A program made the translations under genes and the position numbers. Below are positions 1-45,218 of a DNA stretch of 45,218 nt, one piece after another. Numbering within the stretch: the first letter of the stretch is position 1; every line of letters starts with the position of its first letter. This DNA is from Roseburia sp. (GTDB taxonomy: Bacteria; Bacillota; Clostridia; Oscillospirales; Ruminococcaceae). The DNA lies in NCBI GenBank assembly GCA_023666265.1, contig JAMPCH010000019.1:1-45218 (forward strand). Direction: 5' to 3'. The notes beneath the pieces are model-generated. The model was not told the origin of the DNA. It was given only the letters and a program-made list of their open reading frames with translations, and did no database searches.

Positions 1-51
1 TGACGATAGATAACCGCAAATTTTACTGCCGCTCTCACTTCCTTCCTGTTA

Positions 52-189
52 GCGAGAGGAAATCGCGCATCAGCTCGTTTTCCATTTCAAGCCGCTTGAT
101 TTTCGCTTCCTTGCTCGCGAGTATATATTTCAGCTCGCTTTTACCACAGGAGGTCTTTTGTCTATGTCTGTTTTTACCGGGTCGGCTCA
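52..189 (-). mobile_element. IS3-family insertion sequence remnant (orfA tail plus one terminus)
   Basis: On the minus strand a short frame (about 135 down to 52) reads SELKYILASKEAKIKRLE and then a run ending MRDFLSLTGRK, the coiled-coil tail typical of IS3 orfA proteins. It is joined to a terminal sequence (139-189) almost identical to the end of the second remnant at 4689-4739, including GGTAAAAACAGACATAG and a TG terminus. The first half of orfA and all of orfB are missing, so this is a doubly deleted fossil. Family assignment rests on the orfA tail and the shared terminus; the outer limit beyond base 52 is unclear. Confidence 0.65.
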
Positions 190-222
190 AGACCCCGGGG
201 AGATTTTTGTCCCCGGGGCTTG
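188..222. other. GC-rich hairpin just outside the IS terminus
   Basis: CAAG-A-CCCCGGGG (188-200) pairs with CCCCGGGGCTTG (211-222) around a 10-base loop, with one bulged A. No T-run follows on either strand, so a terminator role is doubtful. The 3' arm overlaps the -35 box of the promoter at 220-248. Confidence 0.5.
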
Positions 223-248
223 AAAAAAAGGGGAAAATATGGTATGAT
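220..248 (+). promoter_or_regulatory. Sigma-A promoter for the CE2 esterase gene
   Basis: TTGAAA (220-225), 17-base spacer, TATGAT (243-248). It lies about 48 bases ahead of the ATG at 296. Confidence 0.6.
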
Positions 249-295
249 AAAACAGAAATATTCGATCGAAGCGCTGCTTCGGGAAAGGGGACGTT

Positions 296-1339
296 ATGAT
301 ATTTTATCGTGCGGATCATCGGGATTTTTCTTATATGGGGCGGATCGACTTCGGCGACCCCGCCGCGCCGATCCTCATCTACGCGGGGAGCAATATTCGA
401 TGCCGCTTTCGCGGTACGGCGCTAAAGCTAAGGCTCGAGAATATCCCGATGGGGGAATATTCCGCCGTCGGCGCGGTCGTTGACGGGCTTCAGTCCAAGG
501 TCGAGCTTAAAAACGAGGGCGGCGCGGCGACGTATACGGTCGCCGAGGGTCTTAGCGACGAGATCCATACGCTTACGATCTTTAAGCGGATGGGCGCGGC
601 GCATTACTTCCGCTTCCTCGGGGTCGAGACGGACGGCGAGCTTCTCCCCTCGGAGGAGCGCTACGCGCTGAAGCTCGAATACTACGGCGACAGCGTTTCG
701 GCGGGAGAGGTCACCGAGGCGTTTCAATACGACGGGCATACCGACCCCGAAAACCACAAGGGCGTATACGACAACAGCTATTTCAGCTATACCTATATCC
801 TCGCCCGTCGCCTAAACGCGGAGTTTTACAACAATTCTCAGGGTGGGCTCTCGCTTTTCGACGGGACGGGCTATTTTAACGGACCGGATCACTTAACGGG
901 GCTCGAGACGACCTATAATAAGCTCAGCTATGTTTCCTATTCGCCGATGGGACTCACGGATTGGGATTTCGGGCGCTATACACCCGACGTCGTCCTCTTC
1001 GCGATCGGTCAAAACGACGCGAGCCCCGACCCAAAGGCGATCTATGACCCCGCCTACGCGAAAAAATGGAAGGAAAAATACAAGGCGATCCTACGCGAGC
1101 TGAAGGAGCGCTACGGCGACCCGAAATTTATCCTGATGACGACCGTGTTGATGCACGAGCCGATCTGGGACGAGGTGATCGGTCAAATTTGCGCGGAGCT
1201 GGACGATCGGAACGTCTACCACTTCTTATTCCGTCGAAACGGCGCGGCGACGCCGGGGCACCCGCGCCTCACCGAACAGACGGAGATGGCGACCGAGCTC
1301 GAGGCGTTTATCCGTAAGGAAATTTTAGGTAAAAAATAA
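296..1339 (+). CDS. CE2-like SGNH/GDSL carbohydrate esterase
   Basis: 347 residues. The layout is a beta-rich N-terminal domain (about 1-120) followed by an SGNH hydrolase domain, the arrangement of carbohydrate esterase family 2 (deacetylation of xylan or other polysaccharides). Visible blocks: GDSVSAGE with nucleophile Ser133, NNSQGGLSLF around 179-188, GQND with Asn240, and GHPRLTEQ with His322. CE2 enzymes are known to work with a Ser-His dyad, and no acidic residue sits at the usual DxxH position here, which fits. There is no signal peptide, so it is probably cytoplasmic and acts on imported acetylated oligosaccharides. The ATG at 296 has GAAAGGGG five bases upstream. The substrate is inferred; another SGNH esterase is possible. 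Confidence 0.75.
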   Translation: MIFYRADHRDFSYMGRIDFGDPAAPILIYAGSNIRCRFRGTALKLRLENIPMGEYSAVGAVVDGLQSKVELKNEGGAATYTVAEGLSDEIHTLTIFKRMGAAHYFRFLGVETDGELLPSEERYALKLEYYGDSVSAGEVTEAFQYDGHTDPENHKGVYDNSYFSYTYILARRLNAEFYNNSQGGLSLFDGTGYFNGPDHLTGLETTYNKLSYVSYSPMGLTDWDFGRYTPDVVLFAIGQNDASPDPKAIYDPAYAKKWKEKYKAILRELKERYGDPKFILMTTVLMHEPIWDEVIGQICAELDDRNVYHFLFRRNGAATPGHPRLTEQTEMATELEAFIRKEILGKK

Positions 1340-1345
1340 TTTTTC

Positions 1346-1460
1346 TTTTTTCTTTTTGGGAAGGCGTGCGCCGCGCCCGCTCCCCGGAGGTCGGGAGGCT
1401 TTTAGACCCGCCGGGTTTTCCGAGGGCGGCGGAGCGGCACGCCTGCCATAAAAAATAAAA
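1346..1460. repeat. Intergenic long dyad with recurring TTTTTGGGAAGGCG motif
   Basis: A T-rich tract followed by GGGAAGGCGTGC (from about 1357) is mirrored by GCACGCCTGCC and an A-rich tract ending near 1457. The interior can form further GC hairpins. Half-copies of the same motif recur between many genes of the window (see findings). It could serve as a terminator or processing signal for the esterase mRNA. Confidence 0.5.
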
Positions 1461-1480
1461 CGAAAAGGGGGCATATAAGC

Positions 1481-2230
1481 ATGATCACGGATTCATTTGA
1501 CAATAAAACGGAACCGATCTTTACGCTAAAGGATTTTTACGGAGAAAAAAAGAAGCTCCTCGATACCTGTATCATCGTTTTTTCCTCGGAGATCCACGAG
1601 ACAATCCTGCGTACTTATCCCTGTACAAGGATCGCCGAGATCGGCGCGGTGAACGGAGCCGTCCCGATCTATCGATTTGATCACGAGGGGAAGGCGATCG
1701 CCTTTTATTTGTCCGCGATCGGCGCGACGGGAACAGCCGAGTGTTGTATCGAAGCCAACTGGCTGACCGGCGCGGAGAAGTTTATTATGTTCGGGTCGGC
1801 GGGGAGCCTCGAGAAGGAAAAGACGCGGGGGAAATTCGTCCTCCCGACCGAAGCCTACAGAGCCGAGGGGATCTCGTATCATTACGCCCCGCCGAGCGAT
1901 TACATAACGATCAAAAATCATAAAAAGATCGCCGCCGTTTTTGAGGAGCTTCACCTTCCGTATATCGAGGGAAGGATCTGGTCGACGGACGGCTTACTGC
2001 GCGAAACGGCGGGTCAGGTCGCGGCGCGGCGGAAGGAGGGCTGTATCGCGGTCGATATGGAGATCGCGGGCGTACAGTCCGTTTGCGACTTCTACGGCTT
2101 TGAGCTGTACGATTTCCTCGTGACGGGAGACGTTTTATCGGAGGGTGCTTACGAGACGGCGGGCTTAAACGACGCGAATCATAATTTCGATAAATTTTAC
2201 ATCGCCCTGGAGATCGCGAAAAGGGTTTGA
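1481..2230 (+). CDS. Nucleoside phosphorylase (PNP/UDP family 1)
   Basis: 249 residues, normal length for the PNP_UDP_1 family, which splits nucleosides with phosphate in salvage. Seen: FGSAGSL (phosphate/ribose-binding glycine segment, about 107-113), a VDMEIAGV block (about 190) carrying the conserved Glu that contacts ribose, and TGDVLSEG near 212, where purine and uridine phosphorylases carry the base-contacting Asp. The closest remembered relatives are uridine phosphorylase-like proteins, but base specificity cannot be read off safely. The ATG has AAAAGGGGG about 12 bases upstream. It follows the esterase in the same direction after 141 bases with no obvious promoter of its own. Confidence 0.75.
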   Translation: MITDSFDNKTEPIFTLKDFYGEKKKLLDTCIIVFSSEIHETILRTYPCTRIAEIGAVNGAVPIYRFDHEGKAIAFYLSAIGATGTAECCIEANWLTGAEKFIMFGSAGSLEKEKTRGKFVLPTEAYRAEGISYHYAPPSDYITIKNHKKIAAVFEELHLPYIEGRIWSTDGLLRETAGQVAARRKEGCIAVDMEIAGVQSVCDFYGFELYDFLVTGDVLSEGAYETAGLNDANHNFDKFYIALEIAKRV

Positions 2231-2286
2231 TCCCTATTGATCGGAAAGCAAACCGAACAAGATGAGAAGTAAGGGAGGTCGCGCTT

Positions 2287-3552
2287 ATGTCGAAAAAGAA
2301 AAAGATCGTTCTGGCGGTCGCCGCGTTGGTCGCGCTCACGTTTCTCGTGGCGGCGGTCGGTCTGTATTGTTTGCTGACAAATCAGCCCGCAGAGCTGATC
2401 GAGACGCTCTCCGCCAAAAATAAGGCGGCGGAATATCTCCGGGGAAAATACGGTGACAGCCCCGCCGCGCTTTCCGCCGAGCCGGTGTATACGGGCGGAT
2501 CTCTGTTCGATCGGGGGCGGCTTTGCGGCGCGGTCGTCCACTACGGCGATTTTGACGTTTTGATCGCCGACGACACGATCGCCGACGATCGGCAGTACGA
2601 CGACATCGTCGCCGCCTTCACAAAAAAATATCTCTCCGTCGATGAGATATACGCGGAGATGACGGAGCGTACCGTCGCGCTCGATCTCGGGATCAAGGTC
2701 GCCTCTAAAGATTACGGCGAATTTACCGACCTTTATTTTGACGGCGACATCGAGGGCTTTTTGAGCCGCGTAAATCCCGCCCTTACGGTTAGGCTCGACG
2801 GACGGGGCTATCACGATAAAAGCGCCGAGACCCCCGCTCTCCTCTATGAGGCGCTCGAGCGGATCTATTGCTCCACGAGCGGCGAGATGCGCGTTTACGC
2901 CTATGTTTTCGATCCGACGCTCGACCTGCCCGACTCGCCGATGGAGGACGGCTCATACGGCGCGTATCTTCGCTATCCGCCGAAAAGATACGACGAGTAT
3001 ATGGAGCTGATCGCGGCGGGGAGCGCGATCCGAGGTCAGCTCCCCAACGGCGTAAAGGTGGAGCGTCCGTCCTTTTACCAAATCGACGAATTTACCGCGA
3101 TCTCGGATAACGACATCACCTCCCCGATCACCTCGGAACGGGATTTTTTCCTAACGGCGAAGGATTTTTCCGACGATCGGACGGTCTATCGCGGGCGCTA
3201 TAAATATGACGACCGCGCCGAGGAGAACGTCCTTACCGTGAGGGAGGACGGGCTTTACTGCGGGGTCAATACAAGGGGACACGATTTTATGCTTCGGCTC
3301 GATCGGGCGCACTACGGGATCACCGACCGAACGATCGCCCTTCGGGTGACCCCGCCCGTCACAAGCGCCGAGCCGTGGCACGGGAAGCGGCTTTATCTGT
3401 CCTTCGGCTATGACGGATACGACAGCGACGAGAACCACTGGTACTATATGGACGAAAAGTATCTCTATCTCTACGTACCGTATCTTTGCTCCGACCTTTC
3501 GTCGTTTGAGGAGGAGCGCGGGGTCTATGTTGCTTTTGCGGAGGGGGAGTAG
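2287..3552 (+). CDS. Membrane-anchored extracytoplasmic protein of unknown function
   Basis: 421 residues. The N-terminus is MSKKKK plus a hydrophobic stretch (about 7-31), an uncleaved signal-anchor or signal peptide. The remainder is soluble, acidic and rich in Tyr and Asp, so one membrane pass with a large outer domain is predicted. I recognise no domain, cysteine motif or catalytic pattern. Ribosome binding site AAGGGAGG lies 9 bases before the ATG. It ends in TAG, so TAG is an ordinary stop in this organism. It lies 56 bases after the phosphorylase gene and could be co-transcribed. Confidence 0.7.
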   Translation: MSKKKKIVLAVAALVALTFLVAAVGLYCLLTNQPAELIETLSAKNKAAEYLRGKYGDSPAALSAEPVYTGGSLFDRGRLCGAVVHYGDFDVLIADDTIADDRQYDDIVAAFTKKYLSVDEIYAEMTERTVALDLGIKVASKDYGEFTDLYFDGDIEGFLSRVNPALTVRLDGRGYHDKSAETPALLYEALERIYCSTSGEMRVYAYVFDPTLDLPDSPMEDGSYGAYLRYPPKRYDEYMELIAAGSAIRGQLPNGVKVERPSFYQIDEFTAISDNDITSPITSERDFFLTAKDFSDDRTVYRGRYKYDDRAEENVLTVREDGLYCGVNTRGHDFMLRLDRAHYGITDRTIALRVTPPVTSAEPWHGKRLYLSFGYDGYDSDENHWYYMDEKYLYLYVPYLCSDLSSFEEERGVYVAFAEGE

Positions 3553-3582
3553 GGGGATTTTGGGTTTTTTACGAAAAAATAC

Positions 3583-3611
3583 TTGACAAAAGCGGAAAAT
3601 GGTGCTATACT
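3583..3611 (+). promoter_or_regulatory. Sigma-A promoter of the tRNA operon
   Basis: TTGACA (3583-3588), exactly 17 bases, TATACT (3606-3611). Near-consensus, 30 bases ahead of tRNA-Gly. Confidence 0.85.
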
Positions 3612-3640
3612 TATATAGCGTCGATCCGACGACCGTTTTC

Positions 3641-3714
3641 GCGGGTGTAGTTCAATGGTAGAATGTCAGCCTTCCAAGCTGAAAACGTGGGTTCGATTCC
3701 CATCACCCGCTCCA
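3641..3714 (+). tRNA. tRNA-Gly (anticodon TCC)
   Basis: The full cloverleaf can be drawn: acceptor GCGGGTG/CACCCGC, anticodon stem TCAGC/GCTGA with loop CTTCCAA, so the anticodon is TCC, and T-loop TTCGATT. The CCA end is encoded (3712-3714). Confidence 0.95.
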
Positions 3715-3755
3715 TCGGCTCTGATCCGACAGGACAAGCGCCGACCTCCTTTCTT

Positions 3756-3832
<77 letters not shown>

Positions 3833-3863
3833 GTCTCGGCTTACCGCGCCGTAGCGACATCAT

Positions 3864-3942
3864 GGTGGGATTAGCGTAGCTGGTCTAACGCGTCAGTTTG
3901 TGGCACTGAAGATCGTGGGTTCGAATCCCACATTCCACCCCA
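3864..3942 (+). tRNA. tRNA-His (anticodon GTG)
   Basis: Acceptor GTGGGAT pairs with ATTCCAC. The extra 5' G (3864) faces C73, the identity pair unique to tRNA-His. Anticodon stem TCAGT/ACTGA with loop TTGTGGC gives GTG. CCA is encoded. Its 3' end is duplicated at 4042-4061. Confidence 0.95.
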
Positions 3943-3943
3943 G

Positions 3944-3981
3944 AAATAATACCCGTACCGAATGGTACGGGTATTATTTTT
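3944..3981 (+). terminator. Intrinsic terminator of the tRNA operon
   Basis: AATAATACCCGTACC pairs with GGTACGGGTATTATT around a short loop, followed by a T-run. It begins two bases after the tRNA-His CCA. Confidence 0.9.
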
Positions 3982-3986
3982 GGGCT

Positions 3987-4062
3987 GTGGAATGTAGGGA
4001 GGAGAAGCCACAGGGGTTAGGCGTTCGTCCTGTGAACGCCGTCGAATCCCACATTCCACCCA
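3987..4062. repeat. tRNA-His 3'-end copy inside a folded dyad (att-like scar)
   Basis: TCGAATCCCACATTCCACCC (4042-4061) is a perfect 20-base copy of the tRNA-His 3' end (3921-3940). Upstream, GTGGAATGT-A-GGGA (3987-4000) is the inverse complement of TCCC-ACATTCCAC, so the copy closes a 13-bp stem; inside it GGCGTTC pairs with GAACGCC. A direct repeat of a tRNA 3' end is the usual scar of integration by a tyrosine recombinase. Here the two copies are only 121 bases apart. Confidence 0.6.
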
Positions 4063-4129
4063 ACTTTTGGAATCTCTTAATTGGCTTTGTTAAACCTTTT
4101 GGGAGATTTTCAATTTGTGAGATAAATTA

Positions 4130-4739
4130 TAGAAATTACGGTTTGCCCTTAGTCTGTCCTTACCTTCTGCTCAGAAGAAATACTCGGCTAAAGCGTTGTT
4201 ATAAGGGTCGCCGCGTCTTGACATTGATTGCGTTATGCCAAGATTTTCGGTAAGCTTATGATACGCGTTGGATGTGTATTGAAATCCTTGGTCGCTCGAA
4301 CAGTCTGGAAAACCAAATTCACATTCGGATCTGTCGAGGTTTCATAGGCTATAATTGCGATGAACGCCCTGTCTGTCAATTTCAAGCTGCTTGATTTTCG
4401 CTTCCTTGCGCGAGCATAATATTTCATCTCGCTGATCTTGTCCGTCTCGGTGTACTTGTTATCCTTGGATGGTCTTTCCCTTTTTCACAAACCTTCTCCC
4501 GCCGCGATCCTGTACTCCTTTGCGTGCAATCGTTTTACAAGGCCTTTCACTTGTTCCTTGCTGAATCCGAGTTCCTCACCAATTCCTCGATGAGTATATC
4601 CCTTTTCCAACATCTTCTCGATTTCCTTTTCGTACTGCTTTATGTGTTTATAACTTCTTGGCATAGCAAAGACCTCCTTTGGTTCTATTTTACCACAGGA
4701 GGTCTTTTTGTCTATGTCTGTTTTTACCGGTTCGGGTCA
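4130..4739 (-). mobile_element. Decayed IS3-family element (orfA and orfB fragments)
   Basis: Reading leftward from the TG terminus at 4739: orfA starts at 4664 behind AAAGGAGG, runs MPRSYKHIKQYEKEIEKML and on through a helix-turn-helix, then hits a stop. An orfA tail fragment follows. About 4320-4160 encodes the C-terminal part of orfB, including ITQSMSRRGDPYNNALAEYF (compare the family's SMSRKGNCYDNAPMESFF), broken by frameshifts and a stop. Most of orfB is deleted and the far end is not identifiable. It shares its terminus with the remnant at 52-189. Inactive. Confidence 0.75.
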
Positions 4740-4904
4740 AATCAAATCTCGAAATCGTTTTCATACATATCATAGCACCGCCTTTTATTCCATTATATCC
4801 TATACTTCCAAAAAAATATCTTATTATTTCATTTAAATCTATTGAAATATAGGATTTAATATGACATAATTGGCGATTACATTAGAAATAAAATGTTTTC
4901 AAAA

Positions 4905-4938
4905 TAAAAAGTGAGTACATTTTTGAACTCACTTTTTT
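4905..4938. terminator. Bidirectional terminator left of the recombinase segment
   Basis: AAAAAGTGAGT (4906-4916 region) pairs with ACTCACTTTTT; T-rich tracts lie on both sides. Read leftward it would stop transcription from the promoter at 4970-4998 only about 30-60 bases after its start. The 165 bases between the IS remnant and this hairpin show nothing recognisable. Confidence 0.75.
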
Positions 4939-4939
4939 G

Positions 4940-4962
4940 CAGAGTATTCACATCTAATACTC
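4940..4962. repeat. Left inverted repeat and putative recombination core
   Basis: The 16-base inverted repeat (4940-4955) overlaps a short palindrome: GAGTATT (4942-4948), spacer CACATCT, AATACTC (4956-4962). Inverted arms around a 6-8 base spacer are the usual form of a tyrosine recombinase crossover site. Confidence 0.65.
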
Positions 4963-4969
4963 CAGTTTC

Positions 4970-4998
4970 ATTATATCACGCCTATCGGTCGCTGTCAA
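4970..4998 (-). promoter_or_regulatory. Strong outward promoter inside the invertible segment
   Basis: On the minus strand TTGACA (4998-4993), 17 bases, TATAAT (4975-4970): a perfect consensus pair. In the present orientation it fires through the left repeat into the terminator at 4905-4938, which would give an RNA of roughly 60 bases and no coding product. Confidence 0.8.
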
Positions 4999-5055
4999 TA
5001 TATTCATGAAAAAAGAGAAATTTTTGTTTATTTTTAACAACCCGAATCGCCGTTA

Positions 5056-5064
5056 TGCTATAAT
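5056..5064 (+). promoter_or_regulatory. Extended -10 promoter of the recombinase gene
   Basis: TGCTATAAT (5056-5064) with no good -35 box; about 60 bases upstream of the ATG. Confidence 0.55.
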
Positions 5065-5123
5065 AAATTGAAGCATTTGGCTCTATAAGCCGTCAAAAAT
5101 ATGATCAAACAGGAGGCAGAAAT

Positions 5124-6293
5124 ATGGCTCGCAGAGGAGAAAACATCTATAAGCGAAAGGACGGTCGCTGGGGGGGTCGGATTCGGGTAGAACAGTCGGA
5201 CGGGATCGTAAAGCGCCGCTCTGTATACGCGCACAGCTATTTGGAGATCAAGCAAAGGCTGAAGGATTTCCAAGCCGGCAAGATAGATCGCCTTCCCAAC
5301 AAAAACACGGTCGAATATTATACCGAGCAATGGCTGAAAACGGTAAAGGTGAGATGTAAGCGATCAACGTACGGTAAATATTCAAATATTTGTAAAAATC
5401 ATATTGTCCCGATCTTGGGACAGACTCATATGAATTGTTTACAAAACGAAAATGTTTTCAGTATGCTGTCGCAAAGTGAGCGGCTTGCGCCCAAAACGCA
5501 AAATGATATTCTCTGTGTTCTGAAAATGATCTGTTCTTACGCCGAAGCCGACGGCTGTGGAAATTGCACGCATCTTTCCGATATATCGATTCGTGTCCCC
5601 AAAAGCGCGGTACAAATTCTTTCTCCCGACGAACAGCATAGACTTGTTAAATATTTATTGACAAATCCCGGCTTGGTGAAGCTTGGGATCTATCTTGTTC
5701 TTTGTACAGGGATGCGGATCGGGGAGCTTTGCGCGCTTCGGCGCGGGAACGTAGATTTTCAAACAAGACTTGTTCGCGTATGCGCGACAATGCAGCGAAT
5801 CCAGACCGACGATCCCGCGCATAAAACGGAAGTCATTATCACAGAGCCGAAAAGCGCATGCTCGATCCGCGATATTCCGCTGACCGACGAAATGGCAAAA
5901 TTTTTTGAGCCGTTTTTCGTCGGTATGGACGAAGATTCCTTTGTGCTTACCGGGAAGATCGACCGCTTTATCGAACCGAATACCATGCGGTATCATTTTG
6001 AGCGCATTTTAAAGCTTTGCGGGATCGCGAGAGTGAAGTTTCACGCCTTACGGCATACCTTCGCCACGAGATGTATCGAATCGGGCATGGACGTAAAAAC
6101 GCTAAGTGAGATACTCGGTCACGAAAATGTAAATATCACGCTAAACCGTTATGTTCATTCCTCAATGGAGTTGAAACGAAAAAGCATGGAAAAATTGTAT
6201 TGTTCCTCGGCTTATTTACCGTCAATTTTGGCGTCATCTTTCGACGAAAACGGCGCTGATAAAGGCGCGGAGGAGGATCTATGTCAGATGTGA
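5124..6293 (+). CDS. Tyrosine recombinase/integrase
   Basis: 389 residues. N-terminal AP2-like arm-binding segment (IYKRKDGRWGGRIRV, 8-22), SAM-like core-binding domain (about 62-150), and catalytic domain with all expected residues: Arg198 in CTGMRIGE, Lys243 in EPKSACSIRD, His307-xx-Arg310 in HALRHTF, His333 in LGHENV, and Tyr343 in NRYVH. It should be active in site-specific strand exchange. ATG with AGGAGG 8 bases upstream. No excisionase, relaxase or phage gene adjoins it. It sits inside perfect 16-base inverted repeats, which favours a DNA invertase role over integration, although the tRNA-His scar 1 kb away keeps integration possible. Composition is richer in AT than in the core genes, suggesting transfer. 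Confidence 0.93.
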   Translation: MARRGENIYKRKDGRWGGRIRVEQSDGIVKRRSVYAHSYLEIKQRLKDFQAGKIDRLPNKNTVEYYTEQWLKTVKVRCKRSTYGKYSNICKNHIVPILGQTHMNCLQNENVFSMLSQSERLAPKTQNDILCVLKMICSYAEADGCGNCTHLSDISIRVPKSAVQILSPDEQHRLVKYLLTNPGLVKLGIYLVLCTGMRIGELCALRRGNVDFQTRLVRVCATMQRIQTDDPAHKTEVIITEPKSACSIRDIPLTDEMAKFFEPFFVGMDEDSFVLTGKIDRFIEPNTMRYHFERILKLCGIARVKFHALRHTFATRCIESGMDVKTLSEILGHENVNITLNRYVHSSMELKRKSMEKLYCSSAYLPSILASSFDENGADKGAEEDLCQM

Positions 6294-6301
6294 ATACTCT
6301 G
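6286..6301. repeat. Right inverted repeat of the recombinase segment
   Basis: AGATGTGAATACTCTG, exact inverse complement of 4940-4955. It contains the recombinase stop codon (TGA, 6291-6293). Confidence 0.75.
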
Positions 6302-6470
6302 ATACATATTATAATTCCCCACCAAGTTCGCTTTATTTCATTTATTATGGAGAAGTGTCTGTTTATGAATACGACCTTAGCCAAAATACACCTCAATGGG
6401 CTTAAAAAATGTCGTTCGTTACATAAAACGTGTCGTTGGGAACATTTTTGAACACAAGCGAGAAAAAGTG

Positions 6471-6479
6471 TGGTATAAT
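6471..6479 (+). promoter_or_regulatory. Extended -10 promoter before the Ig-like protein gene
   Basis: TGGTATAAT (6471-6479) with only a poor -35 (TTGAAC at 6448-6453, 20-base spacing). It may give basal expression of the gene at 6540. Bases 6302-6447 show no other signal and no terminator. Confidence 0.5.
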
Positions 6480-6539
6480 GGATCTTAAACGGGATCGTAC
6501 TTTATGACCCGATCCGCAATTTTAAGGGAGGTAAATCTT

Positions 6540-7490
6540 ATGAAAACAAAAACAAGACTCAAGATCATGGCGGCTTGTACGGCTTTCCTGCTGGCGCTGA
6601 CCGACCTATTCGGATTTGCGGAGTTGCTTCCGGGCGTTTCGGGATTTTCCGCGACAGCGGAGGCGGCTTCCAAAATGTTGAATCATTCCTCTATGACGAT
6701 CACGGTCGGACAGAAGGTAAAGCTAAAGGCAAACACGGATAAAACGGTCAAATGGAGCTCGTCCGATAAAAGTATCGCTACGGTAAATTCAAAAGGAACG
6801 GTAACGGGAAAAAAATATGGAGAAGTAAAAATTTACGCGACCGTGGACGGGAAAAAGTATACCTGTAAGATCAGTGTTGAAAAACTTTGGATTAACGATC
6901 CGGTATCCGGCTACAATTTTTCCGGCTTGGAAGTCGGGGATGTAGTGTACTTAGAGAAAAACCTTACATCTTCTGCGGAATGGTATTCTTCTAATCCATA
7001 TGTCGCGACGGTCAATAAAAACGGAAAGGTAACAGCCCGAAAAGAAGGTATGGCATGTATTTACGCAAAGGTCGGAAATGAGACGGCTCATTGTTTTTTA
7101 TGTACGGCAAAGGGAGCTTCGGAAAAAGTACCATACTACGTAGAGACTGTAATGCCGGATATGTACTTAGGTATAAATGATAAAGTCGGGCTCCGTTTGG
7201 AACGGGATTATCAATTTTTAAATGTTGACAAAATCGGTACAAACGCATCAGAAGCGAGAACCCAAGTTTGTTTAGACAGCTATGACAAAATACAGGTTGA
7301 GGGAGACAACACTTTGTATGGATTTGATTTCGTTGCTTTAGCGAACTTAATCTATCCCGAAACGTCTTATATTTGTCAAAAAGGCGATCGCTACGGAAAG
7401 TTTACAATTACGGAAAGTCAAACAAATTACATAGACAAAAACGCTAATATAAAAAATTCCGACCCGGATTATGTTATCACGGAGAAATAG
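6540..7490 (+). CDS. Secreted protein with bacterial Ig-like group 2 domains (N-terminal part, amber-interrupted)
   Basis: 316 residues from the ATG at 6540 (AAGGGAGG 8 bases upstream) to a TAG at 7488. Signal peptide about 1-43 (long, ending near ATAEAAS). Two BIG_2-type repeats follow: about 44-110 (VKWSSSDKSIATVNSKGTVT) and about 118-180 (AEWYSSNPYVATVNKNGKV). The rest is unrecognised. Such domains usually carry cell-surface or adhesion modules. The reading frame continues without a frameshift past the TAG into 7509-7826, so the original protein was probably 429 residues. It is the first gene right of the candidate invertible segment, hence a possible phase-variable target. Confidence 0.75.
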   Translation: MKTKTRLKIMAACTAFLLALTDLFGFAELLPGVSGFSATAEAASKMLNHSSMTITVGQKVKLKANTDKTVKWSSSDKSIATVNSKGTVTGKKYGEVKIYATVDGKKYTCKISVEKLWINDPVSGYNFSGLEVGDVVYLEKNLTSSAEWYSSNPYVATVNKNGKVTARKEGMACIYAKVGNETAHCFLCTAKGASEKVPYYVETVMPDMYLGINDKVGLRLERDYQFLNVDKIGTNASEARTQVCLDSYDKIQVEGDNTLYGFDFVALANLIYPETSYICQKGDRYGKFTITESQTNYIDKNANIKNSDPDYVITEK

Positions 7491-7508
7491 CTGAAAGCAA
7501 AAGGAAAG

Positions 7509-7826
7509 ATGACGTTTGACTGTTCCATTACTTGGATCGCGGACGGTCCCGACATCGGATATTTTATATCGGTCGAGGATAATGATAAATTGATCGATGA
7601 CAATAAAATGCCTGTTGTGTGTCCGAATAATCGATTGGAAGCTTCGCTTACTTCGGAACAAAAGCAACTGATCCAGCGTTACTTAAAACCGAATGAGACC
7701 GCAAAATTTTCGGTAACGATCAGCGGGTATTCGAGCCGGTCGAGCGTACAAGTATGGTATTGTGACAGTCCGAAAACAGGGTCGCTGTTTTTAGACGTTA
7801 GCAAAATAAAATCTCTCGGGAAGTAA
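7509..7826 (+). pseudogene. Detached C-terminal part of the Ig-like secreted protein
   Basis: In frame with the preceding gene, separated only by TAG plus six sense codons. 105 residues from the ATG at 7509, beta-rich (FDCSITWIADGPDIGYFISV, later KFSVTISGYSSRSSVQVWYC), with no signal peptide, so translated alone it would stay in the cytoplasm. An AAGGA lies only 4 bases before the ATG. Either a nonsense mutation has split the gene, or reinitiation or read-through makes some of it. TAG is used as an ordinary stop elsewhere (3552), so recoding is unlikely. Confidence 0.55.
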
Positions 7827-7869
7827 GCGGAAATCGCTTTAAACAAATCATTTACAGGAGGACAAGACC

Positions 7870-8571
7870 ATGAAAAAAACATTCAAACTTTCCATTCTCG
7901 CGCTGTTGATCGCGGCGCTGACCGCTTCCATGCTGATGATAACGGCTTCGGCGGCGAGCTTGGAGGAGCTTTCAACGGAGATCAAATCGGGAGAGGTCAT
8001 AAAGGAGCAATTTTATTCCAATGGAGCAGCAGAGAAATATTACAAAATCAATGTTTCCGAAAAAGGGGAATTGAAAATATCCTTTGATAATACTGTACAA
8101 ACGATAACTTATCAGGTATATAATAGCAAGGGCGAACGGATAAGTAGTTCGGATTATTATGCCGAAGTTGGACAGATGTACCCGTATTATGCTGATTGGA
8201 ATTATATAGTTGAAAAAGCAAAGGGATTCGCCATATACAATGTCAATAAAGGTACTTATTATATTAAAATTGGGGTTAGTAAGGTAGGAAACGGTGCAAT
8301 GAAAATGACCGCCGAATTTCCCTCCGACGATACCCCCGCGACAAAATCCATTCGCTTAAAGATCACGCTCGACGAGGGCGATACGATCCGCCTTGGGGCG
8401 ATCCTCGACCCGGAGGACGCGGAAGAACCGAAATGGACAAGCAGTAACAAAAAAGTCGCCACGGTCTCAAGCTCCGGGAAGGTGAAAGCGATCTCCGAGG
8501 GGACGGCGACGATCAAATGTAGATCGGGCGGAAAAACGCTGAAGATCAAGCTTGTCGTTGAGGCGGCGTAA
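7870..8571 (+). CDS. Secreted protein with PPC-like and Ig-like group 2 domains
   Basis: 233 residues. Signal peptide MKKTFKLSILALLIAALTAS to about 28 (cut near ITASA-A). Middle part (about 35-150) resembles a pre-peptidase C-terminal beta-sandwich (FYSNGAAEKYYKINVSEKG, later GTYYIKIGV). The C-terminal 155-232 is a BIG_2 domain (PKWTSSNKKVATVSSSGKV). CAGGAGGA lies 8 bases before the ATG. DNA of the middle domain is clearly richer in AT than the BIG_2 part, with a sharp change near 8310, suggesting domain shuffling. Substrate unknown; surface binding or adhesion is inferred. Confidence 0.75.
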   Translation: MKKTFKLSILALLIAALTASMLMITASAASLEELSTEIKSGEVIKEQFYSNGAAEKYYKINVSEKGELKISFDNTVQTITYQVYNSKGERISSSDYYAEVGQMYPYYADWNYIVEKAKGFAIYNVNKGTYYIKIGVSKVGNGAMKMTAEFPSDDTPATKSIRLKITLDEGDTIRLGAILDPEDAEEPKWTSSNKKVATVSSSGKVKAISEGTATIKCRSGGKTLKIKLVVEAA

Positions 8572-8591
8572 ATTTGCCGAAAAGGAAAGGA

Positions 8592-9377
8592 ATGTCTGAT
8601 ATGTTTTGTAAAAATAGCGGGCAGGAATTAGCTGATGACGCGGAATATTGTCGCAAGTGCGGAACGCCGGTCACTGCCCAAAATATTGTTTCGCGCCCGT
8701 CGACAAACAAATTCGGGAAATTTGTGACCGCGATGATGATCACGGATACCGTTTCCTTACTTGTTATCGCCGTGTTTGTGATCGCATTGTATGTAAATTT
8801 GACGGAATTAAGCGAAAAAATTGAAAGCGAAGGCAGCTTAGAGGTCAGCGTATTCTCCGATGAAGGATCGGATGACGAAGACGAAGATGACAACAACGGT
8901 GACGAAGACGAAGATGACAACAACGGTGACGAAGACGAAGACGAGGACGAGGACGAGAACGACAATCGCTTTGATGATTACGATGACCTCTCGAATGACG
9001 GATATTATTATGAGGATGAATACGATTCGAGCCGGTACGATGAAGAAACGGAGAATACTTCGCAATTTACCGCGAGCAGTTTTCTCGGAACATGGTCGTA
9101 TACCAGTTACATAAGCGAAAAGACGGTAACGTTTTATTCCGACGGAACTTTCAGCGGAAGTATACCGATATATTTCCTCGACCGTAGCGTTTCCACTTAT
9201 TTTACGCTGAGTAACGGCGATTGGTCGTTTTTAGAGCAGGAGCAGGTCTTGAGCGTCCGCGATATTATGTATTCGTTCAGCCCGTCTAAATTGCACGTTG
9301 AGATGACGGGCGACATCCTAACGATCTATTTCGATGAGATCGGCGGAGACTCTTGTGTGCTTACAAAAGTAAAATAA
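8592..9377 (+). CDS. Zinc-ribbon-like membrane protein with acidic repeat and lipocalin-like C-terminus
   Basis: 261 residues from the ATG at 8592 (AAAAGG six bases upstream). The ATG at 8601, giving MFCKNSGQEL, and a TTG at 8574 are alternatives. Layout: a short zinc-ribbon in which one of four ligands is lost (CKNS in place of CxxC, then CRKC); a membrane helix (about 48-72); an acidic Asp/Glu/Asn low-complexity linker (about 92-125) built on 27-base DNA repeats; and a C-terminal domain (about 165-261) starting FLGTWSYTSYISEKTVTFYS, resembling small lipocalin-like domains of Firmicutes membrane proteins. It starts 20 bases after the previous gene, so probably the same operon. Function unknown. 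Confidence 0.65.
   Translation: MSDMFCKNSGQELADDAEYCRKCGTPVTAQNIVSRPSTNKFGKFVTAMMITDTVSLLVIAVFVIALYVNLTELSEKIESEGSLEVSVFSDEGSDDEDEDDNNGDEDEDDNNGDEDEDEDEDENDNRFDDYDDLSNDGYYYEDEYDSSRYDEETENTSQFTASSFLGTWSYTSYISEKTVTFYSDGTFSGSIPIYFLDRSVSTYFTLSNGDWSFLEQEQVLSVRDIMYSFSPSKLHVEMTGDILTIYFDEIGGDSCVLTKVK
8874..8957 (+). repeat. 27-base tandem repeat coding for an acidic linker
   Basis: Two identical 27-base units (8874-8900 and 8901-8927), each coding DEDEDDNNG, and a partial, further diverged third. Prone to slippage in steps that keep the reading frame. Confidence 0.85.
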
Positions 9378-9473
9378 CAGATCAAGGAGGTGATAATATC
9401 GTAATGGAGATCAAAGTATATTTGAGGTTTAAAATTAAAAGTCAGTTCTTTGGACAGGAAAGGAAGGTCTAAA

Positions 9474-12026
9474 ATGAAAAAAGTAATTTTCGCATTTTTA
9501 CTGGCAGTATTTACGGCGGCGTTTCTATGCGTCCCGTCAAGCGCGGCATGGCTCAGCTCTGAGGCGCCGGTCATGAAATACGGCTCCACCGGGTGGTCTG
9601 TTACACAGTTACAACAGGATTTAAATACACTCGGATACGGTCTGTCGACCGACGGGAGCTTCGGTCCCGCGACGCTGAACGCCGTAAAGGATTATCAGTC
9701 GCAGATGGGACTTGAGGTGGACGGAAGCGTCGGACCCGCCACAAAAAACAGTATTATTTCCACGATCAACTCCTATGAAAGCAGTACGTCGATCCAAATC
9801 CCCGGATCGGGCGCTATGACGAAAGGCAGTAAGGGGATCCGGGTAAGATTTCTGCAAAAAATGCTTTGTTTGCTTGGCTATCCCATTGATATTGACGGGA
9901 GCTTCGGAAACGCAACATATGAGGCAGTACGATCCTTCCAAAGCGATTACGGGATCGCGATAGACGGCTCTTGCGGTCCGGAGACGATACAATACATAAA
10001 CGGCGCGATCTTAGGGACTTATTCTCCAAAGCCCGTTCAGACAGAGCCTCCGATCGTAACGACCGTTCCCGAGACGACTACGACGCCTCCGACGACAACT
10101 ACACCCGCTACAACAACGACTGCACGCACGACTACGACTACTCCCGCGATAACAACGACAGCGCGCACGACTACAACTGCCCGCGCAACCACTACTGTTC
10201 CGAAGGCGGAGACGACCACAAAAGCAAAAACGGTTTCGACCGAGAAGGAGGTTGTTCCCGAGAAAACAACAGTCACACCCGCCGAAGAATCCGAGCCGAT
10301 TTTTGATGACTCGGAGCCGGAATCCGAGCCGGATGCGACAACGACAGAACGCGAAATTTTGCCGGAGATCATTACAGACCCTCGGATCGATTCGGGCGCG
10401 GCGTTACAATACGGCAGCAAGGGGGATCGGGTAAAACAGCTCCAGCGTTGTTTGGTTTATCTCGGATGGGAGATCGAGGTAGACGGGAGTTTCGGAAACG
10501 CTACGAGAAACGCCGTCAAGGAATTTCAGAAAAAATACGGCTTAACGGTCGACGGAAGCTGCGGTCCGGCGACGAGAGCCAAGATCAACGAAGTATGTGA
10601 AAGCACAATTTACGCAATGTCGATCGATACCGATAAGGAGAGTAAGACCTGCGCTGTCGGCGGCACGATCTCCCTATCCGTAAAATATTCTCCGATAAAC
10701 GCAAACACCGGGAAAACGGTTCAGTGGTCTTCCTCGAATAAAGCGATCGCAACGGTCGATAAAGACGGAAAGGTGACGGGAGTCAGCGCCGGGAATGCGA
10801 ATATTACCGCGACATTCCGCGCAAGAGACGGCTACACTTTTAAAAAGGTATTTAAATTAACCGTAAAGGTCATTCAGCCGAAAAGTATTCAGATCGAGCG
10901 AGAACCGATCGGAAAGCTAAGCGACGAGATCATCCCGGTGGGTTATTCCGTTAAACTCAACGCGGTCGTTAAGCCGGACAATGCGATTACGACCGTAAAA
11001 TGGAAATCCTCCGCTCCCGAGTACCTGAAGGTCGATTCCGACGGGACGGTAACGGGCATAAAAGCAACTCTGGGAAACGCCTCAGCCGGTGTGTTCATTT
11101 CAACTGAGACTGTGACCATAACAGCGACAGCGGACAACGGCGTAAAGACAACGAAAAAATTCCGCGTAGTAGAATACAAGCCGAAATCGTTTGAACTCAA
11201 GTTGAACGATAAGGTCATCAAGAATAAAGGAACTTATACGTTCAATACAGGCGATCAAATCAAGATCGAGAAAAGTTTTGAGCCGGTTTATGCGCTTTCC
11301 GATCTTCAATTTAAGGTAGGCGATAAGAAGATCGTCGAGATCGACGGAGATCAGCTGAAAGCGATCTCGCCCGGAGAAACAACGGTTACATGTAAAACAA
11401 AAAATTCCAAAGTGTCGGTTCAGTTTACGGTGAAAGTGGAGGATGCTAAGTGGCAATGGCCGCTTCCGCTTGATAAATCGAACTGGATCAGCGGAGAATT
11501 CTGGCAAGAAAGATCTAATCATATGCATAGAGGAATTGATATTGCTGTTGGAAATGGTACTGATGTTTTGGCAACTAGAGATGGAACAATCGCCTATGTA
11601 CATTCGAAAAAAACAGGAGCACGTGGGCTTTATGTTGTCGTCGACCACGGAGATGGCTATTACTCGATTTACCAGCATCTTAGCGAGAGTCTAAAAAATG
11701 TCGGCGATTTTGTAAACAAAGGAGATGTGATTGCAAAATCGGGCGATTCAGGCTCAGCGGGAAGTTATCACCTGCATTTTGAAGTAAAGCGAGGCTGTAA
11801 AATAGGGTTGCGAGATACCGTTGTCGTTACGGAGGTGGTTAATAAAATCGATAACTTAGCTAATCCTTCTCCGCTGATTCAGTGGAGCGGAATCGGTCCA
11901 AGTTTCAAAAAAGGAGATTATTTGGACGACATATTTATCGATCGGATAGAATATGATAAACTCCCCAAAAACTTGTACAACGACTATTCAAAATATCGTA
12001 ACTATATGAATGAACCAAGAGGATAA
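9474..12026 (+). CDS. Secreted modular peptidoglycan hydrolase: three PG-binding domains, Ig-like domains, M23 endopeptidase
   Basis: 850 residues. Signal peptide 1-25. PG_binding_1 domains at about 35-97, 115-178 and 311-372, each with the DGSFG and DGS(V/C)GP signature. Thr/Pro linker 190-250, then an acidic stretch to 300. Ig-like group 2 domains at about 383-465 (VQWSSSNKAIATVDKDGKVT), 470-565 and 572-655. M23/LytM domain at about 660-775 with zinc ligands His685, Asp689 and His768 and catalytic His735 and His766, so it should cleave peptide cross-links of the cell wall. The ATG at 9474 has AAAGGAAGG upstream. The DNA changes to AT-rich codons from about 11500, in the peptidase domain, hinting at an acquired module. 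Terminator follows at 12127. Confidence 0.9.
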   Translation: MKKVIFAFLLAVFTAAFLCVPSSAAWLSSEAPVMKYGSTGWSVTQLQQDLNTLGYGLSTDGSFGPATLNAVKDYQSQMGLEVDGSVGPATKNSIISTINSYESSTSIQIPGSGAMTKGSKGIRVRFLQKMLCLLGYPIDIDGSFGNATYEAVRSFQSDYGIAIDGSCGPETIQYINGAILGTYSPKPVQTEPPIVTTVPETTTTPPTTTTPATTTTARTTTTTPAITTTARTTTTARATTTVPKAETTTKAKTVSTEKEVVPEKTTVTPAEESEPIFDDSEPESEPDATTTEREILPEIITDPRIDSGAALQYGSKGDRVKQLQRCLVYLGWEIEVDGSFGNATRNAVKEFQKKYGLTVDGSCGPATRAKINEVCESTIYAMSIDTDKESKTCAVGGTISLSVKYSPINANTGKTVQWSSSNKAIATVDKDGKVTGVSAGNANITATFRARDGYTFKKVFKLTVKVIQPKSIQIEREPIGKLSDEIIPVGYSVKLNAVVKPDNAITTVKWKSSAPEYLKVDSDGTVTGIKATLGNASAGVFISTETVTITATADNGVKTTKKFRVVEYKPKSFELKLNDKVIKNKGTYTFNTGDQIKIEKSFEPVYALSDLQFKVGDKKIVEIDGDQLKAISPGETTVTCKTKNSKVSVQFTVKVEDAKWQWPLPLDKSNWISGEFWQERSNHMHRGIDIAVGNGTDVLATRDGTIAYVHSKKTGARGLYVVVDHGDGYYSIYQHLSESLKNVGDFVNKGDVIAKSGDSGSAGSYHLHFEVKRGCKIGLRDTVVVTEVVNKIDNLANPSPLIQWSGIGPSFKKGDYLDDIFIDRIEYDKLPKNLYNDYSKYRNYMNEPRG

Positions 12027-12126
12027 TCTCAAATTATATCCACAAAAAGCCTACTTGTTATTTCGATTTGCATTTTATTATGTCAGTCCATATAATAAAA
12101 AAGTTAATATCATAAAACAGCTATCG

Positions 12127-12170
12127 AATACCGATTTTCGCCCATTTCAAAACGAAAATCGGTATTCTTT
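12127..12170 (+). terminator. Intrinsic terminator after the M23 hydrolase gene
   Basis: AATACCGATTTTCG (12127-12140) pairs with CGAAAATCGGTATT (12153-12166) in a perfect 14-bp stem, followed by CTTT. Confidence 0.8.
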
Positions 12171-12198
12171 GCTAAAAAATCAAAAGGAGTATTTCACG

Positions 12199-12345
12199 AT
12201 GCATACAAAACGAAAGAAGTTCATTTTACTGATCTTCGTAGCGTTATCGCTGTTTCTTTCATCCTACTCCGCCACGAATGACAAAAACCAAATTGCCGAA
12301 TACAGTAAGGCGGTCGATTCGGACAAGCGAAGCGAATCCGCTTGA
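12199..12345 (+). CDS. Small exported peptide, possibly a decayed lipoprotein
   Basis: 48 residues: MHTKRKKFILLIFVALSLFL plus a short polar tail. AAAAGGAG lies 10 bases before the ATG. The sequence LFLSSYSATN looks like a lipobox (LSSC) in which Cys has become Tyr, and the mature part is only about 25 residues. It may be a truncated lipoprotein or a secreted peptide. No family recognised. The 145 bases after it hold only a short GC dyad. Confidence 0.45.
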   Translation: MHTKRKKFILLIFVALSLFLSSYSATNDKNQIAEYSKAVDSDKRSESA

Positions 12346-12490
12346 AACGCGAAATCAGTTTGTTGCTTAATTCATTCCCACAGGGGGCTCTTTGTGCTGT
12401 CTGCACAAATTGGGGCGGGACGCTCTCCCGGGGAGCGGTATTTTCGTTCTCTCTGTTCGGGCGAAAAATTTTTCGTCGGGTCGGCGCTTA

Positions 12491-13204
12491 TCACGTGATC
12501 TTCTCCAGCTCCCTCCTGAGCCGCTTGATGATCCTTTTTTCGAGCCGCGAGATATAGCTTTGTGAGATCCCGATAAGGTCGGCGACCTCCTTTTGGGTCA
12601 GCTCCTTCCCGTCCACGAGCCCAAAGCGCTTCTCCATAATGAACCGCTCGCGCGGCGCGAGCTTCGCGACCGAGTCGAGGAGAAGCTTTTTCTCCGCCTC
12701 GTTCTCGATATTTTCGTTGACGACGTCCGTGTCCGTCCCGAGGACGTCGGATAAGAGAAGCTCGTTCCCGTCCCAGTCGATGTTGAGCGGCTCCTCGATC
12801 GAGATCTCGGAGCGGTACTGGTTCGACTTTCGTAAAAACATCAAGATCTCATTCTCGATACAGCGCGAGGCGTAGGTCGCGAGCTTGATGTTTTTATCGG
12901 GGCTAAAGGTGTTGACCGCCTTGATCAGACCGATCGTCCCGATCGAGATCAGATCCTCGATCCCGATCCCCGTCGCCTCAAACTTTTTCGCGATATAGAC
13001 GACGAGCCGTAGATTATGGATAATGAGCATATCCCGCCCCTTGGCGAAATCCGTCGCGAGGAGCGCGAACGCCGTCTCCTCCTCCTCGCGCGTGAGCGGC
13101 GGAGGGAGAGAGTCCGCCCCGTTGATATAATAGATCCCGAGCGGGCGCTCCCGCCGAAGGAGCCGCTCGAGGATCTCCGTCAGCCGCTGATCCAGTACCT
13201 GCAT
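12491..13204 (-). CDS. sigE: Sporulation sigma factor SigE (mother-cell)
   Basis: 237 residues, as in Bacillus SigE. Early mother-cell sigma factor of sporulation, made as an inactive pro-protein at the membrane. Seen: [18 protein letters not shown] at the processing region, region 2 with [18 protein letters not shown] and [32 protein letters not shown], and region 4 helix-turn-helix with [20 protein letters not shown]. The block from 70 to 150 is close to word-for-word with known SigE. It lies 31 bases after spoIIGA, the classic operon; the usual third neighbour sigG is not here. AGGGAA lies about 8 bases before the ATG. Confidence 0.95.
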
Positions 13205-13235
13205 TGTATCGTTCCCTGCCTTTCAAAAATATAAC

Positions 13236-14060
13236 CTATAATAATAATTTCGGGTTTATGATCGCGTCGAAATCGCCGTCGCCCAGCTCCTTCCCCACCC
13301 CGATCAGTGCCTCGACCGTCTTTTCGTTCGCCGCCTCGTCCGTGACCGTGATCTCCTCGGCGCGAAACGCCGCGATACAGCCACCGCCCCCGACCGTCGA
13401 ATAGGGGATCAGCCTTATCCCCGAGGGCGGCGCGGCGTCCGCCGCGTCGATCCCCTCCGGCGCGATCGGACGGATCGCCCCCGCGCGGCATACGATCACG
13501 GGAAGCCCCGTCAAAAAATCGTGGAGATGATTCCCGCTGTCGGGATAGGCGACGAGGACGACGCTCTTGCCGTTATTCCTAATCTTTAAGGACAGGCGCG
13601 CGTCCGCCGAGGGTCGATCCAAAAAGCGGCGTAAGAGTAAAACGAGGAAGTAAGCGCCTGTCGTCCCGCCGACGAGGATCGGGATCGAGACATTGAGATA
13701 GACGTACCCGCCCGCCTCAGAAAAGACCGCGCTCCCCGCCCATTCCCGTAACAGGATCGCCGTCCCACAGATCAGCATACCCACGCCAAGCACCGCGAAA
13801 AATCGAAGAAAAAACCGCCTCAGCCCCGAAAAACCGAACGCCGCGAGCGTTAATAGGAGCGTAAAGCCCGCCTTTAGCAGGACTGCCCCAAAAAAAGGGA
13901 AGGAAAAAGCCGCCGTCGCGGAGGATAACCCGCCAAAGACCGAGGCGAGGATCAGCCGCCGCGTTTTAAGCCTCTCGCGGAGGAGCCGCGCCGCCGCCCT
14001 CAGCGTAAAATAGGTCACGTAAACATTCACGACGATCAAAACGTCTATGTAGACGACCAT
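13236..14060 (-). CDS. spoIIGA: SpoIIGA, pro-SigE processing peptidase
   Basis: 274 residues from the ATG at 14060 (GGGTGAGG just upstream; an in-frame GTG at 14069 is the alternative). N-terminal half with about five membrane helices (1-145), C-terminal half a pepsin-like single-domain aspartic protease with the active-site PDSGN (Asp174), comparable to the DTGN motif of Bacillus. The family cuts pro-SigE in the mother cell after a signal from the forespore. Directly upstream of sigE in the same direction, which confirms the call. Confidence 0.9.
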   Translation of the reverse strand: MVVYIDVLIVVNVYVTYFTLRAAARLLRERLKTRRLILASVFGGLSSATAAFSFPFFGAVLLKAGFTLLLTLAAFGFSGLRRFFLRFFAVLGVGMLICGTAILLREWAGSAVFSEAGGYVYLNVSIPILVGGTTGAYFLVLLLRRFLDRPSADARLSLKIRNNGKSVVLVAYPDSGNHLHDFLTGLPVIVCRAGAIRPIAPEGIDAADAAPPSGIRLIPYSTVGGGGCIAAFRAEEITVTDEAANEKTVEALIGVGKELGDGDFDAIINPKLLL

Positions 14061-14085
14061 TATCCTCACCCGCCGATCTGACTCT

Positions 14086-14118
14086 ATTATAACGCTTGTA
14101 TTTTGTGAAATTTGTCAC
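14086..14118 (-). promoter_or_regulatory. Probable Spo0A-dependent spoIIG promoter
   Basis: On the minus strand GTGACA (14118-14113), 21 bases, TATAAT (14091-14086). The abnormally long spacer mirrors the 22-base spacer of the Bacillus spoIIG promoter, where Spo0A-P substitutes for normal -35 contacts. TTTGTCACT and TTTGTGAAA on the plus strand are weak 0A-box-like sequences overlapping it. Confidence 0.55.
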
Positions 14119-14142
14119 TTTTGGGGGGCGCGAAAAAAAAGA

Positions 14143-14171
14143 TTGACAAACCCCAAAAATACGGCTATAAT
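14143..14171 (+). promoter_or_regulatory. Sigma-A promoter of the four-helix membrane protein gene
   Basis: TTGACA (14143-14148), 17 bases, TATAAT (14166-14171): full consensus, 25 bases ahead of the start codon. Confidence 0.85.
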
Positions 14172-14195
14172 AATACTGGAAAGGAGTCGGGCGAG

Positions 14196-14927
14196 ATGAT
14201 CTCAAACTTTATTTATCAAAAAAACGTCGATAGTCTTCACGAGCGGATGCAAAGGGTCAACCGCGCGTATCGGCTCGCCTTTCGCTTTGTTTTTTATACG
14301 TGCCTGATCTTTTTCGCGATCCAGATCTTTTATAACGCGCTCCTGTTATTTACGATGTCGCTCGCGTGGATGCGCGAGATCCAAGATCAGCCGACGAACA
14401 TCAACTGGCGCTTCTTTTTCCCCGATCCGCTGATCTACGGCGTCCCGCCGCTCGGCGTGATCCTCGGCTACTGCGCCTTTTACCGTAAAATGCGGGTCGT
14501 TAAGGTGATCTTTTTTTTATTGGATATCGCGTACCTGATTGCCTGTATCGTGATGCTCGCCTTGGGATATGACGAGACCTCCTATGTCTGCGCGATCTTG
14601 GTCTCGATCGCCTCGCTTACAGTCACGATCGACTGCTTCCGCGCGGATAAGGAGGATCTCCTTTTATCCAAGATCCCCGGCTATCCCTGGTTCGATCCCA
14701 TGCTGATGGAGGACGTTCTCCCCGACCTCGAGGCGCGGGAGGCGCTTCGCTTCCGCGAAAAGTCCGCCGACGAACTGATCGGCGAGCGCGACCGCGAATA
14801 TCTCGAACAAAACCCCAAAAGCGAGTCGGCGATCGCCGAACAAAAGCGGCGCGAGGAGGAGCGCGATCAGGCGATCGCCGACTGGCTCGACGAAATGCTC
14901 GAGCCGACGAAGGAAAAGACAGAATGA
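14196..14927 (+). CDS. Membrane protein of unknown function
   Basis: 243 residues from the ATG at 14196 (GGAAAGGAG 11 bases upstream, just behind a consensus promoter). Four hydrophobic helices (about 28-55, 79-95, 103-125 and 128-146) and a charged, helical cytoplasmic tail (160-243) rich in Glu, Arg and Lys. No motif that I recognise. Monocistronic: own promoter and terminator, divergent from spoIIGA. Confidence 0.7.
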   Translation: MISNFIYQKNVDSLHERMQRVNRAYRLAFRFVFYTCLIFFAIQIFYNALLLFTMSLAWMREIQDQPTNINWRFFFPDPLIYGVPPLGVILGYCAFYRKMRVVKVIFFLLDIAYLIACIVMLALGYDETSYVCAILVSIASLTVTIDCFRADKEDLLLSKIPGYPWFDPMLMEDVLPDLEAREALRFREKSADELIGERDREYLEQNPKSESAIAEQKRREEERDQAIADWLDEMLEPTKEKTE

Positions 14928-14931
14928 AAAT

Positions 14932-14969
14932 CGACCGATCCCGAAACAACAACTCGGGGTCGGTCTTTT
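14932..14969 (+). terminator. Intrinsic terminator
   Basis: GACCGATCCCGA (14933-14944) pairs with TCGGGGTCGGTC (14954-14965), then TTTT. Confidence 0.85.
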
Positions 14970-15054
14970 AAAATATTTTTTTGGAAGGCGTGTAAGATTT
15001 CACTTTTTCATACGCATAAAAGGGTGAAAAGAGCGATCGGGGGTGAAAGGGATC

Positions 15055-15600
15055 ATGGCGAACGACGAGCGCGACAAGGAAATACTCGGACTGCTCCGAA
15101 GCGACCCGGAAAAGGGCTTAAAAGCGCTGATCTCGCGGTACGGCGGGCTGGTTCGCGCCGTCGTCGGGCATAGCCTCCTCCGCGCCGCCGACGCGGAAGC
15201 CTGCGCCGCCGATGCTTTCGGCGAATTTTATCTGTCCCTCGACGACTACGATCCGTCGAAAGGAAGCTTAAAGGCGTGGCTTTGCGCGATCGCGCGGCAT
15301 AACGCCGTCGACCTCGCTCGAAAGGATCGCCCGACCCTCTCGGCGGAGGAGATCGCGCTTATCTCCGAGGAAAAATCGCCGATAAACGAACTCGAGGAGC
15401 GGGAATTTCGAGGAGCCGTCCTCGCGGCGGTGAAGGCGCTCGGCGAACCCGACCGCGAGATCTTAGTGAGAAAGTTTTATTTCGGCGAATCCTCAAAAAG
15501 GATCGCCGCGCAGTTAAGGCTCTCGGTCTCAAACGTTGATACGAGAACATCCCGTGCGGTAGCGAAGCTTCGGAAGGAGCTTGAGGAATGGAGGAGGTAA
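15055..15600 (+). CDS. ECF-type RNA polymerase sigma factor
   Basis: 181 residues. Region 2 (about 20-85) contains DAFGEFYLSLDDYDPSKGSL and AWLCAIARHNAVD, typical of ECF sigma-70 factors. Region 4 (about 120-175) has REILVRKFYFGESSKRIAAQ and an RLSVSNVDTRTSRAVAKLRK recognition helix. Start chosen at ATG 15055 behind GGTGAAAGG; an upstream in-frame GTG (15043) is possible. Only two bases separate it from the next gene, a membrane protein that looks like its anti-sigma factor, so the pair probably senses a cell-envelope signal. Confidence 0.85.
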   Translation: MANDERDKEILGLLRSDPEKGLKALISRYGGLVRAVVGHSLLRAADAEACAADAFGEFYLSLDDYDPSKGSLKAWLCAIARHNAVDLARKDRPTLSAEEIALISEEKSPINELEEREFRGAVLAAVKALGEPDREILVRKFYFGESSKRIAAQLRLSVSNVDTRTSRAVAKLRKELEEWRR

Positions 15601-15602
15601 CG

Positions 15603-17081
15603 ATGAAAAACACATTGGAACGGATCATGGACGAGCTTGATCCGAGCGAGACGGACGCGCTCCTCGCGGATACGTCCGCGCCCGAAATTTCAAGGCTCGC
15701 GCTCGCTCGGATCAAAAAGAGGGCGCTTGAATCGGCGGGACTGAAAAAATTAAAAACGCGCCGCCCGTATTTCCGCGCGCTTACGTCCGCCGCCATCTGT
15801 CTGGTCTTTTCGGCGGGGTTCGCCGCCGTCGCCGAGGCGAAGGAATACGGCGACGCGGTGGATTTCTTCGAGGTGAACGGACTCTCGGCGGAGGGGCTGA
15901 GCCGCGAGGAGATCAGGCTCGTCTACCGCGACATTACGACGCGGCGGTTCACCGACGAAAAAACCGCCGAGGTGATCCGTCGCTCGATCCCGGGGACGGA
16001 GATCCTTCCGAAGGGGTCCGCTCCGTCGGAGCTTGCGGCGCTTTGGGACGGTGCGCTCTCCGACGACGCGTCGGAAAGCGGATTCGACTATCGGATCAGC
16101 GCCTTTGAGAAGCCCGATCCCGAGCTGGGCTTCGACGTCTTTGAGCGGAGCGTCGTGGAATGTTACGACGGCGAGGATCGGCGCTGGACGGCGGAGTTTA
16201 CCTCCTTTTACGTCGATGAATGTATCGCTCTGAGCGAGGGGAGCGTCGCTTGGGGGCGTAACGACGCTTGGTCGAGCGAACAGCCGACCTACGGTTATCT
16301 CGCGCTCCTCGACGAGCTCGGGAATAAGCGATGGGAGCGGCGGACGGATCACGGCTTTCGCCATGAGTATATCGCCGCCGTCCTCGAGGACGGCGACGGG
16401 ACGCTCGCGGTCGTCAGCAGGGGCGACCTCGAATATCTCTGTCTCGCCCGTCTCGACAGGGACGGGAACGAGATCGCCTTCCAAAAAACAAAGGTCGGGA
16501 ATAGGGGGATCTGGAACGCCGCCCGCCTCGGCGACGGCTATCTCGTCCAACTCGGGAACGCGGTCGACGGCGACAACGCCCACCTCGTTAAACTCGACCG
16601 CGACGGGAGCGTGACCGACGATCTCGTGTATGAGAGCGACGAGAGCGACTTTTTTATCACGGATATGGCGGAATTCGGCGGGAGCGTTTATCTCTCCGCC
16701 TACGCCGTCCCGCGCCGCGCCGACGGCTCGGACGAGTGCGGCGCGATCTGGGATCGGGTCGGGGACGTCCTCGCGATCGCCGACGAGGAGATCACGTCGA
16801 TCGTCCGCGAGAATTACACTGCCGTCCTGCTCCTATGCGACCCGGAGAGCGGGTCGGCGCGGACGTTTTATTCCGTTAAAAGCGCGCTCGGCGATCGGCT
16901 CCGCGCGGAGGACGGGCGGCTCCTCTGGAGCGTGAACGAGGTGGTCAACGCCTACTTTTCCCCGTATACGAGCGCCTTTTCCGTCGGGGGGAGCTGTAAG
17001 GTGCTTCGCTACGCCTTCGACGAGGCGGGCGCTCTGATCGCCTGTGAGGAGACGGGAGAGACCACGCCCTTTACCCGATGA
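15603..17081 (+). CDS. Probable anti-sigma factor with large extracytoplasmic domain
   Basis: 492 residues; ATG behind GGAGGAGG. N-terminal about 55 residues cytoplasmic and helical, one membrane helix (about 60-80, ending SAGFAAVAEA), then a large outer domain. Its first part (KEYGDAVDFFEVNGLSAEGL) resembles the membrane-proximal segment of Clostridia anti-sigma proteins. The remainder (about 190-480) has repeated beta-strand units (such as YLALLDELGNKRWERRTDHG and LARLDRDGNEIAFQKT), suggesting a beta-propeller sensor. No zinc-binding HxxxCxxC motif. The role is inferred from the tight coupling to the ECF gene and from topology. Confidence 0.65.
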   Translation: MKNTLERIMDELDPSETDALLADTSAPEISRLALARIKKRALESAGLKKLKTRRPYFRALTSAAICLVFSAGFAAVAEAKEYGDAVDFFEVNGLSAEGLSREEIRLVYRDITTRRFTDEKTAEVIRRSIPGTEILPKGSAPSELAALWDGALSDDASESGFDYRISAFEKPDPELGFDVFERSVVECYDGEDRRWTAEFTSFYVDECIALSEGSVAWGRNDAWSSEQPTYGYLALLDELGNKRWERRTDHGFRHEYIAAVLEDGDGTLAVVSRGDLEYLCLARLDRDGNEIAFQKTKVGNRGIWNAARLGDGYLVQLGNAVDGDNAHLVKLDRDGSVTDDLVYESDESDFFITDMAEFGGSVYLSAYAVPRRADGSDECGAIWDRVGDVLAIADEEITSIVRENYTAVLLLCDPESGSARTFYSVKSALGDRLRAEDGRLLWSVNEVVNAYFSPYTSAFSVGGSCKVLRYAFDEAGALIACEETGETTPFTR

Positions 17082-17178
17082 TCTTTTTTCTTTTTGGGAA
17101 GTCGGCTTGGCGCGGATTTGAGATGTTAGCGCTCCTCGGGGAGATGCTTCGGCGGTGATGTTTGGGGTCGGGAGCGGG

Positions 17179-17207
17179 TTGACGTTTATGTTTAGTTGTG
17201 GTAAAAT
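17179..17207 (+). promoter_or_regulatory. Sigma-A-like promoter upstream of the tandem repeats
   Basis: TTGACG (17179-17184), 17 bases, TAAAAT (17202-17207). Followed by small TGTTG/CAACA dyads. Confidence 0.45.
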
Positions 17208-17288
17208 TATTTTTGTTGGGTGTTCAACAAGTCGTGGTGTTGACATTATAGCACAACAAAAGAAAAGCAACAGAAGTGGTATTAGAGA

Positions 17289-17317
17289 TTGACAGGCGTT
17301 TTGAAGTGTGTTATAAT
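17289..17317 (+). promoter_or_regulatory. Consensus promoter of the first structured RNA unit
   Basis: TTGACA (17289-17294), 17 bases, TATAAT (17312-17317) with an extended TGT before it. The predicted start is about 17324, the first G of the dyad. Confidence 0.85.
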
Positions 17318-17323
17318 AAAAAC

Positions 17324-17393
17324 GGGCGGAGACCCGCACGCGGGTCTCTTGGCGGCTAACGCCGCCGCCGGCTGTACGCCGACCGCCCTTTTT
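17324..17393 (+). ncRNA. Putative 70-nt cloverleaf-like RNA, copy 1
   Basis: Closing stem GGGCGG/CCGCCC (17324-17329 with 17383-17388). Three hairpins inside: GAGACCCG/CGGGTCTC (loop CACG), GGCGGC/GCCGCC (loop TAAC), CGGC/GCCG (loop TGTAC). A run of five T follows. With a consensus promoter ending seven bases earlier, this has the plan of an independent small RNA gene. No known RNA family recognised. Confidence 0.6.
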
Positions 17394-17399
17394 ATTGAA

Positions 17400-17471
17400 A
17401 CATAAATCCCTTTTTGCTTCGCAAAAACGCCGCTTAACGCGGCTACGCGCCTACGGCGCTCGGGTTTATGT
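17400..17471. other. Second four-way dyad of unit 1
   Basis: ACATAAA-T-CCC (17400-17410) pairs with GGG-TTTATGT (17462-17471). Inside: TTTTTGC/GCAAAAA, GCCGC/GCGGC and GCGCC/GGCGC hairpins. It overlaps the -10 region of the following unit, so DNA or RNA folding here could influence that promoter. Confidence 0.6.
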
Positions 17472-17483
17472 TATAATAAAAAC

Positions 17484-17553
17484 GGGCGGAGACCCGCACG
17501 CGGGTCTCTTGGCGGCTAGCGCCGCCGCCGGCTGTACGCTGACCGCCCTTTTT
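17484..17553 (+). ncRNA. Putative 70-nt cloverleaf-like RNA, copy 2
   Basis: Same fold as copy 1. Differences: loop TAGC for TAAC, and one C to T change in the third hairpin that turns a G-C into a G-T pair. It is preceded by an extended -10 box (17469-17477) without a recognisable -35. Confidence 0.55.
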
Positions 17554-17559
17554 ATTGAA

Positions 17560-17631
17560 ACATAAATCCCTTTTTGCTTCGCAAAAACGCCGCTTAACGC
17601 GGCTACGCGCCTATGGCGCTCGGGTTTATGT
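17560..17631. other. Second four-way dyad of unit 2
   Basis: Identical to the dyad at 17400-17471 except loop TAT for TAC in the last hairpin. It ends in the TGTTATAAT box that serves the downstream genes. Confidence 0.6.
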
Positions 17632-17637
17632 TATAAT
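17629..17637 (+). promoter_or_regulatory. Extended -10 promoter of the VapD operon
   Basis: TGTTATAAT (17629-17637), the third occurrence of the box that ends each repeat unit; 42 bases before the ATG. No -35 consensus. Confidence 0.5.
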
Positions 17638-17678
17638 ACAAATAGTGGTTTGCTTTGGTATTTACGGAGGTAGTGGAT

Positions 17679-18026
17679 ATGACCGATTTCGCGCAAAAAG
17701 TAGAGATCATTTTAGACAACGAGAAAATTCTGGCGGACGATATTTACGAGCTGAATGATATTTATCGGAGCATTAAGGATATGTTTACCCAAAGGGGAAT
17801 GCACGATGTATCGCAGGACGATAAACTGATTTTTATCAGCAGGAAAGGCGAAAAGGACGCTTACTGCACTTGTGGATTAAACGTTAATTATCTTTATGAC
17901 GCCGAATGGGCGAGACCCTATTTAAAAAAGATGCTATGGTATAACGGTAACAGAGGTTCTGTTGAAGACGCTTTAGCCATATGCTCCGCGTTTGACAAAA
18001 AATACAGCGAAAAGAGAAGAGCCTAA
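17679..18026 (+). CDS. Small protein upstream of VapD (possible antitoxin)
   Basis: 115 residues from the ATG at 17679 (ACGGAGG 8 bases upstream). Helical N-terminal half (MTDFAQKVEIILDNEKILAD), then KGEKDAYCTCGLNVNYLYDA, with a CxC pair. I do not recognise a family. Its stop overlaps the start of the vapD-like gene (TAATG), so the two are translationally coupled. In Haemophilus the small gene vapX before vapD makes the antitoxin, and by position this protein could play that part. No sequence likeness to VapX is claimed. AT-rich compared with its neighbours. Confidence 0.6.
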   Translation: MTDFAQKVEIILDNEKILADDIYELNDIYRSIKDMFTQRGMHDVSQDDKLIFISRKGEKDAYCTCGLNVNYLYDAEWARPYLKKMLWYNGNRGSVEDALAICSAFDKKYSEKRRA

Positions 18027-18547
18027 TGAATAATCGATCGGATACTCCTTGCAGAAAAGCAGTTAATTTTGATCTTGGTACAAATGCCTTAAAAGAGCAT
18101 TATCCCGGTGACAATTATCGCGATGCGTATTCGGACATTAAGAAATTTATGGAAAGGCACGGTTTTGAACACCGACAGTATTCAGGTTACAATTCAAAAG
18201 AACCGATGGAGGATATTGCTGTTTCACGTCTTATTGCTAAATTGTCAAATGAGTTCTCTTGGTTGAAAGAGTGCGTTCAGAAAATCGACTCAACCAATAT
18301 AGGCGAGCAACACGACTTAACGGATATTGTTAAGAACACGAAAGATATAGGCATTGATAAGAGTAAAAATCCGATGCGAAAATCATCGACGCAAAAGAGA
18401 GACAGAAAATTAGAGCAGCCAAAGGAAAGTGAACTTCGACCATCGGTGATAGGAGCTATTGAGGAAATAAAAGCAAAACAGCGAAATAGTAGCATAAATA
18501 ATAAAAGTCATGAAGTAACACACAACAATAACGATCAAAGCCGGTGA
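18026..18547 (+). CDS. vapD: VapD-family endoribonuclease (Cas2-like fold) with disordered tail
   Basis: 173 residues. Residues 10-105 match what I know of VapD: KAVNFDLGTNALKEHYPG, DAYSDIKKFMERHGFEHRQY, SGYNSKEPMEDIAV, FSWLKECVQKID, and IGEQHDLTDIV. VapD proteins are small RNases with a Cas2-related ferredoxin fold and act as toxins of VapXD-type systems. The conserved Asp of the first strand (NFDL) is present. The last 65 residues are a charged, Asn/Lys/Ser-rich extension longer than in classic VapD (about 95 residues). Start codon overlaps the stop of the preceding gene. The terminator at 18537 overlaps its last codons. Confidence 0.8.
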   Translation: MNNRSDTPCRKAVNFDLGTNALKEHYPGDNYRDAYSDIKKFMERHGFEHRQYSGYNSKEPMEDIAVSRLIAKLSNEFSWLKECVQKIDSTNIGEQHDLTDIVKNTKDIGIDKSKNPMRKSSTQKRDRKLEQPKESELRPSVIGAIEEIKAKQRNSSINNKSHEVTHNNNDQSR

Positions 18548-18568
18548 GGATCTCCTCATCGGCTTTAA
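18537..18568 (+). terminator. Intrinsic terminator of the VapD operon
   Basis: AAAGCCGGTGAGGA pairs with TCCTCATCGGCTTT with a minimal loop, overlapping the vapD stop codon (18545-18547). It may also serve the convergent antiporter gene. Confidence 0.75.
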
Positions 18569-18571
18569 TTG

Positions 18572-19777
18572 TCAATTTGACCGCTCCTCGGGGAGAAGCC
18601 TCGGCGCGCCCCGGTCGATCCCGATCGCGCCGAGCGGCGCGGTGATCAGGATCGCGAGTACCGCGACGGAAAGGATCGCCTTCCCACAGGGGAGACCGAG
18701 CGAGAGCGGGATCGAGCCGATCGCCGCCTGTACCGTCGCCTTCGGAAGGTAGGCGATCACGCAGAAAAGCCGCTCCTTCCGCCCCAACTCCGTTTTGAGA
18801 AGGGAGAGCAGTACCCCGACCGCACGAAAGAGGAGGGCGGTCAGGATCAGCCCGAGCGCGGGAAGTCCCGCCTCGAGCGTATAGCGGACGTCGACCGCCG
18901 CCCCCACCAGTACGAATAAAAGCACCTCCGCCGCGACCCAAAGCGCCCCGAATTTCTCAGACTGGGCTTTTAACGTGCTTTCGTTCAGCTTCGTTTTTAA
19001 AACGCACGCCATCGCGATCACCGCGAGTAAGCCCGAGACCGCGACGGCGCTTTCAAGCGCCGTCTCCGCGTAGGTCAACAAAAACGCCGTCGAGAGGATC
19101 AAAAGCGTAATAAACGTATCACGCGCCGCGTCCCGCGCCTTCTCAATAAGGCGAAGCGCGATATACAGGACGATCGCGGCGACGATCCCCAGTAAGACCC
19201 CGAGGACGATCGAGACGGAGATCTTTAAAAAGTCGCTCCACTCCGCCGAGCCGCCCTGAGCCATCGTTAAGAACGTACCGAACAAAACGATCACGAATAC
19301 GTCGTCACAGGACGCGCCCGCGAGGATCATCTGAGGGATCGCCTTTTTTGTCCCCCGCCCCGTCTCGATGAGCTTGATCATACGCGGGACGACGACGGCG
19401 GGCGAGACCGCGCTTAAAACCGCGCCCATGAGCGCCGCGTCGATCGGCGCGACCCCGAGAAAAAGCGGCGCGAAGCAAAAATAGCCCAAGATCTCAAAAC
19501 AGGCGGGAAGGAAGGACAGGAGGACGGCGGGTCGCCCGACCTTTTTCAGATCGGCGAGGTTTAGGGACAGCCCCGCTCTTATCAAAATGACGACGAGGGC
19601 GATCCGCCGAAGCTCGGTCGAGATCCCGAGGATCGAGGGATCGAGCAGGTCGAGCGCGAAAGGACCGAGGACGATCCCCGTCGCGATCATTCCGACGATC
19701 CGAGGAAGTCCGATCCTCCGAACGATCTCGGCGACGGACAGCCCCACCAAAAAGATCAGCGCGAGCGATAACAGCAT
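18572..19777 (-). CDS. Cation:proton antiporter (CPA/NhaP-like)
   Basis: 401 residues, about 11-12 membrane helices, typical of monovalent cation/H+ exchangers. Visible: RIGLPRIVGMIATGIVLGPF at the first helices, GAVLSAVSPAVVVPRM (helix 4 unwound region), and ASCDDVFVIVLFG with the acidic pair of the ion site on helix 5. GAAGGAGGA lies 6-7 bases before the ATG. It is transcribed from a consensus promoter (19921-19949) through a leader that looks like a fluoride riboswitch. Antiporters of this class are among the known targets of that riboswitch, so a role in fluoride tolerance or associated ion balance is inferred. Confidence 0.85.
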   Translation of the reverse strand: MLLSLALIFLVGLSVAEIVRRIGLPRIVGMIATGIVLGPFALDLLDPSILGISTELRRIALVVILIRAGLSLNLADLKKVGRPAVLLSFLPACFEILGYFCFAPLFLGVAPIDAALMGAVLSAVSPAVVVPRMIKLIETGRGTKKAIPQMILAGASCDDVFVIVLFGTFLTMAQGGSAEWSDFLKISVSIVLGVLLGIVAAIVLYIALRLIEKARDAARDTFITLLILSTAFLLTYAETALESAVAVSGLLAVIAMACVLKTKLNESTLKAQSEKFGALWVAAEVLLFVLVGAAVDVRYTLEAGLPALGLILTALLFRAVGVLLSLLKTELGRKERLFCVIAYLPKATVQAAIGSIPLSLGLPCGKAILSVAVLAILITAPLGAIGIDRGAPRLLPEERSN

Positions 19778-19796
19778 AAAAATTCCTCCTTCTAAT

Positions 19797-19903
19797 CAAA
19801 AAAAAGCCGACAAAGCCCACGTAAACGCAGACGTCATCAGCTTTTCGGCGGTTTCGGTTTCCCGAATATCGGTTTCGGTTTCCCGAGGGAGAACATCATT
19901 CCC
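19797..19903 (-). promoter_or_regulatory. Probable fluoride riboswitch (crcB motif) with terminator platform
   Basis: On the minus strand: GGGAATGATGTTCTCCC (19903-19887) matches the first stem-loop (GGNGAUGGnnUUCnCC type), and GCTGATGACGTCTGC (19841-19827) matches the conserved GCUGAUGrynCCUaC tail. Loop bases GATGTT can pair with GACGTC of the tail, as in the known pseudoknot. The 3' part also forms a terminator: GCCGA-AAAGC with GCTTT-G-TCGGC, then eight T (plus strand 19805-19798), just before the ribosome binding site. The part between the two conserved blocks carries a 17-base direct repeat (19849-19865, 19870-19886), which is unusual. Confidence 0.72.
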
Positions 19904-19920
19904 TTTATTTTCTTTTTTAC

Positions 19921-19949
19921 AGTATACCGCAACTCGATCGGTTTGTCAA
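19921..19949 (-). promoter_or_regulatory. Sigma-A promoter of the antiporter gene
   Basis: TTGACA (19949-19944), 17 bases, TATACT (19926-19921) on the minus strand. It gives a leader of about 135 bases holding the riboswitch. Confidence 0.85.
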
Positions 19950-19985
19950 GCCTTCGGCGAAAAAACGGATAAATTTCGCGAGGCT

Positions 19986-20843
19986 TTATGAAGTCCTATA
20001 ATGCGTCCTCCCGATCAGATCGATCAGCCGCCGATAATTTTTATCCCGCGCGACCTTGTCGCTGTCTACGCCGTAGTTGGAGGGAACGTCCTCCCACACG
20101 ATCAGCTTCCCGTCCGAGGCGGCGTTATGATCGATAAATATTTGGATCAGCTCGAGCTCGAGATCCGTCACCGCCTCGTCGTTATAAAGGATCGCCCAGA
20201 CCGCCTCTCCGAAGGCGGTAGAGTAGCAATCCATCTGCGTTTTGATCTCCGTCGTGGCGTTTCGCTCAAACATCATTTTTAAGATCTCGACGTCGCCCTC
20301 GCTCACGCTCCTGACACGCCACTGACCGATCAGGTCGTCCATACTCCCCTTTTCGTAAGAACGGCGTCTGAACCTTACCGGGTCGTCAAAGACCGCGCCG
20401 TGTTCCAAGGCGATCCTTACGATCTCGGCGTTCGCCGTTTTGATCCCCTCGTCTAAGATCCCTTCCCTGTTGACGTCGCGGTAAAAGACGAGATCGCTTT
20501 TTTGATCGAGAAGCTCCTCGAGCGCGCGAAGCGGCTCCTCGTCGGGGTCGTTTATATAGCTCTCCATCCTCGAAACATCCCCACGCGACACATATTTCGT
20601 TGTTTCGCCGTCCGGTAGGGTCACCTCCGCAAAGACCGCGTGAAATCCGCTGTAGCCGATCAGCGCGACGAACGGCGAGACGAACACGATCCATATGACG
20701 AGGAAGACGTTCCCCGCGATCTTGAGCCGCCTGTCTTTTTTGGTCCGCGCGAGAATTTTTAAGATCAGCGTCACGACAAAAACGATAAACGTTACGATCG
20801 CGTGGATCACGGCGATCACAAGAAACGCCCCCGCGAACACCAT
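19986..20843 (-). CDS. Two-helix membrane protein with ankyrin-like C-terminal part
   Basis: 285 residues. Membrane helices at about 5-31 and 43-68; the rest is acidic and helical. Segments such as EGILDEGIKTANAEIVRIAL, EHGAVFD, EGDVEILKMMFERNA and LELELIQIFIDHNAA have the spacing of degenerate ankyrin repeats, but the match is weak. No clear ribosome binding site stands before the ATG, although the start fits the first helix. It lies 52 bases behind aroB in the same direction and may be co-transcribed. Function unknown. Confidence 0.6.
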   Translation of the reverse strand: MVFAGAFLVIAVIHAIVTFIVFVVTLILKILARTKKDRRLKIAGNVFLVIWIVFVSPFVALIGYSGFHAVFAEVTLPDGETTKYVSRGDVSRMESYINDPDEEPLRALEELLDQKSDLVFYRDVNREGILDEGIKTANAEIVRIALEHGAVFDDPVRFRRRSYEKGSMDDLIGQWRVRSVSEGDVEILKMMFERNATTEIKTQMDCYSTAFGEAVWAILYNDEAVTDLELELIQIFIDHNAASDGKLIVWEDVPSNYGVDSDKVARDKNYRRLIDLIGRTHYRTS

Positions 20844-20895
20844 ACTTATAAACGCTATAGAACGTCCCCCCTTTTTTGTATTTTTTCGGAAGGGT

Positions 20896-22008
20896 TCACA
20901 TCTCCCGAATGATCTCCCGCGCCGTTTCCTCGTCGACCTTTACGGCGTAGACGTTTTTCTCAAATTCGACGACGTCGCCGATCCCCTTTTGGATCACGAA
21001 GCGAAGCCGCCCGTCGCGCACCTTTTTATCGGTGTAAAGCTTTTTCACGAGCGCCTCGCGGTCGATATAATCGGGGATCGCGGTCGGAAGCCCCGCCTTT
21101 GTCAATAGAGCGATCATCGCCGCTTGTTCTCCTTCGGTGAGATAGCCGAGCCGCCGCGCGAGACGCGCCTCGGCGGCTAAACCGATCGAGACCGCCTCGC
21201 CGTGGAGAAGGCGGTAGCCGCTCACCGTCTCGATCGCCCGCCCGACCGTATGACCGAGGTTTAAAGTCTCGCGAAGCCCGCTCTCGCGCTCGTCCTTCAT
21301 CACGACCTCATACTTGATCCGACAGTTCTCGTTCGCGATATGCTCACAGGCTTTTTCCTCGACCCTAAGGATCTCGTCCATATGCTCGTCCAAGTAGTAA
21401 AAAAACTCCTTGCTTGCGAGACAGGCGTGCTTGATCGTCTCGGCGAGTCCGCTCGCGATCTGACGGGACGGGAGGGTCTTCCACGCCGCGACGTCGAGAT
21501 AGACCTTCTCGGGCTGGTTAAATAAGCCGATGAGGTTCGTCGCGAGCGGCGTGTCGACCGCCGTCTTACCCCCGACGGACGCGTCCGCCGCCGCGAGGAG
21601 CGTGGTCGCGTAATTGATAAACGGAACGCCCCGCCCGTATGTCCCGGCGAGGAAGCCCGCGAGATCGGTCACGACCCCGCCCCCGACCGCGAGGATACAA
21701 CAGTCGCGCCGATACCCCTTCTCGAGCATCGCGTCCTCGAGCTCCTCCTTCGTTTTCCGCGTTTTGCTCGTTTCGCCCGCCGGGAAGACGAAAAGATCGA
21801 CGAGATAGCCCGCCTCCGTCAAAAGCCCAAAGAGCCGATCGGCGTACAGGCTCTTAACGTTACTGTCCGTAATGACGGCGAATTTTTTGACCCCGCCGAC
21901 CAAGCCGTTTTTGAGGTCGGCGACGAGCTTATCGGCTAGGTCAAAGCCGATCTCGATCTCATAGCTGTCGTCGACGATCTTTTTGAGTTCTACGTTAAAT
22001 ACGCTCAT
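20896..22008 (-). CDS. aroB: 3-dehydroquinate synthase
   Basis: 370 residues from the ATG at 22008 (AAAGGA 8 bases upstream). It converts DAHP to 3-dehydroquinate, the second step of the shikimate pathway, using NAD and a divalent metal. Seen: VFPAGETSKT (about 77), the NAD/active-site block GGGVVTDLAGFLAGTYGRG (about 107-125), YATTLLAAADASVGGKTAVD, and the metal-ligand region with a conserved Glu (GLAETIKHA) and the histidines of NLGHTVGRAIE and LLHGEAVSIG. Length is standard. No other aro gene is nearby. Own sigma-A promoter at 22061-22089. Confidence 0.93.
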   Translation of the reverse strand: MSVFNVELKKIVDDSYEIEIGFDLADKLVADLKNGLVGGVKKFAVITDSNVKSLYADRLFGLLTEAGYLVDLFVFPAGETSKTRKTKEELEDAMLEKGYRRDCCILAVGGGVVTDLAGFLAGTYGRGVPFINYATTLLAAADASVGGKTAVDTPLATNLIGLFNQPEKVYLDVAAWKTLPSRQIASGLAETIKHACLASKEFFYYLDEHMDEILRVEEKACEHIANENCRIKYEVVMKDERESGLRETLNLGHTVGRAIETVSGYRLLHGEAVSIGLAAEARLARRLGYLTEGEQAAMIALLTKAGLPTAIPDYIDREALVKKLYTDKKVRDGRLRFVIQKGIGDVVEFEKNVYAVKVDEETAREIIREM

Positions 22009-22060
22009 ATTCTTTTTCCTTTTTTGAAATTGCTTCCGGGACATTTTGGTTTCCCACAAA

Positions 22061-22089
22061 AGTATACCATTTTTCCCGGGAAAAGTCAA
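22061..22089 (-). promoter_or_regulatory. Sigma-A promoter of aroB
   Basis: TTGACT (22089-22084), 17 bases, TATACT (22066-22061) on the minus strand. Confidence 0.75.
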
Positions 22090-22162
22090 TCCCGCCCGCC
22101 GATCGGGACGCGCAAAGCGGCACGCCTTCCCCAAAAAAATAAGAAAAAATTTGAAATTTCGC

Positions 22163-22189
22163 TAAAGTTTTTCGCTTAGCGGACGATAA
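22163..22189 (+). promoter_or_regulatory. Sigma-D (flagellar-type) promoter candidate
   Basis: TAAA (22163-22166), 15 bases, GACGATAA (22182-22189), close to the TAAA-N15-GCCGATAT consensus of the flagellar/motility sigma factor. No sigma-A -35 box fits the same region. Confidence 0.5.
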
Positions 22190-22240
22190 TACAATTAGCA
22201 GGGGTAGGCACTTACTTTTGCCCGGAAAGGAGGGATCATT

Positions 22241-22909
22241 ATGCTGAACAACAGTTCTCTTTTCACGTCTATGAACAGCGTTTTATTACAGCGTAACAGC
22301 GCCCGTCTCAGCCGCTATCAGTCTCTTTATGAGATCCAACAAGCGAAAAAGGACGAGGAAGCCGAAAGCTATATCCAAAAGCTGATCAATCAATCGACAA
22401 AAAATCTTTACCCGGATAAGCTCCGTACCCTCTCGGACAGCGTGAGCGAAACGGCAGAGCAGGTCGAGGAAGCGTCCGCCGTCGATCCCACGACCGACGA
22501 GGTCGATTATGACAAGGCGTACTCCTCGGCGGAGAAATTCGTTAAGAGCTATAACGACCTTATGACGTCGGTCAAAGCCTCGGGCGACCGCACCGTATCG
22601 AATAAGGCGAGCTTTATCACGAATATGACGAACGCATACGCGAGACGGCTCGAAAAAGTCGGGATCGGCGTCGATAAAAACGGCGCGCTCTCTCTCGACA
22701 AGGAGAAGTTTCAAAAAGCGACCACCTCTCAGCTCGAGAGCGCGTTCGGCGAGAAAAAATCCTTCTCGAGCTTTATGAAGGATCAGGCGAAGCAGATCGC
22801 GGCGTATTCGGAAGCGGAACGCGCGAACAAGTCTAACGCCTATACCCAAGCGGGCGGTATCACGAACATCGCGAATATCAGCGGCTCGTACTTCAGTATG
22901 CTCGGTTGA
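22241..22909 (+). CDS. FliD C-terminal-like protein
   Basis: 222 residues; AAAGGAGGG before the ATG. Residues about 85-205 resemble the C-terminal D0/D1 part of the flagellar cap protein FliD: AEKFVKSYNDLMTSVK, then a long helix, LEKVGIGVDKNGALSLDKEK and FQKATTSQLESAFG. The N-terminal part is polar and helical (SARLSRYQSLYEIQQAKKDE). Full FliD is about twice as long, and the variable outer domains are absent. The sigma-D-like promoter fits a motility link. No other flagellar gene is in the window, so it may be a lone secreted or surface filament-type protein. No signal peptide, as for flagellar axial proteins. Confidence 0.55.
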   Translation: MLNNSSLFTSMNSVLLQRNSARLSRYQSLYEIQQAKKDEEAESYIQKLINQSTKNLYPDKLRTLSDSVSETAEQVEEASAVDPTTDEVDYDKAYSSAEKFVKSYNDLMTSVKASGDRTVSNKASFITNMTNAYARRLEKVGIGVDKNGALSLDKEKFQKATTSQLESAFGEKKSFSSFMKDQAKQIAAYSEAERANKSNAYTQAGGITNIANISGSYFSMLG

Positions 22910-22918
22910 GCGTAAAAA

Positions 22919-22964
22919 ATCGGCGGTGAGATCATAGTGCCGTGATCGATCCGCCGGTTTTTTT
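22919..22964 (+). terminator. Intrinsic terminator
   Basis: CGGCGG (22921-22926) with CCGCCG (22951-22956), enclosing GATCA/TGATC, followed by seven T. Confidence 0.8.
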
Positions 22965-23021
22965 GTTTTTATTTTTTTGGGAAGGCGCGGAGAACCCGCG
23001 AAAGTACATGAAATCCGAAAA

Positions 23022-23789
23022 TTACATCAGCTTTCGATATTTCCCTCGTCCTCTAAACTCTACGATGCCCTTATCTCTTAACACCTGAAGTTGTTGACGT
23101 ATTTTCGCCTTGATATTGTGATTATTCGGGTATTTATGCTCTAAAAAGCTCGCATAACCATATAACTCTTCCAGCGAAAATTCCGTTTCCTTTGTTCTAT
23201 TGACAAGATTCAGCACATCCATCAACCAGCCCCTACTTTCCAAATGGTCGGTTTGTAAATTTTTAATTCGGCTGTATTGCAAAACCACATCGCTTTTCGC
23301 CTTCAAGCTACTATCACGAATGATCTCAATCCGTCCTTGACATGGAATATCGTTATACAAAATCTTACACCCTATCCAACCCGCTCTTCTATCACCGGGC
23401 GGCAATGGCTTACGCCTTTGTATAATTGAATCCACAAAAAAGAATTTCGGAATGAAAGTTAAATCTGTTACCTTTTGATCATCATTATACGATAAAACAA
23501 ACAAATGTGGATTTTTTGCGCTGTTAATCCTCTCAATCATCGTGAAATAAGAGCCGTCGGGGATCGTTTTCCCAATCTTCCCTTTTTTACTTTTTAATTC
23601 AAATATTTCCCCGCAACGATCACATCTTAAATCCGCGACGGGCATATTATTTCGGAGATTACATATATGCGACTTTCCACATATAGGACAGTACATATTT
23701 TTTCCAACCCAGTATTCGCTTAACACACGGGCTTTTTGCGAATTGCTCTTATAATTTGCGGCAATCGAAACATCAAAATAAAAATCCAT
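23022..23789 (-). CDS. DpnI-like restriction endonuclease for methylated GATC
   Basis: 255 residues, against 254 for DpnI of Streptococcus pneumoniae, which it matches throughout: YKSNSQKARVLSEYWV, zinc cysteines CPIC (34, 37) and CDRC (56, 59), catalytic Asp53, Glu64 and Lys66 (in the segments PVAD and FELKSKKG), RRAGWIGC, and the C-terminal winged helix ending KIRQQLQVLRDKGIVEFRGR. DpnI cuts GATC only when the adenine is methylated, so it restricts DNA from Dam-positive sources and needs no partner methylase. No methylase gene adjoins. AT-rich compared with its neighbours, so probably acquired. GAGG lies 6 bases before the ATG. A 66-base gap separates it from the ABC ATPase upstream. Confidence 0.95.
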   Translation of the reverse strand: MDFYFDVSIAANYKSNSQKARVLSEYWVGKNMYCPICGKSHICNLRNNMPVADLRCDRCGEIFELKSKKGKIGKTIPDGSYFTMIERINSAKNPHLFVLSYNDDQKVTDLTFIPKFFFVDSIIQRRKPLPPGDRRAGWIGCKILYNDIPCQGRIEIIRDSSLKAKSDVVLQYSRIKNLQTDHLESRGWLMDVLNLVNRTKETEFSLEELYGYASFLEHKYPNNHNIKAKIRQQLQVLRDKGIVEFRGRGKYRKLM

Positions 23790-23855
23790 TTTTACCTCAT
23801 GTTCATCTCAAGTGTAACTCAAACCGTCTGTTATCGATTGTCCGACTAAAGCTCC

Positions 23856-24557
23856 TTACCACTCTATCTCCTCCACGGGCGTCGGCTTCTCATTCACCGC
23901 GATCTCTCTCACCTTACTGTTCTTCAGCCGAATGACCCGATCCGCCATTGGCGCGATCGCCGAGTTATGGGTGACGAGGACGACGGTCATCCCGCTCTCG
24001 CGACAGGTATCCTGTAAAAGCTTTAGGATCATCTTCCCCGTGTTATAGTCGAGCGCGCCGGTCGGCTCGTCACAAAGGAGGAGCTTCGGCTTTTTCGCGA
24101 GCGCCCGCGCGATCGCGACGCGCTGTTGTTCCCCGCCCGAGAGCTGAGAGGGGAAGTTATCCATACGCTCCGAGAGACCGACCTGTTCTAAAATTTGTTC
24201 CGCCGGGATAAAGTCCTTACAGGTCTGAGCCGCGAGCTCGATATTCTCCTTCGCGGTGAGATTTTGGATCAGGTTATAAAACTGGAAGATAAAGCCGATC
24301 TCATACCGCCGATAAGAGACGAGCTCCTTTTGCCCGTATTTGGCGATGTCCTTCCCGTCGACGAGGATACTCCCCTCGTCGATCGTGTCCATCCCCCCGA
24401 GCATATTTAAGACCGTCGTTTTACCCGAGCCGGAGGGACCGAGAACGATCGCGAGCTCACCCTTCTCAATGTCAAAGGTGATCCCGTCCGAGGCGTTGAT
24501 GGTGATCTCGCCCATTTGATAGCGTTTATAAACGTCCTTGACCGATACAAAGCTCAT
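23856..24557 (-). CDS. ABC transporter ATPase (LolD/MacB type)
   Basis: 233 residues from the ATG at 24557 (GAGGTAGG upstream). Complete nucleotide-binding protein: Walker A GPSGSGKT (40-47), Q-loop near 92, signature LSGGEQQR (139-146), Walker [13 protein letters not shown] (159-170), switch His197. The sequence belongs to the MacB/LolD/FtsE-like group that works with FtsX-fold permeases in export of peptides or lipoproteins, or in stress sensing. Such ATPase genes are normally followed at once by the permease gene. Here the next gene is the DpnI homologue, so the ATPase is orphaned in this window. Confidence 0.9.
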
Positions 24558-24573
24558 TGACCTACCTCTTTTT

Positions 24574-24608
24574 AAAAAGAACACCGCGCGGCGTATCACC
24601 GTGCGGTG
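24574..24608 (-). terminator. Terminator between the DUF342 gene and the ABC ATPase gene
   Basis: On the minus strand CACCGCACGG pairs with CCGCGCGGTG (one mismatch), followed by TTCTTTTT. A second GC dyad (24623-24685), closed by AAGCCTT/AAGGCTT, precedes it. Confidence 0.65.
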
Positions 24609-24696
24609 AAAATATTTTATTTTTTGGGAAGCCTTCGCGCGGGAGCGGCGGGCGTTTACGCCCACGCGAGCCTCGCGAAAATATAAGGCTTCGCCT

Positions 24697-26067
24697 TTAT
24701 CGTACCTCGATCTCGCCGTTCGAATTCATACCGACCCGACATTTTCCGTAAATATTCGAGACCGCGTAGCGCGAATAGCCGATCCGAACCGTTACGCCCG
24801 GATAAAGCGACTTTTGGATATGGACGGCGAGGTCGTTCGTATTGATCAGCTCCTCCTCGATCTGTTCAATTCTCTTTCGGATCTTACGGATCTCGCTGAA
24901 GTGAACGTACTTCGCGCGGATCGAGGTCGTCAGCATCTCCTCGCGCTCGGCGCTCAGCGCCGCCGTCTTCTTCTGCTCCTGTAAGACCGTACAGATCTTT
25001 CCGAGCTTATCGAGCTGGGTCGTGTATTCGTCCATTTTTTTCACAAGCTCGATCCGCTCCTCCGCGAGGACAGCCGCGTTCCCGAGGACGATACTCGTAT
25101 GAGTATATGTATCCGAGCCGATGATATTCGCGGTAATATCGGAGAGACAGGTCAGCTTCCCGCCGACGATCACGCCCTTCCCGCTCTTCGCCGTGATCGT
25201 CCCGGTACAGTGTACCTTACAGGCGACTAAGCTTTGGGCGGTGAGATTCCCGCGAACCGAGAGATGAGTATTCTCAAAGAAGCCGGCGGTCACGTTCATT
25301 CCCTCGACCTCTGAGCTGACCGCCCCGTTTTGGATCGAGATGTCGCCGAACGCGATGAGCTGTGCGCCGGTGACGTTCCCTTTGACCGTGATATTCCCGT
25401 GGCTCTTGATGATATAGCCTTCCTTAACGTCGCCCTTGACGAGGATATTCCCGATAAAGTCGATATTCCCGATCGACGCGTCCACGTCCCCGCCGATCAC
25501 GACCTCTTTATCGACGACGAAATGGGTCTTATTCCAGCGAAGGTTTCCCGCCGTCGCCGCGAGGAGGCGACTACCGTCCTCCGAGAGGACGACGCCCGTC
25601 CCGACGGTGAAGGTCGCGGGCTTACCGCCGTACTGGGGTACGGGGACGCCGCGAATATCCGTCCCGGGGACGCCGGGCGTCTCGGGGATAATATCGGCGA
25701 TGACCGTCCCCTCGTCGATGTTACGGATAAAGCCGAGGTTTCTAAAGTCGACGTTGCCGAATTCGTCCTCCTCGAGCTCTTGGGTCTCCTTCATCTCAAA
25801 GTGATACGAGATCGTCCCGTTTTTCCCATCGATCGGCGGATCGCCCTTAGCGATCAAGATACTTTTATCGAATATGTTTTCCTCAAAAATACTTTTCAGC
25901 GCGTCTTCGTCTAAATTATGACGAATACCCTTCGCCGTCACTTCGTCACAGAGCTGTTTATATGTAACGGGAAGTCCGCCGTTACGCGGCGAGGTAACGA
26001 TCACTCTCGCGTTCATGCTTCTGTCGTCAATATTAAAAGTGATCGTCCCGTTAATCGGCTCGGGCAT
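24697..26067 (-). CDS. FapA-like DUF342 protein
   Basis: 456 residues from the ATG at 26067 (AAAGGA 8 bases upstream). DUF342/FapA family: an N-terminal domain (about 1-100), a central right-handed beta-helix with Val/Ile/Gly-rich turns (about 165-320, such as IGGDVDASIGNIDFIGNILV and KSHGNITVKGNVTGAQLIAF), then a long coiled coil (about 345-410) and a small C-terminal beta part. These proteins are cytoplasmic or polar, with no settled enzymatic role; some act in motility, cell-surface or signalling contexts. No c-di-GMP or other ligand motif is evident. Confidence 0.8.
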   Translation of the reverse strand: MPEPINGTITFNIDDRSMNARVIVTSPRNGGLPVTYKQLCDEVTAKGIRHNLDEDALKSIFEENIFDKSILIAKGDPPIDGKNGTISYHFEMKETQELEEDEFGNVDFRNLGFIRNIDEGTVIADIIPETPGVPGTDIRGVPVPQYGGKPATFTVGTGVVLSEDGSRLLAATAGNLRWNKTHFVVDKEVVIGGDVDASIGNIDFIGNILVKGDVKEGYIIKSHGNITVKGNVTGAQLIAFGDISIQNGAVSSEVEGMNVTAGFFENTHLSVRGNLTAQSLVACKVHCTGTITAKSGKGVIVGGKLTCLSDITANIIGSDTYTHTSIVLGNAAVLAEERIELVKKMDEYTTQLDKLGKICTVLQEQKKTAALSAEREEMLTTSIRAKYVHFSEIRKIRKRIEQIEEELINTNDLAVHIQKSLYPGVTVRIGYSRYAVSNIYGKCRVGMNSNGEIEVR

Positions 26068-26290
26068 TTTCATCATCCTTTCCGTAAATTTCCCCCGATC
26101 GAGCCGAGGCATTTGAATGAAAAATAAGAAATATCCTTACCAAACAATAAAAACATGGGGATAACTCCGTCCGACCGCTTTTTTCGCGCGAGCCGATCAA
26201 GACCGCGCAAACCGCCGATTTATCGTTCCTATTACGAAAAATCATGCACAAAACCGCCCATACGGAGTATAGGTTACGCTAACCGTTTAT

Positions 26291-26299
26291 ATTATAGCA
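26291..26299 (-). promoter_or_regulatory. Extended -10 promoter for the DUF342 gene
   Basis: TGCTATAAT on the minus strand (26299-26291), in an AT-rich stretch between pcrA and the DUF342 gene; no good -35. Bases 26068-26290 show no gene. Confidence 0.5.
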
Positions 26300-26344
26300 C
26301 ACTTTTTTTAAAAATGCCATAGTTTTTTAAAAATTTTTTTAAAT

Positions 26345-28720
26345 TTATTCTATTTTTGTTATTTTTGCGAAATTCGCCATCAGCTTTTTTGTCCCGACCG
26401 TATCAAAGCCGACCTCTAAGAGGGTATCGTTCCCGAGCGGCGAAGCGGAAAGGACCGTCCCGTCACCAAAAACCCGGTGGCGTATCCGATCCCCCGCTGC
26501 GAAATGTTGGATCGGCGTGGGCGCGGAGACGGGGGCGGGCGCGCTCCGCTCGCGAAGGTAGTTCTTCCGCCCTGCCCGTGCCGCGCGAGGCTCGGCGGAG
26601 GAGGCGGACGCGCCCGTCCGCTTCGTCTGATCGTCGAGTTCCATATACTCGGGCGGGATCTCGCGGATAAAGCGCGAGAGCGGGTTATGCATCGTCTGAC
26701 CGTACAAAAGGCGCGTCTCGGCGTTCGTGATGTATAGATAGCGCTTCGCGCGGGTGATCGCGACGTAACAGAGCCGCCGCTCCTCCTCGAGCTCCGTCGC
26801 GTCGGTCATACTCCGATAAGAGGGGAAGATATTCTCCTCCGCCCCGACGAGGAATACCCGCTCAAACTCCAGCCCCTTCGCCGCGTGCATCGTCATTAAG
26901 ACGACCCGATCCTCTTCCCCGTCGAGGCTGTCGAGGTCGGAGATGAGCGCCACCTGCTCCAAATAATCAAAAAGCGTATGGTTCTCGTTCTCCTCACAAA
27001 AGGTGATCATCGCGGATTTAAGCTCGCGGATATTCTCGAGCCGACCCGCGCCCTCGTCCCCTTGGGTCATAAGCATGAGGGTATAGCCCGACTGCTCTAA
27101 AAGATCGTCTAAAAGGTCGGTGATCTCCCGCTCCTGCGCCGTATCGATCAGCTCGCGGAACATTCGCGCCACGGGGAGGAGGGTCTTCGCCTTCCGCGCG
27201 AGCGACGGATAGGTCTCACATTCCTCCATGACCTCGATCGGGCTGATCCCCCGCCCCTCGGCGATCCGCGCGATCTCCGCCTGAGTCGCGTCGCCGATCC
27301 CGCGCTTCGGCTCGTTGATGATCCGCGAGAGGCGAACCATATCATAGGGGTTGTTGATGACGCTTAAATACGCGAGGACGTCGCGAACCTCCTTACGGTC
27401 GTAGAAGCGCGTCCCGCCGATGATCCGATACGGGACAGCCATTTTCCCGAGCGCAAGCTCAAACGTCCGCGACTGGGCGTTCGTTCGGTAAAGGATCGCG
27501 TTCTCGGCGAAGCCGCCGCCCTTCCCCTTCGCGTTCAGGATCTCGTTCGCGACAAAAAGCGCCTCGCTCTGTTCGTCCCGGAAGCGGCAGACCTTGATCC
27601 TCTCCCCCTCGCCGAGATCCGACCAGAGCGTCTTGTCCTTATGCTGGGTATTGTTTCGGATCACGGCGTTCGCCGCGTCGAGGATCCGCGAGGTCGAGCG
27701 GTAATTTTGTTCGAGCTTGATCGTCGTCCCGTGAAACTCCTTCTCAAAGGAAAGGATATTCTCGATCGTCGCGCCGCGAAAGCGGTAGATCGACTGATCC
27801 TCGTCGCCGACGACACAGAGATTTCCCCGCCCCCCCGCGAGGAGCTTCACCAGCTCGTACTGGGCGGCGTTTGTGTCCTGATACTCGTCGACCATGACGT
27901 AATCGAAGTGATTTTGCCAGTATTCGAGCGCGGCGGGGTCGCTCCGAAAGACCTCGACCGTCTTCATGATGATGTCGTCAAAGTCGAGCGCGTTCGCCGC
28001 CTTGAGCCGCTTCTGATATTCTATGTATACGTCGCGGATCACGCCGAGCTGATAATCCCGTTCGCCCCTCGAATTATTCGCGGGGAAAGCCTCCGGCGGG
28101 ATCAGCTTGTCCTTCGCGCGGGAGATCGCGCTCAAAAGCATTTTTTCCGGGAAGTTTTTATTCGAGATATTGAGCGACTCGAGTACCGCCTTGACGACCC
28201 GCTTACTGTCGTCGGTATCATAGATCGTGAAATTGGACGAATAGCCGATACTCTCGATGCTCCGCCGTAAGATCCGCACACAGCAGGAATGGAACGTAAA
28301 CGCCCAAACGTCCGCCGCCGGCGCGCTCATCCGCGAAAGGCGCTCCTTTAGCTCCGCCGCCGCCTTATTCGTAAACGTGACCGCGAGGATCTTCCAAGGC
28401 TTCGCGCGGTGAAACCCGATCAGCTCCGAGAGATGACCGACGACCTCGGGCGTGATATTTTCGTCATAAGCGCCCTTGGCGTAAAGCTCTAAAAACCGCG
28501 CGTCGTCCTCGGAGAGCGCCGGCGCATAGTCACTATGATACGCCTCGCCAAAAAGGAGGAGGTTCGCGATCCGATTACAAAGGACGGTCGTCTTTCCGCT
28601 CCCCGCGCCCGCGATGATAAGGACCGCGCCCTCGGTCTTAAAGATCGCCTTTTTTTGCATTTCGTTCGTCCGGGCAAAAAAATGCTCGAGCGCGTTTCGC
28701 TTTAATGTCATAAAATCCAT
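26345..28720 (-). CDS. pcrA: ATP-dependent DNA helicase PcrA/UvrD
   Basis: 791 residues. 3'-5' superfamily 1 helicase for repair, replication restart and removal of RecA or RNA polymerase. Seen: Q-motif region, Walker A AGAGSGKT (37-44), TFTNKAA (115-121), Walker B VDEYQDTN (277-284), GDEDQSIYRFRGA, QNYRSTSRIL, TMHAAKGLEF, and VAITRAKRYLYI. The C-terminal 55 residues (DRIRHRVFGDGTVLSAS onward) form the Tudor-like RNA polymerase-binding domain typical of PcrA in Firmicutes. AAAGGAAA before the ATG. Not adjacent to ligA here. Confidence 0.95.
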   Translation of the reverse strand: MDFMTLKRNALEHFFARTNEMQKKAIFKTEGAVLIIAGAGSGKTTVLCNRIANLLLFGEAYHSDYAPALSEDDARFLELYAKGAYDENITPEVVGHLSELIGFHRAKPWKILAVTFTNKAAAELKERLSRMSAPAADVWAFTFHSCCVRILRRSIESIGYSSNFTIYDTDDSKRVVKAVLESLNISNKNFPEKMLLSAISRAKDKLIPPEAFPANNSRGERDYQLGVIRDVYIEYQKRLKAANALDFDDIIMKTVEVFRSDPAALEYWQNHFDYVMVDEYQDTNAAQYELVKLLAGGRGNLCVVGDEDQSIYRFRGATIENILSFEKEFHGTTIKLEQNYRSTSRILDAANAVIRNNTQHKDKTLWSDLGEGERIKVCRFRDEQSEALFVANEILNAKGKGGGFAENAILYRTNAQSRTFELALGKMAVPYRIIGGTRFYDRKEVRDVLAYLSVINNPYDMVRLSRIINEPKRGIGDATQAEIARIAEGRGISPIEVMEECETYPSLARKAKTLLPVARMFRELIDTAQEREITDLLDDLLEQSGYTLMLMTQGDEGAGRLENIRELKSAMITFCEENENHTLFDYLEQVALISDLDSLDGEEDRVVLMTMHAAKGLEFERVFLVGAEENIFPSYRSMTDATELEEERRLCYVAITRAKRYLYITNAETRLLYGQTMHNPLSRFIREIPPEYMELDDQTKRTGASASSAEPRAARAGRKNYLRERSAPAPVSAPTPIQHFAAGDRIRHRVFGDGTVLSASPLGNDTLLEVGFDTVGTKKLMANFAKITKIE

Positions 28721-28774
28721 TGGGTTTCCTTTCGTCGGCGATGTTCCTATGATTTATTTTTATGAACATCCCCG

Positions 28775-28826
28775 TAAACAAGCGCAAGCCCGACGCGTTT
28801 TTCAATGCGTCAGGTCGCGCTTTTTT
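28775..28826 (-). terminator. Terminator of the SPFH gene
   Basis: On the minus strand AAGCGC-GA-CCTGACGC pairs with GCGTCGGG-CTT-GCGCTT, followed by GTTT. The stem is strong but the T-tract poor; read on the plus strand it is followed by six T. Confidence 0.55.
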
Positions 28827-28857
28827 ATTTTATTTTTCTTTATTTTGTGAAGGCGGA

Positions 28858-29802
28858 TCACTCCGCCGCCGTCTGCGCCGAGGGCGTACTCGCGCGGTTC
28901 TCCGCCGTCGGGAGCGTACTTGTACCCGCGCTCTCATTCAGGACAAAGAAGGGGTTCACGCCGTCGCTGATGACTTGGGGGAGGACGCCGTTCCAGTTCG
29001 TGATCTTCAGATATTCGATATAGTTCGGACTGCTCTCGAGCTTCTCTTGGACGACCTCGATCGCGTAAGCCTGAGCGTCCGCGGCGAGCTTAACGCTGTC
29101 CGCCTCCGCTTGGGCGGCGATGACGGTCTGTTTTCCCTTTTCCTCCTCCTCGCGGGTCTTATTCTCCATTTTGAGCGCGTCCTGCGCGGCGATGACCTTC
29201 GCTTGAATGGAGGATTCAAACGCGTCGTCAAAGCTTAAATTCTCGATCGCGAAGGATTGGACGATGATCCCTTTTTCCGCGAGGAGGGGGGTCAGCTCGT
29301 TCTCGATCCTCAGCTGTACCTCACTACGCGACTGGACAAGCTCCTCCGCCTTGACCTTCCCGATCTCGTTTTTGGTGATCTTGGCGACGTTCTGGACGAG
29401 GAGCTTTTGTTCGACGTTCCCGATCCCGACCTCGCGGATGATCTCGGAGAGCATGGATTTATCATAGCTGTAGTTGAGCTTTAGTTTTAGCTCTTGTACC
29501 GTCTGGGTATCGCTCGTATACGCGTCCTCGGTGGTCGCGTAGACCTGTTCTCTGATGTCGACCTGTTCGATATTCTCGACGAAGGGGATACAGAAATTGA
29601 GCCCCGCGCCGAGGTTCGCGTTGACGATCTGACCGAAGCGGTATTTTACCCCAATAAAGCCCTCGTTTACGATCGTGAAGCAGTTGAACAAGATCACGAG
29701 GATCAGCGCGAGGACGATCACGACAGCCGCGATCCTCCCGCCATTCTTTTTCGTCCCGCCGCCCTGCGGCGCGGTATTGGTCGTAAATTTAAATTCAGCC
29801 AT
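28858..29802 (-). CDS. SPFH/Band 7 (prohibitin-like) membrane protein
   Basis: 314 residues. Short cytoplasmic Gly-rich tail, one membrane helix (about 23-43), SPFH domain (about 44-215: EGFIGVKYRFGQIVNANLGA, QVDIREQVYATTEDAYTSD), then an Ala/Glu coiled coil (about 215-260) and a Ser/Thr-rich tail. Such proteins form ring oligomers that organise membranes and modulate proteases such as FtsH. AAAGGAAGG before the ATG and a full-consensus promoter upstream. Transcribed alone. Confidence 0.88.
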   Translation of the reverse strand: MAEFKFTTNTAPQGGGTKKNGGRIAAVVIVLALILVILFNCFTIVNEGFIGVKYRFGQIVNANLGAGLNFCIPFVENIEQVDIREQVYATTEDAYTSDTQTVQELKLKLNYSYDKSMLSEIIREVGIGNVEQKLLVQNVAKITKNEIGKVKAEELVQSRSEVQLRIENELTPLLAEKGIIVQSFAIENLSFDDAFESSIQAKVIAAQDALKMENKTREEEEKGKQTVIAAQAEADSVKLAADAQAYAIEVVQEKLESSPNYIEYLKITNWNGVLPQVISDGVNPFFVLNESAGTSTLPTAENRASTPSAQTAAE

Positions 29803-29889
29803 ATTGTTTCCTTCCTTTCATATGGGACTTCGCCGCCGAAGCGCTCCCGCTCCCGACGGATCTGAGTAAATTTAATTTACCGTAATTTT

Positions 29890-29918
29890 ATTATAGCACA
29901 CTTTATCGACGATGTCAA
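29890..29918 (-). promoter_or_regulatory. Sigma-A promoter of the SPFH gene
   Basis: TTGACA (29918-29913), 17 bases, TATAAT (29895-29890) on the minus strand, also with an upstream TGC giving an extended -10. Confidence 0.88.
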
Positions 29919-29985
29919 TACTTTTTTGTAAATTTTATTTACAGGCGTAAAGACCCGCGCCTTCCCTAAAAAATAAATCAAAAAA

Positions 29986-32900
29986 TCAAACGCTCATCAG
30001 CTCGGAATAGCGATCCGTGACCTCGGCGGCGGGCGGCTTGACCGCGCCCGTCTCCTCGCCGTTCCGAATTTTTTTCATCGCTTGAGACAGCATCAGCTTG
30101 ATCCGATTGATCTGATTGACCTCGGACGCGCCGGGGTCATAGTCGACCGCGATGATGTTTGAGTCGGGATTGCGCCGCCGTAGCTCGCCGATCACGCCCT
30201 TCCCCGTTACGTGGTTCGGAAGACAGGCGAAGGGCTGCATACAAATAATATTGTTGACCCCGCTATGCATCAGCTCGATCATCTCCGCCGAGAGGAACCA
30301 CCCCTCGCCCGCGATATTCCCGGTCGAGACGATCCCGTCCACCATACGCCGCATTTCGGCGATCGGCGTGAACGTTCCGAACTTCGTCCCCTCAAGCGCG
30401 TCGATAAACGGCTTTTCGAGCCATTCGAGGAGGTCGATCGCGCGATTGCTGAGGAAGTAGCGCTTTTTTGAAACCGTCAAAAGCTCGTGGCGCGAATTCG
30501 CGTGGTCACAGAAGAAGTAGAAAAATCCCATCAGGTCGGGGACGACCGCCTCCGCGCCCTCCTGCTCGACGAGGCTCACGACGTCGTTATTCGCGATCGG
30601 ATTGTATTTTACGAGAATTTCCCCGACGATCCCGACGCGCGGCTTAACAATATCGAGGGTCGGGAGCGCGCCAAATTCCTCGACGATCCGCCGGATATTC
30701 TCCTTATAACGCTTAAAGCTGATCTTTTGAAGGTCTTCGCGTAAATAGGCGTTCCACTTTTCGTACAGGCGGTCGGCGCTCCCCTTCTCCGCCTCATAGG
30801 GGCGGACGCGGTAGAGACAGCGACAAAGCACGTCCCCGTAAACGACCGCCATAAGTGCCCGAACCGCGAGCGGTAGGCTCAGCTTAAAGCCCGGCTGTTT
30901 CTCCATCCCGTTAAAATTGAGCGAGAGGAGCGGCGTATCCCCGTAACCTCCGTCGATGAGCGCCTTTTTGATCATACTGACGTAGTTCGTCGCGCGGCAT
31001 GCGCCGCCCGTTTGGGTGATCATAAGCGCCGTTTTATCGAGATCGTATTCCCCGCTCTCGAGCGCGTGCATCAGCTGACCGATCGTTAAGATCGAGGGGT
31101 AACACGCGTCGTTATTCACGTATTTTAAGCCGGTATCGACGACCTTTTTTGAATAATCCTTTAAGATCACGAGCCGATAGCCCGAGTAGTTAAAGGCGCT
31201 CTCGAGAAGCTCGAAATGATACGGCGCCATCTGGGGCGCGAGGATCGTATACCGCTCGTTCATCTCCTTTGTGTAAACGGGCTGTCGCTTATAGCCGGTA
31301 TAGACCTCGTCGCTATGATAGCCCGCGCGTTCGCGCTCCTCCATGACCGAGAGGAGAGAGCGAAGGCGGATCCGCGCCGCGCCGAGGTTATTGACCTCGT
31401 CGATCTTTAAGAGGGTATACATTCTCCCGCTCCCCTGTAAGATCTCCTGTACCTCGTCGGTCGTTACCGCGTCTAAGCCACAGCCGAAGCTCGTAAGCTG
31501 GACGAGCTCGAGATTTTCCTCCCCGCCGACGAAAGCCGCCGCCGCGTACAGGCGGCTATGATACATCCACTGATCGACGACGCGGATCGGGCGCGGGAGC
31601 TTCCCGAGGTGGGCGACGCTGTCCTCGGTCAGGACGGCGAACCCATAGCCGTTGATCATCTCGGGGATCCCGTGGTTGATCTCGGGGTCGACGTGATAGG
31701 GTCGTCCCGCGAGGACGATCCCCTTCTTCCCCGTTTCGCGGAGCATTTTTACGGTCTCCTCGCCTTTTTGACGAATATCCCTTTTATAGGCGCGATCCTC
31801 GGCATAAGCCTTGGCGAGCGCCGAGCCGATCTCCTCGCCGCCGATCCCGAGCGGGTAAAATTCCTCGACGAGCCGACGAGCCATCGCCTTTTCGTCATAG
31901 ATCGGGAGGAAGGGGTTCATAAACCGAATTTTTTGATCTCGAAGCTCGGGGACGGAATTTTTGATGACCTCGCTGTAGCTCGCGACAACGGGACAGTTAT
32001 AGTGATTGTCGCCGCCGCTCCCGTTGTCCATTTCATACGTTAAGGAGGGGTAAAAGATAAACTCGACCCCGTCGTTTAAAAGCGAAACGATATGCCCGTG
32101 AGAAAGCTTGGCGGGGTAGCAGACGGACTCCGACGGCATCGTCTCGATCCCCATATCGTAGATCTCACGCGAGGACTTAGGCGAGAGCTTCACGCTATAG
32201 CCGAGGGCGGTAAAAAACGTGAACCAAAAGGGATAATTCTCATACATCCCGAGGACGCGCGGAAGCCCGACCACGCCGCGCTTCGCCTCCTCGGCGGGGA
32301 GCGGCTTATAATACTCAAAAAGCCGCTTATATTTATAGTCAAAAAGGTTTGGAAGGTCGGAGCGCTCCTTAGAGCCGCCCGCGCCGCGCTCACAGCGGTT
32401 GTTCGTGATAAAGCGCTTCCCGTCGCCGAACTTACTGATCGTGAGGAGACAGTTATTGGAACATCTCCCGCACCGCGCGGTGGATTTTTGGATCGTAAAG
32501 CTCTCGAGCGCGTCCGCCTTCGCGAGGGTCGATCCCTTCCCGTCGTCGCGCTGCATGGCGACGAGGGCGCTCCCGTACGCGCCCATTAAGCCCGCCTGAT
32601 CGGGGCGCGTCACCTCCCGCCCACAGGTCAGCTCAAACGCCCGAAGGACGGAGGGGTTTAAAAACGTCCCGCCCTGTACGATGATCTTTTCGCCCATCGC
32701 CTTTGGGTCGCGGATTTTTATGACCTTAAAGAGCGCGTTCTTAACGACGGAGTAGCTCAACCCCGCAGAAATATCCGCGACGCTCGCGCCCTCCTTTTGC
32801 GCCTGTTTTACGCGGCTGTTCATAAAGACGGTACAGCGCGAGCCGAGATCGACGGGGTTCTCCGCCGTTAGTCCGACCTCGGCGAATTCCTTACTCGTCA

Positions 32901-34272
32901 TACCGAGCGCGTTCGCGAAATTCTCGATAAACGAGCCGCACCCCGAGGAACAAGCTTCGTTCAATAAGATACTCTCGATCTCGCCGTTTTTGACGCGCAT
33001 ACACTTCATATCCTGCCCGCCGATGTCTAAAATAAACTCTACGCCGGGGAGGATCTTTTCCGCCGCCTTATAATGCGCCATCGTCTCGATCTCGCCATAG
33101 TCCGCGCCGAGCGCCGCCTTGATCAGATGCTCGCCGTAGCCCGTCGCGGTCGCCTTCGCGATCTCCGCTCCTTCGGGAAGGAGCGAATAGATCTCCTTTA
33201 AGATCCCGATCACGGATTTCAGCGGGTCGCCGAGGTTATTATTATAAAAGGAATAAAGGATCTCCGCCTTTTCGCTTAAAAGACACGCCTTTGTCGTCGT
33301 CGACCCCGCGTCGATCCCGAGATAACACTTCCCCTTATAAGAGGAAAGCTCCGCCGTCGGGATCACACAGGCGGCGTGGCGGCGGAGGAAGGCGTCCTTC
33401 TCCGCCTCATCCTTAAAGAGCGGCGCGAGGCGCTCGACCTCGCGGACGGTCACGCTCCCGAGCGCGTCGATCTTTTGGCGAAGGTCATCCGCCTTGACCG
33501 CCGCGCGGTTCTCCGAGAGCGCCGCGCCCGCCGCGACGAAAAGATTCGCGTCGGGCGGGAAGACGACCTCCTCGTCCGTTAGGTTTAACGTCTCGATAAA
33601 GCGCCTTCTCAGCTCGGAGAGATAGTGGAGCGGTCCGCCGAGGAAGGCGACGTGTCCTCGGATCGGCTTCCCACAGGCGAGACCGCTGATCGTCTGATTT
33701 ACGACGGACTGAAAGATCGAGGCGGCGACATCCGCTTTTTTCGCCCCGTCGTTTAAGAGCGGCTGGATATCGCTTTTGGCGAATACGCCGCAACGCGAGG
33801 CGATCGGATAGATCGTCTCGTAATCCTTCGCCAGCTCGTTGAGACCGCCGATGTCGGTATTGAGGAGCGCCGCCATCTGATCGATAAAAGCGCCCGTCCC
33901 GCCCGCGCAGGAGCCGTTCATCCGCTGTTCGATCCCGCCGCGAAGGTAGGTGATCTTAGCGTCCTCGCCGCCGAGCTCGATCGCGACATCCGTCTCGGGG
34001 ATCAGGGTCTCGATCGCGGTCGTCCCCGCCGAGACCTCTTGGACAAAGGGGATTCCGAGCCATTTCGCCGCCGAGATCCCGCCCGAGCCGGTCACGGCGA
34101 CGGTCAGCTCCTTAGCGCCGACCGCGCTAAGCCCCTCGCCGAGTACCTCGGCGAGCGTCTTTTTGATGTCCGAATAATGCCGCTGATATTTTTTATAAAT
34201 AAAGCGCCGCTCCTCGTCGAGTACTGCGAGCTTTACGGTCGTAGAACCGACGTCTAAGCCAAAATAAACCAT
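29986..34272 (-). CDS. Giant acyl-CoA dehydratase activase (BadF/HgdC type, fused)
   Basis: 1428 residues from the ATG at 34272 (GGGAAGGG upstream). Two ASKHA ATPase domains in a row: the first begins [17 protein letters not shown] with GGEDAKIT and [13 protein letters not shown] (about 120); the second begins [16 protein letters not shown] (about 315) with [10 protein letters not shown] and [16 protein letters not shown] (about 440). HgdC-type activases bind a [4Fe-4S] cluster between two subunits through such cysteines. Then come a cysteine cluster (RCGRCSNNC, about 600), a DUF2229 part ([14 protein letters not shown]) and a dehydratase-subunit-like C-terminus ([46 protein letters not shown]). 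The family drives ATP-dependent low-potential electron transfer; the substrate of this fused type is unknown. No dehydratase subunit genes adjoin. Confidence 0.88.
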
Positions 34273-34478
34273 TTTTATGTACCCTTCCCTTAACCTTAAC
34301 GATAAATTATGCCTCAAAGAATTACGCCAAAATACAGTATACACGAAAACAAATTTTTTTTCAATGGTTTTCAGCGAATTTTCCGAAAACTTTTCGAAAA
34401 CAGCCCGAAAAAATTCTTCCGAAAAATCAAAAAAATCACTTTCCCGCCGTATTTTTCCGCCGAATTGCGCGAAAAGGC

Positions 34479-34507
34479 TTGTAATTTTTCGGAAAATGCT
34501 GTATAAT
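34479..34507 (+). promoter_or_regulatory. Sigma-A promoter reading into the MITE and the DUF1858-trmK operon
   Basis: TTGTAA (34479-34484), 17 bases, TATAAT (34502-34507). Transcription would start just before the repeat at 34525. The region 34273-34478 is AT-rich with short TTTTC/GAAAA dyads and no gene. Confidence 0.7.
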
Positions 34508-34524
34508 ATAAATGTATGTACCGT

Positions 34525-34702
34525 TTAAGGGCTACACCGCACAATTATTGTCGTTCGAGTGGCAGTCAGATTTTTCGTCAGATTGTACAGATTTTATGCA
34601 GGAAGGCTGACGCCTTTCAAAGAAAATCTGTGCGATATGGCGGAAAATATGGCTGTCAATCGAGCGGCAAAGCGTAAGCGGTAATTGCGCGGTGTTGCCT
34701 AA
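34525..34702 (+). repeat. MITE-like structured repeat, copy 1
   Basis: About 178 bases with terminal inverted repeats TTAAGGgCTACACCGCACAA and an inverse ending GTGTTGCC. It is nearly fully self-complementary: GGCAGTCAGATTTTTC faces GGAAAATATGGCTGTC, CAGATTTT faces AAAATCTG, and the centre is AAGGC/GCCTT. A copy about 90% identical lies inverted at 38716-38894. It has no coding capacity, so it would need a transposase in trans. Confidence 0.75.
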
Positions 34703-34778
34703 GGTATATACGAGCTTTTAAAATTTGATCAAAGGGCGCGGAGCGGCGCTCCTGCCCAAAAAAGAAAGGAAAATAAAA

Positions 34779-34979
34779 ATGACTGTCACAAAAGATACCA
34801 TTATCGGCGAGATCCTCGATACCGACGCCGAGGCGGCGGCTCCCTTTTTCTTTGAGATCGGGATGCATTGTCTCGGCTGTCCCTCGGCGCGCGGCGAAAC
34901 GGTCGCGGAGGCTTGCGCCGTCCACGGCGTAGACGCCGACGAGCTGATCGCCAAGCTCAACCAAGCCATCAACGGCTGA
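34779..34979 (+). CDS. DUF1858 small disulfide-type protein
   Basis: 66 residues; GAAAGGA before the ATG. MTVTKDTIIGEILDTDAEAA, then FFEIGMHCLGCPSARGETVA: the DUF1858 pattern with the CxxC pair, also seen fused to hybrid-cluster proteins and NADH-type flavoproteins. Possibly a redox or metal carrier; the role is unproven. Stop and next start overlap (TGATG), so it is coupled to trmK. Confidence 0.8.
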   Translation: MTVTKDTIIGEILDTDAEAAAPFFFEIGMHCLGCPSARGETVAEACAVHGVDADELIAKLNQAING

Positions 34980-35575
34980 TGGACGCGCGGCTCTCCGCGA
35001 TCGCCGCGCTGGTGAGGCTCGACCGTAGGATCTGCGACGTGGGGACGGATCACGCGCTCCTCCCCTGTCTCCTTTATCGGCGGGGAGCGCGCGAGATCGT
35101 CGCCTGTGACGTCAACGACGGACCTTTAAAGGCGGCGCGTGACGCTGTTTTTAGGGAAGGCGCGGGGGACGCGATCCAAGTGATCCGATCGGACGGACTG
35201 CGCGACGTCCCGCCCTGTGACGACGTGATCGTCGCGGGAATGGGCGGGGAGCTGATCGCGCGGATCGTGACCGAGTGCCGCTTTTTAACGCCCGATACGC
35301 GGTTTATTTTACAGCCGATGACGCGGGCGGAGGCGCTTCGGCGCGCGCTGTACCGCGCGGGCTTTGAGATCATGCTTGAGAACGGCGTTTCGGCGGGCGG
35401 GCGGGTCTATACCGTCCTCCTCGTCCGTTATACGGGCGAAAAAACCGAGATCGACGACGGCTTCGCCTTTTTTGGGAAAAACGCCGACCCGCGCTATATC
35501 GCCTCGGTCGACCGCCGCTTACGGCGGCTCGCCGAGGGCGATCCGTATTATCATACGCTCCTTCGCGGGACGTGA
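34979..35575 (+). CDS. trmK: tRNA (adenine-22 N1) methyltransferase TrmK
   Basis: 198 residues. SAM-binding Rossmann protein: ICDVGTDHALLPCLLYRRGA (motif I region), VACDVNDGPLKAARD, VIVAGMGGELIARIV, FILQPMTRAEALRRALYRAG. These match TrmK (YqfN), which methylates N1 of A22 in tRNA of Gram-positive bacteria. The following Nif3-like gene is its regular neighbour in Firmicutes (yqfN-yqfO). TGATG overlap with the DUF1858 gene. Confidence 0.9.
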   Translation: MDARLSAIAALVRLDRRICDVGTDHALLPCLLYRRGAREIVACDVNDGPLKAARDAVFREGAGDAIQVIRSDGLRDVPPCDDVIVAGMGGELIARIVTECRFLTPDTRFILQPMTRAEALRRALYRAGFEIMLENGVSAGGRVYTVLLVRYTGEKTEIDDGFAFFGKNADPRYIASVDRRLRRLAEGDPYYHTLLRGT

Positions 35576-35593
35576 AACGGGAAAGGACGGAAT

Positions 35594-36373
35594 ATGACGA
35601 CCGTAGGCGAAATCTATGATTTTATCGATACCCTCGCCCCCTTCGGGACTCAGGACGGATTCGACAACTCGGGGCTTCTCGTCGGGGACGGCGGCGACCC
35701 GGTGACGCGGGTCGCCGTATGCCTCGACATCACGAACGGCGTGATCGCCGAGGCGCGGGCGGCGGGCGCGGAGCTGATCGTGTCTCACCACCCCGTGATC
35801 TTTCATAAGCCCGCGCGGATCGGGCGGGACAGCCCCGTCTATAAGCTGATCGAGAGCGGGATCGACGCGCTGTGCGTCCATACCCCGATCGATATGGCGC
35901 GGGGCGGGATCAGCGACCTGATGCTTCGGCGAATGGGTCTCGACGACGAGAACGCCGAGGTGCTTGACCCGATCCGCCCCGCCGAGGGGATCGGCTATGG
36001 GCGGGTCGTCCGCCTCGGCGAGGAGACGACCGCCGCCGCCCTCGCGGAAAGGGTAAAAGCCGCGTTTGGCTGTCCCTTTGTCCGATATGTCGACGGCGGG
36101 AAGGCGATCCGTACCGTCGCCGTCTCCTCGGGCGCGGGGAACGACGAAATTTATACCGCGATCGGGCGGGGCGCGGACGCGCTCGTCACCGGCGACGTCA
36201 AGCACCACGGCTTTATCGACGCCAAAAACGCGGGGCTGACCGTGATCGACGCGGGGCATTATCATACCGAGATCATCGTCTGTGAGCCGCTGACGCGGCG
36301 GCTGTCCGACCGCTTCCCCGAGGTGCGCTTTTTTATCCCCAGGGCTTCGGCGGACTGTTGTGAGACCCGTTAA
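35594..36373 (+). CDS. Nif3-like dinuclear metal protein (YqfO family)
   Basis: 259 residues. GTP cyclohydrolase I type 2 / NIF3 family with a two-metal centre. Seen: FDNSGLLVGD (about 23-32), SHHPVIFH (ligand histidines, about 64-71), CVHTPIDMA with His and Asp, and HYHTEIIV near the C-terminus. It lacks the inserted PII-like domain of Bacillus YqfO, hence the shorter length. Function unknown biochemically, although GTP hydrolase activity is reported for some. GGAAAGGA before the ATG; 18 bases after trmK. Confidence 0.88.
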   Translation: MTTVGEIYDFIDTLAPFGTQDGFDNSGLLVGDGGDPVTRVAVCLDITNGVIAEARAAGAELIVSHHPVIFHKPARIGRDSPVYKLIESGIDALCVHTPIDMARGGISDLMLRRMGLDDENAEVLDPIRPAEGIGYGRVVRLGEETTAAALAERVKAAFGCPFVRYVDGGKAIRTVAVSSGAGNDEIYTAIGRGADALVTGDVKHHGFIDAKNAGLTVIDAGHYHTEIIVCEPLTRRLSDRFPEVRFFIPRASADCCETR

Positions 36374-36433
36374 AGCGGGCTTGTTTTCGTTTTTTCTTTT
36401 TATTTTTTGAAGGTAGCATAGGGGGGTAGCTTT

Positions 36434-38209
36434 ATGTCGCTCGACGGCGCGTTTTTACACGGCGTGATGCTCGAGATGCTCGGGCGCGGACTGATCGGCG
36501 GGCGGGTCGATAAAATTTTCCAGCCCTCGCGGGACGAGATCCTTCTCTCGATCCGAACTTTTAACGGGGCGGAGAAGATCCTTTTCTCGGCGAATACCTC
36601 CTCCGCCGCCGTCCACCTGACGGCGAAAACGCCCGAGAACCCGAAGCAGCCCCCCGTCCTTTGTATGCTCTTTCGGAAGTATCTTTCGGGCGGACGGCTC
36701 ACCGCCATTCATCAGGACGGGCTGGAACGTATCCTCAATTTTGACTTTGAATGTATGAACGAGATCGGCGACACGGTCGAGAATCGGATCGCCGCCGAGA
36801 TCATGGGGAAATACAGCAACATCATCCTCCTCACAAAAAAAGAGGACGGCTGGCGCGTCGTCGACAGCGTAAAGCGCGTGACCGACGATATTTCCTCGGT
36901 GAGGCGCGTTTTACCGAATATCCGCTATGAGCTCCCGCCCCGGACGGAGCGGCTCAACCTCCTCGACTATGACTTTAGCGACCTCGCCGAGCGCCTCCTC
37001 CCCTTTAAGGAACAAAGGCTCGCGAAGGCGCTCTCCTCCCTCTTTGAGGGGATCTCGCCGCTCTTCGCGCGGGAATGTGCCTACGCCTGTACAAGGGACA
37101 CGGACGCGGCGGTCGGGGCACTCACGGAGGATCGGGTCGAAAAGCTTGTCTTTTTCCTAAAGGCGAGCCGACGGACGCTCCTCGAGGGGAACGGCTGTAC
37201 CATGCTCACCGATCGGAGCGGGAAGCCGAAGGACTTCTCCTTTATCCCGATCGCCCAGTACGGCGCGGAGCTGGTCGAGGTGAGATTTGACAGCCCCGGG
37301 GCGCTCCTCGACCGATTTTTCGGCGAGCGGGCGGACGCGGATCGGGTCAAACAGCGCTCGGGCGACCTCCTCAAAACCATTCTCGCGATCTATGAGCGTA
37401 CCGAGCGGAAACTCGCCGTCCGGCGAAAGGAGCTGGAGGACTGCGCCGGGCGGGAGGAGCTTCGTATCTGCGGCGAGCTTTTGAGCGCGAACCTCTACCG
37501 CGCGGAGCGCGGCATGAACGAGCTGGTCGTCGAGGACTATGTAAACGGCGGGACGCGGCGGATCGCGCTCGACCTCCGCTTGACCCCCGCCCAAAACGCG
37601 CAGAAATACTTCTCGGAATATAAAAAGCTCGACACCGCCGAAAAAATGCTGACCAAGCTGATCGACCAAGGCGAAAAAGAGCTTTTATACATTGACAGCG
37701 TCTTTGACGCCGCGTCGCGGGTCGGGAGCGGCGCGGGGAGCGAGGCGGCTCTCGCCGAAATTCGCCGAGAGCTTACCGAGACGGGCTATCTAAAGCCCTC
37801 AAAAAACGACGGGAGGCGAAAGGAAAAGCCGCTCCCGCCGCTGAAATTCCGCTCGTCGGACGGCTATGAAATCCTCGTCGGACGGAATAACTATCAAAAC
37901 GACCGCTTGACGCTCAAAACGGCGGACGGGGGCGATCTTTGGCTTCATACTCAAAAGATCGCCGGCTCACACGTCATTATCCGCGCCGAGGGGGCGGAGA
38001 TCCCCGAGCGGACGATCGAGGAGGCGGCGATCCTCGCCGCGACCTGTTCCAAGGGGCGGGGCGGAACAAAGATCCCCGTCGATTATACCCGCGTCCGCTA
38101 TGTTAAAAAGCCGAACGGCGCGAAGCCCGGTATGGTGATCTTCACCAACAACCGCACCGTCCTCGTCGACCCCGACGAGGGACTATATGAAAGGATACTT
38201 GAGAAATGA
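36434..38209 (+). CDS. rqcH: Ribosome quality control protein RqcH (NFACT family)
   Basis: 591 residues. It binds stalled 50S-peptidyl-tRNA complexes and directs C-terminal alanine tailing. Seen: NFACT-N with MSLDGAFLHGVMLEMLGRGL and VDKIFQPSRDE, a middle coiled coil (about 380-440), and NFACT-R/DUF814 with YEILVGRNNYQNDRLTLKTA and GDLWLHTQKIAGSHVII, then YTRVRYVKKPNGAKPGMVIF. Long known as fibronectin-binding protein FbpA. GGGGGG before the ATG. The next gene overlaps its stop by four bases. Confidence 0.93.
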   Translation: MSLDGAFLHGVMLEMLGRGLIGGRVDKIFQPSRDEILLSIRTFNGAEKILFSANTSSAAVHLTAKTPENPKQPPVLCMLFRKYLSGGRLTAIHQDGLERILNFDFECMNEIGDTVENRIAAEIMGKYSNIILLTKKEDGWRVVDSVKRVTDDISSVRRVLPNIRYELPPRTERLNLLDYDFSDLAERLLPFKEQRLAKALSSLFEGISPLFARECAYACTRDTDAAVGALTEDRVEKLVFFLKASRRTLLEGNGCTMLTDRSGKPKDFSFIPIAQYGAELVEVRFDSPGALLDRFFGERADADRVKQRSGDLLKTILAIYERTERKLAVRRKELEDCAGREELRICGELLSANLYRAERGMNELVVEDYVNGGTRRIALDLRLTPAQNAQKYFSEYKKLDTAEKMLTKLIDQGEKELLYIDSVFDAASRVGSGAGSEAALAEIRRELTETGYLKPSKNDGRRKEKPLPPLKFRSSDGYEILVGRNNYQNDRLTLKTADGGDLWLHTQKIAGSHVIIRAEGAEIPERTIEEAAILAATCSKGRGGTKIPVDYTRVRYVKKPNGAKPGMVIFTNNRTVLVDPDEGLYERILEK

Positions 38210-38664
38210 CCGAGAGGAAGGCGCGGCTCTGTCCGAAATGCGGCTGTATCTTCCGCGACGGGCGGAGCGAATGTCACGACTGCGGTCGGTTTACGCGACC
38301 CGCGACCGAGGAAGAACTGCTCCGCTTTGAGAAGGAGAGCCGACGGCGCTCGGCGCGCTCCGCCGCCGCCGCGAACGGTACGCGCCCAAAGCCCTTCCAA
38401 TGGATCGCGGCGGGGATACTGACCGCTTACGGCGCGGTCACGGCGCTCCTTCTCGGCGGCGTCTTTCTTCGGCTCTTGGTCTTTGACCTCGTCGTGAGCG
38501 CGGCGCTCTTGATCCCTTCGCCCGATTGGGGAGAGATCCTCCTCGTCCTCGCGAAGCGGGGAAAGCCGCGTATTTCGGTCTGCTATCATTACCGCGCGCT
38601 TCTCGTCCTGACGATCTTCGCCGCCGTGATGAACATCGGGATCGGTCTGACGGCGCGGGGCTGA
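38206..38664 (+). CDS. Zinc-ribbon membrane protein
   Basis: 152 residues. N-terminal rubredoxin-like knuckles CPKCG (9-13) and CHDCG (23-27), a charged linker, then two or three membrane helices (about 65-83, 84-105, 128-148). ATGA overlap with rqcH suggests coupled translation. No function known; such small ribbon-plus-helix proteins are common in Clostridia. Confidence 0.7.
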   Translation: MTERKARLCPKCGCIFRDGRSECHDCGRFTRPATEEELLRFEKESRRRSARSAAAANGTRPKPFQWIAAGILTAYGAVTALLLGGVFLRLLVFDLVVSAALLIPSPDWGEILLVLAKRGKPRISVCYHYRALLVLTIFAAVMNIGIGLTARG

Positions 38665-38715
38665 ACGTTTAACGAAAAAACGCCGCAACGCACGCCTTCA
38701 CAAAAAATAAACACA

Positions 38716-38894
38716 TTAAGGCAACACCGCACAATTACCGGCTACGCCTTTGCCGCCCGATTGACAGCCATATTTTCCGTCATATTGCACAGAATTTTTT
38801 TGAAAGGCGTCAGCCTTCCTGCAAAAATTCTGCACAATCTGACGAAAAATCTGACTGCCACTCGAACGACAATAATCGTGCGGTGTAGCCTTAA
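38716..38894 (-). repeat. MITE-like structured repeat, copy 2 (inverted)
   Basis: About 179 bases, inverse orientation to 34525-34702. Read on the minus strand it begins TTAAGGCTACACCGCAC and ends GTGCGGTGTTGCCTTAA. Stem differences are compensatory: CAGAATTTT/AAAATTCTG here, CAGATTTT/AAAATCTG in copy 1. It ends 22 bases before the valS start codon and forms most of its 5' region. Confidence 0.78.
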
Positions 38895-38916
38895 CAAAAA
38901 GAAAGGACAAAACAGC

Positions 38917-41553
38917 ATGAAAAAAGAACTCGCAAAGACCTATGCCCCAAAGGATTTTGAGGAACGGATCTATCGGGACTGGGAGGAAAAGGGGTACTTT
39001 CACGCCGAGCGCGACCCCGCGAAAAAGCCCTATACGATCGTCATGCCGCCGCCGAACATCACGGGTCAGCTCCATATGGGTCACGCACTCGACTGTACCC
39101 TACAAGACATCCTGATCCGCTTTAAGCGAATGGAGGGGTACGCCGCGCTGTGGCTCCCCGGGACGGATCACGCCGCGCTCGCGACCGAGGCTAAGATCGT
39201 CTCGGCGATGAAGGAGGAGGGCGTGACCAAGCATCAGCTCGGACGCGAGGGCTTTTTAAAACGCGCATGGGACTGGAACGACAAGTACGGAAATCGGATC
39301 AAGGAGCAACAACGGAAAATGGGCAGCTCCTGTGACTGGGATCGCGACCGCTTTACGATGGACGAGGGCTGTTCAAAAGCCGTCCAAAAGGTCTTTATCG
39401 ACCTATATCGTAAAGGGCTGATCTATCGCGGCGAGCGGATCATCAACTGGTGTCCCGCCTGTAAGACCTCGATCTCGGATATCGAGACGGAATATGAGGA
39501 ACAGGACGGCTTTTTTTGGCATATCAACTATCCGATCGCGGACGGCTCGGGCTATGTCGAGATCGCGACGACCCGCCCCGAGACGCTCCTCGGCGACTCC
39601 GCCGTCGCGGTCAACCCCAAGGACGAGCGCTATACCGCCCTCGTCGGGAAGACGTTAAAGCTCCCGCTCACCGACCGCGAGATCCCGGTCGTCGCGGACG
39701 AATACGTCGACCCGGATTTTGGGACGGGCTGTGTCAAGATCACGCCCGCCCACGACCCGAACGACTTTGAGGTCGGGAAGCGTCATAACCTCCCCGTGAT
39801 CCATATGATGAATGACGACGCGACGATAAACGCCGAATACGGCGGGAAGTACGCGGGTCTCGACCGCTACGCGGCGCGAAAGGCGATCGTCGCCGATCTC
39901 GAGGCGGCGGGGCTACTCGTCAAGGTTGAGCCGCATAAACACAACGTCGGTACTTGTCAACGGTGCGGGACGACGGTCGAGCCGACCGCCTCTCTACAAT
40001 GGTTCGTCAAAATGAAGGAGCTGGCGAAGCCCGCGATCGACGTCGTAAAGAGCGGCGAACTGCGCTTTGTCCCGAGGCGCTTTGAGAACAGCTATCTGTA
40101 CTGGATGGAGAATATCCGCGACTGGTGTATCTCCCGTCAGATATGGTGGGGGCATCGTATCCCCGCGTATTACTGTCAAAATAAGGACTGCGGTCATACC
40201 GAGATCACGCTCGACGGGGTCGAGAAATGCCCGAAATGCGGCGCGGCGATGATCCAGGACGACGACACGCTCGATACGTGGTTCAGCTCGGCGCTTTGGC
40301 CCTTCTCGACCCTCGGCTGGCCCGAAAAAACGCCCGATTACGACTATTTTTACCCGACCCAAACGCTCGTCACCGGCTATGACATCATCACCTTTTGGGT
40401 CTCGCGTATGATCTTCTCGGGCTTGGAGCATACGGGGGAAAAGCCGTTTCAATATGTCCTGATCCACGGTCTCGTCCGCGACGAACAGGGGCGAAAGATG
40501 AGTAAATCGCTCGGGAACGGGGTCGACCCGCTCGAGATCATCGACCGCTACGGCGCGGACGCGCTTCGCCTGACGCTCGTCACGGGGAACAGCCCCGGGA
40601 ACGATATGCGCTGGAGCGAGGCGAAGATCACCGCCTCGCGCAACTTCGCGAATAAGCTTTGGAACGCCTCGCGGTATATTTTAATGAACCTACCCGACGA
40701 TTTTGAGAAGGCGGTTCTCCCCGACACGCTCGCGATCGAGGACAAGTGGATCTTAACGCTTTATAACCGCCTGATCTCCGAGGTCACGGATAACCTCGAG
40801 AGCTTTGAGCTCGGGGTCGCGATCGGGAAGCTCTATGACTTTATTTGGGACATTTACTGCGACTGGTATATCGAGCTGACGAAGCCCCGCATCGCGGCGG
40901 GCGGCGAGACCGCGCGGGCGGCGCAAAACGTCCTTGTGTTCGTCATTCAGGGCGTGTTAAAGCTCCTCCACCCGTTTATGCCGTTTATTACCGAGGAGAT
41001 CTGGCGGTCTATGCCCGTCGCGGATCAGCCGGAGAGTATTATGGTCGCGAAATGGTGCGAGGCGGACGACGCGCTCGCCTTCCCAAAAGAAGCCGAAGCC
41101 TTTACAAAGATCATCGACGCGATCCGCGCTGTCCGCGCTCAACGAAGCGAGCTGAACGTCCCCCCGTCCAAAAGGGTCTCCATGCATATCGAGACGGCGG
41201 ATACGGCGCTTTTTGAGGACTGTAAGGTCTTTTTTGAGCGGCTCGCGGGCGCGGGCGCGATCACCGTTTCGGAAAGTCCGATCCCCTCCGAGGGGACGGT
41301 CACGGCGGTCACCTCGGCGGCGCGCGTCTTTATGCCGCTCGGCGAGCTCGTCGACCGCGAGAAGGAGCTTTTAAGGCTCGAGAAGGAGCGTAAGACCGTC
41401 CAAAAGGACATCGACTTCCTCTCCGGGAAGCTCGGTAACGAGGGCTTTTTGGCGAAAGCACCCGCCGCGCAGGTCGAGAGCGAACGCGCGAAGCTCGCGA
41501 AGGCGGAGGAAAAAATGCGCCGCGTCCTCGAATCGATCGAGGCGCTGAAGTAA
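38917..41553 (+). CDS. valS: Valyl-tRNA synthetase
   Basis: 878 residues from the ATG at 38917 (AGAAAGGA upstream). Class I aminoacyl-tRNA synthetase charging tRNA-Val. Seen: HMGH (53-56) within [16 protein letters not shown], an editing CP1 domain with [10 protein letters not shown], a zinc knuckle [20 protein letters not shown] (527-531), an anticodon-binding helical domain and the C-terminal coiled-coil arm (about 810-878) specific to ValRS. No T-box leader is visible, though valS of Firmicutes often has one; the upstream space is taken by the MITE-like repeat. Confidence 0.96.
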
Positions 41554-41590
41554 GGCAAAATCCCCCAAACAAACGAAAGGACACTCCCCT

Positions 41591-42271
41591 ATGCTCAGAA
41601 ATATTTTATTTATCCTACTCTTTCTCCTCGTTTACGGCGCGATCTTTTTGATCGGGAGCTATCGCCCGAACGAAGCGCTCACCGATCGGGCGGAGAACGG
41701 GACGTTCTCGACCGAGACGGACGGCGGGATACGCTATGTCAGCGACCGCTACGGTCTGACGTTTGATTATGAGCCGGACTGGATCATCTTTGACGGCGTA
41801 CAGCTCGAGAAACAGATCCGCGACCTCGGCTATACCGACGAAGAGATCGAGGACGCCTATGACTGTGAACTCGGAAATCTCGTCTTTCTCGGCGGTTTTT
41901 TAAGCCCGGGCGCGACCCTCAGGATCACAGTCGAAAAGGATAACGCGATCCCGCCGGATTCCTTCTCGTCGTCCGATCTCCAAAAGCTCATCGACTATCA
42001 GCGCGAGATGACCCTTTACGCGGGCGGGGTCTGGGGATCGGGGAACGGTTTTGTCCTCCCCGCTCAGGGGAACGCCGCGCGGGTACTCTTATACTATTAT
42101 GACTATGAATATCTCGGCGAATACGACGCGACCTTTTGCGCGATGTTAAACGTGAACGGGAATATCGTTATGCTCGACGGGTATTATAACGACGTTGACG
42201 GGCTGACGACGCTGACGGAATTTGTCAAAAAAGGGATGACCGTGACCTCGTCGGGAGATTCGGCGATCTGA
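41591..42271 (+). CDS. Membrane-anchored protein of unknown function
   Basis: 226 residues; AAAGGA before the ATG. One N-terminal hydrophobic helix (about 4-22), then an acidic outer domain. The part GGIRYVSDRYGLTFDYEPDW, with later strand-like segments, resembles PsbP-like or DUF1795-type surface domains, but the likeness is weak. 37 bases after valS; probably co-transcribed. Strong terminator follows. Confidence 0.65.
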   Translation: MLRNILFILLFLLVYGAIFLIGSYRPNEALTDRAENGTFSTETDGGIRYVSDRYGLTFDYEPDWIIFDGVQLEKQIRDLGYTDEEIEDAYDCELGNLVFLGGFLSPGATLRITVEKDNAIPPDSFSSSDLQKLIDYQREMTLYAGGVWGSGNGFVLPAQGNAARVLLYYYDYEYLGEYDATFCAMLNVNGNIVMLDGYYNDVDGLTTLTEFVKKGMTVTSSGDSAI

Positions 42272-42282
42272 ACGAGCTACAT

Positions 42283-42322
42283 AAAAAGCGCACGGCGGGA
42301 AGCTTCCGCCGTGCGCTTTTTT
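42283..42322. terminator. Strong intrinsic terminator
   Basis: AAAAAGCGCACGGCGG pairs with CCGCCGTGCGCTTTTTT; AT tracts on both sides make it work in both directions. Confidence 0.9.
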
Positions 42323-42372
42323 CATATCTCCCCGTTTTACCGCATAAAGATACGGAAAGGAGATGTTTTTTT

Positions 42373-42960
42373 ATGATGAAATGGATCATGACGGTCATGA
42401 CGGCGCTCTCGGTCGTTTTCGCGCTTTTTACGGGGAAAACGGCGGAGGTCAGCGAGGCGTTTTTGAGCGAATGCGGCGGCGCGGTCGAGCTCGCGATCTC
42501 ACTCGTCGGGATCATCTGTCTCTGGAGCGGGCTTATGCGCGTGGCGCGGACGGCGGGGCTTACCGAGCGGCTGGCGCGGCTTTTTTCGCCGATCCTCGGG
42601 CGGCTCTTTCGCGGGCTTAAAAAAGGCGGGCGGGCGACCCAGTATATCACGCTCAACCTCACGGCGAACCTCCTCGGGCTCGGGAATGCCTCGACGCCCT
42701 TCGGGCTGGCGGCAATGCGCGAGATCGAGAAGGAGGAGGGCGGCGGCGAGGCGGCGAGTCATAATATGATCCTTTTTACCGTCCTTAATACCGCGAGCCT
42801 CCAGCTCGTCCCGACGACGGTCGCGGCGCTCCGCCTAAAAAACGGCTCGACCGCGCCGATGGAGATCCTACCCTGTGTTTGGCTCGCGTCGGTCGGGTCG
42901 CTTGCGGCGGCGCTGATCGCGGCGAGCCTTTTTCGCCGCCTCTGTGGAGGTAAAAAATGA
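42373..42960 (+). CDS. spmA: Spore maturation protein A
   Basis: 195 residues. Nucleoside-recognition/Gate-domain membrane protein. SpmA with SpmB affects dehydration of the spore core in Bacillus. Seen: several hydrophobic helices, the conserved block TLNLTANLLGLGNASTPFGL, and HNMILFTVLNTASLQLVPTT. GGAAAGGAG before ATGATG; start taken at the first ATG. Stop overlaps the spmB start (ATGA). Confidence 0.9.
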   Translation: MMKWIMTVMTALSVVFALFTGKTAEVSEAFLSECGGAVELAISLVGIICLWSGLMRVARTAGLTERLARLFSPILGRLFRGLKKGGRATQYITLNLTANLLGLGNASTPFGLAAMREIEKEEGGGEAASHNMILFTVLNTASLQLVPTTVAALRLKNGSTAPMEILPCVWLASVGSLAAALIAASLFRRLCGGKK

Positions 42961-43475
42961 GCTTTACCGACCTTTTGATCCCTCTTTTTTTTGCAGGAGT
43001 GCTTCTTTACGGGCTTTTTAATAAGGTGGACGTTTTCGCGGAATTTACCGAGGGGGTAAAAGAGGGACTACATACCGTTCTCGAGATCTTCCCCTCCCTC
43101 TTTTGTCTCGTCGTGACGATCGCGGTCTTTCGCGCCTCGGGAGGGATGACGATCCTCGCCGAGCTTCTCGCGCCGCTTTTTTCGGCGGTGGGCTTCCCCG
43201 CCGAATGCGCGCCGCTCGTCCTCCTCCGTCCCTTCTCGGGTAGCGGCGCGATCGCCCTTTTTGAAAATATCCTCGGCGACGTCGGGGCGGACAGCTTCGC
43301 GGGGCGGGTCGCCTCCGTCCTCCTCGGGAGTAGCGAGACGACCTTTTACACCATCTCGGTCTATTTCGCCGCGACGAAGGTCAAAAAGACCCGCTATGCG
43401 CTCCCCGCAGCGCTTTGCGGGGACATAGCGGGCTTTCTCTTGAGTGCGCTTACGGTTCGGCTGATCTTTAGCTAA
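42957..43475 (+). CDS. spmB: Spore maturation protein B
   Basis: 172 residues. Gate-domain membrane protein paired with SpmA. Seen: EGVKEGLHTVLEIFPSL, LRPFSGSGAIALFENIL, and LLGSSETTFYTISVYFA, all characteristic of SpmB. Translationally coupled to spmA. Its last eight bases overlap the convergent EpsG-like gene, with no terminator between them. Confidence 0.9.
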   Translation: MSFTDLLIPLFFAGVLLYGLFNKVDVFAEFTEGVKEGLHTVLEIFPSLFCLVVTIAVFRASGGMTILAELLAPLFSAVGFPAECAPLVLLRPFSGSGAIALFENILGDVGADSFAGRVASVLLGSSETTFYTISVYFAATKVKKTRYALPAALCGDIAGFLLSALTVRLIFS

Positions 43476-45132
43476 CACTTTCAAAATAGATCTTTTGGGC
43501 GTTTCGCTTCGCCTCCGAGAGGTCGAATTGGGTCGCGTCAAAGACCGATCCGTCCTCCTCAAAGAGGATAAACGCGAGGCGGTTATCGGAGACCGTCGCG
43601 AAGCTCCCGTTGACGTCGGTCACGGTCACGATCCCGTTCTCGTTAAAGGACACCGTCGGGAGAACGTCGTTCCCGTCCTTCCCCGAGGCGAAGGTATCGC
43701 CCTCATAAAAGCCCCCCTTCACCCCGAGCTCCTTCGCGAGGATCTCGCGGATCGGCTCGATCCCGGCGTACTCCGCCGCCTCCTTGATCGGGTTCAGTAC
43801 CTCCAGTCCGGCGAAGCTCCTTCCCGTCGTATCGGTCGAGACGATCAGATAGCCGCAGTCCGCGCCCTTCAGCTCGATTAGGTAGGTGTAAAGGTCGGCG
43901 TTCGTGAGCATGGCGGCGCGGTTCTCCTCGGGGTTATCCAACCCGTCCAGCGCGTCCTGTACCTCGGGGAAGATCCACATATAGGGGAAGACCCCGTGGA
44001 AATTCATCGCCATCCCCCAACAGTTATAGATAAACAGTCCCGCCGCGATCCCGACGGTGATCAGGAAGCTGTTGTCCTTCTTTTCCTCGGACTTCTTTTT
44101 GGAATAGCCGGGGATCTTTTTATTGACGGTCTCGGCTTTTTCGGCGGCGCGCGCCTTCTCGGCGAAATACTCCGTGATCGACGGGAGCGTAAAGACCGCG
44201 AAGATCAGGATAAAGAGCGAGAAGCGTTCCACAACGAGCGCATAGACGATAAAGAGCCAGACCGAGGTATTTAAGACCGTGAGCTGTAATAAAAGATCGG
44301 CGTCCTTTTTCTCCTTCCACCCCGAGAAATAAGCGATCAAAACGATCGCGAGGAGGAGGAGCGGCATGATCAGATATTCGACCCCGAGCGGCGTAAAATA
44401 GATACTGTCGATATAGCTCGCGTAGTCCTTCCCCGTGACGGCGGTGGCGAGATCCGCCGCGAGGTTGAGCGGGTCGGCGCCCGCCGCGCGAAGGATCATA
44501 AAAACGACGAGCGCCCCGACCGAGACCGAGCCGTAAAGGATCAGAGACTTTTTCGTCGGGCGGACGAGCGCGAGGAGATAGAGCGGGATAAACGCCGCCG
44601 CCGTATAGTGAAAGAAGATCGCGCAGACCCCGAAGATCAAAACGGGGACGACCTTTTTCTCCTTCATAAACCCATAAGCGAGGAGGAGGAGCGACGCCGC
44701 CATACTCTGACGGATAAAGTTGAGCGAATTATAAAACAGGGTCAGACAAAGATAGACGACGACCGAGAGCCATACGTTATCGCTGTACTTACGGATCGCC
44801 CAAGCGACCGGCGCTAGGATCAGCGCGGCGTAGATCGCGTACATAAACGTCGGGTCGTCCGTTAAGAGCGTGATCCCCTTTGTCAAAAGCGTAAAAAGCG
44901 GCTCAAAGCCGATCGTAAAAAGCTCGCCGACGCCCGCCTCGTCGATCTGACGAAAGATACGGATATAGCTGAAATAGTCGTTCCCGATCCCATAGCGTAA
45001 GACCGAGACGAGATACATCAGGATAAACATGATCGCGAGATAGACCGTCTTTTTAACGGGGGTCGGATCTTTCATCACGAGCGGGACGGCGAGTAAGATC
45101 GCGAGCGCGAAGAGGAGAATATAAACTATCAT
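43468..45132 (-). CDS. EpsG-like polysaccharide polymerase/membrane protein with extra C-terminal domain
   Basis: 554 residues. The first 380 form about 10-12 membrane helices with the EpsG pattern RYGIGNDYFSYIRIF (about 46-60) and NFIRQSMAASLLLLAYGFM (about 128-146). The family contains Wzy-like polymerases of exopolysaccharide. A lysine-rich cytoplasmic loop precedes the last helix (about 355-375). The C-terminal 175 residues (DALDGLDNPEENRAAMLTNA onward) form a soluble acidic domain absent from ordinary EpsG (about 360 residues); I do not recognise it. GAAAGGAA before the ATG. It ends inside the 3' end of spmB on the other strand. Confidence 0.75.
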   Translation of the reverse strand: MIVYILLFALAILLAVPLVMKDPTPVKKTVYLAIMFILMYLVSVLRYGIGNDYFSYIRIFRQIDEAGVGELFTIGFEPLFTLLTKGITLLTDDPTFMYAIYAALILAPVAWAIRKYSDNVWLSVVVYLCLTLFYNSLNFIRQSMAASLLLLAYGFMKEKKVVPVLIFGVCAIFFHYTAAAFIPLYLLALVRPTKKSLILYGSVSVGALVVFMILRAAGADPLNLAADLATAVTGKDYASYIDSIYFTPLGVEYLIMPLLLLAIVLIAYFSGWKEKKDADLLLQLTVLNTSVWLFIVYALVVERFSLFILIFAVFTLPSITEYFAEKARAAEKAETVNKKIPGYSKKKSEEKKDNSFLITVGIAAGLFIYNCWGMAMNFHGVFPYMWIFPEVQDALDGLDNPEENRAAMLTNADLYTYLIELKGADCGYLIVSTDTTGRSFAGLEVLNPIKEAAEYAGIEPIREILAKELGVKGGFYEGDTFASGKDGNDVLPTVSFNENGIVTVTDVNGSFATVSDNRLAFILFEEDGSVFDATQFDLSEAKRNAQKIYFESVS

Positions 45133-45158
45133 AAACGGATTTCCTTTCGATTGATCGA

Positions 45159-45218
45159 GCTTGTATTAGGGCGTGTTGACACAATCGCTCAACGCCCGTC
45201 TTACAAGCATATTTTCCG
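45159..45218. repeat. Dyad at the window edge, possible third relative of the MITE-like repeat
   Basis: GCTTGTA (45159-45165) pairs with TACAAGC (45202-45208), and GGGCG-TG-TTGA with TCAA-CGCCC inside. The last bases, GCATATTTTCCG, equal an interior segment of the repeat at 38716 but for one base. Cut by the window end. Confidence 0.35.

Follow-up and report, generated by a model that had tools for sequence, protein, structure and literature searches.

The locus raises the question of whether a tyrosine recombinase gene and an outward-facing promoter, enclosed together by inverted repeats, form a self-contained invertible switch, as the original prediction for this 45,218-nucleotide stretch of Roseburia sp. 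DNA (hereafter the window) proposed. The claimed perfect 16-base inverted repeats were borne out: the two arms are 100% complementary (table 1), no other inverted pair of 16-mers 200–3000 bp apart was found elsewhere in the window, and they are the sole copies in the genome. A search for further arm matches with up to three mismatches gave none in the window beyond the two arms (0.13 expected), and with up to two mismatches none in the 2,809,675-base genome, where the backward-read control gave one. The arms delimit a candidate invertible segment of 1362 bp, and the recombinase gene and outward sigma-70 promoter between them, as well as a terminator-like hairpin just outside the left end, were all re-found in the sequence. 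As in an inverton, inverted repeats surround a promoter.

Table 1. Features of the candidate invertible segment and its surroundings, in window coordinates.
Feature	Position	Strand	Details
Terminator-like hairpin just outside left repeat, in path of leftward transcript	4906..4937	-	14-nt arms, 93% complementary
Left recombination site (inverted repeat arm)	4940..4955	.	AGATGTGAATACTCTG on minus strand; layout matches family sites
Predicted outward promoter TTGACA-17-TATAAT, extended -10	4970..4998	-	12/12 match; TG before -10; family-conserved
Candidate recombinase promoter element, extended -10	5056..5064	+	TGCTATAAT; weak family enrichment
Left arm-like paired motif CCGTCA-N8-RTCA	5090..5107	+	Family enrichment
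Tyrosine recombinase, Tn916/Tn1549-like, N-terminal three-strand/one-helix domain	5124..6293	+	389 aa; Phage_integrase E=4.1e-28
Right arm-like paired motif	6219..6236	+	Inside extended 3' end of recombinase ORF
Right recombination site (inverted repeat arm)	6286..6301	.	Encloses recombinase stop codon 6291-6293
Candidate own promoter of Ig-like gene, AACACA-17-TATAAT, extended -10	6451..6479	+	TGGTATAAT at 6471-6479
First presumed target gene (Big_2-domain protein, 316 aa)	6540..7490	+	Signal peptide and ribosome-binding site by eye
Remaining presumed target cluster	7509..12026	+	105-aa ORF, Big_2 protein, zinc-ribbon-like protein, 858-aa PG-binding/M23 peptidase/Big_2 protein

The recombinase appears complete. 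Residues R198, K243, H307, R310, H333 and Y343, which we take to be catalytic, are present and invariant across the 80 sequences of A2. Among solved structures, it matches 6en0 best by sequence, an entry named 'Int protein' that is presumably the Tn1549 integrase. The predicted model revealed an E-E-E-H fold at the N-terminus (strands at residues 8–10, 16–23 and 29–36, helix at 39–50; block pLDDT 87–94), as well as strands at 216–240 of the catalytic domain. Three strands and one helix preceding the core-binding domain, as in this model, are a feature of the IntTn916 subgroup (PMC8138268).

In the present orientation the outward promoter points left into the terminator-like hairpin (−12.8 kcal/mol, z −3.54), which is followed by a U tract in the leftward direction; the hairpin was missed by our fixed terminator rule and caught by a scan tolerating one mismatch. 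On the right, the fixed rule listed no plus-strand terminator between 6302 and 6540, in agreement with the prediction that no hairpin precedes the Ig-like gene at 6540. The OFF state ascribed to this orientation stood as far as the promoter and hairpin are concerned, but it is probably not absolute and may be leaky, since the rule listed no terminator on the way from the recombinase to the Ig-like gene and that gene has a promoter candidate of its own. The extended −10 elements TGGTATAAT and TGCTATAAT and the paired CCGTCA motifs described below were absent from the original prediction. Across the family, an extended −10 preceded the recombinase in 11/85 loci compared with 4.8% in shuffles, a weak enrichment.

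Comparison with relatives revealed that this layout is widespread. Inverted repeats flanked the recombinase gene in 90/110 testable loci (window included), compared with 2.7% in mismatched controls; left out of the count were 3/119 loci that were too short, one duplicate, five near-duplicates and three loci too near contig ends. Left sites lay a median of 194 bp before the start and right sites 69.5 bp after the stop, giving a median segment of 1436 bp. A class-wide draw yielded repeats in 17/20 loci, or 16/19 once L154, a repeat of L071, is excluded (control 0.35%); in this draw L156 is closely related to L014, L158, L165 and L169 failed, and L163 satisfied the rule with an atypical repeat. 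Repeats were also present in 12/12 fetched plasmid and phage records, counted without a control. The flanking repeat was absent in 20/110 family loci. These include L082, whose inverted pair at −195/−2638 could mark a rearranged switch, L120 with dispersed palindromic repeats and L125 with an inverted pair extending into the gene, while a search for other inverted repeats in L046, L075 and L110 gave only short hairpins.

The regulatory parts recur as well. Outward promoters scoring at least 11 were found in 63/90 loci, compared with 1/90 on the plus strand and 0.7% in mononucleotide shuffles, and terminators lay outside the left end in 33/87 loci versus 6/89 on the right (shuffles at most 0.4%). 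Promoters of the targets' own just outside the right site were not enriched at a score of at least 10 (5/89, shuffles 5.7%); 3/89 loci had one at 11 or above (shuffles 0.5%). Of the 291 genomes of the class that were searched, counting the window's own, 30 had a relative at E ≤ 1e-90. Because most examined relatives sit in the same type of cassette beside other genes, the window cassette, judged by these comparisons, is one member of a large, widespread family and no singleton, and looks like an example of a common, little-described switch.

We located sites by their outer half alone and obtained 44/113 loci with exactly one outer half-site per side. The 6-bp site centres were identical within the locus in 44/44 of these, while agreement between loci was 2.3/6, so that the matched centres are private to each locus. 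The window is not among the 44, because its right outer half-site deviates from the common ACTCTGCGA form. The centres bear on whether the locus could be a tiny transposon, a tyrosine transposase with terminal inverted repeats. This would account for a lone gene between inverted repeats and for genomes with more than one relative (as many as seven at E ≤ 1e-60 in G042). However, inversion, and not insertion, needs what the family shows: a core of two half-sites at either end, centres that are identical within a locus and specific to it, conserved outward promoters, and terminators outside. Moreover, the next best relative in the same genome is 30% identical and lacks such flanking repeats, and three more distant integrases there gave repeat scores of only 8, 10 and 9. 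We consider a transposon the least probable of the explanations weighed here.

Opposite arrangements were found among relatives. The segments of L056 and L065 are 93% identical, and their target flank, 72% identical, lies on opposite sides; further such pairs are L034/L037, L083/L090, L124/L141 and L103/L121. Locus pairs with homologous flanks had them on the same side in 107 cases and on opposite sides in 28 (outward genes, 88 and 22); cassettes placed independently next to homologous genes could account for some of the opposite cases. In L041, L090 and L114 the contig starts within the left arm, which makes three of the six distinct loci with a contig start at most 300 bp from the gene. The Enterococcus raffinosus plasmid pairs L132/L133 and L134/L135 showed no inversion and share the same orientation, and near-identical viral contigs in both orientations were not found among nine contigs (L123 equals L124 over the shared 9434 bases). 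Looking for inverted alleles in related genomes, a check proposed with the original prediction, gave opposite arrangements among relatives but no inverted allele of the window itself. The collections comprise one genome per species, and at E ≤ 1e-30 none of the 70 other genomes searched in the genus encodes a homologue of the window's first target protein.

That missing homologue would also fit a decayed or locked family member, once invertible and now fixed in its present orientation. The same is true of the repeats, which are short relative to the family, with identity over only 16 bp and the divergent right outer half-site, and of the C-terminal extension that carries the recombinase reading frame into the right repeat. 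The stop codon is indeed inside this repeat, as had been predicted, but we do not read this as a design feature: a stop inside or within 10 bp of the right repeat is unusual (3/90 family loci) given the median distance above. Against locking, the conserved catalytic residues are intact and the recombinase reading frame is open, the arms and the promoter match are perfect, and both paired arm-like motifs are intact. A right site similar to that of the window is present in its nearest relative, L041, whose contig is one of those that begin inside the left arm. A locked state is unlikely, although it is the alternative we take most seriously.

The tRNA-His gene about 1.2 kb from the recombinase could point to another origin: a prophage or integrative element targeting this tRNA may have left a solitary integrase behind, with the repeats incidental. 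The last 20 matched nucleotides of the tRNA are repeated at 4042–4061, with only two copies in the genome, which resembles an att scar. This repeat, however, sits outside the segment and resembles neither core site, whereas the recombinase has its own sites at 4940 and 6286 in the family-wide layout. Family members were found in nine viral loci and, at E ≤ 1e-50, in six phage records, whereas the larger collection of genome contigs had 572 confirmed stretches. We regard such an origin as very improbable.

The presumed target genes at 6540–12026 are co-directional, and the plus-strand terminator-like matches at 9059 and 11077 fall in coding frames; we infer that the cluster is one operon. To the left of the left repeat lies, besides the hairpin, an apparent IS remnant (by eye). 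Should the switch work mainly leftward, or via recombinase read-through, the Ig-like cluster would not be its main target. The left flank, including the hairpin, is indeed 70% identical to that of L102 over about 200 bp, and an extended −10 precedes the Ig-like gene itself. Yet a leftward transcript would meet the hairpin and the apparent remnant, and the outward gene was on the right only in 55/90 family loci and on the left only in 7/90. We find action on the Ig-like cluster the better reading and the leftward or read-through alternative quite unlikely.

Direct CCGTCA motifs near the segment ends are a new observation. CCGTCAA-N7-RTCA matched the window twice compared with 0.01 expected, while the pattern with six instead of seven free bases matched 13 times (9.2 expected). 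The looser GTCA-N8-RTCA, with 14 occurrences (1.0 expected), lacks specificity for the segment. In 68/90 family loci, direct CCGTCA motifs were present at both ends (193 forward, 7 reverse), the paired form at both ends in only 27/90; plasmids and phages carry it less regularly, for example with none upstream in L140 and none downstream in L131. These motifs could be arm-type sites for the predicted N-terminal domain.

The relatives' repeats, promoters, terminators, centres and opposite arrangements support the central claim of a self-contained invertible promoter whose tyrosine recombinase is encoded within the segment itself. We consider it highly probable that the window carries an autonomous invertible promoter cassette run by a Tn916/Tn1549-like integrase and, as the best reading, that its promoter currently faces away from the secreted Ig-like/peptidoglycan-hydrolase cluster. 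If the cassette is active in this strain, as we infer, the encoded integrase would bind the two inverted core sites, probably assisted by its N-terminal domain on the CCGTCA arm-like motifs near each end, and flip the segment together with its own gene. In the present state, the leftward transcript would meet the hairpin about 26 bp past the predicted promoter start. As the strong promoter fires into this hairpin, the cluster would be transcribed weakly at most, via its own promoter candidate or recombinase read-through. After a flip, the promoter would start near 6278 and drive the cluster, whose transcript would begin with a leader of about 260 nt. Being part of the segment, the arm-like motifs would turn with it, so the geometry would be the same both ways and the reaction should reverse without an excisionase.

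The window recombinase shares its 6en0 match and N-terminal fold with Tn916/Tn1549 integrases (IntTn916 subgroup). Those enzymes join element ends, whereas the window recombinase would act on two inverted sites, and Tn916/Tn1549 are mobile elements, whereas none was recognized around the window recombinase; the other window proteins scanned, covering part of the open reading frames, gave no phage or ICE family match, and several had no match at all. RecV/FimB-type systems use a tyrosine recombinase to flip a promoter or leader, as the window cassette would. The FimB recombinase gene lies outside the invertible DNA. So does that of RecV (PMC5903667), unlike that of the window cassette. Hin-type segments are described as carrying a serine invertase gene inside the flipped segment, whose promoter changes direction (PMC5903667, PMC8987985). 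The window cassette has the same gene position and a promoter that would change direction, but its enzyme is a tyrosine integrase with arm-like motifs; the predicted Hin-like geometry with a tyrosine enzyme holds in this respect, while the cassette falls outside the serine recombinases of Hin-type systems. Among gut invertons, group 139 (invertase group 35) likewise has a promoter between inverted repeats, mostly in Clostridia and with a tyrosine-type recombinase nearby (PMC11892184). Two group-139 examples given there span about 255 bp, too short for a recombinase gene, in contrast to window-type segments of about 1.4 kb with the recombinase inside.

In the accessible literature searched, which covered few subscription papers, we found no description of a self-contained tyrosine cassette family. 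From the sequence comparisons, we think it probable that these loci form a class of autonomous regulatory cassettes widespread in Clostridia and also carried by Enterococcus plasmids. Such a cassette would combine a Tn916-type arm-binding integrase and a single strong outward promoter with two inverted cores private to it and with direct CCGTCA motifs at either end. Each would be a plug-in phase switch, reversible without an excisionase, whose recombinase and sites co-evolve as orthogonal pairs. Such a large, mechanically recognizable family of phase switches in Clostridia could be overlooked by short-spacing searches. Regulators recur among the 102 outward neighbour genes scanned (12 helix-turn-helix regulators, five LytTR response regulators and four TetR-type regulators), so that an entire programme could change with a single flip. 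The family would show how a mobile-element-type integrase may become a gene switch, and it may offer many candidate site-specific invertases usable as tools.

The proposed switch segment and other features of the window are collected in the table. The window (all of contig G000:C10) belongs to a 2.81-Mb genome in 98 contigs, where the repeats bounding the segment have no further copy with up to two mismatches allowed; within the window they are the sole 16-mer inverted pair spaced by 200-3000 bp. Part of the left hairpin has a copy before the Ig-like gene, the first presumed target, and a short frame recognized by eye crosses the right repeat and would continue into different DNA in either orientation. 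A putative broken IS3-like transposase remnant, also recognized by eye, lies between tRNA-His and the switch. The repeated tRNA-His 3' end, present in only two copies in the genome (up to two mismatches), looks like the att scar of another integrative element.

Features of the window (forward-strand positions)
Feature	Position	Strand	Details
Inverted repeats	bounds of segment 4940-6301		16 bp each, perfect complementarity
Tyrosine recombinase gene	5124-6293		only gene inside segment
Promoter, perfect sigma-70 with extended -10	4998-4970	minus	just inside left repeat
Hairpin with U tract in promoter direction	4906-4937		outside left repeat; -12.8 kcal/mol, z -3.54
CCGTCAA-N7-RTCA	5090-5107 and 6219-6236		exactly two occurrences in 45-kb window; 0.01 expected
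20 nt of left hairpin and its 85% copy	4912-4931 and 6437-6456		copy without hairpin
Short frame	6282-6452	plus	opened by ribosome-binding-like stretch GGAGGAGG and ATG
Ig-like gene	6540-7490	plus	right of segment
20 bases of tRNA-His 3' end and exact repeat	3921-3940 and 4042-4061		121 bp downstream
IS3-like remnant	4062-4720	minus	putative
Fluoride riboswitch (Rfam RF01734)	19821-19912	minus	directly upstream of Na+/H+ exchanger gene (18572-19777, minus)

Invertible promoters are already well known. As proposed for the window, the Hin recombinase is located inside its invertible segment (PMC5903667), and PMC11892184 links a mostly clostridial inverton group, with two example spans of about 255 bp, to a nearby group of tyrosine-type recombinases. 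We found no description of the self-contained tyrosine layout in the literature covered, which included passages of PMC11892184, PMC5903667, PMC8138268, PMC11868660, PMC8493755 and PMC8987985, most subscription papers lying outside its scope.

Recombinase relatives were collected from related genomes, named genome contigs (the best 80 of 572 confirmed relatives) and viral contigs. Of 119 loci gathered, 113 were distinct and 110, the window included, had enough flank; each was oriented by its recombinase gene. An inverted repeat scoring at least 14 surrounded the recombinase in 90/110 loci, compared with 2.7% in a control that paired the upstream flank of one locus with the downstream flank of another. 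Site positions are tightly clustered, with median distances of 194 bp from left site to start codon and 69.5 bp from stop codon to right site; the median segment length is 1436 bp. A second sample of 20 stretches, picked from 44 places in a draw of 291 class genomes, gave flanking repeats in 17/20 (control 0.35%), or 16/19 new ones, since one stretch repeats L071. With wider flanks and without a control, all 12 plasmid or phage records examined of 18 matches scored at least 14, three of them exactly 14. On the 0.9-Mb Enterococcus gilvus plasmid pCR1A (L136), a family recombinase precedes a cluster of WxL/LPXTG surface-protein genes. The repeat score was 8, 10 and 9 for three more distant integrases encoded in the genome of the window.

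Strand exchange between two tyrosine-recombinase sites needs matching centres. When sites were located by the outer half-site motif alone, 44/113 loci had exactly one per side, and the 6-bp centre was identical at both sites in 44/44, while centres of different loci agreed on average at 2.3 of 6 positions. The window falls outside this test, as its outer half-site on the right deviates from the motif; the perfect repeat itself makes the window's two centres match. In L056 and L065 the segment is 93% identical over 1478 bp and the same target flank (72%; TetR-like by eye) lies to the right of the recombinase in one locus and to its left in the second; homology begins at the arms. Homologous flanks on opposite recombinase sides also occur in L034/L037, L083/L090, L124/L141 and L103/L121, the L124 arms being undetected by the flanking-repeat rule. 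A translated comparison of 1.5-kb flanks gave 107 locus pairs whose homologous flanks share a side of the recombinase and 28 in which the sides are opposite (88 and 22 for outward genes). In six distinct loci the contig starts at most 300 bp from the gene, and in three of these (L041, L090, L114) it starts within the left arm, an effect expected of mixed orientations on assembly, which lends weak support. Two findings count against flipping: the two pairs of E. raffinosus plasmids compared showed a single orientation in each, and the window had no inverted counterpart among searchable sequences.

The window's repeats are shorter than those of most relatives and the outer half of its right site departs from consensus, so the switch may be locked here. 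Its recombinase frame runs about 27 residues beyond the end in L042-L047 and stops within the right repeat; a stop so near the repeat recurs only in L017 and L018 among 90 loci, and the closest relative (L041, 55% identity) is likewise somewhat extended. The original prediction called the present orientation OFF. The promoter does face left into the hairpin, but 'low' describes this state better, because the Ig-like gene is preceded by its own extended -10 and the terminator scan listed no terminator between recombinase and Ig-like gene. At E<=1e-30, none of the other 70 genus genomes gave a homologue of the Ig-like product. The cassette is not a conserved genus trait, because its recombinase shares at most 48% identity with relatives from the same genus, among those listed at E<=1e-60, and 51% with one same-family relative.

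The promoter score counted hexamer matches and added 0.5 for TG and another 0.5 for a spacer of 17. Between left site and start codon, 63/90 loci reached the cut-off of 11 on the minus strand and 1/90 on the plus strand (mononucleotide shuffles 0.7%). In the 120 bp beyond the left site, 33/87 loci had a strong terminator-like hairpin; beyond the right site the figure was 6/89 (shuffles at most 0.4%). With neighbours called by a simple ORF caller, 55/90 loci had an outward gene only at the right (the left gene pointed inward in 46, and none was called there in 9), 7 only at the left and 23 at both sides; 5 were arranged otherwise. As in the window, the promoter is therefore directed away from the likely target in most family assemblies. 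A scan of 102 outward neighbours gave HTH_3 most often (12), with LytTR at 5 and TetR_N at 4 among the families listed (the first 25 of 80), together with many families found once.

A search for over-represented 7-mers returned GCCGTCA at 55/90 upstream and 63/90 downstream ends (expected 0.2 and 0.6). The form [GAT]CCGTCA occurred upstream in 77/90 loci, downstream in 76/90 and at both ends in 68/90 (class-wide sample, 14/20 and 15/20), with 103 forward copies upstream and 90 downstream against 4 and 3 reverse; inside genes the strands were balanced (34 and 42). Paired CCGTCA-N8-RTCA was found 92 times forward and never in reverse, upstream in 54/90 loci, downstream in 37/90 and at both ends in 27/90; spacing 8 dominated (92 copies, compared with 20 for spacing 9 and no more than 4 for any other). 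A looser form in the window was not segment-specific. By sequence, the closest solved structure is 6en0, deposited as 'Int protein', which we take to be the Tn1549 integrase. The AlphaFold2 recombinase model (mean pLDDT 89.6, pTM 0.78) opens with three strands and then a helix, the fold described for the domain that binds arm sites in the IntTn916 subgroup (PMC8138268). Because of the motif distribution, this N-terminal fold and the closeness to 6en0, we propose the CCGTCA motifs as putative arm-type sites. Both arm-like motifs of the window lie inside the segment and would turn with it, so that ON-to-OFF and OFF-to-ON inversion would share one geometry.
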